From positions 1 through 63,894 of the forward strand of contig CALGNX010000024.1 in assembly GCA_937958265.1 (NCBI GenBank): a stretch of 63,894 nucleotides of DNA, given 5' to 3'. The number at the start of each line of letters is the position of its first letter. Positions within the stretch are counted from its first letter, which is position 1. The DNA is from an uncultured Algibacter sp. Lineage in GTDB: Bacteria; Bacteroidota; Bacteroidia; Flavobacteriales; Flavobacteriaceae. The notes beneath the pieces are model-generated. The model ran no database searches and was not told the origin of the DNA. It saw nothing but the letters and a program-made list of their open reading frames with translations. Shown here one piece after another: positions 1 to 63,894 of the stretch. Both the position numbers and the translations under genes were made by a program.

Positions 1-315
1 AAGCTTTAAAACCTCGTATATTTTGTCGAAATTTGATAAAAAGTTGTGCATGTTAGATTGTTGTGTGGTAACTACAATTTACTGCTATATAGCAGAATGT
101 TCAACTTTTTTATTCTTTAAATCATAATGCACAACGGGTTACATTAAATAGTTTTAAAAACGCAAATGTATATAGAGCTTAAGTTTTTAATCGAAAACCA
201 TAAATATAGACATACTAGCTATTGGCTTAATACATTAGAACTACTTAATGGTGAGCATAAAATTCTTAACAGTATTACTCACCCTTAATTTTATGTTGTT
301 AGTTGTCTTAAAAAT
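1..315. other. Left-edge noncoding stretch
   Basis: No convincing gene is visible. The stretch is AT-rich and lies downstream of the DUF4199 gene, which ends at 316 on the minus strand. The only notable element is a perfect 14-bp palindrome, CTGCTATATAGCAG, at 82-95, which could be an operator or a small hairpin. Confidence 0.5.
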
Positions 316-747
316 TTACATAACCGTTAAAGCTGAAACAACCGAGGTTGCAAAACCCATTATGGCAACTACAAAAGCTACCATACCAACATTTGAATTA
401 AATCCGCCGTTCATGGTTTCCAATAATTGATATATAAAATCCAAGTTAATTTCGGTTGCATAAATTAAAAAGAAAGCCGCAAAACAAATAGTCCCAACAA
501 AACCGGCTATAATACCTGTTTTAAATCCTTCGGTATAAGAGAAATCTGTTAGGTTTTGGAGTTTAGCTACTCTTACTGTCTCATAAATTGCCAAACTCGA
601 TATAATAGCATTAAAAAAACTATATACCGGGTTGCTTTGCTTCTCAACTAAAGCTAATATTAGAAAACACGCTATTAAAACAGCGCTGTTGGCTAAGCCA
701 AAACATATTGGTAAGGATAAATTTTTTATATGTTTTTTTTGATTCAT
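316..747 (-). CDS. DUF4199-family membrane protein
   Basis: A small integral membrane protein of about 143 residues with four hydrophobic segments. The order, with a short loop containing FSYTEGFKTG after the second segment and a paired-helix C-terminus, matches the DUF4199 family common in Bacteroidota. The family has no known function. I start at the methionine of MNQKKHIKN because it puts lysines before the first membrane helix; an upstream in-frame ATG at 768 would add seven unremarkable residues. It stands alone, with the HMA gene divergent to it. Confidence 0.65.
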   Translation of the reverse strand: MNQKKHIKNLSLPICFGLANSAVLIACFLILALVEKQSNPVYSFFNAIISSLAIYETVRVAKLQNLTDFSYTEGFKTGIIAGFVGTICFAAFFLIYATEINLDFIYQLLETMNGGFNSNVGMVAFVVAIMGFATSVVSALTVM

Positions 748-856
748 ACACAACCCGTCAAAAAACATTAGCTAATTTCAACTATAAAGTCTTTTAGTAT
801 AATTTAAAAAATCTATATTTAGTAAATTTGCTATTATAATATTAAAACACAGAGGA

Positions 857-1237
857 ATGAAATCGATAAAAATAAGTTTAACGCTTGCAGTAGTTGCCAC
901 TTTAACTTTGTGCTGTAAACACGATGTAGACCCAGAGGTAAAAACTATTAAAATTGAAGAGGAACTTGTAAAGACAGTAGATCCTAATGCCAACTATGCT
1001 AAAGCAGAATTTACTATTAATGGTATGACCTGCCAAATAGGTTGTGCAGCGACTATCCAAAAGCGTATTTTAAAAATGGATGGCGTAAAATCTGCAATTG
1101 TAAATTTTGAAAAAAAACTAGCTAGAGTTGAATATAATGATGCCAAGGTTACGCCTACAATACTAGAAGAAGCTGTTACCAATGTATCCAACACATATAA
1201 AGTTAGCGACATGAAAACGGTAAAAAATTTTAAATAG
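857..1237 (+). CDS. HMA-domain putative lipoprotein (metal binding)
   Basis: 126 residues. A lipoprotein-type signal (hydrophobic stretch ending LTLCCKH, Cys about 19-20) is followed by a ~30-residue linker and a heavy-metal-associated (HMA) ferredoxin-like domain at about 50-115. The metal loop reads GMTCQIGC, so the two cysteines are separated by three residues (CxxxC) instead of the CxxC of CopZ/ATX1. A periplasmic or membrane-anchored role in copper or other soft-metal handling is inferred. No cation-transporting ATPase is adjacent. Confidence 0.7.
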   Translation: MKSIKISLTLAVVATLTLCCKHDVDPEVKTIKIEEELVKTVDPNANYAKAEFTINGMTCQIGCAATIQKRILKMDGVKSAIVNFEKKLARVEYNDAKVTPTILEEAVTNVSNTYKVSDMKTVKNFK

Positions 1238-1355
1238 AAGAAACCATACGTTTCAAGTCTTAAAATCTTAAAAAGGTTTAATACAGAATAACGAACAAGA
1301 CACCCGCTTTAATAGGGTATAAAAATCGTTAAAAACCTTAAGAAACACTTACCAC

Positions 1356-1390
1356 AAAGATCTACCAAATTAAAAAACTGGTAGATCTTT
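1356..1390. terminator. Hairpin between HMA gene and gldD
   Basis: Perfect 12-bp inverted repeat AAAGATCTACCA / TGGTAGATCTTT with an 11-nt loop. It lies between the convergent HMA gene and gldD, so it probably terminates one or both transcripts. The following T-runs are short. Confidence 0.55.
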
Positions 1391-1394
1391 AATT

Positions 1395-2003
1395 TTACCT
1401 CCACTGGATAGACTCCATAATACGTTCAATATCTTTTTGAAGGTAATTGGCTGCAGGTAAAATGGAATCGTAATTAGGTTTGGCTTTAAAGTATAAAGAG
1501 CCTGTTAAGAAATGATTTGTACTATCTGTAATGTAAAACTGTACAGGCGATGCTACATTTCCCTTTACCTCAGATAACACCCCATAAACTTTTCTTTGAT
1601 TATCTTCAAATGGGTACTTAGGCATTTCGTCTGCCTTTCTAACATGCTCCAACGTTAGTTTTTGAGCATCTCTTAAGAAATCTTGTAAATTATTTTTGTT
1701 GTTTTTAATGGCTTTATAAGTTAAAAAAATTGTTCCTTTTAAAGCAGGGTACTCTAAATTAATACCATAACTTTCTGTAACAGAGCTTAATGTTTTTAAA
1801 AGTACATTTTCTGCCAACACATTTTTATCAAAATCGAATGGGAGGTCTAAATTAGCGTTTACGTATTGTGCTTTAGCATACTCTAAGCGTAATTTCGCAT
1901 TAGGTTTTGGCTTGTAGTCTTGATTTACGCAAGACAAGAACTGAAATATGAAAAGCAGTAAAACACTTTTAAGTAAGTACATATATTTTGTATTAACTAG
2001 CAT
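1395..2003 (-). CDS. gldD: Gliding motility lipoprotein GldD
   Basis: 202 residues with a lipoprotein signal (hydrophobic FIFQFLSC, lipobox Cys about residue 25) and the GldD body, including the PFDFD segment, a central LEYPALKGTIFLTY and a C-terminal YLQKDIERIMESIQWR. GldD is required for gliding and T9SS function in Flavobacterium and is membrane-attached. It overlaps the end of gldE by 11 bp, the conserved gldE-gldD arrangement. A second start at 1982 would give a shorter signal peptide and is equally possible. Confidence 0.85.
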   Translation of the reverse strand: MLVNTKYMYLLKSVLLLFIFQFLSCVNQDYKPKPNAKLRLEYAKAQYVNANLDLPFDFDKNVLAENVLLKTLSSVTESYGINLEYPALKGTIFLTYKAIKNNKNNLQDFLRDAQKLTLEHVRKADEMPKYPFEDNQRKVYGVLSEVKGNVASPVQFYITDSTNHFLTGSLYFKAKPNYDSILPAANYLQKDIERIMESIQWR

Positions 2004-3327
2004 AATTTTCTATTTCCGAATTTTCTAATATAGTAAATTTAACGAGCTTAATACGTTTTTTATCTAACGCCTCGATAGTAAAAACGTAATTTTTAAATTT
2101 TACTTTGCTGTTTAACTTTGGAAAACTACCTGATGTTTCTAAAACAAAACCTGCAATGGTTTCTGCTTCACCTTTGTTTTCCTCAAAAACAGTATCATCC
2201 TCTAATTTTAGAATTTTATAAAAGTCTTTTAAGGCTGTTTTACCTTCAAACACATAATTATTGTCATCTAATTTTGAAAACGTTAAATCATCATCGTCAA
2301 ACTCATCACTAATATCTCCAACAATTTCTTCAATAATATCCTCTAACGATATTAACCCCGATGTACCTCCGTACTCATCAACAACTACAGCTAAATGGAC
2401 CTTCTTTTCTTGAAATTCTGCCATTAAATCGTCGAGCTTTTTATTTTCAGGAACAAAAAATGGCTCGCGTAATAAAGTTGTCCAATCAAACTGTTTTCTA
2501 TCAATGTAAGGCAGTAAATCTTTAACGTATAAAATACCCTCAATAGCATCCATATTATCCCGATATACTGGAATTCTTGAGTAGCCATTTTCAATAATTT
2601 GAGGTATAATATCTAGATATTTGTCCTCAATTTTTAAAGCAAAAATATCAATTCGAGGGCGCATAGCTTGTTTTGTATCTGTATTACCAAAAGATACAAT
2701 GCCTTGTAAAATTTTATGCTCTTCCTTAGTGGTATCTTCCTTGCTGGTTAGCTCCAATGCCTGCGATAATTGATCGATACTTAAGTTTGATTTTTGCTTT
2801 CCTAATTTACTGTGAATTCCAAGGGTTACGCTACGCATGGGTAAACTAATTGGCGATAGTAAAACATCTAACACCTTAAGCGGATAAGCCATTAGTGTAG
2901 CAAACTTTAGGTTATTTCTACTTGCATAAATTTTAGGCAATATTTCTCCAAAAAGCAGAATTAAAAAGGTAACGACTACAACCTCAACAAAAAACTTTAG
3001 TTTAGGGTTTACCATAGCACTAAACATAAAGTCGCCTAAAAAAGCAAACAAAATTACAATAGCTATATTTATAAAATTATTTGCTACTAAAATGGTGGCT
3101 AATAATTTTTTAGGACGCTCTAACAGTTGAGATATAATTTCGACACGTTTTATTTTTTGAGATAAGCCTGCCTCTACATCGCTCCTACTTAAAGAAAACA
3201 AGGCCACTTCTGCTCCAGAGATAAGGGCAGAACAAAATAAAAGCACAAACAATAATATGAAGCTGAAAACAACTGAAACATCAATTGCCATTATTAGGAA
3301 TAAAAAAGGTGTGGGGTCAGGATCCAA
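1993..3327 (-). CDS. gldE: Gliding motility-associated protein GldE (CNNM/CBS/CorC type)
   Basis: 444 residues: an N-terminal DUF21/CNNM membrane domain with about four helices (residues ~15-190), a CBS-domain pair (~205-335) and a C-terminal CorC/HlyC domain (~350-435). This is the hemolysin-like architecture of GldE, which assists GldD in gliding/T9SS. The start is TTG; the N-terminus DPDPTPFLFL resembles known GldE starts, so I prefer it over the ATG at 3291. It is co-oriented with ssb upstream and gldD downstream. Confidence 0.85.
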   Translation of the reverse strand: MDPDPTPFLFLIMAIDVSVVFSFILLFVLLFCSALISGAEVALFSLSRSDVEAGLSQKIKRVEIISQLLERPKKLLATILVANNFINIAIVILFAFLGDFMFSAMVNPKLKFFVEVVVVTFLILLFGEILPKIYASRNNLKFATLMAYPLKVLDVLLSPISLPMRSVTLGIHSKLGKQKSNLSIDQLSQALELTSKEDTTKEEHKILQGIVSFGNTDTKQAMRPRIDIFALKIEDKYLDIIPQIIENGYSRIPVYRDNMDAIEGILYVKDLLPYIDRKQFDWTTLLREPFFVPENKKLDDLMAEFQEKKVHLAVVVDEYGGTSGLISLEDIIEEIVGDISDEFDDDDLTFSKLDDNNYVFEGKTALKDFYKILKLEDDTVFEENKGEAETIAGFVLETSGSFPKLNSKVKFKNYVFTIEALDKKRIKLVKFTILENSEIENYAS

Positions 3328-3386
3328 TTGCTGGTGGTTTTGTTAAACATAAACTTATTAATGTTTGGTATTGGTAGTGCATGGTT

Positions 3387-3833
3387 TTAAAAAGGCAGGT
3401 CGTTTGTATTATCGCCTTTAGCTGTATTTATAGGTTTTTTATCTGCTGTAGTTTCCTGCTTATTCGATAGGTTTGCTGCATTATTTTCGCTCTCTTTTTT
3501 AGTTGTAAGAAAGGTAAACTCACTGCATTGAATTTCTGTGGCATACCTTTCCGTGCCCTTATCATCCAACCATTTTTTAGTTTTTATACGGCCTTCTATA
3601 TAAACTTTATCCCCTTTAGTTAAGTACTTTTCGCAAAGCTCTGCACCTTTATTTCGCACTACAATATTATGCCATTCTGTATTTGTAACGCGCTCGTTAG
3701 TTTGTTTACTCGTATAAGTTTCACTGGTGGCCAATGGAAACCTACCAACACAATTACCGCCTTCAAAATAATGCATTTTAACATCATCGCCCAGATTACC
3801 GATAAGCATAACTTTATTTAATGAACCTGCCAT
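3387..3833 (-). CDS. ssb: Single-stranded DNA-binding protein
   Basis: 148 residues. An OB fold begins with MAGSLNKVMLIGNLGDD and continues to about residue 110. A flexible acidic/asparagine-rich linker follows, ending in NDLPF, the SSB tail that recruits partner repair proteins. It coats ssDNA in replication and repair. It heads the ssb-gldE-gldD cluster; mutY, often found upstream of ssb in relatives, is absent here. An exact TAnnTTTG box sits 25 nt upstream. Confidence 0.93.
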   Translation of the reverse strand: MAGSLNKVMLIGNLGDDVKMHYFEGGNCVGRFPLATSETYTSKQTNERVTNTEWHNIVVRNKGAELCEKYLTKGDKVYIEGRIKTKKWLDDKGTERYATEIQCSEFTFLTTKKESENNAANLSNKQETTADKKPINTAKGDNTNDLPF

Positions 3834-3858
3834 AATTTATGTGTTTTTTAGTGGAATA

Positions 3859-3866
3859 CAAAAGTA
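3859..3866 (-). promoter_or_regulatory. -7 promoter box of ssb
   Basis: The minus strand reads TACTTTTG, an exact match to the Bacteroidota -7 consensus TAnnTTTG, 25 nt upstream of the ssb ATG. No clear -33 TTG is visible at the usual distance. Confidence 0.5.
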
Positions 3867-4030
3867 GCTAATTGCGCTTCATGTTTTTAAAATTACTGAA
3901 AAAAATATGATTGCAAACATAAAACTATTAAAAAATTACAGGACTACGTGTTGGGGTTTGCTTAACAATAGGTAATCGAATAAAAGGGACAGAATATTTT
4001 ATTGAAGCTTTTAGTTACCAAGGTTTTTTT

Positions 4031-4119
4031 GCGTTAGGGATTGTAATGAAAAGCCCACAGCGACCTTTTGGGAGTGCGGACTTGTAATGTAAAGCCCGAC
4101 CCTTTTCGGGTAACGCCCA
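4031..4119. repeat. Dispersed ~90-bp structured repeat, copy A
   Basis: Begins GCGTTAGGGATTGTAATG and ends GGGTAACGCCCA. The ends form an inverted repeat (GCGTTA/TAACGC). Inside, the motif TTGTAATG-[A/T]-AAAGCCC occurs twice as a direct repeat. A second copy with about 80% identity lies at 19863-19952. Both copies are intergenic, as expected for a REP-like element of unknown function. Confidence 0.75.
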
Positions 4120-4123
4120 TAGT

Positions 4124-4360
4124 CTATTTTTTTTTACGTTTTTGATTGTTGCGCATTTTATCTAAATTTTCTTTAGTGAGCATATAGTCTTCAAGCTTTT
4201 TTCCTTTCCAGTGGTGGTAAGAAAATAAAGGAAACACAACAAAAAATATAGCTAAAACACCAAAACCAATAAGTTTTTGGGCGTAGTTTACATTTAAAAT
4301 AAAACCTAAAGCTATACTTGTAAAAGCAGCAATGGTTAACATATAAATAATATTCCTCAT
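4124..4360 (-). CDS. Small two-helix membrane protein
   Basis: 78 residues: two hydrophobic helices (about 5-24 and 29-47) followed by a basic tail ending NNQKRKKK. It lies downstream of aspS in the same orientation, with the aspS terminator hairpin between them. No family function is recognisable; similar short proteins are annotated as hypothetical in flavobacteria. Confidence 0.6.
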   Translation of the reverse strand: MRNIIYMLTIAAFTSIALGFILNVNYAQKLIGFGVLAIFFVVFPLFSYHHWKGKKLEDYMLTKENLDKMRNNQKRKKK

Positions 4361-4403
4361 TAATAGTTTTTATTTAGTGCTTTTAGGCATATTTACAATG
4401 ACT

Positions 4404-4431
4404 AAAAAATCCTGCATTAAGCAGGATTTTA
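4404..4431 (-). terminator. aspS terminator
   Basis: On the minus strand AAAATCCTGC-TTAAT-GCAGGATTTTTT forms a stem of about ten pairs followed by six T, directly after the aspS stop codon. Confidence 0.8.
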
Positions 4432-4433
4432 AA

Positions 4434-6188
4434 TTACGATTTTAAACTTAGTTTTAAACTTAATTCTGTTAATTGCTCGTTGTCTATTGGTGCAGGAGCA
4501 TCTATCATAACATCGCGACCTGAGTTGTTTTTTGGGAATGCTATAAAATCTCGAATGGTTTCTTGGCCGCCTAAAATAGCAACTAATCTATCCAAACCAA
4601 AAGCTAAACCACCGTGTGGCGGCGCACCATACTCGAAAGCATCCATTAAAAAGCCAAATTGCGCTTTTGCTTCCTCATCGGAAAAGCCTAAATGCTTTAA
4701 CATTATAGCCTGTGTTTTTTTATCGTGAATTCTAATGGAGCCACCTCCTATTTCGTTTCCATTTAAAACCAAATCGTAGGCATTGGCCTTTACTTCACCA
4801 GGGTTAGTTTCCAATAATTCCAATTGTCCTGGTTTTGGCGATGTAAATGGGTGGTGCATGGCATGGTAATGGCCTGTTTCTTCATCTAACTCCAACAACG
4901 GAAAATCGATAACCCAGAGTGGTGCAAATACTTTAGGGTCTCTTAAACCTAAACGTGTTGCTAACTCCATACGTAGGGCACTTAATTGTGCGCGTACTTT
5001 ATTTTTATCGCCAGAAAGCACACATACTAAATCGCCTTTTTTTGCGCCTGTAATTTCTGCCCACTTGGCTAAATCGTCTTGATTGTAAAATTTATCTACT
5101 GAAGATTTGTAGCTTCCGTCCTCATTACAACGGCTATATATCATGCCTAAAGCACCAACTTGAGGGCGCTTTACCCAATCAATTAACTTATCAATTTCTT
5201 TTCTGGTATAACTGTTTCCGCCTGGTACGGCTATACCAACTACCAATTCGGCAGTATTAAAAACCTTAAAGTCTTTGTGCTGCGTAACTGCATTTAATTC
5301 GCCAAACTCCATACCAAAACGGATGTCTGGCTTATCGTTTCCATAAAGGCGCATCGCATCATCATAAAGCATTCTTGGAAATTTATCGATGGTAACACCG
5401 TTTACTTCTTTTAGTAAATGACGTGTTAACCCTTCAAAAGCATTTAATATATCCTCCTGCTCGATAAATGCCATTTCACAATCAATTTGTGTGAATTCGG
5501 GTTGTCTATCCGCTCGTAAATCTTCGTCTCTAAAACATTTTACAATTTGAAAATATTTATCCATTCCACCAACCATAAGCAATTGCTTAAAAGTTTGTGG
5601 CGATTGTGGTAATGCATAAAATTGACCTGCATTCATTCTAGAAGGCACAACAAAATCGCGAGCACCCTCGGGTGTAGATTTTATTAAATAAGGCGTTTCA
5701 ACCTCTATAAAATTTTGATTTGACAAATAATTTCGAACCTCCTGGGTTACTTTTGCCCTAAAAATCAAACTATCTTTTACTGGGTTACGCCGAATATCTA
5801 GGTAACGATACTTCATGCGTAAATCCTCTCCACCGTCCGTTTTATCTTCAATAGTAAAAGGTGGTAATAATGCCGCGTTTAAAATGGTTAGTTGCGAAAC
5901 TAAAATCTCAATATCGCCTGTTGGAATTTTCGAGTTTTTTGAGGCGCGCTCAATAACAGTACCTTTTACTTGTACAACAAATTCGCGTCCTAAACTTTCG
6001 GCTTGCTTAATTAAATCTTTAGAGGTGCGTTCTTCATCAAACACCAATTGCGTTATCCCATAGCGGTCGCGCAAATCTACCCACACAATAAAACCTTTAT
6101 TTCTAGTTTTTTGAACCCAACCTGCTAAGGTTACTTCTGTATTTATGTTTGCTGCATTTAATTCGCCGCAATTATGACTTCTGTACAT
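4434..6188 (-). CDS. aspS: Aspartyl-tRNA synthetase
   Basis: 584 residues, the size of bacterial class IIb AspRS. An N-terminal OB anticodon-binding domain ([23 protein letters not shown]) is followed by class II motifs: [18 protein letters not shown] (motif 2), the bacterial GAD insertion, and the C-terminal [14 protein letters not shown] (motif 3). It charges tRNA-Asp in the cytoplasm. It is a single gene with its own -7 box upstream and terminator downstream. Confidence 0.97.
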
Positions 6189-6206
6189 GTTGTTATTTTA
6201 GAAGCA

Positions 6207-6214
6207 CAAATTTA
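6207..6214 (-). promoter_or_regulatory. -7 promoter box of aspS
   Basis: Minus-strand TAAATTTG matches TAnnTTTG exactly and lies 18 nt before the aspS ATG. No clear -33 TTG is seen. Confidence 0.5.
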
Positions 6215-6362
6215 ACTAAATACATAAAACGGACTAATTTTAAAATTTATTTTTTTTAAAAGCATGTAACTGTTAAAAATGTATAAAACAGCATATTTTA
6301 CCTGTATTTAAGATATCCTAAAATTCATTAATTATATTAATAAATACATTTTTAACACTACC

Positions 6363-6370
6363 TATTTTTG
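6363..6370 (+). promoter_or_regulatory. Candidate -7 box of TonB-dependent receptor gene
   Basis: TATTTTTG matches TAnnTTTG exactly, 72 nt upstream of the receptor ATG at 6443, implying a short 5' leader. Confidence 0.4.
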
Positions 6371-6442
6371 TGATATTATAAGGCCTTTCAAAGCGTGGTA
6401 TATTTAACTTAGCCATCACTAATCCAATAAATAATTTATATT

Positions 6443-9265
6443 ATGTTTAAACTCTTAAAATCGAAATTATTGCTATTCTTAATGTTCGTTGGGCTATCCA
6501 CAACATTAATAGCACAAGATGTTTCTGGAATTGTTACCGATGAAACTGGACCACTGCCTGGTGTATCTGTAATTGTAAAAGGAACAACCACAGGAACAAC
6601 AACAGATTTTGATGGTAGATATTCGATTAAAGCGAAAACGGGCGATATGCTTATATTTTCATATGTAGGATACGACACCAAAAGAATTGCCGTTACTACC
6701 GAAAAATTAAATGTTGTTTTAGAATCTGGCGTATCCTTAAATGAAATTGTACTTATTGGATCTCGTACAGCACCAAGAAGTAATGCAGATACACCTTTAC
6801 CTGTTGATGTGGTAGGTGTTAAAGAATTAACCTCTACAGGTCAAATTACTTTTGATAAAGCGCTACAATATAGAATCCCGTCTTTTAATACAGTACAAAC
6901 ACCTGTAAATGATGCTACATCTTTATTAGATCCTTATGAAATTAGAAATATGGGACCAAGTAGAACGTTAATCCTTATTAATGGTAAACGAAAAAATTTA
7001 AGTGCTTTATTATACACACAAACCTCTCCAGGTCGTGGCGAAACAGGGGCTGATATTTCTGCTATCCCAACAGATGCTATTAAGCGCGTTGAAATTTTAA
7101 GAGATGGCGCTTCTGCACAATATGGCTCGGATGCTATTGCAGGTGTAATGAATGTAATTCTTAAAGATTCATACAACGCCGGATCTGCAACCTTAAGAAC
7201 GGGTATTACATCTGAAGGTGATGGTGAAATGTTTGGCGTAAGTGTAAATAATGGTACGACTATTGGCGGAGATAAAGGTTTTTTAAACTATACTATTGAT
7301 TTCTCTAAAGTTAATTTATCTAACAGACCTGGCGATGTAAATGCCGTAGCTGAAGCAGATCCAGATTTAGGATTTGGTGCTGATTTAGGTTTTGTTCAAG
7401 AATTTTTAGGTAGAAGACCAGATGCTGGTAATATTAATGGTGCTCCAGAGACTGCCTCTTCAAAATTCTTAATAAATGGTGGTTTCGATTTAAATGAAAA
7501 CTCAGAACTTTATTTTAACTCTGCTTATGTTTTTAAAAAGGTAAATAGTTTTGCCAATTACAGAACGCCTTACTGGAGAACTTTAGATGATTTTCCTTAT
7601 TTAGCTGATTTTTTCCCAGGTAACAACCCAACAACCGATGGTGGTTATGATGGTTACGTACCAACTTTTGAAGGTTTATTAAATGATTACAATGGTACTA
7701 TTGGAATTAAAACCAATATTAACGACTGGAATATAGATTTAAGTTATACAACTGGTGGAAACACACAAACATACAGAGTAAACCAATCTCACAATAGAAA
7801 CTTTGTATTTTCTCCATCAACCTGGATTGATGCTAATGATAATGGTAGCATAGATGATGGCGAAATTACTGAAGGGTCTCAATTATACAGAGAAAACAGC
7901 CCACAATCGTTCGATCCAGGAGGAACACGTTTTACACACAATGTAGGAAATATTGATATTTCTAGACTACTTTCAGACAAAGTAAGTATTGGTTTTGGAG
8001 CAGAGTTTAGAAACGAAACTTTTGAGGTTATAGAGGGTGTTTTATCATCGTACGATGGTGGTGGTGCAGACTCATTTGCTGGTAATAGTCCGGAAAATTC
8101 AGGGAAATTTAATCGTTATAATATAGGTGGTTATTTTTCTATTGATTATGATGTAAGTGATGCTTTTTTAATAAGTGGTACGGCACGAACTGAAAATTAT
8201 TCGGATTTTGGAAATACATTCGTTTACAAATTAAGTTCGCGTTTAAAGATACTAGAAGATAAGTTAACAGCTAGAGCTTCTTTATCATCAGGTTTCAGAG
8301 CACCAACATTACACCAAATTTACACACAAAAAGCACAGTACAGTTTTGTACCTGGACAAGGTATTCAAGTTGGAGGCTTAGTAAATAATGTATCTACTCA
8401 GGCAAAACTTTTGGGCATACCTACTTTAGATGCTGAAACTTCAAACAACTTTACTATTGGCCTTGGTGGTAAACTAACCAACAACCTAAGTTTTACTGTA
8501 GATTATTATAACATTGCAGTACAAGACCGAATTGTACTAGGTTCTGAAATTGGCCCAAGTGGAGATGATACTAACCCATTAGACATTCTTTTAGCAGAAA
8601 ACAACTTATCAGACATTAGCTTTTTCTCTAACGCTATAGATACAAAAACCTCTGGTATTGATGTGGTACTTAGCCAAAAAAACTTACGTATTGGAGAAGG
8701 TAAATTGGGTTTAAATTTATCTGGAAACTACACCATTCAGAACGAAAGAGACGGTGCGGTTAAAGATATTCCTTTAGTTGCTAATTCCGGTCAATCTGTT
8801 GTTAACGCTACTCAAGAAGCTTTATTTTTCACCTCTAGACCACAAACAAAATGGATTTTAGGTGCAACCTATGATATTAATAAATTTGGCTTTTCTTTAA
8901 ATAACACATATTTTGGTAAAACAATATTTAAACAACAAGGTTTGGATAGCAACTTAAGAACAGAGTTTACACCAAAAGTGGTTACAGATTTAGCTGTTAA
9001 TTTTAATGCAACAGAAAAATTAACAATTTCATTAAACGTTAACAACCTATTAAATGTATTACCAGAATGGAATTTTAAAGCAGAAAATGCTGCTGGCCAA
9101 GCTATAATTGATGACACTACCATTACATCAACTGGTCAAACAGCACTTCAAAACAATTCTGATTTAATTACCTTTAACCAACGTTATTCTCAAATGACGT
9201 ATGATGGGTACCACTTTAATCAATTTGGTACTATGTTTAATTTATCATTAAACTACAGGTTCTAA
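6443..9265 (+). CDS. TonB-dependent receptor with carboxypeptidase-regulatory-like domain
   Basis: 940 residues. A signal peptide ending in LSTTLIAQ precedes a CarbopepD_reg-like domain (GTTTGTTTDFDGRYSIKAKTGD, ~25-95), the plug (~105-240, with the NGKRKN loop and RVEILRDGASAQYGSDAIAGV) and a 22-strand-type barrel ending in SLNYRF. It imports an unknown ligand across the outer membrane using TonB energy. No SusD partner follows; a strong terminator closes the transcript, so it is a stand-alone receptor. The substrate cannot be inferred from sequence. Confidence 0.9.
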   Translation: MFKLLKSKLLLFLMFVGLSTTLIAQDVSGIVTDETGPLPGVSVIVKGTTTGTTTDFDGRYSIKAKTGDMLIFSYVGYDTKRIAVTTEKLNVVLESGVSLNEIVLIGSRTAPRSNADTPLPVDVVGVKELTSTGQITFDKALQYRIPSFNTVQTPVNDATSLLDPYEIRNMGPSRTLILINGKRKNLSALLYTQTSPGRGETGADISAIPTDAIKRVEILRDGASAQYGSDAIAGVMNVILKDSYNAGSATLRTGITSEGDGEMFGVSVNNGTTIGGDKGFLNYTIDFSKVNLSNRPGDVNAVAEADPDLGFGADLGFVQEFLGRRPDAGNINGAPETASSKFLINGGFDLNENSELYFNSAYVFKKVNSFANYRTPYWRTLDDFPYLADFFPGNNPTTDGGYDGYVPTFEGLLNDYNGTIGIKTNINDWNIDLSYTTGGNTQTYRVNQSHNRNFVFSPSTWIDANDNGSIDDGEITEGSQLYRENSPQSFDPGGTRFTHNVGNIDISRLLSDKVSIGFGAEFRNETFEVIEGVLSSYDGGGADSFAGNSPENSGKFNRYNIGGYFSIDYDVSDAFLISGTARTENYSDFGNTFVYKLSSRLKILEDKLTARASLSSGFRAPTLHQIYTQKAQYSFVPGQGIQVGGLVNNVSTQAKLLGIPTLDAETSNNFTIGLGGKLTNNLSFTVDYYNIAVQDRIVLGSEIGPSGDDTNPLDILLAENNLSDISFFSNAIDTKTSGIDVVLSQKNLRIGEGKLGLNLSGNYTIQNERDGAVKDIPLVANSGQSVVNATQEALFFTSRPQTKWILGATYDINKFGFSLNNTYFGKTIFKQQGLDSNLRTEFTPKVVTDLAVNFNATEKLTISLNVNNLLNVLPEWNFKAENAAGQAIIDDTTITSTGQTALQNNSDLITFNQRYSQMTYDGYHFNQFGTMFNLSLNYRF

Positions 9266-9295
9266 TCTTAGAACACATAATAAAAGTAAATAAAA

Positions 9296-9329
9296 AATGC
9301 TACTCAATGTTGAGTAGCATTTTTTTTTG
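9296..9329 (+). terminator. Terminator of TonB-dependent receptor gene
   Basis: ATGCTACTCAA-TG-TTGAGTAGCAT is a perfect 11-bp stem with a tiny loop, followed by nine T. Confidence 0.9.
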
Positions 9330-9475
9330 TTTTTAATTTTATAACACTATTTACAAAAAACATTAAATCTAATTTCAATATAATATGCTAATAACCATAT
9401 AGTAGTTTAGCCTTTAATTTTTAAAACACATTACAAAACATAAAACTCAAATTATTTTAAAAATAAAAAATTATG

Positions 9476-9483
9476 TAAATTTG
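9476..9483 (+). promoter_or_regulatory. -7 promoter box of pyrH
   Basis: TAAATTTG is an exact TAnnTTTG match, 21 nt before the ATG at 9505. It also argues against the upstream in-frame start at 9481, which would lie inside this box. Confidence 0.55.
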
Positions 9484-9504
9484 TGCAACTTCATTAAACG
9501 ACTT

Positions 9505-10212
9505 ATGACATACAAAAGAATACTCCTAAAATTATCAGGCGAAGCATTAATGGGAAACCACCAATACGGTATAGACCCCGATCGATTAGCTGAATACGCA
9601 CAAGATATTAAAACCATTACCGATATGGGTGTTGAAGTTGCCGTAGTTATAGGTGGCGGTAACATTTTTAGAGGCGTTGCAGGAGCTAGCAAAGGTATGG
9701 ACCGCGTTCAAGGCGATTACATGGGCATGCTGGCTACAGTAATTAATGGCTTAGCATTACAAGGTGCTTTGGAGGATGCAGATATCCCAACAAGACTACA
9801 AACAGCTATTAAGATTAACGAAGTTGCAGAGCCTTTTATAAGAAGGAAAGCCATGCGACACCTAGAAAAAGGACGTGTCGTAATTTTTGGAGGCGGTACA
9901 GGAAACCCTTATTTCACAACAGATTCTGCAGCCGTATTACGTGCCATAGAGATTGAAGCCGATGTTATTTTAAAAGGCACACGCGTTGATGGTATTTATA
10001 ATGTAGATCCAGAAAAAGACACGACTGCTATAAAATTTAATACAATTACTTTTGATGATGTTTTAAGTAAAGGACTAAAAGTTATGGATACCACTGCTTT
10101 TACATTAAGTCAAGAAAATAAATTACCAATTATTGTTTTTGATATGAATAAAAAAGGAAATTTACATAAAGTAGTTTCAGGAGAAAACATAGGTACCGTG
10201 GTTAACGTATAA
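9505..10212 (+). CDS. pyrH: UMP kinase
   Basis: 235 residues from [15 protein letters not shown], the canonical start of hexameric bacterial UMP kinase (amino-acid-kinase fold). Visible motifs are the phosphate loop GGGNIFRGV, the [13 protein letters not shown] helix, [15 protein letters not shown] and [11 protein letters not shown]. It converts UMP to UDP in pyrimidine synthesis. It is followed 44 bp later by frr, the conserved pyrH-frr pair. I chose the start by the -7 box and by family length. Confidence 0.96.
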
Positions 10213-10256
10213 CTTAACCTATTAAAAATTATATTTGACATAAAAAGTACAAAACA

Positions 10257-10814
10257 ATGGACGAAGACATACAATTTATTTTAGACGGCACTAAAGAAGC
10301 CATGGATAACGCTTTAACTCACTTAAAAAAACAGTTTTTAAATATAAGAGCTGGCAAAGCAAGTCCTGCTATGCTAGGAAGTGTTATGGTAGATTATTAT
10401 GGCTCGCAAACACCGCTTAGCCAAGTCGCAAACGTTAATACGCCAGACGGCAGAACTATTACGGTGCAACCTTGGGAAAAAAATATGATTCAAGAAATTG
10501 AACGTGGTATTGCCTATGCTAATTTAGGGTTTAACCCTATGAACAACGGTGAAACCATAATAATTAATGTACCACCTTTAACAGAAGAGCGTAGAAAAGA
10601 TTTATCGAAACAGGCTAAAGCTGAAGCTGAAGATGCCAAAGTTAGTATTAGAACAGCTCGTAAAGATGCTATGAATGATATTAAAAAAAGTGACGATGTT
10701 TCGGAAGATTTAAAAGCTAATGCTGAAATTGATGTGCAACAAATGACAGATAGCCATGTTAAAATTGTAGATGAAATTTACGAAAAAAAGCAAACAGAAA
10801 TAATGACTGTATAA
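10257..10814 (+). CDS. frr: Ribosome recycling factor
   Basis: 185 residues, typical RRF length. The three-helix-bundle motifs RAGKASPAMLGSVMVDYYG, TITVQPWEKNMIQEIE and PPLTEERRKDLSKQAK are all present. With EF-G it splits post-termination ribosomes. It is co-transcribed with pyrH and ends in a strong terminator. Confidence 0.97.
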   Translation: MDEDIQFILDGTKEAMDNALTHLKKQFLNIRAGKASPAMLGSVMVDYYGSQTPLSQVANVNTPDGRTITVQPWEKNMIQEIERGIAYANLGFNPMNNGETIIINVPPLTEERRKDLSKQAKAEAEDAKVSIRTARKDAMNDIKKSDDVSEDLKANAEIDVQQMTDSHVKIVDEIYEKKQTEIMTV

Positions 10815-10840
10815 CCTACAGTTTTCACATAACACATTAT

Positions 10841-10866
10841 AAGCGACAATTTTGTCGCTTTTTTTA
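10841..10866 (+). terminator. pyrH-frr terminator
   Basis: AAGCGACAA-TT-TTGTCGCTT is a 9-bp perfect stem that runs into seven T. Confidence 0.9.
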
Positions 10867-10893
10867 TAACTGTTTTGTTACTAGATTACACTT

Positions 10894-11529
10894 ATGTTGA
10901 AATTCTACGCCACTTTTATTTTCCCCACCTATATCACTAATACAGGCGAAATCTAATTTTACGAAAACACCTGAACCTAAGAAAAATAGCATTAAAAAAA
11001 AAAGAGTCCGCTTAGCAAATTCACCTCATCAAAAAATGGCACAAGAGAAAGTAAAGTAGGTTACCCAAAACTTACGCTACAGTATACTAAAAGCTTTAAT
11101 GGTATTCTAAGTAGTAATCTTGGTTTTTCAAAATTAGATTTTAGAGCTTTTTATAAAATAGGTAATGAAAACAAAATATTTTCCGAGGTCACTCTAGTGT
11201 CTGGTATTGCTAGTGGCAATGCACCACTTACCAATTTATACCACGCCTACCCTAATAACATAAATAAAGATGCAATACTGCAACGTTTCTCGGTAGCAGG
11301 ACTAAACAGTTTCGAAACCATGTATTTTAATGAGTTCTTCTCTGATAAAGAAAAACACCAAAATATTAAATTTAATACATTAGACAAAGGCTTTACGGAA
11401 TCTGGCTTCGAATTAAACAAACTCTTATTTGGTTTCGGTTTAAGCTTCACATACCCTTACGGTGCCTATAATTTACCTGAAATTGGTGATAATATAGCAT
11501 TAAAATTCACATTTAATATTACCTTATAA
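10894..11529 (+). pseudogene. Remnant of a DUF5686-like outer-surface protein
   Basis: A degraded reading frame. From about 11000 it reads KFTSSKNGTRESKVGYPKLT..., then SFNGILSSNLGFSKLDFRAFYKIG, and runs to a stop at 11529. The C-terminal part (LYHAYPNNI..., FETMYFNEFFSDK) resembles the barrel end of DUF5686/carboxypeptidase-regulatory-like surface proteins, which I recall as a neighbour of frr in relatives. An in-frame TAA in a ten-A run (~10993) and a TAA after a short opening ORF at 10894 break it. Family assignment is inferred from short motifs only. Confidence 0.5.
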
Positions 11530-11766
11530 GCCCATTTAAATTGATGCTACATTAATATAATACTAATGTAGTATTACTTATTTGACTTATTTTTTGTTTA
11601 AATAAAAATATTGCAAAAACACAAACAAATTATAAACCCTGGTAAGACCGCATATTGGTATAACGTGCCAAGAAATACTTTTTCACTAAAATAGTAAGCT
11701 AGAACAACTTTTTAGTTAAGGCTTGGGTTTATTTTATTTGATAAGCGCTATTACTATCGTTTTTTC

Positions 11767-11774
11767 TACCTTTG
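11767..11774 (+). promoter_or_regulatory. -7 promoter box of MMPL transporter gene
   Basis: TACCTTTG is an exact TAnnTTTG match 20 nt before the ATG at 11795, the same spacing as at pyrH and asnS. It supports the 11795 start over the TTG at 11723. Confidence 0.5.
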
Positions 11775-11794
11775 CCCCTTTTTATAAAAGGGCC

Positions 11795-14182
11795 ATGTTT
11801 AAACTATCTACAAAAAATTTTTGGGACAATACAGCAAGACTAATTTTACGTAATAAAATTACAATTCTTGTTGGTATTATTTTAATTACTATAATTTTTG
11901 GCTTGCAATGGAAACACATGCGATTAGCTTACGAAGGTGCTAATATGCTACCAGACGACCATGAAGTTAATATTAAATATAACCAGTTTTTAAAAACCTT
12001 TGGCGAAGAAGGTAATCTTATAATCCTGGGTATAAAGGATAATAATCTATTCACTGTTAAACATTTAAATGCCTGGAACACATTATCTGAAGATCTTAAA
12101 AACAATGCAGCAGTAGAATCTGTTATTTCCATAAAAGACCTACAAAAATTAATTAAAGATACGGCTAACGAAAAATTTAAACTAGAGCCATTTATTAAAG
12201 ATTCTATTACCTCATTAGCTCAAATTGAAACGTTGCAAAACGAACTTTTTAAAAAATATCCGTTTTACGATAATTTTCTGTTTAATAAAACCTCTAAAAC
12301 AATACGTACCGCCATTTACATTAATAAAGCGATAGTAAATACACCAGGCAGGAAAAAATTTGTTGACAAGGTATTATTACCAAAAATTAAAGCTTTTGAA
12401 ACAAACACGGGTTTAGATGTAAGAATATCTGGAATGCCCTATATAAGAACTTTAAATTCCCAAAATGTTGTAGATGAGATTGGCATATTTGTTTTAGCAG
12501 CACTTTTAGTCACTTCTATAATTTTCTTTTTGTTTTTCAGATCGTTCAGAGCTACATTTATTTCCATTATTGTAGTATGTACAGGTGTAGCATGGACTTT
12601 AGGTATTATTGGACTTTTACAATATGAAATTACCGTATTAACAGCCTTAATACCGCCACTAATTATTGTTATAGGCATACCAAATTGTATTTTCTTAATT
12701 AACAAATACCAACACGAAGTAAAATTACATGGTAACAAAGTAAAATCATTACAACGTGTTATCACAAAAGTAGGTAATGCCACGTTAATGACTAACGTAA
12801 CAACGGCTTCGGGTTTTGCTACTTTTATTTTAACAGAAAGTAAGCTTTTAAAAGAGTTTGGTGTTGTAGCCTCATTAAGCATTTTATCTATTTTTATTTT
12901 ATGCTTATTAATTATTCCTATTATATACAGTTTTTTACCCTACCCAAAGGATCGCCATTTGGAACATTTAAACAAAAAATGGATTGGTGGTTTTGTCGAT
13001 TGGACAGAACGGATGGTAAAACAAAAACGAATAACTATTTACGTAACATCCATAATATTACTTACCCTTAGTATTATTGGTATTTATCAAATAAGAATAT
13101 CAGGAAGTTTAATTGAAGACATGCCTCAAAAATCCGAATTTGTTAAGGATATCCGTTTTTTTGAGCACGAATTTAATGGTATAATGCCTTTGGAAATTAT
13201 GATAGATACAAAGCGCAAAAAAGGCGTTATGAAACTATCTACACTTAAACGTATGGACAATCTTGAGGATTTAATTATTGAAATTCCAGAATTATCAAAA
13301 CCTATATCTGTTGTTGGCCTTGTTAAATACTCCAAACAGGCTTATTATAATGGCAACACAAAGTATTACCAATTGCCAACCTCGCAGGAAAATAGTTTTA
13401 TATTATCCTATGCTAAAAACTCAACTTCAAACGTCGATTTATTAAAAAACTTTGTTGACAGCACCGGCCAGTACGCGCGTATTACCACTTTTATAAAAGA
13501 TGTTGGTACAGATAAAATGGAACGTATTGAAGAAAATCTTTTAACTAAAATAAATAAAGTATTCCCTGAGGAGCGTTATAATGTTATTATGACGGGTAAG
13601 GCCTTATTATTTCAAAAAGGCACCAAGTATTTGGTTAAAAATTTAGTTACTTCGTTAGCTTTAGCTATATTTCTTATTGCCCTATTTATGGCTTATATGT
13701 TTCGATCTGGCAAAATGATTATTGTTTCGCTTATACCAAATTTACTACCCTTACTTGTAACAGCAGGTTTAATGGGCTATTTGGGCGTACCCATAAAACC
13801 ATCAACTATTTTGGTGTTTAGTATTGCTTTTGGTATCTCTGTAGATGATACTATTCACTTTTTAGCAAAATACAGACAAGAATTACAAGCTAATAATTGG
13901 AAAATTAAAATGTCTGTGTACGGCGCGCTACGCGAAACAGGCGTAAGTATGTTTTACACCTCAATAGTTTTATTTTTCGGATTCTCGGTATTTACAATTT
14001 CAAGTTTTGGTGGTACCGTAGCATTAGGCGCCTTAGTTTCTGCTACTCTATTATTTGCCATGCTATCAAACCTACTACTTTTACCTTCGTTACTACTATC
14101 TCTAGAGCGTAATATTGCAAATAAAAAAGTACTAAAAAAACCGAGTATAAATATTATCCCTAAAGAGGATAAAAAACGTTAA
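11795..14182 (+). CDS. RND/MMPL-family membrane transporter
   Basis: About 795 residues with the duplicated RND layout: TM1, a large periplasmic domain, five TM helices (sterol-sensing-like, with PPLIIVIGIPNCIFLINKY), then TM7, a second periplasmic loop and a second helix bundle with GISVDDTIHFLAKYR. This is the MMPL/SSD branch (predicted exporters of lipids or hydrophobic compounds), not the AcrB type; no membrane-fusion protein or TolC homologue is adjacent. It lies between the decayed DUF5686-like gene and the GLPGLI pair. The substrate is unknown. Confidence 0.85.
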   Translation: MFKLSTKNFWDNTARLILRNKITILVGIILITIIFGLQWKHMRLAYEGANMLPDDHEVNIKYNQFLKTFGEEGNLIILGIKDNNLFTVKHLNAWNTLSEDLKNNAAVESVISIKDLQKLIKDTANEKFKLEPFIKDSITSLAQIETLQNELFKKYPFYDNFLFNKTSKTIRTAIYINKAIVNTPGRKKFVDKVLLPKIKAFETNTGLDVRISGMPYIRTLNSQNVVDEIGIFVLAALLVTSIIFFLFFRSFRATFISIIVVCTGVAWTLGIIGLLQYEITVLTALIPPLIIVIGIPNCIFLINKYQHEVKLHGNKVKSLQRVITKVGNATLMTNVTTASGFATFILTESKLLKEFGVVASLSILSIFILCLLIIPIIYSFLPYPKDRHLEHLNKKWIGGFVDWTERMVKQKRITIYVTSIILLTLSIIGIYQIRISGSLIEDMPQKSEFVKDIRFFEHEFNGIMPLEIMIDTKRKKGVMKLSTLKRMDNLEDLIIEIPELSKPISVVGLVKYSKQAYYNGNTKYYQLPTSQENSFILSYAKNSTSNVDLLKNFVDSTGQYARITTFIKDVGTDKMERIEENLLTKINKVFPEERYNVIMTGKALLFQKGTKYLVKNLVTSLALAIFLIALFMAYMFRSGKMIIVSLIPNLLPLLVTAGLMGYLGVPIKPSTILVFSIAFGISVDDTIHFLAKYRQELQANNWKIKMSVYGALRETGVSMFYTSIVLFFGFSVFTISSFGGTVALGALVSATLLFAMLSNLLLLPSLLLSLERNIANKKVLKKPSINIIPKEDKKR

Positions 14183-14360
14183 GATACTAAGCTTTTATAA
14201 AATGTTTTGTTAATAAGCGCAGACTAGTATCTGATTATTAATACATTATAAGTTTATAAGTAAATTTACCTACAAAAAGATACAAAAAACGTTTTTTTTT
14301 AACTTTGTCGAGTCTTAAATTAATACTAGCCATAGCCGATAAGTAGTAATTTAAAACACT

Positions 14361-14567
14361 ATGTTGCAACAAAATCAGTGCTGATTATTTTTATTATTAA
14401 CCATCACAGCGTTTTCAGTAAGCATTTCTGCTTCAAACACAACTGTAAAAAACACAATAGTGGAGGAAGACATTAAGATAAAAGCTGATTTTCCTGTTTA
14501 TTGCGATGGCGTATACAGCGGTAATGCATCAACTATTGCAGAAGCAATAAAACGCTGCGGACTATAA
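14361..14567 (+). pseudogene. Small exported-protein ORF lacking a usable start
   Basis: An open frame encodes a signal-peptide-like stretch (LFLLLTITAFSVSISAS) and a short mature part ending YCDGVYSGNASTIAEAIKRCGL with two cysteines. The only upstream in-frame ATG (14361) is separated from it by a TGA at 14382. Either the natural start has been lost or a non-canonical codon (TTA/TTG region) is used. No family is recognised. Confidence 0.45.
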
Positions 14568-14637
14568 TTATTTACCACATTGCCTCAAATTATAGGGGCA
14601 ATGTGGTTTATTTACATATTACCTTATATTAAAAAAA

Positions 14638-15417
14638 ATGCGATATTTAATAATACTATTTATTACCTGCCATTTACAAGCCCAAAAAGGCTTAATATAT
14701 TATGGCCATATAGAAAGTCCTGGTATGCGCAGTGCTGCTGGACCCGATTTAAATGCCTACCTAATTTTTAACAAGCAACACACCTACTATGTAACTGCCA
14801 AAGACTCTTTAGAACAAAATATTGGTATAAACAATAAAACCGCTTACTCAAATGGAAATGGGCAACAAGCCGTATTTAATGGAAATAAAACTTTTAGATA
14901 TGGTAAACAGGTGTATTATAACAGAGAAAAAGATAGCATGTGGTGGAGCCAACGTTTTGGTGGCAATATTTATGTAGCCGAAAAAAAACCTACCATTAAT
15001 TGGCTGTTGCAAAAAGAAACAAAAAAAATAGGGCAATTTAACACGCATAAAGCAACAGCAAACTTTAGAGGCAGATTATATACTGCCTGGTATACACTAG
15101 AAGTACCTTTACCTTACGGCCCATGGAAATTACAAGGCTTACCAGGTTTAATTTTAGAAGCCTACGATGAAAAAAAAGAAATGTACCTTTATTTTAAAAG
15201 TTTAGAATATCCTACAAAAAATAAGACTGCAATACAACAAGTAAAAAGAACTACAGAAGACGTTAAAGGTTGGCTAACTATAAAAGATTTTGAAACCACC
15301 CTAAGAAACAGTTTAACTAAGGCGTATAACGGTATGGTACTTCGAGCCGAAAAAAATGGTAGCGACAAACCCGAAAAACCTGTTTTTAAAGAAATTTATA
15401 TAGAATCGTTTGATTAA
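14638..15417 (+). CDS. GLPGLI family protein
   Basis: 259 residues: a short signal peptide (ILFITCHLQAQ), then the GLPGLI-family body with the name-giving motif at 167-172 in GPWKLQGLPGLILEAYD. GLPGLI proteins are exported Bacteroidota proteins of unknown function, often encoded beside a TonB-receptor-like protein. Here the stop overlaps the start of the next gene by 8 bp, so the two are almost certainly co-translated and probably act together at the outer membrane. Confidence 0.85.
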   Translation: MRYLIILFITCHLQAQKGLIYYGHIESPGMRSAAGPDLNAYLIFNKQHTYYVTAKDSLEQNIGINNKTAYSNGNGQQAVFNGNKTFRYGKQVYYNREKDSMWWSQRFGGNIYVAEKKPTINWLLQKETKKIGQFNTHKATANFRGRLYTAWYTLEVPLPYGPWKLQGLPGLILEAYDEKKEMYLYFKSLEYPTKNKTAIQQVKRTTEDVKGWLTIKDFETTLRNSLTKAYNGMVLRAEKNGSDKPEKPVFKEIYIESFD

Positions 15418-18046
15418 TTTTATAAAGGCAGCTATACTATTAGGTTTCCTGTGTATTAAAAGCCAGTTAATAGCACAAGATGTAATTACAGGTGTTGTAA
15501 AAAACAATAAGCAAATACCTATTGAAAATGTAAGTATTGTTATAAAAAATATTGAAGGCGCTATAATGGCGTATACCTACACAAATGAAAGTGGTTTTTT
15601 TTTAATAGAAAACACCCTTGAAACAAATACTAAATTTGAACTTATAGCCATAAGTTTGGGCTACAAAGAATACGCCATAAATTTTAATAATGAAATAGGT
15701 AAAAAGCCTGAAAATTTCAATATTATTTTATCTGAAAAACCTTTTGAGCTCAATGAGGTTGTATTAACACCAGATCAAAAAATTTCTTCAAATAGTAATA
15801 CAACAACTCTTAAAACGAAATATTTTACAGACGATAGTGAACAAACCGTCGAGGACGTTTTAAAAAAATTACCAGGCGTAGAAGTACTAGAGGATGGCAC
15901 TATTAAAGCACACGGTAAGTTTATAAGTAAACTTTTAATTGAAGGTGATGATGTTTTTGGAAATAACTACCAAATTTTAACCAAAAACCTAGATGCTAAA
16001 TCTTTAAATGCTGTAGACATTATAGACAGGTTTCAAGATAATCCTGTACTTGCTAAGGTTATGGATTCGGATATGGTTGCGCTTAACTTAAAATTAAAAG
16101 AGGGCTTTAAAAATATCTGGTTTGGCAACACCACATTAGGATTAGGTACACAAGAGCGCATAAAACTAGAATTAAACCTAGGCTTACTTCGTAAAAAAAT
16201 TAAATTCTTTTATTTTTCCAATTACAATAACTTAGGCATAAAGGCATCTAGTTTATTAGATGGTGCTCCTGCATCTCTAAACCTATCGGCTTTTTACCAA
16301 GAACAACGCATAGAAGAAAACGTTGAACCTATTTATAATATTGAAAAAAATGAAAGCAACTTATTTACTAAAGGCGAAAGTACCTTTAATAAAGCTTTTA
16401 TGAACTCGCTAGGTTTTGTAAAAAAACTAACCCCAAACATAGAGTTACGCGGTACAGGAGCATTTAGTAGAGATAACCAAAACCAACAGTTTTTCGCTAA
16501 AACATTATTTAATGTAAATGCAACACCCATACAAATAACAGAGCATAGCAACACCAACCACATTAACAAAATAGGCTTAGGAGAATTAGAACTAAAATAT
16601 ACCGGTGGTAATAGATCTTATTTAAAAAATATTTTTGCTTACAACAACCAACCCGAACATTTAAAAAACAACATCACTTTTAATAGTAGTGATATCCTTC
16701 AAAACCTTAAACAAAATCAATTTTCTTTTTACAACCACTTCAACCACAGCTATGCTTTAAGTAGAAATAACGTGCTTAACAACTATATTTATTTAGGCAA
16801 AAATAAAATTAGGCAGCATATAAATTTACAATCACCTGTTTTTAATAATCTATTTACGTTTCCTACAGATTATAATGTTAATTACATAACAAATAGTAGC
16901 GCTAATATATTGGGGCTATCCTCAATACTACTATCAAAATTTAACAACTTTAAAACGACTACTAAATTGGAATACAAATTCCTTAATGAAAAGCAAACGA
17001 ATACCTTTCCAGATGAAACTACTTTGGATAGCCTACAAAATAATTTAATTTATAAGACTAACGCACTAAAAATTAAATCGAGTTTAAGTTATGCGCCCTC
17101 AAAAAAAGTAAACTTAAGTTTAGGAGCTTCTCTCAATCATGTAAAAATAGATATTGATAATAAACAAAAAGAGCATTGGTTTTTTATTCCTGAATTAAGG
17201 TTAGACTTAAGTAAATTAAACATAGGACTACTACGAGTACGCTACGCAAACACGTTTAATTTACCAAAGTCTAGTTATTTTATAAACAATTACCAATTAA
17301 ATAGTTTCAGATCGTTTACAAGAGGTACAAATCGTGTAGAGTTAGTTAAAAACAAAAAAATTAGCATACATTATAAATTGGCCAACAAGCTAGAATCGCA
17401 AGCACTATCAATTCAAGTACAGCATGCTGCTGCAGATAAAAATTATTCAACAACCAATAACATTGGCACAGATGTTATTTATTCTAGTTATAATATTTTT
17501 AATGGATTTAGTAATTTTAAGTGCCATGTAGATTTTACATCTTATTATGAAAAGTTAAACTTATCTACAAACTTTAGAACAAATCAAACATGGGCTACTA
17601 CCCCATTTCAAGTAAACAACCAAGAGACTCAAAATTTAAAAAATCATTTATCGTCTTATTTAATTTCGGGAACCACATATTTCAAGTTTCCTTTAAATTT
17701 TAATTTTAAAATAAATTTAAACAAAAACAATTCTAAATTTAACAATGTAAGCTCTATTAGCCGTTGGGAAAACATGGCCTTAAACTTAACATACGCTATA
17801 AATAAAACCTGTAAGTTCGCATTAAATAACGACTACTATATTACAGATAATAATGCGTACTACTTTTTAAACACCAAATTAACCTACCAGCCAAAAGACT
17901 CAGACTTTTCATATCAAATAATTGCAAATAACCTTTCCAACCAAAAAACATTTTCGAACATAGTGGTAAACGATTACACAACATATAATTCGAGTATAAA
18001 CCTATTACCCAGGTATATTTTAGCGACCTTAAAATACAGGTTTTAG
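15410..18046 (+). CDS. TonB-dependent-receptor-like outer membrane protein, partner of GLPGLI protein
   Basis: 878 residues. A signal peptide ending in KSQLIAQ precedes a CarbopepD_reg-like domain (~22-105), a reduced plug-like region (EDVLKKLPGVEVLEDGTI, KLLIEGDDVFGNNYQ; ~130-230) and a beta-barrel ending in LATLKYRF with a terminal aromatic residue. It starts with a TTG codon overlapping the GLPGLI gene. The plug lacks the usual GSDAIAGVVN signature, so active TonB import is uncertain. It may be a channel or an assembly partner for the GLPGLI protein. Confidence 0.75.
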   Translation: MINFIKAAILLGFLCIKSQLIAQDVITGVVKNNKQIPIENVSIVIKNIEGAIMAYTYTNESGFFLIENTLETNTKFELIAISLGYKEYAINFNNEIGKKPENFNIILSEKPFELNEVVLTPDQKISSNSNTTTLKTKYFTDDSEQTVEDVLKKLPGVEVLEDGTIKAHGKFISKLLIEGDDVFGNNYQILTKNLDAKSLNAVDIIDRFQDNPVLAKVMDSDMVALNLKLKEGFKNIWFGNTTLGLGTQERIKLELNLGLLRKKIKFFYFSNYNNLGIKASSLLDGAPASLNLSAFYQEQRIEENVEPIYNIEKNESNLFTKGESTFNKAFMNSLGFVKKLTPNIELRGTGAFSRDNQNQQFFAKTLFNVNATPIQITEHSNTNHINKIGLGELELKYTGGNRSYLKNIFAYNNQPEHLKNNITFNSSDILQNLKQNQFSFYNHFNHSYALSRNNVLNNYIYLGKNKIRQHINLQSPVFNNLFTFPTDYNVNYITNSSANILGLSSILLSKFNNFKTTTKLEYKFLNEKQTNTFPDETTLDSLQNNLIYKTNALKIKSSLSYAPSKKVNLSLGASLNHVKIDIDNKQKEHWFFIPELRLDLSKLNIGLLRVRYANTFNLPKSSYFINNYQLNSFRSFTRGTNRVELVKNKKISIHYKLANKLESQALSIQVQHAAADKNYSTTNNIGTDVIYSSYNIFNGFSNFKCHVDFTSYYEKLNLSTNFRTNQTWATTPFQVNNQETQNLKNHLSSYLISGTTYFKFPLNFNFKINLNKNNSKFNNVSSISRWENMALNLTYAINKTCKFALNNDYYITDNNAYYFLNTKLTYQPKDSDFSYQIIANNLSNQKTFSNIVVNDYTTYNSSINLLPRYILATLKYRF

Positions 18047-18091
18047 TAGCTATAAAAAATTTACAATTTAATTTTTATAATTGGAAACATT

Positions 18092-18099
18092 TATATTTG
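18092..18099 (+). promoter_or_regulatory. -7 promoter box of asnS
   Basis: TATATTTG is an exact TAnnTTTG match, 17 nt before the ATG at 18117. An in-frame TTG at 18081 lies upstream of the box and is therefore unlikely to be the start. Confidence 0.55.
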
Positions 18100-18116
18100 C
18101 TATAAATTTTACAAAT

Positions 18117-19550
18117 ATGCAATTAAAAACTGTTTCAGAATTATTATCGCAAGACATTATTATCCCAGAAGTAGAAGTTAAAGGCTGGGTAAGAACCTTT
18201 AGAGCAAATCGTTTTATTGCTTTAAATGATGGTTCTACCATAAATAACATACAATGCGTTGTAGATTTTGAAAACTTTGACGAAGCACTATTAAAACGCG
18301 TAACCACCGGAGCAGCTATTCAAGTAAAAGGTGAATTGATTGAAAGCCAAGGTAAGGGACAAAAAGTAGAGATTAAAGTTGCCGAATTATGTGTTTTAGG
18401 CGATTCGGACCCGGAGACATACCCTATACAACCCAAAAAACATTCTTTTGAGTTTTTGCGTGAAAATGCACACTTACGTACTAGAACAAACACATTTAGT
18501 GCTGTTATGCGCTTGCGCTCTGCCCTATCGTTTGCTATACACAAGTATTTTAATGAAAACGGATTTTATTACATGCATGCTCCCATTATTACAGGAACAG
18601 ATGCAGAGGGAGCTGGCGAAATGTTTAAGGTTACTAATTTAGATGCTAAAAACCCACCATTAAACGATGAGGGGAAAATAGATTATACCAAAGATTTTTT
18701 TGGAAAAGAGACGAACTTAACCGTTTCGGGGCAGTTGGAAGCAGAAACCTATGCGATGTCCCTGGGTAAAGTTTATACTTTTGGACCAACTTTTAGAGCT
18801 GAAAACTCCAACACATCGCGCCATTTAGCAGAATTTTGGATGATTGAACCTGAAGTTGCTTTTATGGACTTGCCTGGGAATATGGATTTAGCTGAAGATT
18901 TTATGAAATCGGTTATAAAACACGTACTTGATAACAACCGCGATGATCTAGAATTTTTAGACAAACGACTGCAAGATGAAGATAAAACAAAACCGCAGGC
19001 CGAAAGAAGCGACATGACTTTAATTGAAAAGTTAAACTTTGTTACCGATAACAACTTTAAACGTGTAAGCTATACTGAGGCCATTGATATTTTGCGCAAC
19101 TGTAAACCTAATAAGAAAAAGAAGTTTAAATACTTAATTAATGAGTGGGGTACAGATTTGCAAAGTGAACACGAACGTTTTTTAGTTGAAAAACATTTTA
19201 AATGTCCTGTTATTTTGTTTGACTATCCGGCAGATATTAAAGCGTTTTACATGCGTTTAAATGACGACGGCAAAACAGTACGTGCCATGGATATTCTTTT
19301 TCCTGGCATTGGAGAAATTGTAGGTGGCGCACAGCGTGAAGAACGTTTAGATGTTTTAAAAGAAAGAATGGCTGCCATAAATATACCCGAAGAAGACCTT
19401 TGGTGGTACCTTGATTTACGTAAATTTGGTACGGCTGTTCATTCTGGTTTTGGCTTAGGTTTTGAGCGTTTAGTTATGTTTACTACCGGTATGAGCAATA
19501 TTAGAGATGTAATTCCTTTTCCAAGAACACCACAAAACGCAGAATTTTAA
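18117..19550 (+). CDS. asnS: Asparaginyl-tRNA synthetase
   Basis: 477 residues: an N-terminal OB domain ([20 protein letters not shown]) and a class II catalytic core with [20 protein letters not shown] (motif 2) and [15 protein letters not shown] (motif 3). It charges tRNA-Asn in the cytoplasm. A hairpin terminator follows. The downstream neighbour rpoN is in the same orientation after a 480-bp gap. Confidence 0.97.
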
Positions 19551-19626
19551 GGATTATAAACCTAGTAAGTTTTTAATTTTGAGTGTATTACACTTTACTG
19601 ATTACTATTGTTTTTAGTAGTATTTT

Positions 19627-19673
19627 ATTCCCATTATGGTTTATTCTTAAAAGACCGTAATGGGAATTTTTTA
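19627..19673 (+). terminator. asnS terminator
   Basis: ATTCCCATTA / TAATGGGAAT, a 10-bp perfect stem with a 21-nt loop, followed by a T-run. Confidence 0.75.
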
Positions 19674-19862
19674 ATTAATTTCCCCAAAAAAACCAAATAG
19701 CTACGAATACAAATAGGCTAACTAAAAATAGTCTACTTTGTTATTTTGGTATAACAGTACACATGTATAAAGAAGCCTAATGAGCATGTGCTTAAAAACA
19801 ATTTAAAACAAAAACTAAACACAACTATACCAAAATGCATGTATTAATTTAACAAGTTTAAT

Positions 19863-19952
19863 GCGTTAGGGATTGTAGTGTAAAGCCCACAGCCCGACTT
19901 TTGGAGGTGCGAGGACTTGCAGCGTAAAGCCCGACCCTTGTGGTAACGCCCA
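19863..19952. repeat. Dispersed ~90-bp structured repeat, copy B
   Basis: Begins GCGTTAGGGATTGTAGTG and ends GTGGTAACGCCCA. It is homologous to copy A at 4031-4119 in the same orientation, including the AAAGCCCACAG and GTAAAGCCCGACCC blocks and the GCGTTA/TAACGC ends. Confidence 0.75.
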
Positions 19953-20031
19953 AATTATTTTAAAACATCGCTTGTTAATAACTCATATATAAATTGTTTT
20001 TTTTACTTTTATCGTAAACCACATCATAATT

Positions 20032-21486
20032 ATGCTTAAACAGTATTTACAGTTTAAACTGTCGCAAAAACTATCGCCACAGCAAATTCAATTAATGAAA
20101 TTGATACAGCTGCCTACTCAAGCTTTTGAGCAGCGTTTAAAGCAAGAATTAGAGGAAAACCCTGCCTTGGAAGGTGGCAAGGAGGATAACCAAGACGAAT
20201 TGGATGCTGATTTTGATAACTCCAACGACTTTGATGAAAAGGAATCTGATAAGGAGGAGATAAATATCGACGAGTATTTAAGTGATGATGAAATACCAGA
20301 CTATAGAACGCAGGTTAATAATTATAGTAGTGATGATGAGGAGAAAACAATGCCTTATGCTGCCGGCACTTCATTCACACAATATTTAATTACCCAATTA
20401 AATACCTATAGACTTTCTGATGAAGAGCACGACATTGCAGAATTTTTAGTAGGTAGTGTAGATGAAAGCGGATATATAAGACGAGAATTAAGCGATATAA
20501 CAGACGATTTAGCGTTTACACAGAGCATTTATACTACCCAAGAGCAAGTCGCTAAGGTTTTAAAAGTGGTACACCAGTTAGATCCGGCTGGTGTTGGTGC
20601 TAGAAACCTACAGGAATGTTTAAGTATTCAATTACACAGAAAGGAAAAAACCGTAGATACTGACTTAGCTACGCAAATAATTGATGATGCTTTTGATCAA
20701 TTTACCAAAAAACATTACAAAAAATTATTGCATAAGTTTGCCATTACCGAAGCACAATTAAAAAATGCCATTTCTGAGATTGAACATTTAAACCCAAAGC
20801 CAGGAGGCTCGTTTGCTGGAAATAATAGAATTGTGGAACATGTGGTGCCCGATTTTGCTATTAAAATTGTGGATGGTGAATTGGAGTTAACGCTTAACGG
20901 ACGAAATGCACCAGAACTACACGTATCTAGGCCTTATAATAATATGCTTAAGGGCTATAAAGAGGCCAAGGATAAATCCAAATCTCAAAAAGATGCTATT
21001 ACCTTTATAAAACAAAAGCTAGATGCTGCTAAATGGTTTATTGAGGCTATAAAGCAACGGCAACAAACCTTATTTGTTACCATGAGTGCGATTATGCATT
21101 ACCAGAAAGAGTATTTTTTGTCGGGCGATGAGCGTAATTTAAAGCCTATGATTCTTAAAGATATTGCAGATGAAATTAATATGGATGTATCTACCGTATC
21201 GCGGGTTGCTAATAGCAAATATGTGGACACACCTTATGGCACTAAATTAATTAAAGAATTCTTTTCTGAGTCGATGAAAAACGATCAAGGGGAAGATGTC
21301 TCTACTAGAGAAATTAAAAAAATTCTTGAAACAGTTGTACAGGAAGAAAATAAGAAAAAACCGTTAACCGATGAAAGTTTAGCAAAATTATTAAAAGAAA
21401 AAGGATACCCCATTGCTAGGCGTACGGTAGCAAAATATAGAGAGCAATTGGATATTCCTGTAGCCCGATTACGCAAAAAAATATGA
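20032..21486 (+). CDS. rpoN: RNA polymerase sigma-54 factor
   Basis: 484 residues. Region I is glutamine- and leucine-rich (LSPQQIQLMKLIQLPTQAFE). An acidic region II (~50-105) is followed by the core-binding domain and a C-terminal domain with an HTH (MDVSTVSRVANSKYV) and the RpoN box ARRTVAKYREQL, which recognises the -24 element. It directs transcription from -24/-12 promoters with the help of AAA+ activators, none of which is encoded in this window. It overlaps the next membrane-protein gene by 4 bp. Confidence 0.96.
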   Translation: MLKQYLQFKLSQKLSPQQIQLMKLIQLPTQAFEQRLKQELEENPALEGGKEDNQDELDADFDNSNDFDEKESDKEEINIDEYLSDDEIPDYRTQVNNYSSDDEEKTMPYAAGTSFTQYLITQLNTYRLSDEEHDIAEFLVGSVDESGYIRRELSDITDDLAFTQSIYTTQEQVAKVLKVVHQLDPAGVGARNLQECLSIQLHRKEKTVDTDLATQIIDDAFDQFTKKHYKKLLHKFAITEAQLKNAISEIEHLNPKPGGSFAGNNRIVEHVVPDFAIKIVDGELELTLNGRNAPELHVSRPYNNMLKGYKEAKDKSKSQKDAITFIKQKLDAAKWFIEAIKQRQQTLFVTMSAIMHYQKEYFLSGDERNLKPMILKDIADEINMDVSTVSRVANSKYVDTPYGTKLIKEFFSESMKNDQGEDVSTREIKKILETVVQEENKKKPLTDESLAKLLKEKGYPIARRTVAKYREQLDIPVARLRKKI

Positions 21487-22091
21487 TGGATAAAGTCTTA
21501 AAAAGTTTCTCTTATATTTTTCATCCCTTAATAATGCCTTTGTTGGGTGTTGTTTTTTATTTTGCAAAATCCCCACGTTTTATTCCTTTAGAAATTATAC
21601 AGGCAAAACTTTTATCGCTTTTTATTCTAACCGTGCTAGTGCCGCTTTTACTATACGTTATATTAAAATTAATTGGTACGGTTAACACCATTAACCTAAA
21701 AACTACCAAAGAGCGTATTTACCCTTTAGTACTTAATGGAGTTTTAACGCTACTAGTGCTGCAGCATGTTATAACTCCTACCCAATCTATAGCGCTTTAT
21801 TTTTTCTTTATTGGCATACTCATATCCAACTTAGCATGCTTAATACTTGCTATTATGAAGTTTAAAGCAAGCTTACACATGATAGGTGTTTCTGGTGTAT
21901 TTATGTTTTTTATTGTACTAAGTATACATTTTAGTATTAATATTAATGGTACATTGGCTTTAATGGCCATAATAATGGGAGGTGTTGCTACATCTAGATT
22001 ACACCTAAAAGCACATTCTTATATAGAAATTATTATTGGCGTGCTTGTTGGCCTTATTCCGCAAGTTGTTTTAGTACATTACTGGTTGTAA
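21483..22091 (+). CDS. Multi-pass membrane protein downstream of rpoN (PAP2-like tail)
   Basis: 202 residues with six hydrophobic helices. The C-terminal SRLHLKAHSYIEIIIGVLVG faintly resembles the last PAP2 phosphatase motif (SR...H), but the other PAP2 motifs are missing, so enzymatic activity is doubtful. Its ATG overlaps the rpoN stop (ATGA), so it is translationally coupled to rpoN. The PorT-like gene follows, convergent. Confidence 0.65.
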   Translation: MMDKVLKSFSYIFHPLIMPLLGVVFYFAKSPRFIPLEIIQAKLLSLFILTVLVPLLLYVILKLIGTVNTINLKTTKERIYPLVLNGVLTLLVLQHVITPTQSIALYFFFIGILISNLACLILAIMKFKASLHMIGVSGVFMFFIVLSIHFSININGTLALMAIIMGGVATSRLHLKAHSYIEIIIGVLVGLIPQVVLVHYWL

Positions 22092-22171
22092 ATTATGTAA
22101 TAAGCTGGTTAACAATCGTACTAATATGCAGCGATTTTAATTCGCAATACTATATTAACTAACCCAGGCAA

Positions 22172-22870
22172 CTATAATATATAAAATATTAAACCTATTT
22201 TAATAACATTTATATGTAATGGCTTATTTGCTAAAGTTACTTTTTGTGAGAATACAGGGTTTAAGGCGTAGTATAAATAAAGATTCCATGTATTATAACC
22301 AGCACTTAACGTTAACCCATATTGTAGTGCAGTAAAATCTGGATTATTAGTAAGTTGAACACGGCCTAAATCGCCTTCGTATTTTGAAGAATTAGCTAGC
22401 AAATAACCCAATTTAAAGCCTGTATAAACGCGCCAAAACGCATAGTTCTGTGGTGTTGATGTGCGCCACCTAAACTCTATTGGAATTTCTATTACATGAT
22501 TTGAAAATGTGTTTCGGGTAAACGATTGCCCACCTGATAAGGTATTGTATTCGAAAACACCAGCTGTATTTTGGTTTATAAAAAGGTTTTGATTGTATGC
22601 ACTTGTAGCATACCCCAAACCAACTCCTATAGCTACATTGCGTTTTAAGTTAATAGGCATATCTTTTATAAACCCCACATGAAACCCCAAAGAAAAACCG
22701 GTTTGATTTAAACTTTTAGGTTTTTTATTTAATAGGTTATACGTAACTCCGGCGTAAAATTGATCTTCCTTATATAAAGAGTCTATACTTTTTAAAGCAT
22801 ACTTTTGAGCTACAACACTAGTAGCATTTAAGAATAACATTATAAAAAAAAACCAATATCGCATAAACAA
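22172..22870 (-). CDS. porT: PorT-family outer membrane beta-barrel protein (candidate T9SS PorT/SprT)
   Basis: 232 residues. A signal peptide ending in ATSVVAQ is followed by repeated amphipathic strands (FYAGVTYNLLN, VGIGVGLGYATSAYNQN, HVIEIPIEFRW, GLTLSAGYNTWNLYLYYAL) of an eight-stranded-type barrel. Length, the HVIEIPIEFRWRT segment and the location beside rpoN match flavobacterial PorT/SprT, a T9SS component needed for cargo export. The family as a whole also contains unrelated barrels, so the symbol is tentative. Confidence 0.6.
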   Translation of the reverse strand: MFMRYWFFFIMLFLNATSVVAQKYALKSIDSLYKEDQFYAGVTYNLLNKKPKSLNQTGFSLGFHVGFIKDMPINLKRNVAIGVGLGYATSAYNQNLFINQNTAGVFEYNTLSGGQSFTRNTFSNHVIEIPIEFRWRTSTPQNYAFWRVYTGFKLGYLLANSSKYEGDLGRVQLTNNPDFTALQYGLTLSAGYNTWNLYLYYALNPVFSQKVTLANKPLHINVIKIGLIFYIL

Positions 22871-23208
22871 CCACTAATTACAAAGCTGTTGTAAAAATAA
22901 CAATTAAAAAAATGGTTTACATAATTTTAAGACAGCGAACCGGCACTACATTTTTTCTTTAACTTAAATTACGGCTACAAAGAACCATAAAACACTGTTA
23001 GTTAAACCCCTATGTTTTAACTCAATAGAATTTTAAGCCTACTTAAAAATAATAAACGCACTTTAAAAATAAGTAGAAACATGAAATACATCTAATTGTT
23101 TTAAGAATAATATGAAAAAATTAAAAGCTAAACAGATTATAATTTAAAATAATATTAAGCCCAACAAAGCATGGCTTTTTATTAATTTTGCAATATTAAA
23201 ATACCTTT
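22871..23208. other. Divergent intergenic region, PorT-like to ABC-F
   Basis: No gene is visible. It is AT-rich sequence between divergent genes. The only recognisable element is the ABC-F -7 box at 23183-23190. Confidence 0.5.
23183..23190 (+). promoter_or_regulatory. -7 promoter box of ABC-F gene
   Basis: TAATTTTG is an exact TAnnTTTG match, 18 nt before the ATG at 23209. Confidence 0.5.
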
Positions 23209-24840
23209 ATGATTTCGATAGATAATTTAGCCGTAGAGTTTAGTGGACACACTTTATTTAGTGATGTTTCTTTTACCATAAATGAAAATGATAAAATTGC
23301 CCTTATGGGAAAAAATGGTGCAGGAAAGTCTACGATGATGAAAATTATTGCTGGTGTACAAAAAGCAACACGAGGGCATGTAAGATATCCTAAAGAAGTA
23401 GTAATTGCCTACTTGCCTCAGCATTTATTAACGGAAGATAATACCTCTGTTTTTGAAGAGGCCTCCAAGGCCTTTAGCCATGTATTTACAATGCGCGACG
23501 AGATGGCCGACTTAAATAAGCAATTGGAAACCCGAACAGATTATGAATCTGATGCGTATATGAAAATTATAGAGCGGGTGTCGGATTTAGGGGAACGTTA
23601 TTATGCTCTTGAAGATATAAATTATGATGCTGAAGTTGAAAAAGCTTTAAAGGGTTTAGGTTTTAAACAGGAAGATTTTACCAGACAAACAAGTGCCTTT
23701 AGTGGCGGTTGGCGCATGCGTATCGAGCTAGCAAAAATTTTACTTCAAAAACCAGATTTAATATTACTTGATGAGCCTACAAACCATATCGATATAGAAT
23801 CTGTTATTTGGTTAGAAGATTTTTTAGTAAATAAAGCAAATGCTGTAGTTGTTATTTCCCACGACAAAGCTTTTATTGATAATATAACCAACCGTACTAT
23901 TGAGGTTACAATGGGAAAAATTTACGATTATAAAGCACACTATTCTCACTATTTACAACTCCGGGAAGAGCGTAGAACCCACCAAATAAAAGCCTACGAA
24001 GAGCAAAAACGTTTTATTGCAGATAACCAGGCGTTTATAGACCGTTTTAAGGGTACATTCTCAAAAACCAACCAGGTAAGTTCACGAGAGCGCATGCTTG
24101 AAAAATTGGATATTATTGAAATTGATGATGTGGATACCTCTACACTAAAACTAAGATTTCCAAAAACAATACGTTCGGGCGATTATCCGGTAATTATTGA
24201 AGCGGTTTCAAAATCTTATGATAACCATGTGGTCTTTAACAATGCCAACATGTCTATTGCTAGAGGAGAAAAAGTGTGCTTTGTAGGCCGAAATGGCGAG
24301 GGAAAATCTACCATGCTAAAAGCGATATTAGGCGAAATAGATGTACAAGGTAAATGCCACTTAGGACATAACGTAAAAGTTGGGTATTTCGCACAAAATC
24401 AAGCTGCTTTACTTGATAACAATTTAACGGTATTCCAAACAGTTGATGATGTTGCGAAAGGGGATATTAGAACTCAAATAAAAAACATCCTTGGTCGTTT
24501 TATGTTTAAAGGCGAGGATATTGATAAAAAAGTAAGTGTACTTTCTGGCGGTGAAAAAACAAGGCTAGCCATGGTTAAGTTACTTTTAGAGCCCGTTAAC
24601 TTATTAATTCTGGATGAACCAACAAACCACCTAGACCTTAGATCAAAAGATGTTTTAAAAGAAGCTTTACTTGATTTTGATGGAACACTTATTCTAGTTT
24701 CTCACGATCGTGATTTCCTTCAAGGCTTATCAAAAAAAGTGTTTGAATTTAAAGATCAACGTGTTATTGAACATTTTGAAACTATCGACACGTTTTTGGA
24801 ACGTAATAAAATAGAAAGTATAAAAGCAATGAATTTGTAA
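23209..24840 (+). CDS. ABC-F family ATPase
   Basis: 543 residues with two ABC cassettes and no membrane domain. Walker A motifs are GKNGAGKST and GRNGEGKST, the signatures SGGWRMR and LSGGEKTR, and the Walker B motifs LILLDEPTNHID and LLILDEPTNHLD. The interdomain linker at about 240-320 is charged and helical. ABC-F proteins act on the ribosome (translation elongation, stalling relief or antibiotic protection). Sequence alone points to a housekeeping YbiT/EttA-like member; resistance is not implied. Confidence 0.9.
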   Translation: MISIDNLAVEFSGHTLFSDVSFTINENDKIALMGKNGAGKSTMMKIIAGVQKATRGHVRYPKEVVIAYLPQHLLTEDNTSVFEEASKAFSHVFTMRDEMADLNKQLETRTDYESDAYMKIIERVSDLGERYYALEDINYDAEVEKALKGLGFKQEDFTRQTSAFSGGWRMRIELAKILLQKPDLILLDEPTNHIDIESVIWLEDFLVNKANAVVVISHDKAFIDNITNRTIEVTMGKIYDYKAHYSHYLQLREERRTHQIKAYEEQKRFIADNQAFIDRFKGTFSKTNQVSSRERMLEKLDIIEIDDVDTSTLKLRFPKTIRSGDYPVIIEAVSKSYDNHVVFNNANMSIARGEKVCFVGRNGEGKSTMLKAILGEIDVQGKCHLGHNVKVGYFAQNQAALLDNNLTVFQTVDDVAKGDIRTQIKNILGRFMFKGEDIDKKVSVLSGGEKTRLAMVKLLLEPVNLLILDEPTNHLDLRSKDVLKEALLDFDGTLILVSHDRDFLQGLSKKVFEFKDQRVIEHFETIDTFLERNKIESIKAMNL

Positions 24841-25355
24841 GCGTTCAAATTACTAATAGATCAATATTTTTTCTTTACACAACTAAGCAAGTAAAATTAT
24901 ACTTATAGTTGTTTTGTTCTGATAATTAAGAAGCCATGTCTTAATTTGATATAAAAATACAACACAGCTTAGTAATTTACTTACTTATTCCTAGCCACGA
25001 TTTTAACCTCTCTTTCCTATAATCATTGGTGGGTTTCTTTTTTATATAAAAAAAACCCACCAATACATTTGTTTTTTCTTATAATTTTAACTGTATTATT
25101 TTGAGTAATCTAATAAACATCTTTATTTAAATAATAAACTTAAACACTTGTTACTAGATTTTTAGCACCTAATTACTTTTTTAATTTGTTTATATTTAGT
25201 CTACGTTACATTAAAAAATAACTAAAAGGCAATTTGGATTAGAAACAAAACATTTGAAAACTTAAATAGGTATAATTTGTTTTTCTATAATACACCATAT
25301 TAGTATCGTGCATTAAAAAAAACTAAAAGCTATTTAATTGATACTTTAGTTTACT
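24841..25355. other. Intergenic region with long-loop hairpin
   Basis: No gene is seen in 515 bp. At 25025-25064 there is a perfect 12-bp inverted repeat ATTGGTGGGTTT / AAACCCACCAAT with an AT-only loop. It may be a distal ABC-F terminator, although it lies ~185 nt after the stop codon, or it may belong to an unrecognised RNA. Confidence 0.55.
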
Positions 25356-25937
25356 ATGAATAAGTTATTAATTATTACTTTATTTTTCGCTTTTACCATA
25401 AATGCGCAAAGTAAGTTGTTTCCAAATAACAACAATTCTACAAATTTAGTGCAAACACTAACTAACTACACATTACATTTAAGCAATACATTAAACCCTA
25501 TAAATAAAGTCGTTTTCTTTAATAAAAAAACAATGTAGAGTAAAACAATTACCAACAAAGCTAAAAATATTGCTATTAATTTAAAAGAAATTTCCAAAGG
25601 CATATACACCGTAATGACTCATATGAATGGTAATATTGTAGTGTTGAGTGTAGATGTAAAACCCTTAGTTGATAATAACACAACAGAATTACTTAATAAA
25701 ATAGTAGAACCTAAAAGCCCAGTTATTAATTACTACCGTGTTGTATCTGTGGTCCATAAAAAATTTGTTAAGCGCAGGTACAATGTATTTTCTGAACAAC
25801 GAGCAAATGAATTAATAAAGAAAAACCTTAACGAGGTAGCGAGTTTTGCAGGAAGATATAATGCCTTGGCTATTCATGCTGTATATAAAGACAATAGCGA
25901 AGTCCTTATTTATAAAACAGGAACATTAGAAAAATAG
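25356..25937 (+). pseudogene. Exported protein ORF interrupted by an in-frame TAG
   Basis: A single continuous frame of 193 codons contains one TAG at 25536. The first part has a signal peptide (MNKLLIITLFFAFTINAQ). The frame continues SKTITNKAKNIAINLKEISKGIYTVM, which resembles a T9SS-type sorting-domain strand pair, then a mature C-terminus with FAGRYNALAIHAVYKDNSEVLIYKTG. A downstream ATG at 25614 could yield only a signal-less 107-residue fragment. It is most likely a recent pseudogene, unless the TAG is read through. No family is recognised. Confidence 0.6.
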
Positions 25938-26014
25938 AAACCTCATTAAAGTTTAAATTAATAAAATACGAAGCCTATATTACCATAATATACCAGAGAA
26001 AAATCTTCACTACC

Positions 26015-26365
26015 CTAATTTATGAATGCTTCAAGAGCTTCAATATTTTTTTTAGAATTACCAATAAATATATTGTTATTTACCAGAATAACCGGCCTAC
26101 TTAAAAAGGTATAATGATCTAAAATATACCTCTTATAATCCTGCTCAGTCAGGTTTTGGTTTTTTAAATCATATTCTTTGTACAATTTTGCGCGTTTACT
26201 AAATAAAGCACTATAACTACCAGCTAATTTCTGCATATGTTCCAATTGCTCAATCGTTATGGGGTCAACTTTAATATCCTGTAATACAAAATCGGATGAT
26301 AATTTAAGTGCTTTTAAAATGCGAACGCATGTACTACATGATTTTAGGTAAAATACTTTTTTCAT
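26015..26365 (-). CDS. ArsC/Spx-like thioredoxin-fold protein
   Basis: 116 residues with an N-terminal CSTC motif (Cys10, Cys13) after the first strand (KKVFYLKSC), and a helical insertion and C-terminal strands (FLSRPVILVNNNIFIG) typical of the ArsC/Spx family. Some members reduce arsenate; others are Spx-type regulators or YffB-like proteins. No ars genes are nearby, so a specific arsenate role is not supported. Confidence 0.75.
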   Translation of the reverse strand: MKKVFYLKSCSTCVRILKALKLSSDFVLQDIKVDPITIEQLEHMQKLAGSYSALFSKRAKLYKEYDLKNQNLTEQDYKRYILDHYTFLSRPVILVNNNIFIGNSKKNIEALEAFIN

Positions 26366-26477
26366 AATTAAAATTATACTAAATTCTATTCCAATAAATA
26401 GGCAACTTTAAAAAATATTTGGTAAAATAAAAGCAATTATACCATATATACTATATTTATGAAAAAATTAATTATTT

Positions 26478-26942
26478 ATGGATTTTACATTTCGAGCTCT
26501 AAAAAACATAAGAGACATTTTAAGTACTATTATTAATAACAACACAAAAGAAAATCTAAATAAAATTCCTAACGGATTTAATAATAATATTATTTGGAAT
26601 ATTGGGCATGTTGTAATTACCGAACAAGCTCTAATTTATAAACTGTCGGGTTTAAAACCTGAATTACCCGATACATTAATTAATAAATACAAAAAAGACT
26701 CTAGACCAAAAGGGCCTGTAAGCCAAGAAGAGATAGATGAAATAAAAAAACTCCTTACTACTACAATTAAAAAAACAGAGTTAAATTACAACAATGGCCT
26801 TTTTGTAAACTATACGCCTTACACGGTTTCAACTACAGGCAATACTTTAAATAATATTGATGATGCACTTCATTTTTTAAGTATACATGACGGCATACAT
26901 TACGGCTATGTTTTAGCGCTTCTAAAAGCTATTAAAAATTAA
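26478..26942 (+). CDS. DinB-family protein
   Basis: 154 residues, a four-helix bundle of the DinB/YfiT superfamily. Candidate metal ligands are His43 (NIGHVV), His137 (IHDGIH) and His141. Members are metal-dependent thiol transferases or hydrolases, but most are uncharacterised. Its 3' end overlaps the convergent lipoprotein gene by 21 bp. Confidence 0.8.
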   Translation: MDFTFRALKNIRDILSTIINNNTKENLNKIPNGFNNNIIWNIGHVVITEQALIYKLSGLKPELPDTLINKYKKDSRPKGPVSQEEIDEIKKLLTTTIKKTELNYNNGLFVNYTPYTVSTTGNTLNNIDDALHFLSIHDGIHYGYVLALLKAIKN

Positions 26943-27641
26943 ATAAGATTTAATTTCTTTAAACGGGATAGTAAATTCTACAATATCATTAGTATACGTT
27001 GCGAATTCGTTTATATTATATAATAAAACAAGTCCATCTTCACTATACCCCATATTTTCGGGTAATACGAATTGATTAACATCATAAGAAGTACCTTTAT
27101 TTATAATGGCTTTTTCAAAATAAGGCTTTGCTTTTACTGCAAACTCAACAGTATTTTTAACAAGCCTGAGGTTGTCAATTCGCTTACCCGTTTTTAAATC
27201 AAAGTTTAAAAAGTGAATTTTTAAAGCACCATGTGCACCTCCCGTATTTATATACGACGTAAGGGCTATACTAGCAATTTCCTTAGATTGCCACATAACC
27301 TCAGCATCAATTTGAGCCTCCCAAATTTGTTTGATATCTGGAAAATTTTTCTGAAAAATAAGATACTCTGCATTAAAAGCGTCTATAGTATCTTCTAAGG
27401 TTAGGGACGAAGCATTTTTGTTGGCTTTAATGTTTAAAATTGAAGCCGTTAACTTTTTAATTTCAGCACCTATTCGATTCGCTATTTTAGAGTTACCAGT
27501 TGGCTGAAGGATATTTAACTCAACAACACGATTACTAGGCGTTGTTATATTTACATCTGAAAAAACAATTTCCGCTTCCTGCTTACAATTAAAAAGCACT
27601 AAAACACAAACAATAATAAAAATAGATTTATAGGAACACAT
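26922..27641 (-). CDS. DUF3298/DUF4163-like lipoprotein
   Basis: 239 residues with a lipobox (VLVLFNC, Cys19). The body matches the DUF4163-DUF3298 (RsiV/PdaC-like) layout: an N-terminal alpha/beta segment and then YINTGGAHGALKIHFLNFDLKTGKRI, the conserved DUF3298 core. It is probably anchored in the periplasm or outer membrane. The molecular function is unknown. It is convergent with dinB. Confidence 0.7.
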   Translation of the reverse strand: MCSYKSIFIIVCVLVLFNCKQEAEIVFSDVNITTPSNRVVELNILQPTGNSKIANRIGAEIKKLTASILNIKANKNASSLTLEDTIDAFNAEYLIFQKNFPDIKQIWEAQIDAEVMWQSKEIASIALTSYINTGGAHGALKIHFLNFDLKTGKRIDNLRLVKNTVEFAVKAKPYFEKAIINKGTSYDVNQFVLPENMGYSEDGLVLLYNINEFATYTNDIVEFTIPFKEIKSYLIFNSF

Positions 27642-27763
27642 AGCTTATATTTTTTTAACCTTCTGTTGTTTAGCTAAACTTAGATGTTTAATAGTAATTA
27701 AGAGCCTTTTAAGATAAGAAAACAGCCAATAATTATTAGTTAATTTAAACAACAACAAGCAGT

Positions 27764-28558
27764 TTAATCTAAATAAAAAATATAGCCAAAATTCAACCAA
27801 ACTAGCCAATCATCATTTTTATTAAATTCCAACTGATGATTTAACCCATCAATGTTGTCATTAAAAAAGTATTGCCATCTGAAATCTAGCATTATATCAG
27901 ATAATTTGGTAAGTTTATATCTAACACCAACGCTAGAAACTACCGTAAATACACCACCTGATGAAGCATCAACAGAGCCTGGCTCCCAAAAAGAGTAAAA
28001 GTTACTTGGATCTGTTACATCACCTGTTTTTCTTGGGTCTGGATTAATATAAGTCGTACTAACCTCTGGAGTAAAAGCTGTATAATGCACCCCAAGACTA
28101 ATAAAAGGGGCAAAACTATAAGCAAAACCCTGAAAATCTCGAATACTTAAAGGAAAGTATTCAATCTGCGAGCCAAAATCTAAATTTTTAGCAACGCCTT
28201 TATGCCCCCTCAACCTATTAGAGTTATCTGAAATTTTAGTTGGTACTACAAGCTCCCCCAAATGTTCCAAATTAGTTTGGTTATAAGATACCTCTGTCCT
28301 TATTTTAAAATGATCGTTAAAAAAATTATCTGTTGTATAACAGTTACAATCTGCCCTATATGCAAAATTTAAATAGTGAACAACCCCTATACCGTAACCT
28401 GAATTACCAAAATTAGTTTCTACATTATTACGTATGCCATAATCCGACCTAAATTGAACAGGACCCGCTATTAAACCTAATTCGTGCGAGAAACCTAATT
28501 GTGCATTAGAGAATTGAACCGCTAGAAACACTAACAAAAACAAAGTTAAATGTTTCAT
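27764..28558 (-). CDS. Outer membrane beta-barrel protein (THC0290_0291-like)
   Basis: About 264 residues. A signal peptide MKHLTLFLLVFLAVQFSNA is followed by LGFSHELGLIAGPVQFRSDYG and further aromatic-ended strands (FKIRTEVSYNQT, FAPFISLGVHYTAF, SVGVRYKLTKLSDIMLDFRWQYFF). I recognise the FSHE-GLIAGP start as that of the THC0290_0291 group of flavobacterial barrel proteins of unknown role. gdhA is divergent to it. Start chosen at the second ATG, which gives the better signal peptide. Confidence 0.7.
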   Translation of the reverse strand: MKHLTLFLLVFLAVQFSNAQLGFSHELGLIAGPVQFRSDYGIRNNVETNFGNSGYGIGVVHYLNFAYRADCNCYTTDNFFNDHFKIRTEVSYNQTNLEHLGELVVPTKISDNSNRLRGHKGVAKNLDFGSQIEYFPLSIRDFQGFAYSFAPFISLGVHYTAFTPEVSTTYINPDPRKTGDVTDPSNFYSFWEPGSVDASSGGVFTVVSSVGVRYKLTKLSDIMLDFRWQYFFNDNIDGLNHQLEFNKNDDWLVWLNFGYIFYLD

Positions 28559-28713
28559 TTTAAGCATAAAGTGTTTTTTTTTTTGTAATATACATAATCA
28601 AATATATGAAAACTTGTAAGACAAAAAAATAAAAATAATTAAGTTAATTAAAACCCATAAACTTAAGTTAATTCAAAATTCGATAAAAAAACAAGAAGCT
28701 TTTAACAAAAACG

Positions 28714-28721
28714 TATATTTG
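28714..28721 (+). promoter_or_regulatory. -7 promoter box of gdhA
   Basis: TATATTTG is an exact TAnnTTTG match, 51 nt upstream of the gdhA ATG. No good -33 TTG is visible. Confidence 0.45.
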
Positions 28722-28772
28722 TTAGAGTAATAATTAGTTAACTACAAAAGGTTCCAAATAATACATATATAC

Positions 28773-30116
28773 ATGAAACAAACTATTGAAGCATTTTTAG
28801 ACCTTGTAAAACAACGTAATGGACATGAACCAGAATTTTTACAAGCTGTAGAAGAGGTTGCGGAAACCGTTCTGCCATATATTGTTAAACACGACATATA
28901 CTATGGCAAAAACATATTACTTAGAATGGTAGAGCCAGAACGCTTAATTTCTTTTAGAGTCTCTTGGGTAGATGATGATGGTGAAATACAAGTAAATAGA
29001 GGCTATAGAGTTCAAATGAATTCCTCAATTGGCCCCTACAAAGGCGGTTTACGGTTTCATCCTACAGTAAATGCCAGTATTTTAAAATTTTTAGCTTTTG
29101 AGCAAGTTTTTAAAAACGCATTAACAACTCTGCCTATGGGTGGCGGTAAAGGAGGTAGTGATTTTGACCCGAAAGGAAAATCGGATAACGAAATTATGCG
29201 TTTTTGCCATGCTTTTATGAGCGAGCTTTTTAGATATATAGGGCATAACACAGATGTTCCTGCCGGCGATATTGGAGTGGGCACTAGAGAAATTGGTTTC
29301 CTATTTGGTATGTACAAAAAACTAACTAACGAGTTTACTGGTGTATTAACAGGTAAAGGAATGTCCTGGGGAGGTTCTTTAATTAGACCAGAAGCTACAG
29401 GGTATGGTAATGTTTACTTCGCCCAAAAAATGCTTGAAACTAAAGGAGATAACTTTAAAGGGAAAACAGTTGTAATATCTGGATCTGGGAATGTTGCACA
29501 ATACGCCGCAGAAAAAGCACTACACTTAGGCGGAAAAATAGTCACACTCTCAGACTCTTCTGGATATATTTACGACGCTAATGGCATAGACGAAGAAAAA
29601 TTAGCCTTTGTTATGGAGCTTAAAAATATAAAAAGAGGCCGTATAAGTGAATATGTAGACACTTACCCAGATGCTGAATATTTTGAAGGAAAAACACCTT
29701 GGGAAGTAAAATGCCACGTTGCATTACCTTGCGCTACGCAAAATGAACTAGATGAAAATGATGCCAAGTTATTATTAAAAAACGGGTGTATTTGTGTAAG
29801 TGAAGGTGCAAATATGCCTTCCACTAAAGAAGCTATTGCTGCATTCCACAAAGCCAAAATATTATTTGCACCAGGAAAAGCCTCTAATGCTGGAGGTGTA
29901 GCTACATCCGGTCTAGAAATGACGCAGAATTCGTTGCGTTTTAAATGGTCGAGAGAAGAAGTTGATAGTAAACTTAAAGAAATAATGAATGATATTCATG
30001 CTTCTTGTTTAGAATACGGCAAGGATGAAGATGGGTATATTGACTATGTTAAGGGTGCTAATATTGCAGGCTTTGTTAAGGTAGCAGACGCTATGCTTGC
30101 ACAAGGTATTGTTTAA
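28773..30116 (+). CDS. gdhA: NADP-type glutamate dehydrogenase
   Basis: 447 residues, the usual length of hexameric S50-I GDH. It shows the catalytic loop PMGGGKGGSDFDPKGKS (~121-137), PAGDIGVGTREIGFL, the nucleotide-binding VVISGSGNVAQYAAEKA and the C-terminal ANAGGVATSGLEMTQNS. It interconverts 2-oxoglutarate plus ammonia and glutamate, with the NADP(H)-dependent assimilatory form the most likely. It is a single gene with its own promoter and terminator. Confidence 0.96.
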   Translation: MKQTIEAFLDLVKQRNGHEPEFLQAVEEVAETVLPYIVKHDIYYGKNILLRMVEPERLISFRVSWVDDDGEIQVNRGYRVQMNSSIGPYKGGLRFHPTVNASILKFLAFEQVFKNALTTLPMGGGKGGSDFDPKGKSDNEIMRFCHAFMSELFRYIGHNTDVPAGDIGVGTREIGFLFGMYKKLTNEFTGVLTGKGMSWGGSLIRPEATGYGNVYFAQKMLETKGDNFKGKTVVISGSGNVAQYAAEKALHLGGKIVTLSDSSGYIYDANGIDEEKLAFVMELKNIKRGRISEYVDTYPDAEYFEGKTPWEVKCHVALPCATQNELDENDAKLLLKNGCICVSEGANMPSTKEAIAAFHKAKILFAPGKASNAGGVATSGLEMTQNSLRFKWSREEVDSKLKEIMNDIHASCLEYGKDEDGYIDYVKGANIAGFVKVADAMLAQGIV

Positions 30117-30444
30117 CTAAACTTTAATACAACAAGAAGAAGCTTATTGATTTCTTCAGAAGTTTCTTCTTGTTATATTTTCTCTTTGTAGAAGGTAAAA
30201 CCCCGATTATACATTTATATTTTAAAACTAAACATTTTTAATTTTATCAAAAATTAGTGCCTTTTTTTTAAAAAACCTACTTTAAAATGCTTAGTACCAT
30301 TTGATGAAGAAGAGATTGATTTTCAGTTATACAAATTCTACAAATCATAAAGCAGCTTTAAACCCATTTATTATTTAAATTAAGTAAAGTATAATTGACA
30401 AAAAATTATGTGTTTTAAATAAATTTACACCTTAGATATTAATT
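30117..30444. other. Intergenic region gdhA-acyltransferase
   Basis: 328 bp without a gene. It contains the gdhA hairpin (30131-30174). TAAATTTA (one mismatch from TAnnTTTG) lies about 20 nt before the TTG start of the acyltransferase gene. Confidence 0.5.
30131..30174 (+). terminator. gdhA terminator hairpin
   Basis: AACAAGAAGAA / TTCTTCTTGTT, an 11-bp perfect stem 14 nt after the gdhA stop codon, followed by an AT-rich tract with short T-runs. Confidence 0.65.
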
Positions 30445-31482
30445 TTGGATAAAATAAATACTAATAATTTCGACTTTTTACGAATCGTTTTTGCAGCAAC
30501 CGTTGCTATTTCGCATTTAATCGAATTAAGTGAAGTTACTTTATTTAAAAATTACGCAAGCTTCTTTAACGCACGTTTAGCCATAGATGGCTTTTTTGTA
30601 ATAAGTGGCTTTTTAATTGCAAAAAGTTACAAAAACAGTAAAAATGTTAAAGATTATATTTTAAAACGAATTAAACGAATTGTACCCGCTTACTTTTTTG
30701 TTATTCTTTTTTGCGCTTTATCTTTTTGTTTAATATCCACAAAATCTCTAAACGCATATTTTTTAAACGCTCAATTTTGGCACTATTTATTAGCTAACTT
30801 ATCCTTTCAAAATTACATAGAACCTTGTTTACCAGGGGTATTTCAAAATAACTTAATGTGCCCTGTAAATGGTGCACTCTGGACAATAAAACTTGAAGAA
30901 GCTTTTTATTTACTAATTCCGTTATTTTATTTAATAACCAAGTGGAAGAAAAGAAACATTTATATTTTGAGCCTTATAGTTTACCTATTTTCCATTGCTT
31001 ATTTTAACTATTTCGTTTCAGAAAACATGTATAGAATAGCAAAACAGCTACCAGGTGCTTTGGCCTTTTTTACAGTTGGCATTATATTCTTTACCAATTT
31101 CAAGTTTTTTAAAAAATGGAAACATTATTTTATTTTGCCTTGTTTAATACTATTTGTTTTGGAACATTTTGTGTGGCATACTCAATTGCTTAAACCTGTA
31201 GTTTACGGCTTCATGGTTTTTTATTTTGCTTACTCAATTAAATTTTTAAATAACTTTGGAAAATATGGTGACTTAACTTACGGAGTTTACATATATCACT
31301 TTCCACTAATTCAGGTTTTCGTGCACCTTGGCTACTTTAAAAACTATAACCCTTGGTTAGTCGCAGTTATTTTAAGTTTATTACTCATTATTATCTCGGC
31401 AATGTCTTGGCATTTTTTAGAATTAAAATATTTATCTGAAAATAGAAAAGCAAGGCAAAGTAATTTATTATCTCGAAAATAA
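30445..31482 (+). CDS. Acyltransferase family 3 membrane protein (OafA-like)
   Basis: 345 residues and about ten membrane helices. Acyltransferase_3 hallmarks are the early NFDFLRIVFAATVAISHL with the catalytic-type His, DGFFVISGFLIAKSY, LKRIKRIVPAYFF and GALWTIKLEEAFYLL. Members O-acetylate sugars of surface polysaccharides or other exported substrates. Start is TTG. It stands alone, with no polysaccharide cluster beside it, so the acceptor is unknown. Confidence 0.88.
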   Translation: MDKINTNNFDFLRIVFAATVAISHLIELSEVTLFKNYASFFNARLAIDGFFVISGFLIAKSYKNSKNVKDYILKRIKRIVPAYFFVILFCALSFCLISTKSLNAYFLNAQFWHYLLANLSFQNYIEPCLPGVFQNNLMCPVNGALWTIKLEEAFYLLIPLFYLITKWKKRNIYILSLIVYLFSIAYFNYFVSENMYRIAKQLPGALAFFTVGIIFFTNFKFFKKWKHYFILPCLILFVLEHFVWHTQLLKPVVYGFMVFYFAYSIKFLNNFGKYGDLTYGVYIYHFPLIQVFVHLGYFKNYNPWLVAVILSLLLIIISAMSWHFLELKYLSENRKARQSNLLSRK

Positions 31483-31584
31483 ACTAATTCATTGTACATA
31501 AAGTAGTTCAATTATTATTTTTACATATTATTTTACAACAAAACTCGTTAGATATAAATATATTTGAACTAAAATAAAATTATT

Positions 31585-33924
31585 TTGAAAAAATTAGTAG
31601 TTATACTTTTTTATATCTTCCCTTTTTTTGCATTCACGCAAGATTTCTCCGATGTATGGACAGGTCATTTTTCTTACTACAACGTTCAAGAGGTTGTTCA
31701 AGGTAACGATAAAATCTATGCAGCAGCAGATAATAGCATATTCAGCCTAGATACTCAAACTAATGAAATTAACGAGATTACAACAATAAAAGGATTATCT
31801 GGCGAGCGTATTTCAACCCTTTATTATAGTGATATTTACGAACTATTAGTTGTTGGTTATAACAGCGGACTTATTGAGATTGTTTTTGATAACGACCCAG
31901 AAGTTTTAACCGTTGTAGATATTATAAATAGACCAACCATACCTGCTACCATAAAAAAAATTAATCATATTAATGCTTTTGAAAACAACATATACATAGC
32001 AACAGATTATGGTATTTCAGTTTATAATTTAGAACGTTTAGAATTTGATGACACCTATTTTATTGGTAACGGTGGCTCACAAATACCTATTACACAAACT
32101 ACCATTTTTAATGGTTTTATATACGCATCGAGCCTAAACGGTAACGGCGTAAAAAAAGCAAACATTACTAACCCTAATTTAATCGATTTTAGCAATTGGC
32201 AAACAATTACAACAGGTAATTTTATTGGCATTGAAACCATAGAAAACAAATTATATGCTGTGACGACAAACCGCATTATGTACAACATAGTAAATGATGT
32301 TTTAAACCAAGTATTCCAATACATAGATGTTCCACTTGAAATAAAATCAGTAAATAATAACCTTTTAGTTACTACAGCAAACAACGTTTTTATATACGAC
32401 ACGAACTTTAACTTAATCGCGCAACTATCATCAACTACAGAAGACTTCAATACCACTTTTAATTCCACAACTATAAATGGTGAAAACGTATATGTTGGCA
32501 CTAGAGATTTTGGTGTTTTAAAATCATCGGTTAATAATCCTAATATCTTTGAAGAAATCAGGCCTGCAGGCCCCTTACGAAACGATTTGTTTTCAATAAA
32601 ATATTACGACAACGATTTATGGGGCGTTTCTGGCGGCTACAACCTCTTTTATAATTTTGTTGGTGGAGACCGTGTACAAACAGGCATTAGCCGATTAAAA
32701 AATAAAGAGTGGCAAAATATACCGTACGACAGTATAAGCAGCAAAGTAAACAACCCTGTTTTCTTGTCTCACATTGCAATAAACCCATTTAAACCCAATC
32801 AAGTTTTTGTAAGTTCGTATACTTCTGGTTTAGTTGAATTTGATAATGGTGAAGCCATAGGTTTATTTAATCAAGATAACAGTACCATAATACCATTTGC
32901 TGCTAATTTTAAGCTTGCAGGCGTTAGCAACTATGATTCCGAAGGTGTTTTATGGCTAATGAATGGCCGGGTTGATAAAGCATTAAATAAATATGAAAAT
33001 GGAAATTGGTCGTCTTTTGATTTATCTGGAGTTTTAAACAGTGCAGGTAACGAGTTAGGTTTTAGTGAAGTTATAACAGATGATTCTGGAATTAATTACA
33101 TAGGAACCTATACTAATGGTGTTGTAGCTTTTAATGAAAATGGTGGGAATCCAATATTTAGTAGAATAAGTGAAGAAAACCAAAACATGCCAACAGATTA
33201 CGTAACAGCATTAGCTTTAGATAACCGCGATCAACTATGGATTGGCACATTTGATGGATTACGTGTTTTATTTAACACCTCCACGTTTTTTACAGAAGAC
33301 ACCCCAACTGTTGATAATATTGTTATCGAGGAGGATGGTATTGCGAAAGAATTGTTATTTGAACAACATGTTACAGATATTGAAGTAGATGGCTCTAATA
33401 ACAAATGGATTGCAACATCGGAAGCAGGATTATTTTATTTAACGCCCGACGGACAAAATACAATATTTCATTTCACTACAGATAACTCACCATTACCTTC
33501 TAACACCGTAAATGATGTTACTTTAGATGTGGAAAATGGTGTTGTATATATATCCACAAGTAGAGGTTTATTATCTTTTAACTCCGGAAGCTCATCAACT
33601 CTAGAGGATTTAACTAGTGTTTATGCTTATCCCAACCCTGTAAGACCAAACTTTAATATAACCGATGAGAAAATAAAGATTAAAGGCATATCAGACAATA
33701 TAAATATTAAAATAACAGATGTTGAAGGAAACTTAGTAGCCGAAGCAGAATCTAAAGTAAACCAAAGATTTCGCGGCTTTAATTTAGAGATTGATGGTGG
33801 CACAGCGTTTTGGAATGGGAAAAATTTAGCAAACAATACAGTCGCTTCTGGTGTGTACCTTATTATGCTTTCAGACTTAGAAACGTTTGAAACCAAAGTG
33901 CTCAAATTAATGATAGTTAGATAA
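31585..33924 (+). CDS. porZ: T9SS component PorZ (beta-propeller with C-terminal sorting domain)
   Basis: 779 residues, close to the size of Porphyromonas PorZ. A signal peptide (FFAFTQ) is followed by DFSDVWTGHFSYYNVQEV, many two-component-regulator-propeller repeats forming two beta-propellers (e.g. DNRDQLWIGTFDGLRVL, DGSNNKWIATSEAGLFYL), and a C-terminal domain starting VYAYPNPVRPNF. PorZ is part of the surface attachment complex that processes T9SS cargo. The start is TTG. Its stop overlaps the recO start, a conserved porZ-recO arrangement. Confidence 0.85.
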   Translation: MKKLVVILFYIFPFFAFTQDFSDVWTGHFSYYNVQEVVQGNDKIYAAADNSIFSLDTQTNEINEITTIKGLSGERISTLYYSDIYELLVVGYNSGLIEIVFDNDPEVLTVVDIINRPTIPATIKKINHINAFENNIYIATDYGISVYNLERLEFDDTYFIGNGGSQIPITQTTIFNGFIYASSLNGNGVKKANITNPNLIDFSNWQTITTGNFIGIETIENKLYAVTTNRIMYNIVNDVLNQVFQYIDVPLEIKSVNNNLLVTTANNVFIYDTNFNLIAQLSSTTEDFNTTFNSTTINGENVYVGTRDFGVLKSSVNNPNIFEEIRPAGPLRNDLFSIKYYDNDLWGVSGGYNLFYNFVGGDRVQTGISRLKNKEWQNIPYDSISSKVNNPVFLSHIAINPFKPNQVFVSSYTSGLVEFDNGEAIGLFNQDNSTIIPFAANFKLAGVSNYDSEGVLWLMNGRVDKALNKYENGNWSSFDLSGVLNSAGNELGFSEVITDDSGINYIGTYTNGVVAFNENGGNPIFSRISEENQNMPTDYVTALALDNRDQLWIGTFDGLRVLFNTSTFFTEDTPTVDNIVIEEDGIAKELLFEQHVTDIEVDGSNNKWIATSEAGLFYLTPDGQNTIFHFTTDNSPLPSNTVNDVTLDVENGVVYISTSRGLLSFNSGSSSTLEDLTSVYAYPNPVRPNFNITDEKIKIKGISDNINIKITDVEGNLVAEAESKVNQRFRGFNLEIDGGTAFWNGKNLANNTVASGVYLIMLSDLETFETKVLKLMIVR

Positions 33925-34643
33925 TGCTTATTAAAACAAATGCCATTGTTTTATCTAAATTAAGATATAGAGATAACGATATAATAATTAAATGCTACAC
34001 CCAAGAAATAGGAGTTGTAAGCTTTTTGTTAAGAGGTGTTTTAAAAAGTAAAAAAGGCGGGGCAAAAATAGCTTATTTCCAACTACTATCACAAATCCAA
34101 ATTATTTTCACATATAAAGGTAGTCGATCGCTCCAAAGCATTAAAGAAACAAAATTAAACCATATATACTCTAGCTTACACACTAACGTATTAAAAGGTG
34201 CAATAATTATGTTTTTGTCTGAAGTGCTATCCAACACATTACAGGAGGAAGAACAAAACGAAACCCTTTATAGTTACCTAGAGAGCACCCTTCTATGGCT
34301 AGATGAACAAACAGAATATGCAAATTTCCATTTATTATTTCTTTTAAAACTAACTAAATATTTAGGCTTTTATCCAGATACTACAGATCAAGCTTTTACT
34401 GTATTTAATTTACAAGAAGGTAAATTTGAACTAAAAGAAAGTAACAAATATGCTATTTCCGGCAACAAATTAGCACTATTAAAAACACTTTTAGGCACAA
34501 CATTTGATGCTCTACCAAATATAAAAATAAATGCAAACCAAAGACAGGCTTTTTTAAGTATGATGCTGCTTTATTTTAAATTACATTTGGGTAGTTTTAA
34601 ACCCCCTAAATCTTTACAAATATTTAATCAAGTTTTTAACTAA
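33924..34643 (+). CDS. recO: DNA repair protein RecO
   Basis: 239 residues. The N-terminal OB fold (IKTNAIVLSKLRYRDNDIIIKCYTQEIGVVSFLLRG) is followed by an all-helical domain. The zinc-binding cysteines of many RecO proteins are absent, as is usual in Bacteroidota. It loads RecA on SSB-coated DNA with RecR. TAATG overlap with porZ indicates co-translation, and the TonB receptor starts 4 bp after its stop. Confidence 0.9.
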   Translation: MLIKTNAIVLSKLRYRDNDIIIKCYTQEIGVVSFLLRGVLKSKKGGAKIAYFQLLSQIQIIFTYKGSRSLQSIKETKLNHIYSSLHTNVLKGAIIMFLSEVLSNTLQEEEQNETLYSYLESTLLWLDEQTEYANFHLLFLLKLTKYLGFYPDTTDQAFTVFNLQEGKFELKESNKYAISGNKLALLKTLLGTTFDALPNIKINANQRQAFLSMMLLYFKLHLGSFKPPKSLQIFNQVFN

Positions 34644-34647
34644 CCGT

Positions 34648-37059
34648 ATGAAGGCCTTTTATCTATATTTTCTATTTATAATAACTACCATTGGGGCTCA
34701 ATCTCAAAATATAAAGGTACTTAATGCTAAAACTAAAGAGTCTATATTTGGTGTGGCTGTTTACAATGCAGACAAATCAAAAAGTGTTATTACTAACTTT
34801 AGAGGGGAAGCAGATTTAGGTATATTTTCAAACAATGAAACACTCTATTTTAAACATTTATCACACGTTTTAAAATCGTTAAAGAAACAAAGTATTGGTG
34901 TATCAAATAAAGTCTATCTAAAATCTAATACACAGGGTTTAAAGGAGGTTGTAATTTCCGCATCAAAATTTCAGCAAAATAAAAAAGACATTCCTCAAAA
35001 AATATTGGGTTTAAATGCCACAACCATTCAATTTTCAAACCCACAAACTAGTGCTGATGTATTGGAACAAACTGGTAAAGTCTTTATTCAAAAAAGCCAA
35101 CTAGGAGGAGGCAGCCCAATTATAAGAGGTTTTTCAACAAACAGGCTCCTCATTACTGTGGACGGTATAAGAATGAATAATGCTATATTTAGAAGTGGTA
35201 ACCTTCAAAATGTTATCGCAATCGATCCCTTTTCCATTCAAAATACAGAGGTTACTTTAGGCGCAGGATCGGTTATATATGGTAGCGATGCTATTGGTGG
35301 TGTAATGAGTTTTTTCACAAAAAAACCAAAGCTATCCTACACAGATTCTTTACTATTAAGTGGTAATACCGTAGTGCGATATGCATCAGCTAGTAATGAA
35401 AAAACGGGACATTTCGATTTTAATTTAGGCTATAATAAATGGGCATTTATAACTAGTGCCAGCTATACTGATTTTGATGATTTAAAAATGGGTAAACACG
35501 GGCCTGAAGATTATTTAAGACCCGAATTTGTAAGCACTACATCTAATGGTGATGTAATTGTACAGAACAGTAATCCTTTGGTTCAAAAATTTACAGGCTA
35601 TAACCAGCTAAACCTTATGCAAAAGGCTCATTACGCCCCAAATAACGATTTAAATATCGATTTAGGCTTATATTACAGTAAAACTTCAAACATCCCTAGG
35701 TACGATCGATTAATTAGATACAAGAATAATGTATTACGCTCTGCAGAATGGAATTACGGACCACAAGAATGGTTTATGTCTAGTTTACAACTTACACAGC
35801 GCAATAATAAATCAAAACTCTATGATAAATTAAAAGTAACCTTGGGGTATCAGAATTTTAAAGAAAGTAGGCTAGATAGAGATTTCCTATCTCCCAACAG
35901 AAATATTAGAAAAGAAGGTGTAAATGCGTTTTCATTCAATCTAGATTTAGAAAAAAGAGTTTCCGCTAAAACCCAAGTTTATTACGGTACAGAATACATC
36001 TTCAATAATGTAGAATCTAGTGGAAAAATAGAAAACATAGAAGACAAAACTACAGACAAAGCGCTTTCTAGATATCCTAACGGCTCAAGTTGGCAATCTG
36101 CAGCAGTATATTCTAGTATTAAATACAAACCGAATACAAAATTGGTATTTCAATCTGGCTTACGATTTAATTATGTAGCTTCCCAAGCAGACTTTACAGA
36201 TAATAATATATTTCTAAATTTACCTTTTGAAGCGGCTAAGAACGCATCTGAAGCCCTAACAGGAACAGCAGGAATTAGCTGGTCACCAAACGCTACCGTG
36301 CAGTGGCGTGTTAACACATCATCTGCATTTAGAGCACCCAACATTGACGATATTGGTAAGGTATTTGATTCTGAACCAGGATCGGTTGTTGTACCCAACA
36401 ACAATTTAAAACCAGAGTATGCTTATAGTGGTGAGTTGGGTGTAAAATTAGATTTTAATAGTAAATGTATATTAGACATAAGCACCTATTACACCTATTT
36501 AGACAATGCCTTAATACGACGAGATTTTAATTTAAACGGTGATACAGAAATTATATACAATGGTGAGCTAAGTAATGTACAAGCTATTCAAAACGCTGCA
36601 AAAGCACGTGTATATGGTTTAGAACTAGGCTTAAAAATACCCATTACCCAGCAACTAAATGTTACATCTCAATATTCTTTAATTAGAGGTAAAGAGGAAG
36701 TTAACAGTATAGAAGCCCCTATACGACATGTCGCGCCAGACTTTGGAAACACTCATATATCTTGGTTTTCTAATAATTTAAAATTAGACTTTTTTGCCAA
36801 TTATAATGGCGGCTTATCTTTTAAAGAGCTAGCACCTTCCGAAATTGAAAAAGATTTCATTTACGCTTTAAACGCCAATGGCGATCCCTTTAGCCCATCT
36901 TGGTACACCTTAAATTTTAGGTCGCAATACCAAATAAATAAAGCAACTTCAATTACGGCAAGTTTAGAGAATTTTACAGACCAACGCTATAAAACCTATT
37001 CTTCTGGTATTGCAGCTGCTGGCAGAAACCTTATTCTAGCTTTAAAATATAACTTTTAA
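34648..37059 (+). CDS. TonB-dependent receptor
   Basis: 803 residues: a signal peptide (IITTIGAQSQ), a short carboxypeptidase-regulatory-like domain (~22-95), a plug with RGFSTNRLLITVDGIRMNNAIFRSGN and VTLGAGSVIYGSDAIGGVMSF (~120-235), and a barrel ending in RNLILALKYNF. It is likely an iron/haem- or cofactor-type receptor by general similarity of the plug, but the ligand is not determined. It is encoded directly behind porZ-recO in one transcription unit. Confidence 0.9.
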   Translation: MKAFYLYFLFIITTIGAQSQNIKVLNAKTKESIFGVAVYNADKSKSVITNFRGEADLGIFSNNETLYFKHLSHVLKSLKKQSIGVSNKVYLKSNTQGLKEVVISASKFQQNKKDIPQKILGLNATTIQFSNPQTSADVLEQTGKVFIQKSQLGGGSPIIRGFSTNRLLITVDGIRMNNAIFRSGNLQNVIAIDPFSIQNTEVTLGAGSVIYGSDAIGGVMSFFTKKPKLSYTDSLLLSGNTVVRYASASNEKTGHFDFNLGYNKWAFITSASYTDFDDLKMGKHGPEDYLRPEFVSTTSNGDVIVQNSNPLVQKFTGYNQLNLMQKAHYAPNNDLNIDLGLYYSKTSNIPRYDRLIRYKNNVLRSAEWNYGPQEWFMSSLQLTQRNNKSKLYDKLKVTLGYQNFKESRLDRDFLSPNRNIRKEGVNAFSFNLDLEKRVSAKTQVYYGTEYIFNNVESSGKIENIEDKTTDKALSRYPNGSSWQSAAVYSSIKYKPNTKLVFQSGLRFNYVASQADFTDNNIFLNLPFEAAKNASEALTGTAGISWSPNATVQWRVNTSSAFRAPNIDDIGKVFDSEPGSVVVPNNNLKPEYAYSGELGVKLDFNSKCILDISTYYTYLDNALIRRDFNLNGDTEIIYNGELSNVQAIQNAAKARVYGLELGLKIPITQQLNVTSQYSLIRGKEEVNSIEAPIRHVAPDFGNTHISWFSNNLKLDFFANYNGGLSFKELAPSEIEKDFIYALNANGDPFSPSWYTLNFRSQYQINKATSITASLENFTDQRYKTYSSGIAAAGRNLILALKYNF

Positions 37060-37387
37060 AAACAGATAGCATTAATACGGCTTAGCTATTATTTTACCAC
37101 ATTTACAAATTCTAATTTATTTTGTTCTAAACTTAAAAAATAAAAATACAGCCCTAACCATCCTTACTTTTTGTAACAAAATTAAATTAAGGCGCCATAA
37201 ATGCATCATGAATAATACATATTAGCACGCACTACCTATTGCAAGCCGTACTATGTTTTAATACCAAATATGATTTTAGATTTTAATTGGTATAATCCCC
37301 AAACCTACAAACAAAAACTAGGTAAAATATCTTAAATCAAATCCACTATATATATAAATAAATGGTTTAAAAGCGTTCTAAAAGTGC
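37060..37387. other. Convergent intergenic region
   Basis: 328 bp between the TonB receptor and the T9SS cargo gene (convergent). I see no ORF and no strong terminator hairpin. Confidence 0.5.
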
Positions 37388-39762
37388 TTAATATTTTTTT
37401 ATAAGTATCTTTTTAGTAACAGTTATACCACTAGCCAAAGTTACTTTTGCTATATAAACAGCATTGCTTAAACCCGATATATTATAAGCCTCTAAATGTT
37501 CCGCACCTTTTAAATAATATATTGGCCTACCTAATAAATCATATATTACAACAGATTTAATAGGGCTTGCAGCTTTAAAAGCCAAGCGATTATCATCTAA
37601 TTCTAAAATTTTTAAAGAATTTGCTGTTTCACCAATAACCGTAGTAGATAAAACGTTAGTATTAAATACTATTTTAAACCTATCGTTAAACTCACCAACG
37701 TTTGATGTAAATGTATAATCTGAATTTGATAAGTTATGAATTACACCAAGTAAATCGTCTTTTAAATATATACCATGGTTAGCTAAAAAATCACCTTCTA
37801 ATTGGGCAACAGAAAGCTTATAAATAGTATTAGTTTGAATGGTTGTGGCAAAACCAAGCTTAATAATTTCACTTCTATTAATATCCGCTACACCTTTTCC
37901 TTGAATAGCATATTTGCTTTCACCAAAATCCATTAAGGAATACAAAACTGCAGCATTATTCTGGTTAACCTTTCTTGGCGCGTCGTAAGACAAACCGTCA
38001 TTTCCTTTAGTAGCCCCTGGTACATAAGCCACCAATATTTGATTAAAAACACCAGTGTTAGACGTAAGATTAACCCATAATTTATTTACTATTTCATTTT
38101 TAACCTTTTGCTTTTTAGTAGTAGAGCCTTTAAAAAAATTCACATTACTAGTACTGCTTATGCTTCGCATGGCATTTGTAAATGTTACCATACTATTATC
38201 TAAACCAGCAATAAAAAATCCTTGTCCAGATGGTATAAATTGATTTGGCATTGCACCACCAGCACCAGCAACTATACTTCCAGATCCAACGGTATATATT
38301 GCATAATCGTTATTATTAAAGTTTAATTGCTGATTACCCGAATTTGCCTCATCCGGAGGCGAAACCTGAGACCAAAGGTAAGCCGCACCATCGAACACCG
38401 CCGCATTTGCTGCATGGAAAGCATTAAAATCGATTGCAGACGGGTATGGATTACCAATTAAATTCCAGGTGGTGGACCCTGCTGCAACATTTATAGCATT
38501 CTCAAAAACAGGCACTGTAACATCACTAGTATTAAAGGCCCCTTCAAAACTTGCTTGACCTGTACCCGATGTAAAAGACCTTACTTCTGTACTAGCATAC
38601 CCTACACCAGGTAGCATATTACCAGAAGCTACATTCCAATCATCACCATTATCATCAATATCATCAGGAACATTGTTTGTAGTACCTCGCGTATGCTGGT
38701 CTATAAAATTTTCTGCTTTAAAAAAGAAACGCCTATTTGGATTAACACCTGAGAACACATTTTCAATTGTTTCGTTAACCACTGGCGAACTCCAATACGT
38801 ATAAAAAAACCAATTACTTTTTGGTGCTGTTAGTTTATTAACCCGTGCAATTCCTGTTGTGTTTACCGTAAAAGTACCAGTATCCGCCCGCTGTACAAAA
38901 TTACCCTGCGTTTCTACTATTAAAGTACCTGCTACCGTAACATCGTTTTCTACCTCAATAAAACCACCGTTATCTACAACTACAGTTATAGGGCTAGAGG
39001 TGGTTGAAGAAACTTCATTTATAAACAAAGTACAAGCAGAAAAGCTATTAAGGTTATTAGCAGTATAATTACCATCAATAATAACACGGCTATTAATATT
39101 AGGCGCCATAGGTTGCCATACTGTACCGTCCCAGGTAACAGAACCACCAGAACACACATCAACTTCAACAAGGCCACCTACCGCTAACTCTATACCATTT
39201 TTTCTTCCAAAAGCAAATGTGCCACGCACATCTGTTGCTCCCCATCCATAAAGCCTAAACGTTACAGAAGTACCAGACACCACGCTTTGCATAGCTGGTA
39301 TTACAGATAAATCAATTTCCGTTTGAGCCTCACCTGTACTTGCTACCCCCATATAACTTGTAGGCGTACCAATATCAAAAAAATTAACGCCATCTAAGCT
39401 GTAACGCCACAAAAACATAGTAGGGCCTGTGTTACTCCTTCTAAAATTAGCATTTAATGTTGCTAATGAGACTTGAAAGCCCATTGCAGTAGAAATTTGG
39501 AATTCCATGTATTCATCATTAGCAATGGCGTCTGCCTGCGTAGCACCCACGTTATAACTTGTTGCTGAAAATGCACGAGCTAAAGGAGAGGCATTTACCC
39601 CACCTCCTCTTACTAACGTAGAGGTGTTTAAATTAGGGTCTAGAATTCGCGCATCCAAAGTAGCTTCGTTTCCAGCAGTATTTGGTCCATTCATTTGCCA
39701 AGCTACAATTTGTCCGCTAGCAAAATCAATAATAAAAAGCAATGCAATTATAATCGGCAAAA
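37388..39762 (-). pseudogene. T9SS-sorted surface protein, 5' end cut off by the prophage
   Basis: About 790 codons. The mature part begins after a truncated signal peptide (PIIIALLFIIDFASGQ, with no lysine-rich start and no ATG, only a TTG at the junction). It includes a G8-like/autotransporter-like stretch (~200-300) and ends in a T9SS type A sorting domain (SVVIYDLLGRPIYYLKG, then YIAKVTLASGITVTKKILIKKY). The original start codon must lie beyond the other end of the prophage. In the lysogen it probably lacks its promoter and a functional signal peptide. Confidence 0.75.
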
Positions 39763-39795
39763 TGAAATGTACACAAAATTAAAATGAAATGTACA
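39759..39795. repeat. Prophage terminus: two direct repeats 22 bp apart
   Basis: AAAATGAAATGTACA occurs at 39759-39773 and 39781-39795, exactly 22 bp (two helical turns) apart. The phage end probably begins at TG (39763), because host coding sequence runs up to about 39760 and Mu-type ends start 5'-TG. Tandem ~22-bp binding sites at the terminus are typical of MuA-like transposase ends. Confidence 0.75.
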
Positions 39796-39809
39796 TTTTT
39801 TAGCCTCAA

Positions 39810-40661
39810 TTAAGAGGCTTTTAAATGTTTTTTAAACAGCATAATATCTTCATACTTGTACTGAAAGTTAACGCTGTTAATAACACTTTCTTTTGTAGCA
39901 CCATCGAAGGGGTTTACGTTATATTTTTCGCCCATCCACTCACATAGTTCTATTATGCTTGACTTATTACTTGTAAAGTAGAAGAAATTGGTGTTATTTA
40001 AAACGTCTAAAACGTTTAAATAGTCTTTTAATTTCCAGTAGGAGTCGCTAGAGTAACTTTTAGTATCTGTTGATAGGTATGGTGGGTCTACAAGAAACAC
40101 CACATTAGGGTTGTTTTTAAAGCAATTAAAAAGCTCCTTATAATCTTTAGTAACAACTTTTAAGCCTTCTAAAAAACCTATTGCTAATGGTATGTCACTT
40201 TTACGCACACGATTGTATAGTGTTTGCTTTTCTAGCTCATTAATACTGGTGATATACTTACCCGAGAATAGTATAGAAGCAGATATTGTTATAATATCTA
40301 CATAACCATATTGCTTATTATGGGCTTTAATCGCTTTAATAACTTTGTCTTTATCAAAGGATGGTATTTTAAAATTTCTAGGAGTGTTAACAAGTATTTG
40401 CCTAATAATAAGCAATAATTCATTAGTATTCTTTATGTGTGATAAACGATTAGAAAAACCATCGAAATCATTATAAATAACTGTTGCATTTGGGTATATG
40501 TCTTTTACCGATCTGCTTAGAAGACCAGAGCCTCCAAATAGGTCTACATATATTGCATCACTTGGAAAGTTTTTTAGCGAGCTGCTAAATAATTTTAAGA
40601 AGCCACGTTTTTGGCCTTGAAATGGTAGTGGAGAATTTTTGTAAATTAAATTGTTTTTCAT
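39810..40661 (-). CDS. D12-class N6-adenine DNA methyltransferase
   Basis: 283 residues with motif X (PLPFQGQKRGF), motif I/SAM binding (YVDLFGGSGLLSR, ~38-50) and the catalytic DPPY at 192-195. This is the Dam/MboIIA-like D12 family; its target sequence cannot be read from the protein. No restriction partner is adjacent, so it is a solitary phage methylase, probably for protection from host restriction or for regulation. It is the last gene before the phage end, the same place as the mom modification gene in Mu. A large hairpin separates it from the upstream gene. Confidence 0.9.
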   Translation of the reverse strand: MKNNLIYKNSPLPFQGQKRGFLKLFSSSLKNFPSDAIYVDLFGGSGLLSRSVKDIYPNATVIYNDFDGFSNRLSHIKNTNELLLIIRQILVNTPRNFKIPSFDKDKVIKAIKAHNKQYGYVDIITISASILFSGKYITSINELEKQTLYNRVRKSDIPLAIGFLEGLKVVTKDYKELFNCFKNNPNVVFLVDPPYLSTDTKSYSSDSYWKLKDYLNVLDVLNNTNFFYFTSNKSSIIELCEWMGEKYNVNPFDGATKESVINSVNFQYKYEDIMLFKKHLKAS

Positions 40662-40686
40662 TGTAGATTTTTAGTAGTTTTGTATT

Positions 40687-40767
40687 GCCAAACAAACACA
40701 CATAAGTATTCGCTGGAAGGCTTTGCCCTCAGTGCGCATACTTATGTGTGTATTTTGTTTGTTTGGC
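40687..40767 (-). promoter_or_regulatory. Long imperfect hairpin in the leader of the methylase gene
   Basis: Arms GCCAAACAAAC (40687-40697) and ACACATAAGTAT (40698-40709) pair with ATACTTATGTGT (40738-40749) and GTTTGTTTGGC (40757-40767), leaving a 7-nt bulge. On the minus strand the tip is CTGAGGGC-AAA-GCCTTCCAG, itself a stem. Imperfect pairing continues outward (AGATTTTT blocks near 40666 and 40778). It sits 26 nt before the methylase ATG, so it could terminate the tail transcript or control methylase expression. Confidence 0.7.
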
Positions 40768-40791
40768 GACTACAAAAATCTGGGGGCTTAT

Positions 40792-41517
40792 TTAGTTGAA
40801 AGGATCATCCGTCACGTAGGTTCCAGATATGTGTATGTAAGCATCATTCTCTCCTAAATAAACATTGCTATAAGGTGCGCCAAAGTCAAAATCATAAAAA
40901 TCCTCATTCCAACCTGTTATTTCAGGAGTTAAAAAAGTTCTTATATCATTTCTTGTTATTAAACATCTAGGGGTTAATATTTCAGACCTAGCTTCATTTT
41001 TAATAGATAGTACATCAGCATTTCCTATATAAACTTCACCCTGTCTTACCGAATATGGTAAAACATTTGTAAACAATAGCGGTTGAGTTCCTGATATCGT
41101 TCCAGCTAATAAATACTCAATCGTAAATGTTACAACATTACCTACCCTGATGTAATTTGCTGTGCCACTCCAAGTAAAACTTTGATTAGGAATTGCTAAT
41201 TCAGGTACTGTAAAGGTGCCACTTTCTGTTTGAACACCACTACTTGATGCTTGAGGTGTAGGCAAAACAACCGTATTACCATCAGAAATTGTCAGCTCAT
41301 TGTCAATAATTGACAACGTCTGTGGTGTTGGCTCTGAATTTAAATCCGATACGGGTATCGAACTTACTTTGTTTTCACTATTAATAACTAAAATGTCATC
41401 ATTACCTGTAGGTTCTGCTAATTTGTTAAGCTTTACTTCTGAACTAAAAGTTCTTGTTTGTGCTTGTACTGAAATTGTTGACAAGCCAATTGCTAATACT
41501 AATAAAAATTGTTTCAT
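40792..41517 (-). CDS. Exported tail-fibre-like protein with signal peptide
   Basis: 241 residues. It starts with a clear Sec signal peptide (MKQFLLVLAIGLSTISVQAQ) followed by a phage-fibre-like repeat region (TPQTLSIIDNELTISDGNTV) and a beta-rich C-terminus with alternating hydrophobic residues. It is the last gene of the tail operon. Virion proteins normally lack signal peptides, so it may be secreted or surface-displayed by the lysogen (conversion or superinfection decoy). Alternatively it may be a host-derived gene captured by the phage. Confidence 0.65.
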   Translation of the reverse strand: MKQFLLVLAIGLSTISVQAQTRTFSSEVKLNKLAEPTGNDDILVINSENKVSSIPVSDLNSEPTPQTLSIIDNELTISDGNTVVLPTPQASSSGVQTESGTFTVPELAIPNQSFTWSGTANYIRVGNVVTFTIEYLLAGTISGTQPLLFTNVLPYSVRQGEVYIGNADVLSIKNEARSEILTPRCLITRNDIRTFLTPEITGWNEDFYDFDFGAPYSNVYLGENDAYIHISGTYVTDDPFN

Positions 41518-41541
41518 TGTAAATTGTGTTTAATGTTGATT

Positions 41542-41799
41542 TTAAATTTCTTGTTGTGCAAAAATTTCACCTAAACTTGCTGGGTTGTAAAGACTACCGC
41601 CTAAGTATTTTCTTTTTCCTAAAACTTCGTTTCCTTTTTCATCGGTAAAAACGCCGTCTAAAATGTCGCCTTGTTCTACCGCATCAAGGTTTAAATTGTT
41701 TCCTGTTTTAATAATTCGGTAAGTACCTTTTCTTTGTACGCCATTTTTGTGTACCACTAGCTTGTTTAGGCTAGTTTCATTGTTGAATACTAAACTCAT
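41542..41799 (-). CDS. Small conserved-type tail-region protein
   Basis: 85 residues, mixed alpha/beta, no signal or membrane segment. It is encoded between two fibre genes in the tail operon. It may be a fibre-associated or chaperone-like protein. I recognise no family. Confidence 0.55.
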   Translation of the reverse strand: MSLVFNNETSLNKLVVHKNGVQRKGTYRIIKTGNNLNLDAVEQGDILDGVFTDEKGNEVLGKRKYLGGSLYNPASLGEIFAQQEI

Positions 41800-41820
41800 A
41801 ATTAAATATTTAAAGGTTAA

Positions 41821-42324
41821 CTAAAAAAATTCTCCTTCTGTATCTTGTAGTGACTCAGAGCTATCACTACTATTAATTTCCATTTCATCAATACTATCAA
41901 GCACCGTCCAGCTTTCGTCTAAGTCTACATCAATTGTAAATCGACAAACGGCACATTTCCAAAACGTTTGGTTATCTCTAAAACCATTCATTATAATGTC
42001 ACCTACCTCAATGGCGTTCGCTTTTAAAACATCATCATTACTTGGGTGTTTTATTAATTGAAACCAGTTGCCAAAAACGGTTACTTTGCTTTGCAGGGTC
42101 TCTATAAATTCAGCACTGATGTGCCTACTATCGTCTTCAATGTGACTATTCAGTTTGTCGTTATCGGCTTTTTGAGCTATTAACTCGTCTATCCCTTCGA
42201 TATCGCCCACAGGCACTTTGTTTAGCTTGTGCCGAAAAGATGTAAAAGTGGCTTTAAACTGTGCCTCTGTAGGAATAGCATTGATTTTAAACCAATTTAA
42301 TATTGTTGCTAATGATGTTGCCAT
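41821..42324 (-). CDS. Tail fibre-associated protein
   Basis: 167 residues. The N-terminus ATILNWFKINAIPTEAQF...FRHKLNKVPVGDIEGIDEL is a pattern I associate with tail-fibre proteins of Bacteroidota phages (the NWF..G..PT..QF start and the IEGIDELIAQKAD helical linker). The acidic, serine-rich C-terminus is low complexity. It lies 3 bp from the next fibre gene. Confidence 0.6.
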   Translation of the reverse strand: MATSLATILNWFKINAIPTEAQFKATFTSFRHKLNKVPVGDIEGIDELIAQKADNDKLNSHIEDDSRHISAEFIETLQSKVTVFGNWFQLIKHPSNDDVLKANAIEVGDIIMNGFRDNQTFWKCAVCRFTIDVDLDESWTVLDSIDEMEINSSDSSESLQDTEGEFF

Positions 42325-42326
42325 AA

Positions 42327-43190
42327 TTATGGAATTGTTATTGTTTCTACATAAATCTTTAAACTCTTATCCCTTCCATCTCTTTCTTCTATTGAAAATT
42401 CAAATTTCTTTGAGCTTATTTTTTTAAAAACCATTTGCCCTATGTTATTATCCCTAATAATATCTCCGTTAGATTCTGCAAAAAACCTCACATAATAATT
42501 AGAAGTCATGTCGTTCAATACCGTAACTTCAATTAATGAGTTTTTATCGGGAGCACTTTTTTTTACAGCACTAACAATTTGACCAGAAGTATTAAAACTT
42601 GTGCCATCTGGTCCTGCAGAATTTCCCACATCAAAATTTCCAAACCAACCAATATTAGTAACAGCAGGCACTTGGTTTAATTTCTTTTTATCTTGAAAGG
42701 ATAATAAACCAGGCTTAGTTACTGTGGCTAGACCTAAATTGTCAATAAACTCTTGAATTTGTCGAATCTTAACAATAACTAATTCTAAATCAATAGCACT
42801 CGCTTTTTCTTTTTGATCTTGTGTTAATTGTTGATTTGTTTTTGGACGCTGAAATCGGCTCCATTCAATAGATTTCGTTCCAGTTCCAAAGGACACCCAG
42901 CGTTCAACAAAAACTTCTGGATCAGTACCATCTTGAAATTGCTTTCTCGTTTTACGTTCGTTAACAACTACTTTGGTTTGCGTTAACCCACCTCTAAATT
43001 CAATCAATTCGCCTTTAAAATATAAAAACCCATTTCTTGTTGTATTGCCAATTACATCACATCCATTTACAATTATGTAATCACCAATTGACGCTCCAAA
43101 AACTTGAAGCTCTTTGTATGCCAATTGCATTACATTAAAGATGTCTGTTTCTAAAGGAAACCCCCCAGGTAAATTAAAATTTATATTCAT
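42327..43190 (-). CDS. Tail fibre protein
   Basis: 287 residues. It begins MNINFNLPGGFPLETDIFNVMQLAYKEL, a baseplate-attachment-like N-terminus, followed by a beta-rich section and a central helical linker (KEKASAIDLELVIVKIRQIQEF, then GLATVTKPGLLSFQDKKKL) resembling fibre shafts. It overlaps the next gene by 4 bp. It is probably a receptor-binding or fibre-base protein. Confidence 0.65.
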   Translation of the reverse strand: MNINFNLPGGFPLETDIFNVMQLAYKELQVFGASIGDYIIVNGCDVIGNTTRNGFLYFKGELIEFRGGLTQTKVVVNERKTRKQFQDGTDPEVFVERWVSFGTGTKSIEWSRFQRPKTNQQLTQDQKEKASAIDLELVIVKIRQIQEFIDNLGLATVTKPGLLSFQDKKKLNQVPAVTNIGWFGNFDVGNSAGPDGTSFNTSGQIVSAVKKSAPDKNSLIEVTVLNDMTSNYYVRFFAESNGDIIRDNNIGQMVFKKISSKKFEFSIEERDGRDKSLKIYVETITIP

Positions 43191-43651
43191 GTACTTTCTA
43201 TTTTAAATCGCTTACCAGCTTGTCGGTAATAATCAATTTCTGCTCTTAATTCAATTAATCGGTTATCCACTATTTGCGCTGGTACTTTTACTATAAAATC
43301 TACCGCCGAGGTAGCGTTATCTTCTGCACCATAGATATTTATTTTACCCAAATATTGAGGTTGTTGCTCGGGTATCGTAAAAATGTACACGGCTTCAAAT
43401 ACATTACCATTTACTATTTCAATACGTCTCAACTCATTATCAAAGGCATCGTTAAGCGCCTTACGGAAATAACATGTTTGCCCGTTGTGTGCCAGTAAAT
43501 ACAAGTTACGCTCTCGCTTGTTTAACCAATTACCATGTATTTGTTGTAGCACAGCCACAATAGCACTTAGTAAGGCTACATTTTTTGGTTTTCGTAGTTT
43601 GAATGGCAAAAACCACAACACCAATTTTTGAAAGTCGATATTAAACCACAT
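43187..43651 (-). CDS. Baseplate-associated protein (gpI position)
   Basis: 154 residues. The N-terminal hydrophobic segment (LVLWFLPFKLRKPKNVALLSAIVAVLQQI) is amphipathic rather than a clean membrane helix. It lies directly after the gpJ-like gene with an 11-bp overlap, the position of gpI in P2/Mu-like tails, and is followed by fibre genes. The role is inferred from position only. Confidence 0.55.
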   Translation of the reverse strand: MWFNIDFQKLVLWFLPFKLRKPKNVALLSAIVAVLQQIHGNWLNKRERNLYLLAHNGQTCYFRKALNDAFDNELRRIEIVNGNVFEAVYIFTIPEQQPQYLGKINIYGAEDNATSAVDFIVKVPAQIVDNRLIELRAEIDYYRQAGKRFKIEST

Positions 43652-44480
43652 AGTTGATGTTTGAAAAATCGTTAACTAAAAAGTAACCGCTCTCAGGTAT
43701 AAATTTTACCGAAATTGGCAATCGCTCGCCATATTCATTTGCTTGCCTATCTATATAGCGAACTTCAATATTTGCTATTTCAACAGTAACCACACCATCC
43801 ACCGCTTGTATTGCTTTTGCTAAATCCAACACTACTAATTCTCCATTGAAGCCTACATTTCTTAAATAGTTTTTAATGGCTATTTCAACGGTGTTTTCAC
43901 CTGTTAAAATATTTACTCCATCGGCACCAATAACTAAGGGATCTCTATAAACGTCTACGTAAGGAATAAGCAAGTCACCTAGCTGATTTATTAAATCTAC
44001 ACGCGTACCCGCTACTCTAAATTCGTCTATGTAATACGCTAACGAGGTTTGAATTTCCGCGCTTGTTGGTGCGAGCTCTCCATTTTCTTCGGTAGCTACT
44101 TTTATAATTAGCGAGCTATTACTTATTGGCTCAACAACAGCACAATGTTTAATTACTTTGCTTTCTTCAATCTCCTCTGGTGTGGCGTTATCATTTATAA
44201 ACCTATCGGTGTCTTTAGCTAAATCAAACCCAAATTGAAAGCCTAAAACACGGTTTCTGTACCAGCGTACGGTTCCCCATTTTTGCTGAAATATGATATT
44301 TACAACCTCTTCTAAGTGTTTGTCAAATATCTTTTCGAGTAACTGAATGGCTACCGCTATGATGTACGAAAACAGGCGCAACCTCCCTGTAAGCGAAGTA
44401 TTGTTTACTGCTCCAAGTACAGGGTTACTAGATGTGTTGGCTAGTATTTGATTGTGAATTTCTGTAATTGTTCGTGCCAT
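43641..44480 (-). CDS. gpJ-like baseplate protein
   Basis: 279 residues. The layout fits baseplate J-like proteins: an N-terminal helical region (ARTITEIHNQILAN), a middle domain with LIIKVATEENGELAPTSAEIQTSLAYYIDEFR, and a C-terminal region with LAKAIQAVDGVVTVEIANIEVRYI. In contractile tails gpJ forms the baseplate wedge connecting to fibres. It follows a LysM-like tail protein and precedes the gpI-position gene. Confidence 0.7.
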   Translation of the reverse strand: MARTITEIHNQILANTSSNPVLGAVNNTSLTGRLRLFSYIIAVAIQLLEKIFDKHLEEVVNIIFQQKWGTVRWYRNRVLGFQFGFDLAKDTDRFINDNATPEEIEESKVIKHCAVVEPISNSSLIIKVATEENGELAPTSAEIQTSLAYYIDEFRVAGTRVDLINQLGDLLIPYVDVYRDPLVIGADGVNILTGENTVEIAIKNYLRNVGFNGELVVLDLAKAIQAVDGVVTVEIANIEVRYIDRQANEYGERLPISVKFIPESGYFLVNDFSNINYVV

Positions 44481-44481
44481 T

Positions 44482-44838
44482 TTAGCTTGCTTGGTTAAGT
44501 AATCTTATTTCTTCTATTGTTTCGGGCGTATCTTGTCCCACAATAAATGTTAATCCTATTATCATACAACCTATTCCACAGTTTTGGTTAAGTAGCTCGT
44601 TTTGAGCTTCTGTACTTGCGGTTGCTGGCTTGATATTGCGTTGTTTATAAAAGCTTACAATGGCATTGTTTATAATGGTAGAACTGTTTAACTCTAGTTC
44701 TGTATTAACTTCCAAATCTGTGGTAACAGAAACCCCATTATTAAACGCCAAATCAAAAACCTTTTCAACACCTCCCAATTCTTGTATTGAAATATCAAAG
44801 AGGTTTTGTTTATTTTGTGTTTTTACCGTCTTCATCAT
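44482..44838 (-). CDS. LysM-like tail protein
   Basis: 118 residues. The segment NKQNLFDISIQELGGVEKVFDLAFNNGVSVTTDLEVNTELEL resembles a LysM fold, as in gpX-type tail proteins that bind peptidoglycan or cap the tail tube. The C-terminal part has two cysteines (NQNCGIGCM) and is unassigned. It overlaps the holin gene by 29 bp. Confidence 0.55.
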   Translation of the reverse strand: MMKTVKTQNKQNLFDISIQELGGVEKVFDLAFNNGVSVTTDLEVNTELELNSSTIINNAIVSFYKQRNIKPATASTEAQNELLNQNCGIGCMIIGLTFIVGQDTPETIEEIRLLNQAS

Positions 44839-45346
44839 TTAAATTGTATTTTGTTGAAATACGCTTCAAAAGCCCCAAAAAGCCTTTCATTTCTTTGTAG
44901 CCTAATGCCTCATAGTTTTCGGCTAACGATTTTAAAAGCTGATAAATAATAGCAATTAAAAAACCCCAGTACATAGCGAAAAAAGGATCTAGCTCGTACC
45001 CAAATATTACAGGGAATTTTAGGTGTTGCATAAACATATTTAACATCCAAATAATTAAAATATAGGTGCCTACTTTTAAAAACATGCGCCCCATTTTTCG
45101 GCTTTCAATAACAACCTTGTTTTTTCTAGCTACCTGTATTCCCGACCAAAATTCTAGCGTGTTTAACACTACAAATGCCATAAAAACAAGCGTATTAAAC
45201 CCTAAAGATTCGCCAATAAATGTTTTTACAAACCCTATAAACACACTTACTGATATCACTTTAAAATCTATGTAACCAAAAGTGCTTTGTAGGTATTCAT
45301 TTTTGCAGTTGAAGCCAAAGGCTTGTAAGTAGTAGTTAAATTTCAT
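44810..45346 (-). CDS. Phage holin
   Basis: 178 residues with three or four membrane helices and a basic loop (GIQVARKNKVVIESRKMGRM), matching the phage holin 4 / toxin-secretion holin family. It would permeabilise the inner membrane to release the amidase encoded at 51733-52194. It lies within the tail cluster, away from the amidase, which is unusual but seen in Bacteroidota phages. Confidence 0.65.
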   Translation of the reverse strand: MKFNYYLQAFGFNCKNEYLQSTFGYIDFKVISVSVFIGFVKTFIGESLGFNTLVFMAFVVLNTLEFWSGIQVARKNKVVIESRKMGRMFLKVGTYILIIWMLNMFMQHLKFPVIFGYELDPFFAMYWGFLIAIIYQLLKSLAENYEALGYKEMKGFLGLLKRISTKYNLNDEDGKNTK

Positions 45347-45351
45347 TGCAA

Positions 45352-45879
45352 CTATTTTAATACGACGTTTAATCGTTGTTTAATTGTTTGGGTAATGTTT
45401 GTTTTTATTACTGTAATGGCTGGTATGTTTGGGGTTGTTCCAAAACCAGGCAATACAATTATTTTGTTTATTTCGTCACATAGTTTTCCTATTTCTGAAA
45501 TATGATCGTTTAGTACTGTTTTTAAATTCTCCCCTTTACTAGTTAGCTGATAGCCTTCTTTATCAATTTCAAATTCACTGGTGCCAATGGCTCCTTTAAT
45601 ACTTTCTACTTCCGAAAAACCGACTACAAAAAGCGTATTATCGTCATTCCCTATACTGGCCACTAATACCGAGCTTTTTAAGGCGGGATATGTAACGACT
45701 CCCTTTTTATTATCAATTACGCTTTTTAAGCGAACCTCTTGATAGTCCAAACCATCCACATCCACAATATGTATGGTGTCATTAGTTTTGTTTACCGCAG
45801 TAACTTCGGCTATAAATATCCCTTCAGGCACTTTAGCAAATTGTTTTAAGCCTTTTCTTATTTGTTCGTCTTTATCCAT
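45352..45879 (-). CDS. Baseplate spike protein (gpV/gp5-OB like)
   Basis: 175 residues with an OB-fold-like core (GIFIAEVTAVNKTNDTIHIVDVDGLDYQEVRLKS... LKSSVLVASIGNDDNTLFVVGFSEVE), the puncturing-spike base of contractile tails. A short helical C-terminus follows. It overlaps the hub gene by 8 bp, and hub plus spike are adjacent as in P2/Mu (gpD-gpV). Confidence 0.7.
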   Translation of the reverse strand: MDKDEQIRKGLKQFAKVPEGIFIAEVTAVNKTNDTIHIVDVDGLDYQEVRLKSVIDNKKGVVTYPALKSSVLVASIGNDDNTLFVVGFSEVESIKGAIGTSEFEIDKEGYQLTSKGENLKTVLNDHISEIGKLCDEINKIIVLPGFGTTPNIPAITVIKTNITQTIKQRLNVVLK

Positions 45880-46855
45880 TTACCTTAGTGCCTAATTCAA
45901 TAATTCTTCTTGCTCCGTTTACGCCAAAAATTACAGTTACCGCTATTATAAAGTAAGCGCCTACGCGGTCGGGAAATAATTGATCTCTTAATACTGCTGT
46001 CATACCTCTAGTGGCATAAGGCGCAAAAAAACTAGTTATATTGCCATCGTAACCTGTAAACTTAAGATCACTTAGTTCTGCTTCGCCTATTGCCTTTAGC
46101 CGTGCCTTATCTTTTATGTTGTACCTAAACAAGGTGCGTTGCTCGCCATCTAAATCGCCTAAAATAACCTCTACTTTTGTATTGTCTTTTTGTATGCCTA
46201 CAACCTTTACACGCAACCTAATATCCTCGGCATAACGGTAGGTTAATTTATGTTGTATTACATTTTGGTTTAAATCGTAATACACCTTATCACCTGTACC
46301 CACTGTTTGCCTTAACCCAGCAAACAAATCACCATTGTTATCTAAAAAAATATTTAAGCCGTATTCGTCCTTCAATTTTTCTAGCGCTCTAGCACCGTTT
46401 ACATCTTTAAGCAAAAACTTATCAAACTCTACTTTTGGCAAGTCTCCAGATAAAGCAATTCCTAAACCTTCAACTATATAATTCAATACTTCCCTTAAGG
46501 TTGTTTTGCCGAAGTTTTTGTTGATGCGTTTTTTTCTAATGTTGTAAACCGCATCTTCACACTCGATAACCAATAACGGATTGTTGGGCTTCACAAAAGC
46601 CACAAAGCCTGTAAATTCTTGCACCTCCAAAACACCTTCATAGGCTAGTGTAATACTTACTTTATCGCCAGCCCTAATTACCGTTTCTAAATTTCGCCTT
46701 TCAAAACCTTCATTGTTATTTTGAAGCACCGCACTAATGGGTAATTTTATAATGGCAGTATCTGATATTGAGTCTACCGATTTCTTAATTTTCACCTCAT
46801 TTACTTGCGTAAACTGATACTTGCCAATTTGTATGTTACTTTTTAAAACAAACAT
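45872..46855 (-). CDS. Baseplate hub protein (gpD/gp27-like)
   Basis: 327 residues. It has the phage late-control D/gp27-like organisation: an N-terminal beta domain (IQIGKYQFTQVNEVKIKKSVDSIS), a middle domain with TLREVLNYIVEGLGIALSGDLP, and a C-terminal beta barrel ending RGMTAVLRDQLFPDRVGAYFIIAVTVIF. It forms the trimeric hub on which the spike and tube assemble. It is bracketed by the DUF6046-like protein and the spike gene. Confidence 0.75.
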   Translation of the reverse strand: MFVLKSNIQIGKYQFTQVNEVKIKKSVDSISDTAIIKLPISAVLQNNNEGFERRNLETVIRAGDKVSITLAYEGVLEVQEFTGFVAFVKPNNPLLVIECEDAVYNIRKKRINKNFGKTTLREVLNYIVEGLGIALSGDLPKVEFDKFLLKDVNGARALEKLKDEYGLNIFLDNNGDLFAGLRQTVGTGDKVYYDLNQNVIQHKLTYRYAEDIRLRVKVVGIQKDNTKVEVILGDLDGEQRTLFRYNIKDKARLKAIGEAELSDLKFTGYDGNITSFFAPYATRGMTAVLRDQLFPDRVGAYFIIAVTVIFGVNGARRIIELGTKVNG

Positions 46856-47406
46856 TACAAATCAAATTTTAAAGTGGCATAAAAATCCCTATCGCTAACG
46901 GCATCTATAGCAAAACTTTGGCTATATGGTTGGCCTTGCATTTTACCCCAAACAATATTTTTAAGAACGATACGCTGTATTCCAAAAAGCGCACACAGCC
47001 TGTTACTTACCTCTAAAGCTTTATTTTTATTAAATACAGCTTGTATATCTTCCACTTGCTGGCGTGGGTATTCCTTCTTATTGGGGTCTATACATAAACC
47101 CTCTATTTTTATTCTATAATCTGATGATGCTATCAATTCTTTTACCGTGCCTTCTGCGCCTTGCACTACTGTTTCTACAATACGTTTTTGTTTACTAAAA
47201 GTTATTAATGGCTCGTTAGGAAAAATAACGTCATCAATAACTAAATCCATAAAATAAGGCACCCCTAAATGGTTTGCTCCTATAATAGATGCCCCTATGT
47301 TTAGCACATCGGGCAACGGATTTTTAAGCCCTAGTAACGGAAACGGTAAAGCTTCATAGCCAAATACTTCGGCGGTTATTTTTTGTAAATCAAACGCGTT
47401 AGCCAT
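46855..47406 (-). CDS. DUF6046-like tail protein
   Basis: 183 residues, mainly beta, with the segment VQGAEGTVKELIASSDYRIKIEGLC that recurs in LysM-less tail-hub adaptor proteins. I place it in DUF6046 by resemblance. Located between tape measure and hub, it corresponds to Mu gpN/P-type DNA-circularisation/tail proteins. It shares its TAA/ATG region with the hub gene (1-bp overlap). Confidence 0.6.
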   Translation of the reverse strand: MANAFDLQKITAEVFGYEALPFPLLGLKNPLPDVLNIGASIIGANHLGVPYFMDLVIDDVIFPNEPLITFSKQKRIVETVVQGAEGTVKELIASSDYRIKIEGLCIDPNKKEYPRQQVEDIQAVFNKNKALEVSNRLCALFGIQRIVLKNIVWGKMQGQPYSQSFAIDAVSDRDFYATLKFDL

Positions 47407-47407
47407 T

Positions 47408-49318
47408 TTAGTTAGTTTGTAGTTGGTTTGCTGAGTTTACTATTCTTAAGAAAATTTCTTTTACCTTATCTTCAAGCTCATCGGCACCTTCGGTTACATT
47501 TTGACTTACTATTTTTAACTCCTCCACTAAACTTTGAATTTGTATGGTAATATTGGTTTGTTTTTTACCGCCTCCAGATATTCCGTTAATACCGCTTGTT
47601 AGCGCTTTGCTGTCTCCTAAAGACGTTAAATCGCTAACTGGTGTTTTCGTTTCGTTATCTAAGCCTATGCTTTTTTTATCTTTTATTATTTGTTTAGAGA
47701 AAGCTATTTTGCTCTTTTTTTCTTTGTCTACAGCTAAAACTCCTGCGCGGTAAGCTTCGCTAGCCTTTTTACCTGTTGCCTTCATATCGGTAATAAATCT
47801 ACCTCTGCTCTTTACAGCCAATAAATTATTGGTAGCTTGCTTACCTGTTTCTAAAGCATCCTCCCAGTCGCCTTTTACAAATTGCCATAATGCTTTTCCT
47901 AGACCTGTTATTCCGCTAAGTAGTTCGCCAATTCTTGTAAGCGCAGCGGTTTTAATAGCACCTGCAAAACCTTTAATAGCTTCCCAACTTGCTAAAACAG
48001 CACCTCTAAACCAACCTACTTTTTTGTACGCCCAAACTACTCCTGCACCCAATAATGCAACTCCCGTAATAACTAATCCTATTGGATTAGCAGTAAGTGC
48101 TGCATTCCACAACCACTGCCCAGCTGTAGCTATGCTTGTCCAAAGTGTTTGAGCTTTTGTAACAGCAGTATATCCTAAAGAAATACCTTTTGCAATAATC
48201 ATATTATAGCTAAAAGCCCCGACCGCCAAACCTAGTAATCCAAGACTAACCGTATTGTCGTCAATTACGCGTTTGGCTTCATCAAAATAAAAGGGCAAAT
48301 CTGCTATAAAATTAACAATACCCGTACCTGCTGTAATAAACTTATGCGCTACGGGGATTAGCTTTGTTCCTATACCCGTACCTAATTTAGCTGTGATGTC
48401 TAATAATGTTGAAAATCTACCGTTTACCGTTTCGCTCTGTTGTTCTAGCATTTGATAAAAACGCCCACCTTTACTGGTGGCTATGGTAAATGCCTCTTCA
48501 AGCATCGTGGCAGAAATTGCTCCGCCTTCCATTTTCTTTTTAAGAGAACCCATGCTTTCGCCTGTTTTTTGCGAAATAATTTGCAATGGGTTAAAACCAG
48601 CGTTAATCATTTGGTTTAAGTCTTGCCCCATAAGCCTACCTGTACTGGTTGCTTGTGCATAAGCTAAACTTAAGCTATCAAAACGTTGTTTGTTGCCCCC
48701 CGATACATCACCAATTTTTTTAAGTGTGGGTAGTATTTTACCGCCTGCAATACCAAAATTTAAAAGTAATTCGGCATTACGTTGTAGGTCCAGCTTCTTT
48801 AAAGGCGTTTTTGAAGCTAATTGCTCCAAATCGCCAATCATTTTATTTGCCTTAGTGGTACTACCCAACAAGGTTTCAAACTTAATACGTGTTTGCTCTG
48901 CGTCTGCTCCTAATTTTAAAACACCTGTAACACCGCGCCAAGCACCTAATGCCAAACCTACGCCACCAGCTAAACCAATCATACCCGAAAAATGCCCCCC
49001 TATTTTAGACAACCGCTGTCTAAAGCTTAAAGGCGGTAAGTTTTCAAGCTTGCGCAACTGTTTTTCGGTAGTGCGTATGTAGCCGTTAAACTTGGCTATT
49101 TCTTTAGTAGAAAATGAGCTGTTACGTTTTGCTCTAAACGACTGCAATCTATTTTCTAACTGCCCTATACTACGCCCAGACTTTTGGTTACTCGCATTAA
49201 ACTTGTTTTGAGATTGCACCATACGACTAAAAGCCTTGCCTGTATTTTGGGCTATTTTACTAACCACTTTACTTGCAAAGTCTTTTACGTAAACATCGTA
49301 TGAGTAAGCTTGTGTCAT
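47408..49318 (-). CDS. Tail tape measure protein
   Basis: 636 residues. The TMP core (LGADAEQTRIKFETLLGSTTKANKMIGDL, LQRNAELLLNFGIAGGKILPTLKKIGDVSGG, GQDLNQMINAGFNPLQIISQKTGES) spans ~130-300. It is followed by hydrophobic segments (~350-450) used for membrane insertion during DNA injection. Length sets the tail length. Its ATG overlaps the stop of the frameshifted chaperone extension (ATGA). Confidence 0.88.
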   Translation of the reverse strand: MTQAYSYDVYVKDFASKVVSKIAQNTGKAFSRMVQSQNKFNASNQKSGRSIGQLENRLQSFRAKRNSSFSTKEIAKFNGYIRTTEKQLRKLENLPPLSFRQRLSKIGGHFSGMIGLAGGVGLALGAWRGVTGVLKLGADAEQTRIKFETLLGSTTKANKMIGDLEQLASKTPLKKLDLQRNAELLLNFGIAGGKILPTLKKIGDVSGGNKQRFDSLSLAYAQATSTGRLMGQDLNQMINAGFNPLQIISQKTGESMGSLKKKMEGGAISATMLEEAFTIATSKGGRFYQMLEQQSETVNGRFSTLLDITAKLGTGIGTKLIPVAHKFITAGTGIVNFIADLPFYFDEAKRVIDDNTVSLGLLGLAVGAFSYNMIIAKGISLGYTAVTKAQTLWTSIATAGQWLWNAALTANPIGLVITGVALLGAGVVWAYKKVGWFRGAVLASWEAIKGFAGAIKTAALTRIGELLSGITGLGKALWQFVKGDWEDALETGKQATNNLLAVKSRGRFITDMKATGKKASEAYRAGVLAVDKEKKSKIAFSKQIIKDKKSIGLDNETKTPVSDLTSLGDSKALTSGINGISGGGKKQTNITIQIQSLVEELKIVSQNVTEGADELEDKVKEIFLRIVNSANQLQTN

Positions 49319-49820
49319 TTGTTTTTGGCTTCAGTTTCTCTAATGTGCAATAGCTGTTTAAATTTTTGCGCCCATTGCTGGTTTGTTAGTTTACTTGGGT
49401 CTATGCCCAAATAATACTCCATTTGTGTATCTACATACCCAATGTAGTTGGCTTCGGGTGTACCACTCGAAGCCTCTAAAGCTTTTTTAGCTCTACCTGC
49501 TCAACTTCAATAATTTGATCTATTTGTGGCACTAAGGCTAAGAAGTATTTGTCATTATCCTTAAGCTCATTATCTCCATCTAGCCAGCAGTTTTGTAGTA
49601 TCGCATCGGCATAGCCTAATTGATCTTGAGGCAAAAATGTAGTTGCGTAACTAATCTCCGATCTTGTTGGGGTTCTTAGGTAAGCCACCTTAGAACCGTC
49701 GGCATTTGCAATTTGCCAAACACCTTTTGGGTTGGCTTTCTTTAGTGCTTCAATTTTAGCTTTGTTCGCTTCAATAACATCTGCCACTGCATGGTCTATC
49801 GTTAATTTTTCTGTACTCAT
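49315..49820 (-). CDS. Tail assembly chaperone, -1 frameshift product (G-T type)
   Basis: Joining the 114-codon frame 49476-49820 to a downstream -1 frame at the heptamer A AAA AAG (49482-49488) gives a 168-residue protein. The extension reads ALEASSGTPEANYIGYVDTQ, then EYYLGIDPSKLTNQQWAQKF, with no start codon of its own, and ends in TGA overlapping the tape measure ATG. Lambda-type G/GT chaperones are made this way and sit just before the tape measure gene. The frameshift itself is inferred from sequence. Confidence 0.8.
49450..49488 (-). promoter_or_regulatory. Programmed -1 frameshift site of the tail chaperone
   Basis: On the minus strand: slippery heptamer A AAA AAG, 7-nt spacer, then the stem GGCTTCG / CGAAGCC (7 bp perfect, 49468-49474 with 49450-49456), extended by GTG/CAC inside the loop. 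Confidence 0.82.
49476..49820 (-). CDS. Tail assembly chaperone, zero-frame product (G type)
   Basis: 114 residues with a conserved-looking centre SEISYATTFLPQDQLGYADAILQNCWLDGD and a charged C-terminus ending VEQVELKKL. It is the abundant zero-frame chaperone that coats the tape measure during tail assembly; its last codons form the slippery site. It overlaps nothing upstream; the tube gene ends 2 bp before it. Confidence 0.75.
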   Translation of the reverse strand: MSTEKLTIDHAVADVIEANKAKIEALKKANPKGVWQIANADGSKVAYLRTPTRSEISYATTFLPQDQLGYADAILQNCWLDGDNELKDNDKYFLALVPQIDQIIEVEQVELKKL

Positions 49821-49822
49821 AA

Positions 49823-50245
49823 CTAAGCGTTTTCACGTTTTAAAAACATTATAGGTAAGGTGATTTCCATAAACTTATCGCCTTGTTTCATTTCTCTACC
49901 ATCTTCTGTAAATTCAACCCCTTTTAAAATGTAGGTTGTAATTTTTGGGCTTCCTTTTCTAGCAAAACTTACTACCACATCAAAGGGTGCGATATCGGTA
50001 AGGTCTTGATCGTTATCTAAACCTAATTGCATCGCTTCAACTTCACTTTGCAGTAGTACTAGCTCACCTTCGGGTGTTTTGTTACCCGACTGCGTCGCGT
50101 GTGGGTTTTCGCCACGACCATACAAATACTCCTTTTCTTTTTTAATCATAAACTTTACGCCACGCACTCTTGTGAGCAACTTTCCAAGCATTACAATTTG
50201 AACATTTGCCCAAGCATACTCGGGGTTTCTTGAATCGAAAATCAT
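49823..50245 (-). CDS. Tail tube protein
   Basis: 140 residues, beta-rich, beginning MIFDSRNPEYAWANVQIVMLGK and containing FDVVVSFARKGSPKITTYILKGVEFTEDGREM, consistent with a contractile tail tube (gpM-like). It lies between the sheath gene and the chaperone, the standard sheath-tube-chaperone-tape measure order. Confidence 0.7.
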   Translation of the reverse strand: MIFDSRNPEYAWANVQIVMLGKLLTRVRGVKFMIKKEKEYLYGRGENPHATQSGNKTPEGELVLLQSEVEAMQLGLDNDQDLTDIAPFDVVVSFARKGSPKITTYILKGVEFTEDGREMKQGDKFMEITLPIMFLKRENA

Positions 50246-50256
50246 ACGTTACTATT

Positions 50257-51432
50257 TTAGTTTAAGCTCACTGCAAAGCTTAATTCTACATTTATATATT
50301 TTGCATAACCTACTGGCAATACGCTTATACTGGCACTTAATGCATTTGTGCCTAATACATTTTGCGAAGCTGGTAAATTAGATTTTGCATCTGAAATTTC
50401 TCCATTAGCGGTCATGGCTAAAGCCAGTGCGTTATCAATTGCGCCCTGGTAACTTTTTACAAATGCAGGCACAATAGTACCATCATCTTGCAAAGGCACT
50501 TCGTCACTCAACTCTTGTACTAATACATTGTAAGCTATACGTCTTGCTTTATATATAGTACGTACACGCGTAATGTCGTTAAAATCACTACTACCCAAAA
50601 TAGTTGTAGGGGCATCGGTAAAAAAATACCCTGTACGTCCCACAAAAGAGCGCATAAAGATGTAACCGAGGTTATGTATAGTCTCCCAAGCATCCTCGTA
50701 TTCTTCTATAAGTTTTCCATTGGTTAAGTACGCTAATGCGATAGGTAACGCACCCGATTTTACACGCGCAGGGCTACGTTGCACAGGATCGTTTGCTAAG
50801 GTTCCTAAAAGCAAACCAACATCTGCATTTTTACTACCATCACTATTGGCTATTAATACAGAAACAAACTCTTTGTCGCTTTCGCGATAGTTGTTTAAAT
50901 CACCAACAGTGCCATTAAATTCTTTACCGTCGATTATTACGCTAAATTCTTTATACTTGTCTACGTAGCTTTTTACTAATTCTTGAGCGTTAATTTGAGC
51001 TAATGAAACATCTTCATCTAAACCATCTTTTATGGTAACCCCTGTAGCCGATTTTTTTGACAAGCCCAATAAGCGAATAGCTCCTTTAGCGTCGTCTATT
51101 AATTTTTTTGCATAGGCTTCGTTTTTGTTCGCCATATCTGCCATACTTACTGTAGTGGCTACTAGCATAATCCATAAAGGTGTACCGTTAGGTGCTTTAT
51201 CGTAAAAACGCTTAATTTGTTTGTATGGGTAGGCGTTACTTCCTGTGCTTTCAATGCCTAATGCTTCTGCATCTTTCAAGTTAAATAGCTGGTAACTTGT
51301 ATTGGTGCTGGCTTTTCCTGCAACAGCAACACCAGTTAACACCATACCTGTTACACCGTCTTGCGAGTTTTGTACTTGCCCCAGTTGCCCACCTATAACG
51401 GCTATTTTTACTTTTGGTAATCCTGTATTCAT
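50257..51432 (-). CDS. Tail sheath protein (DUF2586-like)
   Basis: 391 residues. It is alpha/beta with a C-terminal sheath domain (NDITRVRTIYKARRIAYNVLVQELSDEVPL, then FVKSYQGAIDNALALAMTANGEI, and ending KYINVELSFAVSLN). I recognise the DUF2586 sheath type used by Bacteroidota Mu-like phages. It indicates a contractile (myovirus) tail. It overlaps the membrane-protein gene upstream by 4 bp. Confidence 0.8.
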   Translation of the reverse strand: MNTGLPKVKIAVIGGQLGQVQNSQDGVTGMVLTGVAVAGKASTNTSYQLFNLKDAEALGIESTGSNAYPYKQIKRFYDKAPNGTPLWIMLVATTVSMADMANKNEAYAKKLIDDAKGAIRLLGLSKKSATGVTIKDGLDEDVSLAQINAQELVKSYVDKYKEFSVIIDGKEFNGTVGDLNNYRESDKEFVSVLIANSDGSKNADVGLLLGTLANDPVQRSPARVKSGALPIALAYLTNGKLIEEYEDAWETIHNLGYIFMRSFVGRTGYFFTDAPTTILGSSDFNDITRVRTIYKARRIAYNVLVQELSDEVPLQDDGTIVPAFVKSYQGAIDNALALAMTANGEISDAKSNLPASQNVLGTNALSASISVLPVGYAKYINVELSFAVSLN

Positions 51433-51743
51433 AAATCTTGTCTTTTAGATGATTTAAACCATTTTTTTCGCCTTTTTTTAGGCGGTGTAATACGGCTTGT
51501 AACTTCGGGTGTTGTTTCAATAATTACGTTAGCGTCTTGTTTAGCCTTCAGTTTTTTAATCTCCGTTTTAAACTCATTACTAATGGTTGTGGTTTCTTTT
51601 CGTATGGCCTCCTCTATGGTAGGGCGTAATAACTCTATGGTAATGGTGTTTGATGCTACACTAGCCCAATACCCAATAGTACCCGAAACCAATGCAACAA
51701 CTATGGTTATTATTAAGTTTTCGGTTACGTTTTTAAAATTCAT
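51429..51743 (-). CDS. Membrane-anchored coiled-coil protein (spanin-like)
   Basis: 104 residues: one N-terminal membrane helix (IITIVVALVSGTIGYWASV), a helical periplasmic-type stretch (~30-70) and a strongly basic C-terminus (PPKKRRKKWFKSSKRQDL). It directly follows the amidase and overlaps it by 11 bp. This context and layout suggest an inner-membrane spanin or lysis accessory. No outer-membrane partner is evident. Confidence 0.5.
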   Translation of the reverse strand: MNFKNVTENLIITIVVALVSGTIGYWASVASNTITIELLRPTIEEAIRKETTTISNEFKTEIKKLKAKQDANVIIETTPEVTSRITPPKKRRKKWFKSSKRQDL

Positions 51744-52194
51744 ACTTCAAGTTTTTATATTCATTTTTAGCATTAAAGCAAGGGCAGTGTTTTATAAACT
51801 CAAACGGCTCTATAATGCCGTTTTTGTTTTGATCTTTTGAAAAATCGCGATGTCCTAATATTTCGGCATCAATAAACTCCTCTTTTAAACTTTGCATTAA
51901 ACAAAGCATGGTAAGTTTTTGCGCTGGCGTTCTTGTGTCTTTTGGTTTGCCGTTAGTATCGAGGCCCCCAATATAGCAAACACCTATACTGTTTCTATTA
52001 AACCCTTTTACATGAGCGCCTTGTTTAGCTATAGGTCTTCCTGTTTGAATACTGCCGTCTAATAAAATGACATAGTGATAGCCAATGCCGTTCCAACCTC
52101 GTTTTTTGTGCCATTGGTCAATATCTTTGGCATTAAAATACTTGCCTTCTTTGGTTGCAGAGCAATGAATTACAATATGCTTAATAGACCTCAT
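51733..52194 (-). CDS. N-acetylmuramoyl-L-alanine amidase (endolysin)
   Basis: 153 residues of the Amidase_2/PGRP fold. Zinc ligands are likely His10 (IVIHCSA), His115 (ILGHRDFS) and Cys137 (KHCPCF); the catalytic GYHYVILLDG is also clear. It cleaves between muramic acid and the stem peptide for host lysis. It has no signal peptide, so it relies on the holin. Confidence 0.9.
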   Translation of the reverse strand: MRSIKHIVIHCSATKEGKYFNAKDIDQWHKKRGWNGIGYHYVILLDGSIQTGRPIAKQGAHVKGFNRNSIGVCYIGGLDTNGKPKDTRTPAQKLTMLCLMQSLKEEFIDAEILGHRDFSKDQNKNGIIEPFEFIKHCPCFNAKNEYKNLKYEF

Positions 52195-52214
52195 ACACTT
52201 AAATTTAGATTGTT

Positions 52215-52535
52215 TTAGCTTTTTAAAACCACTCCAATACTGGTGTCTTCTAAGCGTTTTGCGTGTGGCTTTGCAAATGTTAAGTCTGCAAATAACTGCT
52301 CATCCGAGGTTACGTATAGCTTCTCTAGTTTTTTATCTGATTCAAAAATGGCATTAACACGTTTTTGCCACTTTTTGTCTAAATCTTTCACCTCTAAAGG
52401 GGTGTTAACTTCAATGTGGTTCGCTTTTTTTGCATCACTTACGTTTTGGCTTTGCGCTTCTTGCGTAGGTGTTTTTTGGTCTGTTTTAACAACCGCTTCT
52501 GCTTCAGTAGCGGTTGTTTTTTTATCTTCTGCCAT
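52215..52535 (-). CDS. Head-region acidic/helical protein
   Basis: 106 residues. The first ~50 are Glu/Thr/Lys-rich and low complexity. The rest (KDLDKKWQKRVNAIFESDKKLEKLYVTSDEQLFADLTFAKPHAKRL) is helical. It lies immediately after the major capsid gene and could be a head-completion, decoration or connector protein. No family is recognised. Confidence 0.5.
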   Translation of the reverse strand: MAEDKKTTATEAEAVVKTDQKTPTQEAQSQNVSDAKKANHIEVNTPLEVKDLDKKWQKRVNAIFESDKKLEKLYVTSDEQLFADLTFAKPHAKRLEDTSIGVVLKS

Positions 52536-52544
52536 AACTATGGT

Positions 52545-53393
52545 TTAAATGATTGTACCTAAGTATTTAGGCGAATTAGCACGAATATTACCCACTAAAG
52601 CACGTTGTGCAAATGATAGTAAGTCGGCTTGAATTTCTGCCTTCGCTTTTTCCTCAAACATTTTTACGTCTCCAAAAGAGCGAAAAACCTCGTCGGTTAC
52701 CCAAGCAAAAGAGGCGCGTTTGTCGGTGGCTTCACGAACCGAACCAAAGGCTTTTTTAACGCCTTCGCCTGTAAATAATGGCACTTGTGAGTAGGTGTGA
52801 ATTTTAAAATCACAATACTCCTTATTTTTCATTGCCACTAAGTCTTTATAAAGCACTTTGTCTTCCTTTTTAATGCGCGCCCAGTGGTCTGCATTTAAAC
52901 AAAGGTTCAAACCTTCGTTGACGTCTAAATCCATGAAAAAAGCTCTTAAGTCGGTAATTGCATCTATTATAGAGTCATTGCCTGCTAAATTCATTAATTT
53001 GTTAAACTCGTCATTTTGACCTGTAGTCCATTGGTAAGCGGCAGTTTTACCTATGCGCTGTGCAATACTTTTACGGTGACGGTTTATAATAGACGTACGT
53101 TTGTCATATTGCAGTTCCACCTCTTCTAAATCTCTGTGGCGTGTAGGCTCTGTAGAGTAGGTTTTTAAAATAACCTCATGTGGTATATCGTCAATGTTAG
53201 TAATTGGAAGTTTTCCTTCTGCATTACCTGCAAAGAAGTCTTCGTGTACTTTTGGATCAATACCAGCCTCTGCCAAATGCAGGGTGTTGTTGTTCACAAA
53301 TTCCGACTTATCGGTAGATGCCATAACAAAACTAGTATCATGTATTGGGTTCTCTTTTATTCCAGCTTCCCAAATTTCTTTTTGTAATCCCAT
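52545..53393 (-). CDS. Major capsid protein
   Basis: 282 residues. An alpha/beta protein placed directly after the protease/scaffold gene, with HK97-fold-like features: an N-arm and E-loop region (TNIDDIPHEVILKTYSTEPTRHRDLEEVELQY) and a C-terminal YLGTII. Size and position match the Mu/P2-type major head protein. Assignment is from context and general resemblance. Confidence 0.75.
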   Translation of the reverse strand: MGLQKEIWEAGIKENPIHDTSFVMASTDKSEFVNNNTLHLAEAGIDPKVHEDFFAGNAEGKLPITNIDDIPHEVILKTYSTEPTRHRDLEEVELQYDKRTSIINRHRKSIAQRIGKTAAYQWTTGQNDEFNKLMNLAGNDSIIDAITDLRAFFMDLDVNEGLNLCLNADHWARIKKEDKVLYKDLVAMKNKEYCDFKIHTYSQVPLFTGEGVKKAFGSVREATDKRASFAWVTDEVFRSFGDVKMFEEKAKAEIQADLLSFAQRALVGNIRANSPKYLGTII

Positions 53394-53409
53394 GTCTTAA
53401 TTTTTGAGG

Positions 53410-54396
53410 TTATTTGGTGTATCTTACACCGTCAGCAAAATCTTTTGCTATTTTTTTATAGGTTTCAGGTTCGTTTTCCTTGATGTGCTTAAGTTTCGCA
53501 ACATCATGTTTTTGTAAGTAATCAAAGCTTAGCTTTTCATCGCCTAACGTAGCACTAGATCCGTCGGCACCTATTCCTTTCATAAAAGCACCTAGTTGTT
53601 GGTTAGTACCCCCAGCATCTTTTTTTGTAGCCAATAATGTTTCAACGGCTTGTTTGGTGTTGCTGTGGTCTTTTGCAAATAAGGCTTCATAAGCTGGCAC
53701 CATAGCTTTATCTATTAAGCCTAATTTTGTTGCCTTAGCCATAAGCGCATCGGCTTCGGTTTTGTTCGCTTCTTTTTGTGCGGTTTCAAAATTACTTAGC
53801 TTTGTTTCAGCAGTATTTTTATCTGATTTCATTGTGGCAATGGCCCCCAATGTTTCTACCTCGGGCGCATCTGCCTTTAAGCCTAAAGCAATATTTACTG
53901 ATTTCAATTCTGACATATCTGGTTTTGATTTAAAATTCAATTCTTGTAGCTCTATTTCTTCGCCTTTATTACCGTACAGTTTTAATGCATTGTTATTACC
54001 GCCCATATCTACAATAGATATTTCGTCTAAATCTGACTTTGTAACCGTTGGGCGTGTTTGCCCAGCTAGCAAATACTCTTTAGCCTCGCTAATTTCTTTT
54101 TTGCGAATGCCAATACTTGCCATTCTTATAAAACCACCCCTTACTTTATCGGCTATTTTTTTACCCAGTTCTGAGCTTTCATCAAATACGGCATCAGCTA
54201 AAAGCTTTGTGCCTTCTACACGTATGTTTTCCCAACGCCCAATTACTTCATCGCCTGTGGGTTGGTAAGCACTACGATTATGCATATACAACATAATAGG
54301 GTTGCGTTTAAATTGCTCAAGGTTAATACCCTTGGTTAATACCCTAAATCCATAAAGGTTAACAGCCTCGTCGCTTACTACAAAAGTGTGTGTCAT
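53410..54396 (-). CDS. Prohead protease fused to scaffold
   Basis: About 328 residues. The N-terminal half resembles caudovirus prohead serine proteases (VIGRWENIRVEGTKLLADAVF, GGFIRMASIGIRKKE, LDEISIVDMGGN). The C-terminal half (about 165-328) is helical and charged, like an internal scaffold ending in KDFADGVRYTK. The protease processes scaffold and capsid during maturation. The upstream in-frame TTG at 54417 lies inside the predicted -7 box, so I start at the ATG at 54396. Confidence 0.75.
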   Translation of the reverse strand: MTHTFVVSDEAVNLYGFRVLTKGINLEQFKRNPIMLYMHNRSAYQPTGDEVIGRWENIRVEGTKLLADAVFDESSELGKKIADKVRGGFIRMASIGIRKKEISEAKEYLLAGQTRPTVTKSDLDEISIVDMGGNNNALKLYGNKGEEIELQELNFKSKPDMSELKSVNIALGLKADAPEVETLGAIATMKSDKNTAETKLSNFETAQKEANKTEADALMAKATKLGLIDKAMVPAYEALFAKDHSNTKQAVETLLATKKDAGGTNQQLGAFMKGIGADGSSATLGDEKLSFDYLQKHDVAKLKHIKENEPETYKKIAKDFADGVRYTK

Positions 54397-54414
54397 TTGT
54401 TGTGTTTTACATTG

Positions 54415-54445
54415 CAAATATTTAGTAAAACTGAGGGCTACACAA
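54415..54445 (-). promoter_or_regulatory. Predicted late promoter for the minus-strand virion genes
   Basis: On the minus strand TTG (54445-54443), a 20-nt spacer, then AATATTTG (54422-54415), one mismatch from the Bacteroidota -7 box TAnnTTTG. It places the start site just before the protease ATG. The left arm of the 15-bp inverted repeat starts 3 bp upstream of the -33 TTG, a position used by activators or repressors. Confidence 0.5.
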
Positions 54446-54448
54446 CCT

Positions 54449-54511
54449 CGATATCAAGGCTTGCTCTTTTAATTACAAGTATTGATTATTAAACCACAAG
54501 CCTTGATATCG
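54449..54511. promoter_or_regulatory. 15-bp inverted repeat between divergent phage operons
   Basis: CGATATCAAGGCTTG (54449-54463) and CAAGCCTTGATATCG (54497-54511) are perfect inverted copies separated by 33 bp, in the 148-bp gap between the minus-strand virion genes and the plus-strand head genes. It could be an operator pair for a late activator, or a structured 5' leader. Confidence 0.7.
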
Positions 54512-54565
54512 CCTTTTATATAACCGTTAAAAGGAAGCATTTTTGTTACTCTAAACTAAACTGTT

Positions 54566-54853
54566 ATGACTGATATACTTTTAGATGAGGATGGCGATTT
54601 ACGCATTGAAAACGGTGATCTTGTTTTAGGCGAAGCCACCGCACAAAATCAAGAGCTTATTTTAATAGCACACAAAGGGGAGTTTAAAGAATCGCCCGAA
54701 ATTGGCGTGGGTATCTCTAATGCATTGCTCTCCGAAAATTTACAGGATATCGTAAACAGTATTCGTCGAAATTTTGAATACGACGGCATGCAAGTTAATA
54801 AGCTAGAAATTAAACCTAATGGCACACTAACGGTAGATGCGAATTACAATTAA
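54566..54853 (+). CDS. gpW/gp25-like baseplate protein
   Basis: 95 residues. It starts MTDILLDEDGDLRIENGDLVLGEATAQNQELILIAHKGEF and continues SPEIGVGISNALL, a pattern shared by gp25/W-like baseplate wedge proteins of Bacteroidota phages. It heads the inverted plus-strand block, away from the other baseplate genes at 43-46 kb. Role inferred from motif resemblance. Confidence 0.55.
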   Translation: MTDILLDEDGDLRIENGDLVLGEATAQNQELILIAHKGEFKESPEIGVGISNALLSENLQDIVNSIRRNFEYDGMQVNKLEIKPNGTLTVDANYN

Positions 54854-54858
54854 TACCT

Positions 54859-55353
54859 ATGACAGCAAAACGAAAAGGACGACTTACTAAAGCTATTAGC
54901 GAAAAAAAACAGCTAGAAGGCAGGCGGTTATTTATTAACGGACTTACCGAAAGTGAAATAGCTGATGTGCTTGAGCTGCATATTGACACTATTAGAAAAT
55001 ACGCTAAAGACAACCAATGGGAGGATAGCAAAAAAATGCATAGCGTAAGCATTAGCGAAATGAAAGCAGAAGTCCTTAACACGTTTACTGCTTTAAAAAA
55101 TGGCGAAACCCCAAAATTAAGTGCCGACCAAATTACTAAAGTTGTTTCGGCTTTTGAAAAACTAAACGATCGTAAAAAAAACGTGGCTTATGCTGTTGAG
55201 AATTACGACCTGCTTTTTGAGCGTTTAATTAAAAAGGCTGGTGAGGCCACCACCAAAAAAGACAAGACCCAACGTTTAGAAATTGTAAAATACGTGTCGG
55301 GGGTTGCTGGCGAGTTAGTAAATGATCTTTATATAGAAGCGTTACATGACTAA
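54859..55353 (+). CDS. Terminase small subunit
   Basis: 164 residues: a basic N-terminus (MTAKRKGRLTKAISEKKQLEGRR), an HTH (LTESEIADVLELHIDTIRKYAKDNQW) and a helical C-terminal half. It lies directly upstream of and overlapping (8 bp) the terminase large subunit, so it is the likely DNA-recognition subunit. It resembles DUF1804/Mu gp27-type small terminases. Confidence 0.7.
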   Translation: MTAKRKGRLTKAISEKKQLEGRRLFINGLTESEIADVLELHIDTIRKYAKDNQWEDSKKMHSVSISEMKAEVLNTFTALKNGETPKLSADQITKVVSAFEKLNDRKKNVAYAVENYDLLFERLIKKAGEATTKKDKTQRLEIVKYVSGVAGELVNDLYIEALHD

Positions 55354-56899
55354 ATCTGAATTAAAAGCCGCAGTAGAAGATTTTAATAGACGGTGCAAGT
55401 TTATTAAAGAGGCTACTTATAATAGTTTGTTTGCTGAAACCACAGCACAACAAGAGGCGCGTATTAAGCATTTACTTAAACCCGAAAACTACACCGCGTT
55501 TTTTGACTATTACTACGGTATGAATACACCAATACCTTTAGCCGATGCGCCTTGTGCCGATTTTCATTTAAACAGTTATCAAGAGGTTTTTGCAAATCCA
55601 TGGATTGTGCAATTTAGAAAATGGTTTAGAGGCGCTGCAAAATCTATACACACCAACGTGGGCAACTTCACCCACCTAAAGGAGAACCAAGAGCTAAGCT
55701 TTGGGTTACTTATTGGACAAAATGAAGACCACGGCAAACGATTACTTGCCGATTTGCAAGGGCATTTAATTGCCAATGAAAGGTATATTAAAGATTTTGG
55801 TTTACAGCACTCTTATGGTAATTGGGCTGATGGTAATTTTGAATGCAAAGACGGCTCTTTTTTTAAAGGCTTAGGTATTGATCAACCTTTTAGAGGGTTA
55901 CGAAATGGAGCTAACCGTGTAGATGCCGTGTCGCTAGATGATGTTGAAGACCGTAAAATAGCCAAAAACAAAACACGCGTAAAAGAGCGTGTAGAAAAAA
56001 TTACAGGCGATGTCGTAAAAGCTTTTGGTAAGCACCGTGGCAGATTAATAATCCCTAACAACTATATTGTTAAAAATGGATTACTTGACGGGATTGAAAA
56101 TGAAATGAAAAACAACCCCAACCTGCGCATTAGCAAAGTTAATTTGTCGGATGCCGAGGGAAATCCAACATGGAAAGAACGTTTTACAAAAAAAGAGGTT
56201 GAGGCTATAAATAACCGTACCGATTATTTTACCAGTCAAAGAGAAGATTATAACAACCCTATTGAAAAGGGAAAACGATTTAAAGCCGAATGGATTCGAT
56301 TTAAAAAAATACCCGATACCGTAGTTTGGGAGTCTTTAATTTGTTATTGGGATTTATCATATACCACCGAGGGCGATTACAAAGCAGGCGTAGTTATTGG
56401 CGTGTACAAAAACCAAATGTATGTTATAGATGTGTTTTGCCGTCGTTGTGATATTAGCGAAGCCATGACGTGGCATTACGAAACTATGAAGCGGTACGCC
56501 AAACAAGGGCTTAAACCTGTTTGTTATTACGATGCTACTGCCGCACAAAAAGCAGTGTACAATCCTATTTTTATTCAGTACGCATCGATACACCAGTTTT
56601 ACGAAATACCGATGCCCGATTTATCGCAAAACGTAGACAAGCACCTGCGTATTGACGCCACCCTAACCAATGTATTGTTTAACGGCACGCTTGTTTTTAA
56701 TACTGATTTAAAGGAAACGGCAGACATGGAAGCTGGCGTATTACAATTATTAAGTTTTGAAAAAGGCACTAAAGACCCCGACGATTTTCCCGATGCGCTA
56801 GAAAATGCAGTGCGAAAAATACAAGTATATGCTATGGATATGGGCGAGGAAAGCTGGGGAACACCTCACATAGTTCAACGTAAAAGAAGCGGTTTTTAA
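55346..56899 (+). CDS. Terminase large subunit
   Basis: 517 residues. The ATPase domain has a degenerate Walker A at 95-100 (RGAAKS, lacking the Gly-Lys pair) and a Walker B-like VDAVSLDDVED (192-202). The C-terminal nuclease has acidic residues Asp336 (CYWDLSYT), Asp396 (YYDATA) and Asp483 (DDFPDALENA). It packages DNA into proheads. It resembles the Mu gp28 type used by Bacteroidota transposable phages. Confidence 0.85.
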   Translation: MTKSELKAAVEDFNRRCKFIKEATYNSLFAETTAQQEARIKHLLKPENYTAFFDYYYGMNTPIPLADAPCADFHLNSYQEVFANPWIVQFRKWFRGAAKSIHTNVGNFTHLKENQELSFGLLIGQNEDHGKRLLADLQGHLIANERYIKDFGLQHSYGNWADGNFECKDGSFFKGLGIDQPFRGLRNGANRVDAVSLDDVEDRKIAKNKTRVKERVEKITGDVVKAFGKHRGRLIIPNNYIVKNGLLDGIENEMKNNPNLRISKVNLSDAEGNPTWKERFTKKEVEAINNRTDYFTSQREDYNNPIEKGKRFKAEWIRFKKIPDTVVWESLICYWDLSYTTEGDYKAGVVIGVYKNQMYVIDVFCRRCDISEAMTWHYETMKRYAKQGLKPVCYYDATAAQKAVYNPIFIQYASIHQFYEIPMPDLSQNVDKHLRIDATLTNVLFNGTLVFNTDLKETADMEAGVLQLLSFEKGTKDPDDFPDALENAVRKIQVYAMDMGEESWGTPHIVQRKRSGF

Positions 56900-56900
56900 C

Positions 56901-57356
56901 ATGAATACTAGAAAAGAAATTTACCAAAAAGTAAGCGAAAAACTTTCAAGCTTAGCGCATTTTAATTGGATTGATCTTTACAAAGGGCAATTAAATAGTA
57001 ATGAGGATTCGCCTACAGGTTTTCCGTGTGCTTTTATATCTATTGGAGCGATTGAGCACCAAAATATGACTAATGGCATACGTGAAGGGCGTAGCACCAT
57101 TGAACTCTTTTTGTTTTTTGAAAAAGGGGGTGATACTTTTTTTACGGCGCAAGACAAAGAAACAAGTTTGTCTATACTAAACATAGTTACTAACGTAGCC
57201 GATAACCTAGAGTACTTAGAGGGCGATTGTTTTACTGCTTTAGAACTTTTTCAAGAAACCGACCTTACCGAACGCTACCAAAGACCCGCGTACAAACTGT
57301 CTTTTACAACGCTTACTTATAACCTTAATAAAACATTTGGCTATGTTCCTAACTAA
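56901..57356 (+). CDS. Head-tail connector/tail terminator-like protein
   Basis: 151 residues, alpha/beta, with FPCAFISIGAIEHQNMTNGIREGRSTIELFLFFEK typical of tail terminator/gp37-like proteins. It overlaps the DUF1320-like gene by 20 bp. Role inferred from position between terminase and gp36-like genes. Confidence 0.55.
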   Translation: MNTRKEIYQKVSEKLSSLAHFNWIDLYKGQLNSNEDSPTGFPCAFISIGAIEHQNMTNGIREGRSTIELFLFFEKGGDTFFTAQDKETSLSILNIVTNVADNLEYLEGDCFTALELFQETDLTERYQRPAYKLSFTTLTYNLNKTFGYVPN

Positions 57357-57756
57357 AGAAGAATTAAAAACGGCTGGCGTACCCGAAATTGTTGCAAAAG
57401 TAACCAATGGAGACGATAGTATTATTGACACTGTAATTGCCGAAAACATTGACAAAATGAAAGGACATTTAAATGTGTACTACGATGCCGATGCTGTTTT
57501 TGAAGCTACTGGTAACGACCGAAACCTTACCGTGTTAATGTACTTAAAAATGATTGTGATTTATAGGCTATACAAGCGTAAAGCAAATTTATTAGACGAT
57601 GATACAATTAGCGATTTTGAAGAAGCTATAGAGTGGTTGCACAATGTAGCCAAAGGAGTGGTTGCGGTAAATTTACCTAAAAAAAATACCGCAACCGAAA
57701 CTGGCGATGGCTTTATAAAATTTGGATCGAACCCACGTTATAAAAATATTTTTTAA
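57337..57756 (+). CDS. DUF1320-like head-tail adaptor (gp36-like)
   Basis: 139 residues, helical, containing DSIIDTVIAENIDKMKGHLNVYYDADAVF and LTVLMYLKMIVIYRLYKRKA, which match the DUF1320 (Mu gp36) layout. It joins portal and tail during assembly. It shares the A of TAATG with the next gene. Confidence 0.7.
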   Translation: MAMFLTKEELKTAGVPEIVAKVTNGDDSIIDTVIAENIDKMKGHLNVYYDADAVFEATGNDRNLTVLMYLKMIVIYRLYKRKANLLDDDTISDFEEAIEWLHNVAKGVVAVNLPKKNTATETGDGFIKFGSNPRYKNIF

Positions 57757-58247
57757 TGAAAGGACTTAGTGAAGAATTAGCCCGAAAAGCTAACGAGATG
57801 AAAGGCTTTTTAAACAATGGAGCTTTAGACATTGTAGAGGTCGAGGTGCTTAATAGCGTAGAAGAGGCTTTTGACAATGAGGGTTTTACAAACAGTAGCT
57901 TAAAAAAGTGGAAAAAACGCACCACTATAAATAGTAAAGGCAAAAACATTACGCGCTACCGCACTAACAGGGTGGGGCGCAAAGGCGACTTAAACAGTTA
58001 TGGGCGTAAAACCAAAGGGCGTGCTGTACTTACAGGGCATAATAGTGGTGGTAATAAACTTAGGGTTAGTTACCGCGCCTCTCGCTTTGGCGGTGGTGTG
58101 CGTTTTGCTACCGATAAAGCTTATGCAAAAAGGCACAACGAAGGTTTAGACGGCATGCCAAAACGTAAACACATTGGGGCATCGGTAGCCACCGACAAAC
58201 GCGTACTTAAAAAAATGAATACACGAATTGACAAAATAATGAAGTAA
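57756..58247 (+). CDS. Phage virion morphogenesis protein (gpG-like)
   Basis: 163 residues with a basic central region containing SSLKKWKKRTTINSKGKNI and RAVLTGHNSGGNKLRVSYRASRFGGGVRFATDKAYAKRHNEG, typical of the Mu gpG/P2 gpS-like virion-morphogenesis (tail completion) family. It overlaps the portal gene at ATG/TAA. Confidence 0.75.
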   Translation: MKGLSEELARKANEMKGFLNNGALDIVEVEVLNSVEEAFDNEGFTNSSLKKWKKRTTINSKGKNITRYRTNRVGRKGDLNSYGRKTKGRAVLTGHNSGGNKLRVSYRASRFGGGVRFATDKAYAKRHNEGLDGMPKRKHIGASVATDKRVLKKMNTRIDKIMK

Positions 58248-59452
58248 TGGAAAAGCAAACCTTAGACATTAAAAACACAGCAAGCAATGTAGCGCTTAGT
58301 AAAAAAGCCGAAAAGCTAGTCGTTGATTTGGTTAAAAGTTCTCACTCGGTATATCGTAAAGAAATAAACCATTGGCAACAAGCGCGTATGGCTAAAAATA
58401 GCCTACAGCACCCACGTCACTATTTATTACAACGCGTGTATAGAGATGCGATGTTAGACACGCATTTAACCGCCGTAATTGAAAATCGTATTTTACGTAT
58501 TCAAAATAAACGCTTTGTTATTACCGATCAAAACGGGGTAACTATTCCCGAAAAAACACAGCTTATTACCAAAAAATGGTTTTCCGATTTAGTACGTTAC
58601 GCTTTAGAAAGTGTGCATTTTGAATACTCATTAATACAATTTATTAAAGAGGGCAATGAGATTGTTGCGGTTAAAAATATAGATCGAGAGCACGTAAACC
58701 CCGATGCCTGTACTGTAGTAAAAAATGTAAGTGACGATAGTGGTTTAGATATTACTGCTTTTCCAAATGATTTGGCGCTTGTTAAACTATATGAAGGCGG
58801 TGGACTACTTGAAAAAGCAGTGCCACTTACCATACTTAAAAGGCACAGTTGGGCAAGCTGGGACGAGTTTGAGCAGATTTTTGGAATGCCTATTCGTATT
58901 GCTAAAATTGGCAGTATGAGCGATTCCGTTAAAAATGAAGTAGCTAGTTGGTTAGAAAGTATGGGTACGGCCTCTTACGGGGTGTTTCCTAATTTTGCCG
59001 AAATTGACATTAAAGAAGCTAATAATAGAGATGCTTTTAATGTGTTTATGAAAAAAATTGAAACCGTAGATGCGCAACTCTCTGTTTTAATTAATGGGCA
59101 AACTATGACCGTGCAAGACGGCAGTAGCCATAGCCAAGCCAGCGTACATCAAAAAACACAAGACGAAATATCCGAAGCCGACCTTAAAGGGTTTTTATAC
59201 TGGGCAAACGATGTGCTAGCACCTATACTGCGTAACCTTGGTTATGCTATTGCTGAAAATGAGAGTATTGGTGTAGAAAGGGTAACCGACCCTATAGAGA
59301 AAATGAAAACAGACGAGAAAATTATGACCCATAGTGGGTATCGTTTGTCCAAAGATTACCTTGAGCGTGTGTACGGGGTAGAGCTTGAAGAGCTACCAGA
59401 ACCACATAAACCAAACCCTACCCAAAAAGACCAGGACGAAAAAAAGAATTAA
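58247..59452 (+). CDS. Portal protein (DUF935)
   Basis: 401 residues of the Mu gp29/DUF935 portal type: a helical N-terminus (LVVDLVKSSHSVYRKEINHWQQARM), the core LEYSLIQFIKEGNEI...VNPDACTVV, and GVFPNFAEIDIKEANNRDAFNVF followed by SVLINGQTMTVQDGSSHSQASVHQ. The dodecameric portal forms the DNA gate. Its last codons are GAA AAA AAG AAT TAA, a slippery heptamer just before the stop, and the next ORF continues in the -1 frame. Confidence 0.88.
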   Translation: MEKQTLDIKNTASNVALSKKAEKLVVDLVKSSHSVYRKEINHWQQARMAKNSLQHPRHYLLQRVYRDAMLDTHLTAVIENRILRIQNKRFVITDQNGVTIPEKTQLITKKWFSDLVRYALESVHFEYSLIQFIKEGNEIVAVKNIDREHVNPDACTVVKNVSDDSGLDITAFPNDLALVKLYEGGGLLEKAVPLTILKRHSWASWDEFEQIFGMPIRIAKIGSMSDSVKNEVASWLESMGTASYGVFPNFAEIDIKEANNRDAFNVFMKKIETVDAQLSVLINGQTMTVQDGSSHSQASVHQKTQDEISEADLKGFLYWANDVLAPILRNLGYAIAENESIGVERVTDPIEKMKTDEKIMTHSGYRLSKDYLERVYGVELEELPEPHKPNPTQKDQDEKKN

Positions 59453-60609
59453 CGGCACTTGACTTATTTTACCGTTCACATTGCTGTGGTAGCAACGTGC
59501 AGTTAAGTGCCGATGAAACTCCGAATATTGATCCTGTTGTTGTAGATACTATTTTAAATAGCATTTTTACAGGTGCTACTGTGAATAGCAACGATTTATT
59601 TAAACAAACTTTAAACGTGTTTGAAACAGCATTGCAAAAAGGGTTTGGAAAAGACTTAAGCAATATTGCCTATAACACACCCGACTTTGAATTATTAAGC
59701 AATTTAAAATATAACGTAGGTGTATTTAGTGCCTTTAAAAACCATAGCCAAATAAGCGAAACTGTAAAATTACTTACAGGAGATGATGGGCGCATTCGCC
59801 CTTTTAAAAGCTTTAAAACCGAAGCCTTAAAACTAGATAGTAAATACAACAAACAATGGCTTAAAACCGAATACGACCAAGCGGTAACCAGTGCGCGATC
59901 TGCCCGAAGATGGAATGATATACAACGCACCAAAGATTTATACCCTAATTTACGCTATGTAGCCGTGGTAGATGATCGTACACGTGAAATACACAAAAAT
60001 TGGCACAATATAATACTGCCTATAGATCACCCTTTTTGGCAAACGCATTACCCACCTAACGACTACGGTTGCCGTTGCACCGTACGCCGTACTGACAAAG
60101 AGGTTAACGACTTAGGTGTTGATACTGAAAATATGCCCGAGTTACCACCACAGTTTAACACCAATGTGGGTACTAAAGGTAAAGTGTTTAACAATGAGCA
60201 CCCCTATTTTAAAACCTCAAATTTTAAAGAGGTGGCTTTGTTAGCGAATCGAAGCCTGTTTAAAATACAACGTAAAGAAATTATCGATACACTTAGGAGT
60301 AACAACATTATTGGTTCAAAGTTTACTTCTGAAATAGGCAGTGTGTTGGTTTCTAAGAAAGGAGTAAACGAAATTTTTGGAAATCCACACTCCAATAAAT
60401 ACTTGCGCAACAACATACTTTACGACATTGAACAAGTACTGAAAGATGCTACTTATATAAAATCGGGAGCCGATGCTAAAAATAACATAATGGTTAAAGA
60501 GTACCATTATATGATAGCCAATGCAGGCGGTTTAAAATTCTATCTTAATATAAGGGAACTTACAACAGGAGAGCTGATTCTTTATGCGATTACAGAGAAG
60601 CTGAAATAA
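58247..60609 (+). CDS. Predicted portal-MuF-nuclease fusion made by -1 frameshift
   Basis: If ribosomes slip -1 on A AAA AAG (59440-59446), residue 400 of the portal is followed by ELTALDLFYRSHCCGSNVQLS, then the complete MuF protein, giving about 787 residues. No stop interrupts the join, and between the in-frame TAA at 59407-59409 and the GTG at 59497 the MuF frame has no start codon. A perfect 8-bp stem starts 6 nt after the heptamer. The product would put a MuF/nuclease domain on a subset of portal subunits. Prediction from sequence only. Confidence 0.6.
59440..59512 (+). promoter_or_regulatory. Predicted -1 frameshift signal at the portal/MuF junction
   Basis: Heptamer A AAA AAG at 59440-59446, spacer AATTAA containing the portal stop, then CGGCACTT (59453-59460) pairing perfectly with AAGTGCCG (59505-59512). 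A second hairpin TTGCT-GTGGT-AGCAA (59481-59495) sits in the loop. The layout matches that of the tail chaperone site in this phage. Confidence 0.7.
59497..60609 (+). CDS. MuF/gpF head morphogenesis protein with C-terminal nuclease-like domain
   Basis: 370 residues counted from GTG at 59497, the only start-like codon after the portal stop. The upstream -1 frame (LDLFYRSHCCGSN) also looks coding. Residues ~118-200 are the MuF domain (YDQAVTSARSARRWNDIQRT, DDRTREIHKNWHN, PPNDYGCRCTVR). Residues ~255-370 carry a separate domain (SVLVSKKGVNEIFGNPH, KEYHYMIANAGGLKFYLNIREL, ELILYAITE) resembling BECR (barnase/EndoU/ColicinE5-RelE) nucleases attached to MuF toxins. It may be injected with DNA. Confidence 0.75.
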   Translation: MQLSADETPNIDPVVVDTILNSIFTGATVNSNDLFKQTLNVFETALQKGFGKDLSNIAYNTPDFELLSNLKYNVGVFSAFKNHSQISETVKLLTGDDGRIRPFKSFKTEALKLDSKYNKQWLKTEYDQAVTSARSARRWNDIQRTKDLYPNLRYVAVVDDRTREIHKNWHNIILPIDHPFWQTHYPPNDYGCRCTVRRTDKEVNDLGVDTENMPELPPQFNTNVGTKGKVFNNEHPYFKTSNFKEVALLANRSLFKIQRKEIIDTLRSNNIIGSKFTSEIGSVLVSKKGVNEIFGNPHSNKYLRNNILYDIEQVLKDATYIKSGADAKNNIMVKEYHYMIANAGGLKFYLNIRELTTGELILYAITEKLK

Positions 60610-60612
60610 AAA

Positions 60613-60673
60613 AAGCAAGATCCTGTCCATTTCTATCGAATTGATGCTCCGAAGCTGTTACAGGTTCTTGCTT
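60613..60673. terminator. Convergent terminator after the head-gene block
   Basis: AAGCAAGATCCTGT (60613-60626) pairs with ACAGGTTCTTGCTT (60660-60673) with one mismatch. It separates the plus-strand head block from the minus-strand early genes. On the minus strand the stem is followed by seven T. Confidence 0.75.
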
Positions 60674-60704
60674 AATACAAATATACAAAATTGTTTTAAA
60701 ACAC

Positions 60705-60923
60705 TTATGGGGCAAATAATAGCAACTGGTCGTTGGCTATTTTTTTATACGGGGCTTCATCATTTAATATTGCGGTTACCGTTCTTGTAGCTAAATAAAA
60801 CTCGCCTGCCAACTCTTCTATAACAGCATCATTGCGCCACTTAGGGTGTTTTGCCGTTAGTGCATGGTAACGCTTTTTTAAATTGTTGTTACGCAGTTGT
60901 ATAAGTTTTGAAGATCTTGGCAT
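60705..60923 (-). CDS. Small HTH protein (Mor-position regulator candidate)
   Basis: 72 residues, very basic at the start (MPRSSKLIQLRNNNLKKRYHAL), then a helix-turn-helix-like RNDAVIEELAGEFYLATRTVTAILND. It is the last gene of the early minus-strand block, next to the structural genes, the position of the middle/late activator Mor or C in Mu. Activation of the late promoters is an inference from position and fold. Confidence 0.55.
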   Translation of the reverse strand: MPRSSKLIQLRNNNLKKRYHALTAKHPKWRNDAVIEELAGEFYLATRTVTAILNDEAPYKKIANDQLLLFAP

Positions 60924-60988
60924 AATACTGAGTTAAACAAATTTAACCGCTTTAGAGTACTTTTGCAACATGGATTTGTTAGGCACAA

Positions 60989-61014
60989 AAAAGCCACCAA
61001 TTACGGTGGCTTTT
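60989..61014 (-). terminator. Terminator between 78-residue gene and HTH gene
   Basis: AAAAGCCACC / GGTGGCTTTT, a 10-bp stem with a 6-nt loop. On the minus strand it is followed by a run of T, ending the KilA-N/78-residue transcript. Confidence 0.8.
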
Positions 61015-61043
61015 GTTAAGGTTATTACTAATTTATTTGGCAA

Positions 61044-61280
61044 CTACACGACTTCCTTCAGTGACGCATCTATCTTGTTCTGTGTACATTGATTTCTATC
61101 AAAGAGCAGGTTACTCAACAGCTCACAGGCTACCCAGTGCATCTCTTGGTCAAAAAAATCTTGGTGTTGATTTTGTATTAAATGCAGTAGGGCTTTTTGA
61201 TACTCTAATATCCGTTCTATCCCTTCGTGGCTTTCATTGCTGTTGATTACAATGTTGCCCTGTTTGTTTACGTAAATCAT
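61044..61280 (-). CDS. Phage hypothetical protein coupled to KilA-N gene
   Basis: 78 residues, helical and acidic (GIERILEYQKALLHLIQNQHQDFFDQE), no membrane segment or signal. Its start overlaps the KilA-N stop by 4 bp (ATGA), so the two are co-translated. No family is recognised. Confidence 0.6.
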   Translation of the reverse strand: MIYVNKQGNIVINSNESHEGIERILEYQKALLHLIQNQHQDFFDQEMHWVACELLSNLLFDRNQCTQNKIDASLKEVV

Positions 61281-61873
61281 ATCGCCAGTTTTAATTGGTT
61301 AGACATTTTTTTGTAATCGTAATACCCTTTTAAGGCTTGTAAGTACGCTTCTGTAATAAAGTTTCTGCCAAATAGCCACTTAAAATGTTGTGGGTTTTTA
61401 CGTTTACGAACGCTAGCTTTGGGATATTTTATACCGCCAAGGGTTTTGCAAGCCTCGGTATAAGGATACAGCACCTCACCATTGTGAACGGTGGCTGGTA
61501 TGCCATATTTGTTAGGTAAAGCAATGGCTTGTTGTTTTAATAGCTCCTTTAGTTTATCGTTGCAAGCCAAATAAAATTCGGGGCTTAACCATTGTGCAAA
61601 AAACAAGGCTACATCTTCTTGAAACCACGTACCATTATTGCTTCCACCGTATGTAACTTCTTGTAAATCGCTCAAGGGGCATATATGCCTCTTGGAAACT
61701 GTATCTAGTAATTCTTTGGCTTGTTGTGTTCTTAACCAATCTTTTGGTTTTTTTCCAAAAGGTTTCGCCATCTGTGTGGCGTTAATCATTGTTTTGCCAT
61801 TGATTTCTTCAAAGGCAATGTTACTGCCGTGAAATTGCATCACAGTAGTAAACGGTGTGTTTTGTGCATTCAT
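61277..61873 (-). CDS. KilA-N domain protein
   Basis: 198 residues. The KilA-N domain spans ~15-125: IAFEEINGKTMINATQMAKPFGKKPKDWLRTQ, YGGSNNGTWFQEDVALFFAQWLSPEF, and NDKLKELL. The C-terminal ~70 residues (KYPKASVRKRKNPQHFKWLFGRNFITE) are basic. KilA-N domains bind DNA in phages and are often antirepressor-like or regulate phage development. It has an unusually structured 5' leader. Confidence 0.85.
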   Translation of the reverse strand: MNAQNTPFTTVMQFHGSNIAFEEINGKTMINATQMAKPFGKKPKDWLRTQQAKELLDTVSKRHICPLSDLQEVTYGGSNNGTWFQEDVALFFAQWLSPEFYLACNDKLKELLKQQAIALPNKYGIPATVHNGEVLYPYTEACKTLGGIKYPKASVRKRKNPQHFKWLFGRNFITEAYLQALKGYYDYKKMSNQLKLAI

Positions 61874-61898
61874 ATTATATAGGATTTAGATTGCATGC

Positions 61899-62025
61899 GA
61901 GTTCGCCGTCAGGTGTCCTAAACCAATTCGAAGATTGGAATCGTGGACATTTCTGAATCACACACCTTGTGCGAACTCTATCGTTAAAAAAGTATATCTA
62001 GAATTTCTTCTAAATTGGTTTAGGA
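61899..62025 (-). promoter_or_regulatory. Leader of KilA-N gene with two mutually exclusive structures
   Basis: Structure 1: GAGTTCGC (61899-61906) with GCGAACTC (61971-61978), inner AGGTGT/ACACCT (61911-61916/61962-61967) and CCAAT/ATTGG (61923-61927/61934-61938). Structure 2: TCCTAAACCAATT (61916-61928) with AATTGGTTTAGGA (62013-62025), 13 bp perfect. Both use 61916-61928, so they compete. A riboregulator, attenuator or protein-binding operator is possible. Confidence 0.65.
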
Positions 62026-62069
62026 ACGACAAACATACAAAATAATATTTAATTGATTATTTTAGAGTT

Positions 62070-62195
62070 ATGGATTACTATGAAAAACATTATAAAGAGC
62101 GTTTTAAATTTAGTTTTTGGGGAGTTATAACTCTTATTGTTATTGCTGGTTTAATTAAGATTTTTAATTGGGTGGTAGCCTTTTTTACATGTTAA
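62070..62195 (+). CDS. Very small membrane protein (41 residues)
   Basis: MDYYEKHYKERFKFSFWGVI is followed by LIVIAGLIKIFNWVVAFFTC: a charged N-terminus and one membrane helix. It is the only plus-strand candidate here, divergent from the KilA-N leader. It lies in a region without other coding sequence. Role unknown; small single-helix proteins of temperate phages can be lysis, exclusion or toxin peptides. Confidence 0.35.
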   Translation: MDYYEKHYKERFKFSFWGVITLIVIAGLIKIFNWVVAFFTC

Positions 62196-62287
62196 CCATG
62201 ATGTTTTTTATACCTTGTCTACTTGTGGCGCCGTGCATATTACTCGCACCTCCTACGTCGGGCTGTGTCATACGCACCATAACAGTC

Positions 62288-62320
62288 AACAAACACCACG
62301 CTACGCTAAGGATGTTTGTT
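62288..62320. terminator. Hairpin in GC-richer noncoding patch
   Basis: AACAAACA (62288-62295) pairs with TGTTTGTT (62313-62320) around CCACGCTACGCTAAGGA. An alternative stem AACACCA/TGGTGTT overlaps it. It lies in the noncoding stretch 62196-62336 between a plus- and a minus-strand small ORF and could terminate either. Confidence 0.45.
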
Positions 62321-62336
62321 TTGGTGTTGTAGTACA

Positions 62337-62489
62337 TTAATTAAAATACATCGTCACTAAACCCCAAAAACCTACACCCATCATAAAACCGCCTAAGATA
62401 TAGTACTTTCTATTTTTACGCATTTCCTTAACCCATTCCCGGTGCATTTCTAATTGGTTTTCTAAAACTGTTTCTCTTTTTGCTTCCAT
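62337..62489 (-). CDS. Small membrane protein (50 residues)
   Basis: MEAKRETVLENQLEMHREWV leads into a basic KEMRKNRKYY and one membrane helix (ILGGFMMGVGFWGLVTMYF). It is preceded by one of the palindromic repeats (Z) and is the downstream-most of the small ORFs separated by such repeats. Function unknown. Confidence 0.5.
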   Translation of the reverse strand: MEAKRETVLENQLEMHREWVKEMRKNRKYYILGGFMMGVGFWGLVTMYFN

Positions 62490-62507
62490 TTTTATAAACG
62501 ACACTAC

Positions 62508-62621
62508 AACAATGTATATAAAACATTGCTTTAATGGTCTTTTTTTAGTTTATTAATAATTCAATTCTTTGTGTTTATCTATTAAGTTTCTGTACGCAAC
62601 GTTCCATATACATTGTTAGGC
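62508..62621. repeat. Palindromic attC-like repeat Z
   Basis: AACAATGTATAT (62508-62519) and ATATACATTGTT (62606-62617) are a perfect 12-bp inverted repeat. The outer end adds GTTAGGC (62615-62621), identical to an integron R-box consensus (GTTRRRY). On the minus strand this box (GCCTAAC) overlaps the stop codon of the 84-residue ORF. Confidence 0.6.
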
Positions 62622-62870
62622 AACATTTGGCAAATCATCTATTTCAATAAAATGGGTGATTTCGTCCGTCCTGCCATAATTCGGTTCGCCGAAATCTTTT
62701 TGCTTCTCTACTGTATAAATATATCTTTTTCCATTTTCAGTGACTTCTATTTCATCGAGCCAACCAAAATAAACTCGTTCAGGTTTAAACATATTTTTCC
62801 TTGATTTTCCTAAAAGATATTGCTTCTTAAAAGTTGGTTTATTTTTATCGTTTATTTCTATCCATTTCAT
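62616..62870 (-). CDS. Cassette-like hypothetical protein (84 residues)
   Basis: It begins MKWIEINDKNKPTFKKQYLL, rather like DUF551-type phage proteins. No signal or membrane segment. The ATG lies only about 10 bp after a GTTAGGC box, and the stop lies within the next GCCTAAC box, the compact layout of an integron gene cassette. Confidence 0.55.
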   Translation of the reverse strand: MKWIEINDKNKPTFKKQYLLGKSRKNMFKPERVYFGWLDEIEVTENGKRYIYTVEKQKDFGEPNYGRTDEITHFIEIDDLPNVA

Positions 62871-62880
62871 AAAAACGATT

Positions 62881-62955
62881 GCCTAACACTATATAAAAAT
62901 AATAGCTGTTTAGGTCTTTATTTAAGGTTATTGTTTATTTATTTTTACGTTAGAG
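62881..62955. repeat. Palindromic attC-like repeat X
   Basis: GCCTAAC at 62881-62887 and GTTAGAG at 62949-62955 form imperfect inverted ends. Inside is AAAAATAATAGC-TGTTTAGG, closely related to the centre of repeat Y. On the minus strand GTTAGGC (62887-62881) immediately precedes the start codon of the 84-residue ORF. Confidence 0.6.
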
Positions 62956-62988
62956 CGCATTAAAACGACGCAATAACACGTTATATAA

Positions 62989-63318
62989 TTAATTTAACAA
63001 CCAATTTTTACCCTTTGTAAGTTCTTCAGCAAAGGCTTGTGCTTTATCTATGTTGTCAAAATATTTTTGTGTTTCTACACCACATTGAAAGTGCATTACT
63101 ACCTCAGGGTTTTCATAAATAACACCATCTTTTAATGTATGGTTTTTAGGTACATCTTTTATATATTCCATTTCTAAAACTTTACAGTATGCACCTTCTT
63201 TTCGTTCGCTTTGCCAAAAATATTTTTTAGGTTTAAACGTAAAGTAATAGTACCAATTAGACGGGTAAAAATCGTTTACTCGCACTTTTACTAACTTATC
63301 TAAATTAAATTTATTCAT
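62989..63318 (-). CDS. Cassette-like hypothetical protein (109 residues)
   Basis: Aromatic-rich soluble protein (FYPSNWYYYFTFKPKKYFW), no signal or membrane helix, ending in a helix (YFDNIDKAQAFAEELTKG). It lies between attC-like repeats in the early region. No family recognised. Confidence 0.55.
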   Translation of the reverse strand: MNKFNLDKLVKVRVNDFYPSNWYYYFTFKPKKYFWQSERKEGAYCKVLEMEYIKDVPKNHTLKDGVIYENPEVVMHFQCGVETQKYFDNIDKAQAFAEELTKGKNWLLN

Positions 63319-63369
63319 TGTCTATTTATTTATTTTGTGTTTGTTGTTAAACTAATCATATAACCATGC

Positions 63370-63395
63370 GTTAGGGTGCATTAAAGCAGTCCTAA
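63370..63395. repeat. Partial palindromic repeat W
   Basis: GTTAGGGTGCATTAAAGCAG (63370-63389) is nearly the same as GTTAGAGCGCATTAAA at 62949-62964 beyond repeat X, and lies just after the stop of the 77-residue ORF. The other half of the palindrome is degenerate. Confidence 0.45.
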
Positions 63396-63614
63396 CCCTG
63401 TCGCTTTTTTTGTAAAATCTTCAACCAAAGTCCATCCGCTACTTTCTAAATTATGCACTTGTTTTAAAGGATGAAATACAAAAGTATGTTTACCTTTAGT
63501 TTTTAAGTACATTAAAACCAATCTTGGAAACTTGTCATATTCTTGTTCTAATTCAAAAAGCTCTAATTTCTTCTTTTTTATTTTGTTTTGTAATTCAACA
63601 ATATTTTTTTCCAT
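63381..63614 (-). CDS. Cassette-like hypothetical protein (77 residues)
   Basis: N-terminal coiled-coil-like KNIVELQNKIKKKKLELFEL followed by a short beta-containing part (RLVLMYLKTKGKHTFVFHPL). No signal. Flanked on both sides by GTTAGGGTGC-type repeats in opposite orientation. Function unknown. Confidence 0.5.
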   Translation of the reverse strand: MEKNIVELQNKIKKKKLELFELEQEYDKFPRLVLMYLKTKGKHTFVFHPLKQVHNLESSGWTLVEDFTKKATGLGLL

Positions 63615-63625
63615 ATCAAATAACG

Positions 63626-63690
63626 CACCCTAACAATTTGTATAAATAATAGCCTGTTAGGGTGTATTTTTAAAGGCTATTATGTGTTAG
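63626..63690. repeat. Palindromic attC-like repeat Y
   Basis: CACCCTAACA (63626-63635) and TGTTAGGGTG (63655-63664) form a perfect hairpin. A second pairing, ATAATAGCC (63646-63654) with GGCTATTAT (63675-63683), uses the outer GTTAG (63686-63690). The core AAATAATAGCC-TGTTAGG is shared with repeat X. Confidence 0.6.
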
Positions 63691-63754
63691 TTAATGTTGT
63701 TTATAGTTCAAAGTTTCCTGTTTACTTTCGGCTACTATTCATACAAGTAGAACG

Positions 63755-63894
63755 TTACCCCTTTTTACTACTCTTTAAAATTTCTCTTTTTACTATTCTA
63801 AAAGTATCAGTTTCAAGCTCTTTTAAAGCCTGTTTACTAAAAACATAGTATAAACTATCTTCGCTTATTTTAGTAACCTCTGCGAGCTTTCTAA
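63755..63894 (-). CDS. Partial protein with HTH-like C-terminus (cut by window edge)
   Basis: The last 45 residues of a gene whose 5' part lies beyond the window: RKLAEVTKISEDSLYYVFSK then QALKELETDTFRIVKREILK. LAEVTKISEDSLYYVFSK looks like a helix-turn-helix. It is probably a small phage early regulator. The stop is TAA at 63755-63757. Confidence 0.45.
   Translation of the reverse strand, partial: RKLAEVTKISEDSLYYVFSKQALKELETDTFRIVKREILKSSKKG

What the first reader, a model, noticed from the sequence alone, without database searches (positions are those of the whole stretch)
58247..60609. A second, unexpected frameshift signal joins portal and MuF into one ~787-residue protein
Seen: the MuF frame lies -1 to the portal and, from the in-frame TAA at 59407-59409 to the GTG at 59497, has no ATG, GTG or TTG in frame, although the intervening frame (ELTALDLFYRSHCCGSN) looks coding. 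Exactly at the end of the portal gene is A AAA AAG (59440-59446), then 6 nt, then a perfect 8-bp stem (59453-59460 with 59505-59512) with an extra hairpin in the loop. Known: this heptamer plus a 5-9-nt spacer and stem is the canonical bacterial -1 frameshift signal (dnaX, phage tail chaperones). Inference: a fraction of portals carry MuF plus a nuclease-like domain, fixing its copy number at the portal vertex. I know of no described frameshifting portal-MuF pair.
Basis: partly seen in the sequence, partly recalled or inferred. Interest (0 to 1): 0.92.

Follow-up and report, generated by a model that had tools for sequence, protein, structure and literature searches.

The report
Frameshift joins phage portal to MuF
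A prophage in what looks like a flavobacterium appears to shift reading frame at the end of its DNA-portal gene so that some portal subunits carry an extra inner-head protein; the same kind of signal recurs in many relatives, in several sequence forms, which suggests these phages need both versions of the portal.

Summary
The window's MuF frame is open from 59410, lies -1 to the portal and has no ATG/GTG/TTG before 59497. A AAA AAG (59440-59446) is in phase, followed by 6 nt and a 12-bp stem (z -3.1). Of 118 non-redundant Bacteroidota-type portal-MuF pairs, 108 have MuF in -1, and 98 of these have an in-phase slippery heptamer near the portal stop (U UUU UUC, A AAA AAR, A AAU UUY or G GGA AAR); by the same rule 1 of 43 distant control pairs has one. 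Stems, mostly 5-6 nt downstream, differ in sequence but pair; they are absent where the A run is 9 or longer, suggesting transcriptional slippage there. In 27 loci portal and MuF form one frame; 25 keep an in-phase heptamer, and slipping there leads to a stop. So the conserved outcome appears to be two portal forms, with and without MuF. A minority have another frame or no heptamer, often with an ATG at hand. 'Nuclease-like' is not supported: the C-terminus matches LPD3. I found no description in the papers searched. Expression, efficiency and stoichiometry are untested.

The parts
58247..59452 (+). Mu-type portal gene (Portal_Mu, PF06074), 401 aa, frame 0 of the recoding site
   Evidence: Pfam E 1e-60
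59440..59446 (+). slippery heptamer A AAA AAG, in phase with portal codons AAA AAG; the A run is 59439-59445 (seven A)
59447..59452 (+). 6-nt spacer with the portal stop TAA at 59450-59452
59453..59464 (+). 5' arm of the downstream stem
59501..59512 (+). 3' arm of the downstream stem
59477..59499 (+). extra hairpin inside the loop; pairs the only candidate start GTG 59497-59499
59410..60609 (+). open -1 frame holding MuF; entered at 59446 (GAA) after a tandem slip
59446..59496 (+). MuF N-terminal segment encoded before any ATG/GTG/TTG; holds Tyr (59470-59472, same in 33 of 33) and Cys (59485-59487, same in 31 of 33)
59497..59499 (+). first possible start codon (GTG) of a stand-alone MuF
59839..60084 (+). 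Phage_Mu_F domain match (PF04233)
60262..60570 (+). LPD3 domain match (PF18798), variable C-terminal position

Best explanation
This is a conserved recoding site at the portal-MuF junction of Bacteroidota Mu-like (pro)phages. Most ribosomes stop at the portal stop codon and make portal alone. A fraction slip back one base on A AAA AAG while the downstream stem stalls them, and continue into MuF, giving a portal-MuF-(C-terminal domain) fusion. Shown by sequence: signal, phase, spacer, stem, lack of a start codon, recurrence across Bacteroidota, coding character of the pre-start segment, and retention of in-phase signals where the two genes are in one frame. Inferred: that slippage happens, its efficiency, and its use, namely mixed portal rings that place a few MuF copies inside the head, as SPP1 gp7 (reported at one to three copies, bound to the portal) does by affinity. 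Where the A run is 9 or longer and no stem exists, slippage of RNA polymerase probably does the same job.
For: (1) 108 of 118 non-redundant Bacteroidota-type pairs have MuF in -1; 98 of these 108 have an in-phase heptamer in the last 120 nt. TTTTTTC not preceded by T: 44 of 44 in phase (44 of 45 counting longer T runs); 4 in 131 kb of portal body. Scored by one rule over all frames: 99 of 118 against 1 of 43 distant pairs. (2) Stems: in 74 loci without an A run of 9 or more, mean score 22.0 against 12.7 in shuffles, Wilcoxon 8e-14, 59 of 74 at p<=0.05, spacer 5-6 nt in 57 of 74; 46 different 5' hexamers among 72 stems, permuted arms pair at 53%. (3) A runs of 8 or less have stems (8 of 10 at p<=0.05); A runs of 9 or more do not (1 of 24); p 6e-5. 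(4) MuF homology starts before any ATG/GTG/TTG in 88 of 108; pre-start codon differences 114/97/219 at positions 1/2/3 over 563 codons in 20 pairs. (5) ATG near the portal stop, -1 pairs only: 7 of 98 with heptamer, 4 of 10 without, p 0.009; 8 of the 10 pairs in other frames also have one. (6) 27 one-frame portal-MuF loci, 25 with an in-phase heptamer whose slip leads to a stop; on the portal tree the fused state needs 10 changes, at least 9 forced by starred branches. (7) Sample taken by the portal family: 19 of 29 loci with a recognised MuF, window included, carry the signal.
Against: No expression data. 10 of the 108 -1 pairs have no heptamer of the classes scored, and 3 of these 10 (L124, L255, L110) have no ATG/GTG/TTG near the portal stop either, so my model does not explain them. 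L110 lacks the heptamer while its near neighbour L107 has it. 10 of 118 pairs are not in -1; of these L005 and L208 keep an in-phase heptamer that does not lead to MuF by a -1 slip. AAAAAAG alone is only weakly phased (19 of 41 in the overlap), because long A runs hold several phases. 27 of 98 heptamer loci also have some ATG/GTG/TTG near the portal stop, so separate initiation may add product. If ATT/ATC/ATA/CTG are allowed too, the median distance from slip to the first such codon is 24 nt over 98 loci, though the window has none before 59497. 12 of 33 A2 members have a start codon at or before the conserved Tyr. The position-3 excess of the pre-start segment (2.3 times position 2) is smaller than in the MuF body (3.2 times). 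In the portal-based sample 10 of 29 show no signal. Query alignment A1 was built from ten loci that all carry the signal, so relatives are enriched for that lineage. No stem statistics were run on the one-frame loci.
Confidence: 0.9

Rival explanations
1. MuF is made separately by re-initiation at GTG 59497 (or a near-cognate start) after the portal stop; the heptamer and stem are incidental.
For: GTG at 59497 lies 44 nt after the portal stop; 12 of 118 relatives have an ATG beside the portal stop and no heptamer scored, so separate MuF probably works in some phages.
Against: Would drop the segment with the Tyr kept in 33 of 33 and the Cys kept in 31 of 33; GTG 59497 is paired in the predicted loop hairpin; homology begins before any start in 88 of 108; the pre-start segment looks coding; in-phase signals are kept in 25 of 27 one-frame loci.
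Confidence: 0.05
2. Transcriptional slippage, not ribosomal frameshifting, makes the switch in the window too.
For: 24 of 34 A-class loci have an A run of 9 or more and, as a group, no stem; the nearest relative L180 has A10; nine is the length at which selection against such runs shows in many bacterial genomes (PMC1088944, passages).
Against: The window run is 7 A, below that length, and it has a 12-bp stem at the spacing of ribosomal sites; the T6C, A3T4 and G3A3G sites of relatives hold no homopolymer of 9.
Confidence: 0.06
3. Decayed or mis-sequenced gene: the frames were once joined and an indel in the seven-A run split them.
For: Homopolymer runs are error-prone; one-frame portal-MuF genes exist; a few relatives look disrupted (L208, L333).
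Against: -1 arrangement in 108 of 118 pairs, including 44 with six T and a C; codon-position pattern of purifying selection in MuF.
Confidence: 0.02

Closest known systems
dnaX (tau/gamma) recoding
   Same: Ribosomal A AAA AAG site in E. coli (recalled) and transcriptional slippage at nine A in T. thermophilus (PMC1088944 passage); two products from one gene; a slip that shortens the product, as proposed for the one-frame portal-MuF loci
   Different: Different genes; here the short product is the default in most loci and the long one in others
lambda-type tail assembly chaperone G/GT frameshift
   Same: Phage morphogenesis gene with a -1 site near the end of the upstream gene; this prophage seems to have one too, A AAA AAG at 49488-49482 on the minus strand
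   Different: Chaperones of the tail; here the portal of the head and a minor head protein
Capsid-extension frameshifts (phages T3, T7, A2, PSA; PMC5009743 passages)
   Same: A fraction of a structural protein gets a C-terminal extension
   Different: Shell or tail-shaft proteins, often with Ig-like extensions; here the portal is extended by MuF and a variable C-terminal domain
Retroviral Gag-Pol
   Same: Frameshift fuses a cargo to a structural protein, which helps to package it (PMC5009743 passage); the comparison with portal-MuF is mine
   Different: No relation by descent; no cleavage step known here
Portal-MuF single-gene fusions of Microbacterium phages (clusters EA3, EA5, EA8, EB; PMC7302621 passages)
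   Same: Portal and MuF in one chain
   Different: No frameshift at that junction in the passages seen
VIP2/MuF-like hits of PRFect (PMC10885494 passage)
   Same: Frameshift predictor output in actinobacteriophages that includes MuF-like genes; the authors argue that genes fused in some genomes may use a frameshift in others
   Different: The partner named is VIP2 toxin, not the portal; the word portal does not occur in the paper's main text
SPP1 gp6/gp7
   Same: MuF-type protein held at the portal in one to three copies (PMC5576092, PMC4493119, PMC6316719 passages)
   Different: Separate protein targeted by affinity, not covalent

Membership tests
Programmed -1 ribosomal frameshift site | X XXY YYZ heptamer in phase with the upstream gene, in the overlap with the -1 frame | tested here: met
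   A AAA AAG 59440-59446; 98 of 108 -1 pairs
Programmed -1 ribosomal frameshift site | Structure about 5-9 nt downstream | tested here: met
   12-bp stem, spacer 6, z -3.08; 59 of 74 loci without long A runs
Programmed -1 ribosomal frameshift site | Conservation across relatives | tested here: met
Programmed -1 ribosomal frameshift site | Measured frameshift product | not testable with these tools
   needs reporter or proteomics
Transcriptional slippage site | A or T run of 9 or more | tested here: not met
   window run is 7 A; 24 other A-class loci meet it
Mu-type portal (PF06074) | Pfam match above cut-off | tested here: met
   206.3 bits, cut-off 23.9
MuF (PF04233) | Pfam match, gene directly after the portal | tested here: met
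   60.2 bits, cut-off 29.6
MuF polymorphic toxin | C-terminal toxin domain | tested here: inconclusive
   LPD3 in the window, function unknown; CdiA_C in 17 of 33 MuF proteins of A2
MuF polymorphic toxin | Small immunity gene just downstream | tested here: inconclusive
   the next plus-strand ORF of 60 aa or more starts at 61013; shorter ORFs not examined

The most novel reading that the evidence does not exclude
Bacteroidota Mu-like phages build portal rings from two obligatory isoforms, with and without a covalently attached MuF-effector, and evolution preserves the two-product outcome rather than any one mechanism: ribosomal -1 slippage, transcriptional slippage, and an inverted version in which the default is the fusion and the slip makes portal alone. 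It would be a phage counterpart of Gag-Pol that sets the dose of injected cargo.
Probability: 0.55. Interest if true: 0.93.

Novelty: new variant of a known kind. Interest (0 to 1): 0.86.

Why it matters
If true, annotation misses or truncates MuF in a large group of phages (for example the MuF of Elizabethkingia phage TCUEAP3 is annotated from 275 nt after the portal stop although homology begins 22 nt before the end of the portal frame). It gives a simple answer to how a ring of portal subunits could carry a defined small number of MuF proteins, makes that stoichiometry testable by one codon change, and offers a natural experiment in which the same two-product outcome seems to be reached by different recoding mechanisms and even with the frames exchanged.

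Tried and rejected
Re-initiation at GTG 59497, sequencing error and transcriptional slippage as general explanations: see rivals. Dual coding in the one-frame T6C clade was examined: the -1 frame stays open for 26-32 codons in 12 of 12 (6% of background positions do) and zero-frame third positions differ less there (0.36 and 0.41 per codon against 0.60 elsewhere), but the ten pairs compared share sequences and are not independent, and part of the region is the stem. Nuclease-like domain: Pfam gives LPD3; the profile of 33 MuF proteins has one weak PDB hit at the C-terminus, an adhesin/hemolysin chain (4g6v, E 0.013), and the C-terminus of the AlphaFold model is of low confidence. Foldseek of that model against PDB: 0 matches with E<=0.001. 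DNA-level search of the phage collection with the window's two genes: no match. A first Fisher test (ATG near the stop in 7 of 98 with and 12 of 20 without heptamer, p 4e-7) mixed in ten pairs of other frames in which the heptamer had not been scored; the -1-only test is weaker (7 of 98 against 4 of 10, p 0.009) and is the one I rely on. Papers: no description of a portal-MuF frameshift in the listings or in the passages; no paper was read whole, and the library lacks most subscription journals and preprints.
Full report
WHAT IS IN THE WINDOW. The window is a whole contig of a 2.9-Mb genome with, in its right part, Mu-like head and tail genes. Portal (58247-59452, PF06074, E 1e-60) is followed by MuF (PF04233 plus LPD3) in the -1 frame. 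The MuF frame is open from 59410; its first ATG/GTG/TTG is GTG 59497, 44 nt after the portal stop. A AAA AAG at 59440-59446 is in phase, 6 nt follow, then a 12-bp stem 59453-59464/59501-59512 with an inner hairpin (z -3.08, 0 of 200 shuffles). A tandem slip would give a 787-residue, 89.8-kDa protein. The lysine tRNAs found among 34 tRNA hits in this genome are two UUU genes; the list is incomplete (no Phe or Ile tRNA appears in it), so absence of a CUU tRNA is not shown.

RELATIVES. Profile searches of 259 loci and the window gave 182 unique adjacent portal-MuF pairs. Of these 126 are close to the query family (MuF score 200 or more); removing near-copies leaves 118: 108 in -1, 7 in +1, 3 in frame 0. 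Of 143 loci (these 118 and 25 one-frame loci), 65 have a named phylum, and all 65 are Bacteroidota (Bacteroidia, Flavobacteriia, Cytophagia, Chitinophagia where the class is given); 78 have none.

SLIPPERY SITES. 98 of the 108 have an in-phase heptamer within 120 nt of the portal stop: T TTT TTC 44, A AAA AAR 34, A AAT TTY 10, G GGA AAR 7, T TTT TTT 3. Phase is the internal control: TTTTTTC not preceded by T 44 of 44 in phase (44 of 45 with longer T runs); AAATTTT 11 of 13; GGGAAAG 8 of 10; AAAAAAG only 19 of 41, since long A runs contain several phases. In 131 kb of portal body TTTTTTC occurs 4 times, 2 of them in phase. Scored by one rule regardless of MuF frame, 99 of 118 have a site, against 1 of 43 distant pairs outside this family.

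STEMS AND TWO MECHANISMS. Leaving aside A runs of 9 or more, 74 loci have a mean stem score of 22.0 against 12.7 for dinucleotide shuffles, 12.2 for a downstream and 11.3 for an upstream control; 59 of 74 reach p<=0.05 and 57 of 74 stems start 5 or 6 nt after the heptamer. The stems differ in sequence (46 different 5' hexamers in 72) and permuted arms pair at 53%, so complementarity, not sequence, is kept; stems were chosen as best-pairing, so the 100% figure for the real arms is by construction. Among A-type sites, runs of 8 or less have stems (8 of 10 at p<=0.05, mean 26.6) and runs of 9 or more do not (1 of 24, mean 12.4 against 12.5); p 6e-5. Nine is the length at which selection against A/T runs is evident in a large proportion of bacterial genomes, and T. 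thermophilus dnaX uses nine A for 50% slippage (PMC1088944, passages). The window (A7 with stem) belongs to the ribosomal kind; its nearest relative L180 (61% portal identity, A10, no significant stem) to the other.

THE PRE-START SEGMENT LOOKS CODING. Homology of MuF begins before any ATG/GTG/TTG in 88 of 108. In an alignment of 33 MuF proteins read from the slip site, Tyr 11 is the same in 33 of 33 and Cys 16 in 31 of 33; in 21 of 33 the first possible start lies after both. Codon-position differences in the pre-start segment of 20 pairs (one of them without any pre-start codon) are 114/97/219 over 563 codons; position 3 exceeds position 2 by 2.3 times, against 3.2 times in the MuF body. AlphaFold places a helix at residues 6-14 of this segment, at moderate confidence. 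Heptamer and own ATG tend to exclude each other: among -1 pairs an ATG lies near the portal stop in 7 of 98 with and 4 of 10 without heptamer (p 0.009); of the 10 pairs in other frames 8 have such an ATG, and 2 (L005, L208) keep an in-phase heptamer. Any start codon near the stop: 27 of 98 against 7 of 10 (p 0.01).

ONE-FRAME RELATIVES. 30 loci hold portal and MuF in one ORF, 27 with a strong portal match. 25 of these 27 have an in-phase heptamer near the junction (T6C 15, A-type 7, A3T4 2, G3A3G 1); in the T6C members it is followed by a stem at similar spacing, and the two A3T4 members have 11- and 12-bp stems; no shuffle test was run on this set. A -1 slip there reaches a stop within 9-96 nt (L108 and L253 have no site). 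L224-L226 are near-copies, so this is 23 of 25 distinct loci. In 12 T6C members the -1 frame stays open 26-32 codons (6% of background positions do) and third positions of the zero frame are constrained, as for double coding (pairs not independent). On a portal tree of 139 rows (95 slip, 24 fused, 20 own start or no site; quick method) the fused state needs 10 changes, at least 9 by starred branches, and the signal class 30 changes. The simplest reading is that selection keeps two products, whichever is the default.

SECOND SAMPLE. Searching by the portal family instead (44 of 395 genomes of the phylum, 16 of 395 of the order) gave 43 loci including the window. My portal profile found 42; in 13 no MuF was recognised; of the other 29, 18 have the -1 signal (window included), 1 is one-frame with a heptamer, 10 have none. 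It is not fully independent: L332, for one, shows the same junction as L138.

FUNCTION. MuF-type proteins sit at the portal inside the head: SPP1 gp7 binds the portal and is reported at one to two copies (PMC5576092) or three (PMC4493119), and is dispensable for assembly although only about 25% of virions lacking it are infectious (PMC6316719); all read as passages. C-terminal domains of the family vary: CdiA_C in 17 of 33 and LPD3 in 5 of 33 including the window, Gln_amidase in 1 of 10, as in MuF polymorphic toxins. I infer that frameshifting sets how many portal subunits carry MuF and its C-terminal domain. In one-frame relatives the same stoichiometry would need a much higher slip rate, which is an open problem for this reading.

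LITERATURE. In the listings and passages seen, portal-MuF fusions as single genes are described in Microbacterium phages (PMC7302621), effector domains fused to MuF or portal domains in polyvalent proteins (PMC5512222), and MuF toxins in Bacteroides prophages (PMC11699363), but no frameshift at the portal-MuF junction. The nearest hint is in the PRFect paper, whose predictions in actinobacteriophages include VIP2 and MuF-like genes, with the argument that genes fused in some genomes may use a frameshift in others (PMC10885494); 'portal' does not occur in its main text, nor in that of the GeneTack survey (PMC3711429), nor in the first 300,000 of 475,107 characters of the recoding review (PMC5009743). 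The paper describing Peternella_1 has no 'frameshift' in its main text (PMC8776804).

Noticed in passing
window 49820-49310, minus strand: Probable tail assembly chaperone pair: A AAA AAG at 49488-49482 in phase at the end of a 114-aa ORF, with an open -1 frame extension of about 55 codons.
   Followed up: partly
L096 (Elizabethkingia phage TCUEAP3), 2923-3223: MuF CDS is annotated from an ATG 275 nt after the portal stop although homology starts before the stop; the annotation would truncate the protein by about 100 residues.
   Followed up: partly
L110 and L107 (Capnocytophaga): Very similar portals; L107 has A AAA AAG with a long stem, L110 seems to keep the stem by eye but lacks the heptamer and has no start nearby.
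   Followed up: no
L005: MuF lies in the +1 frame behind an eleven-A run with a GTG just upstream; fits transcriptional slippage or own initiation better than -1 ribosomal slippage.
   Followed up: no
L208 and L333: Slippery site kept but MuF in frame 0 or cut short; disrupted copies or assembly errors.
   Followed up: no
window 39810-40661, minus strand: ORF that by eye resembles a DNA adenine methylase at the left side of the prophage region; not searched.
   Followed up: no
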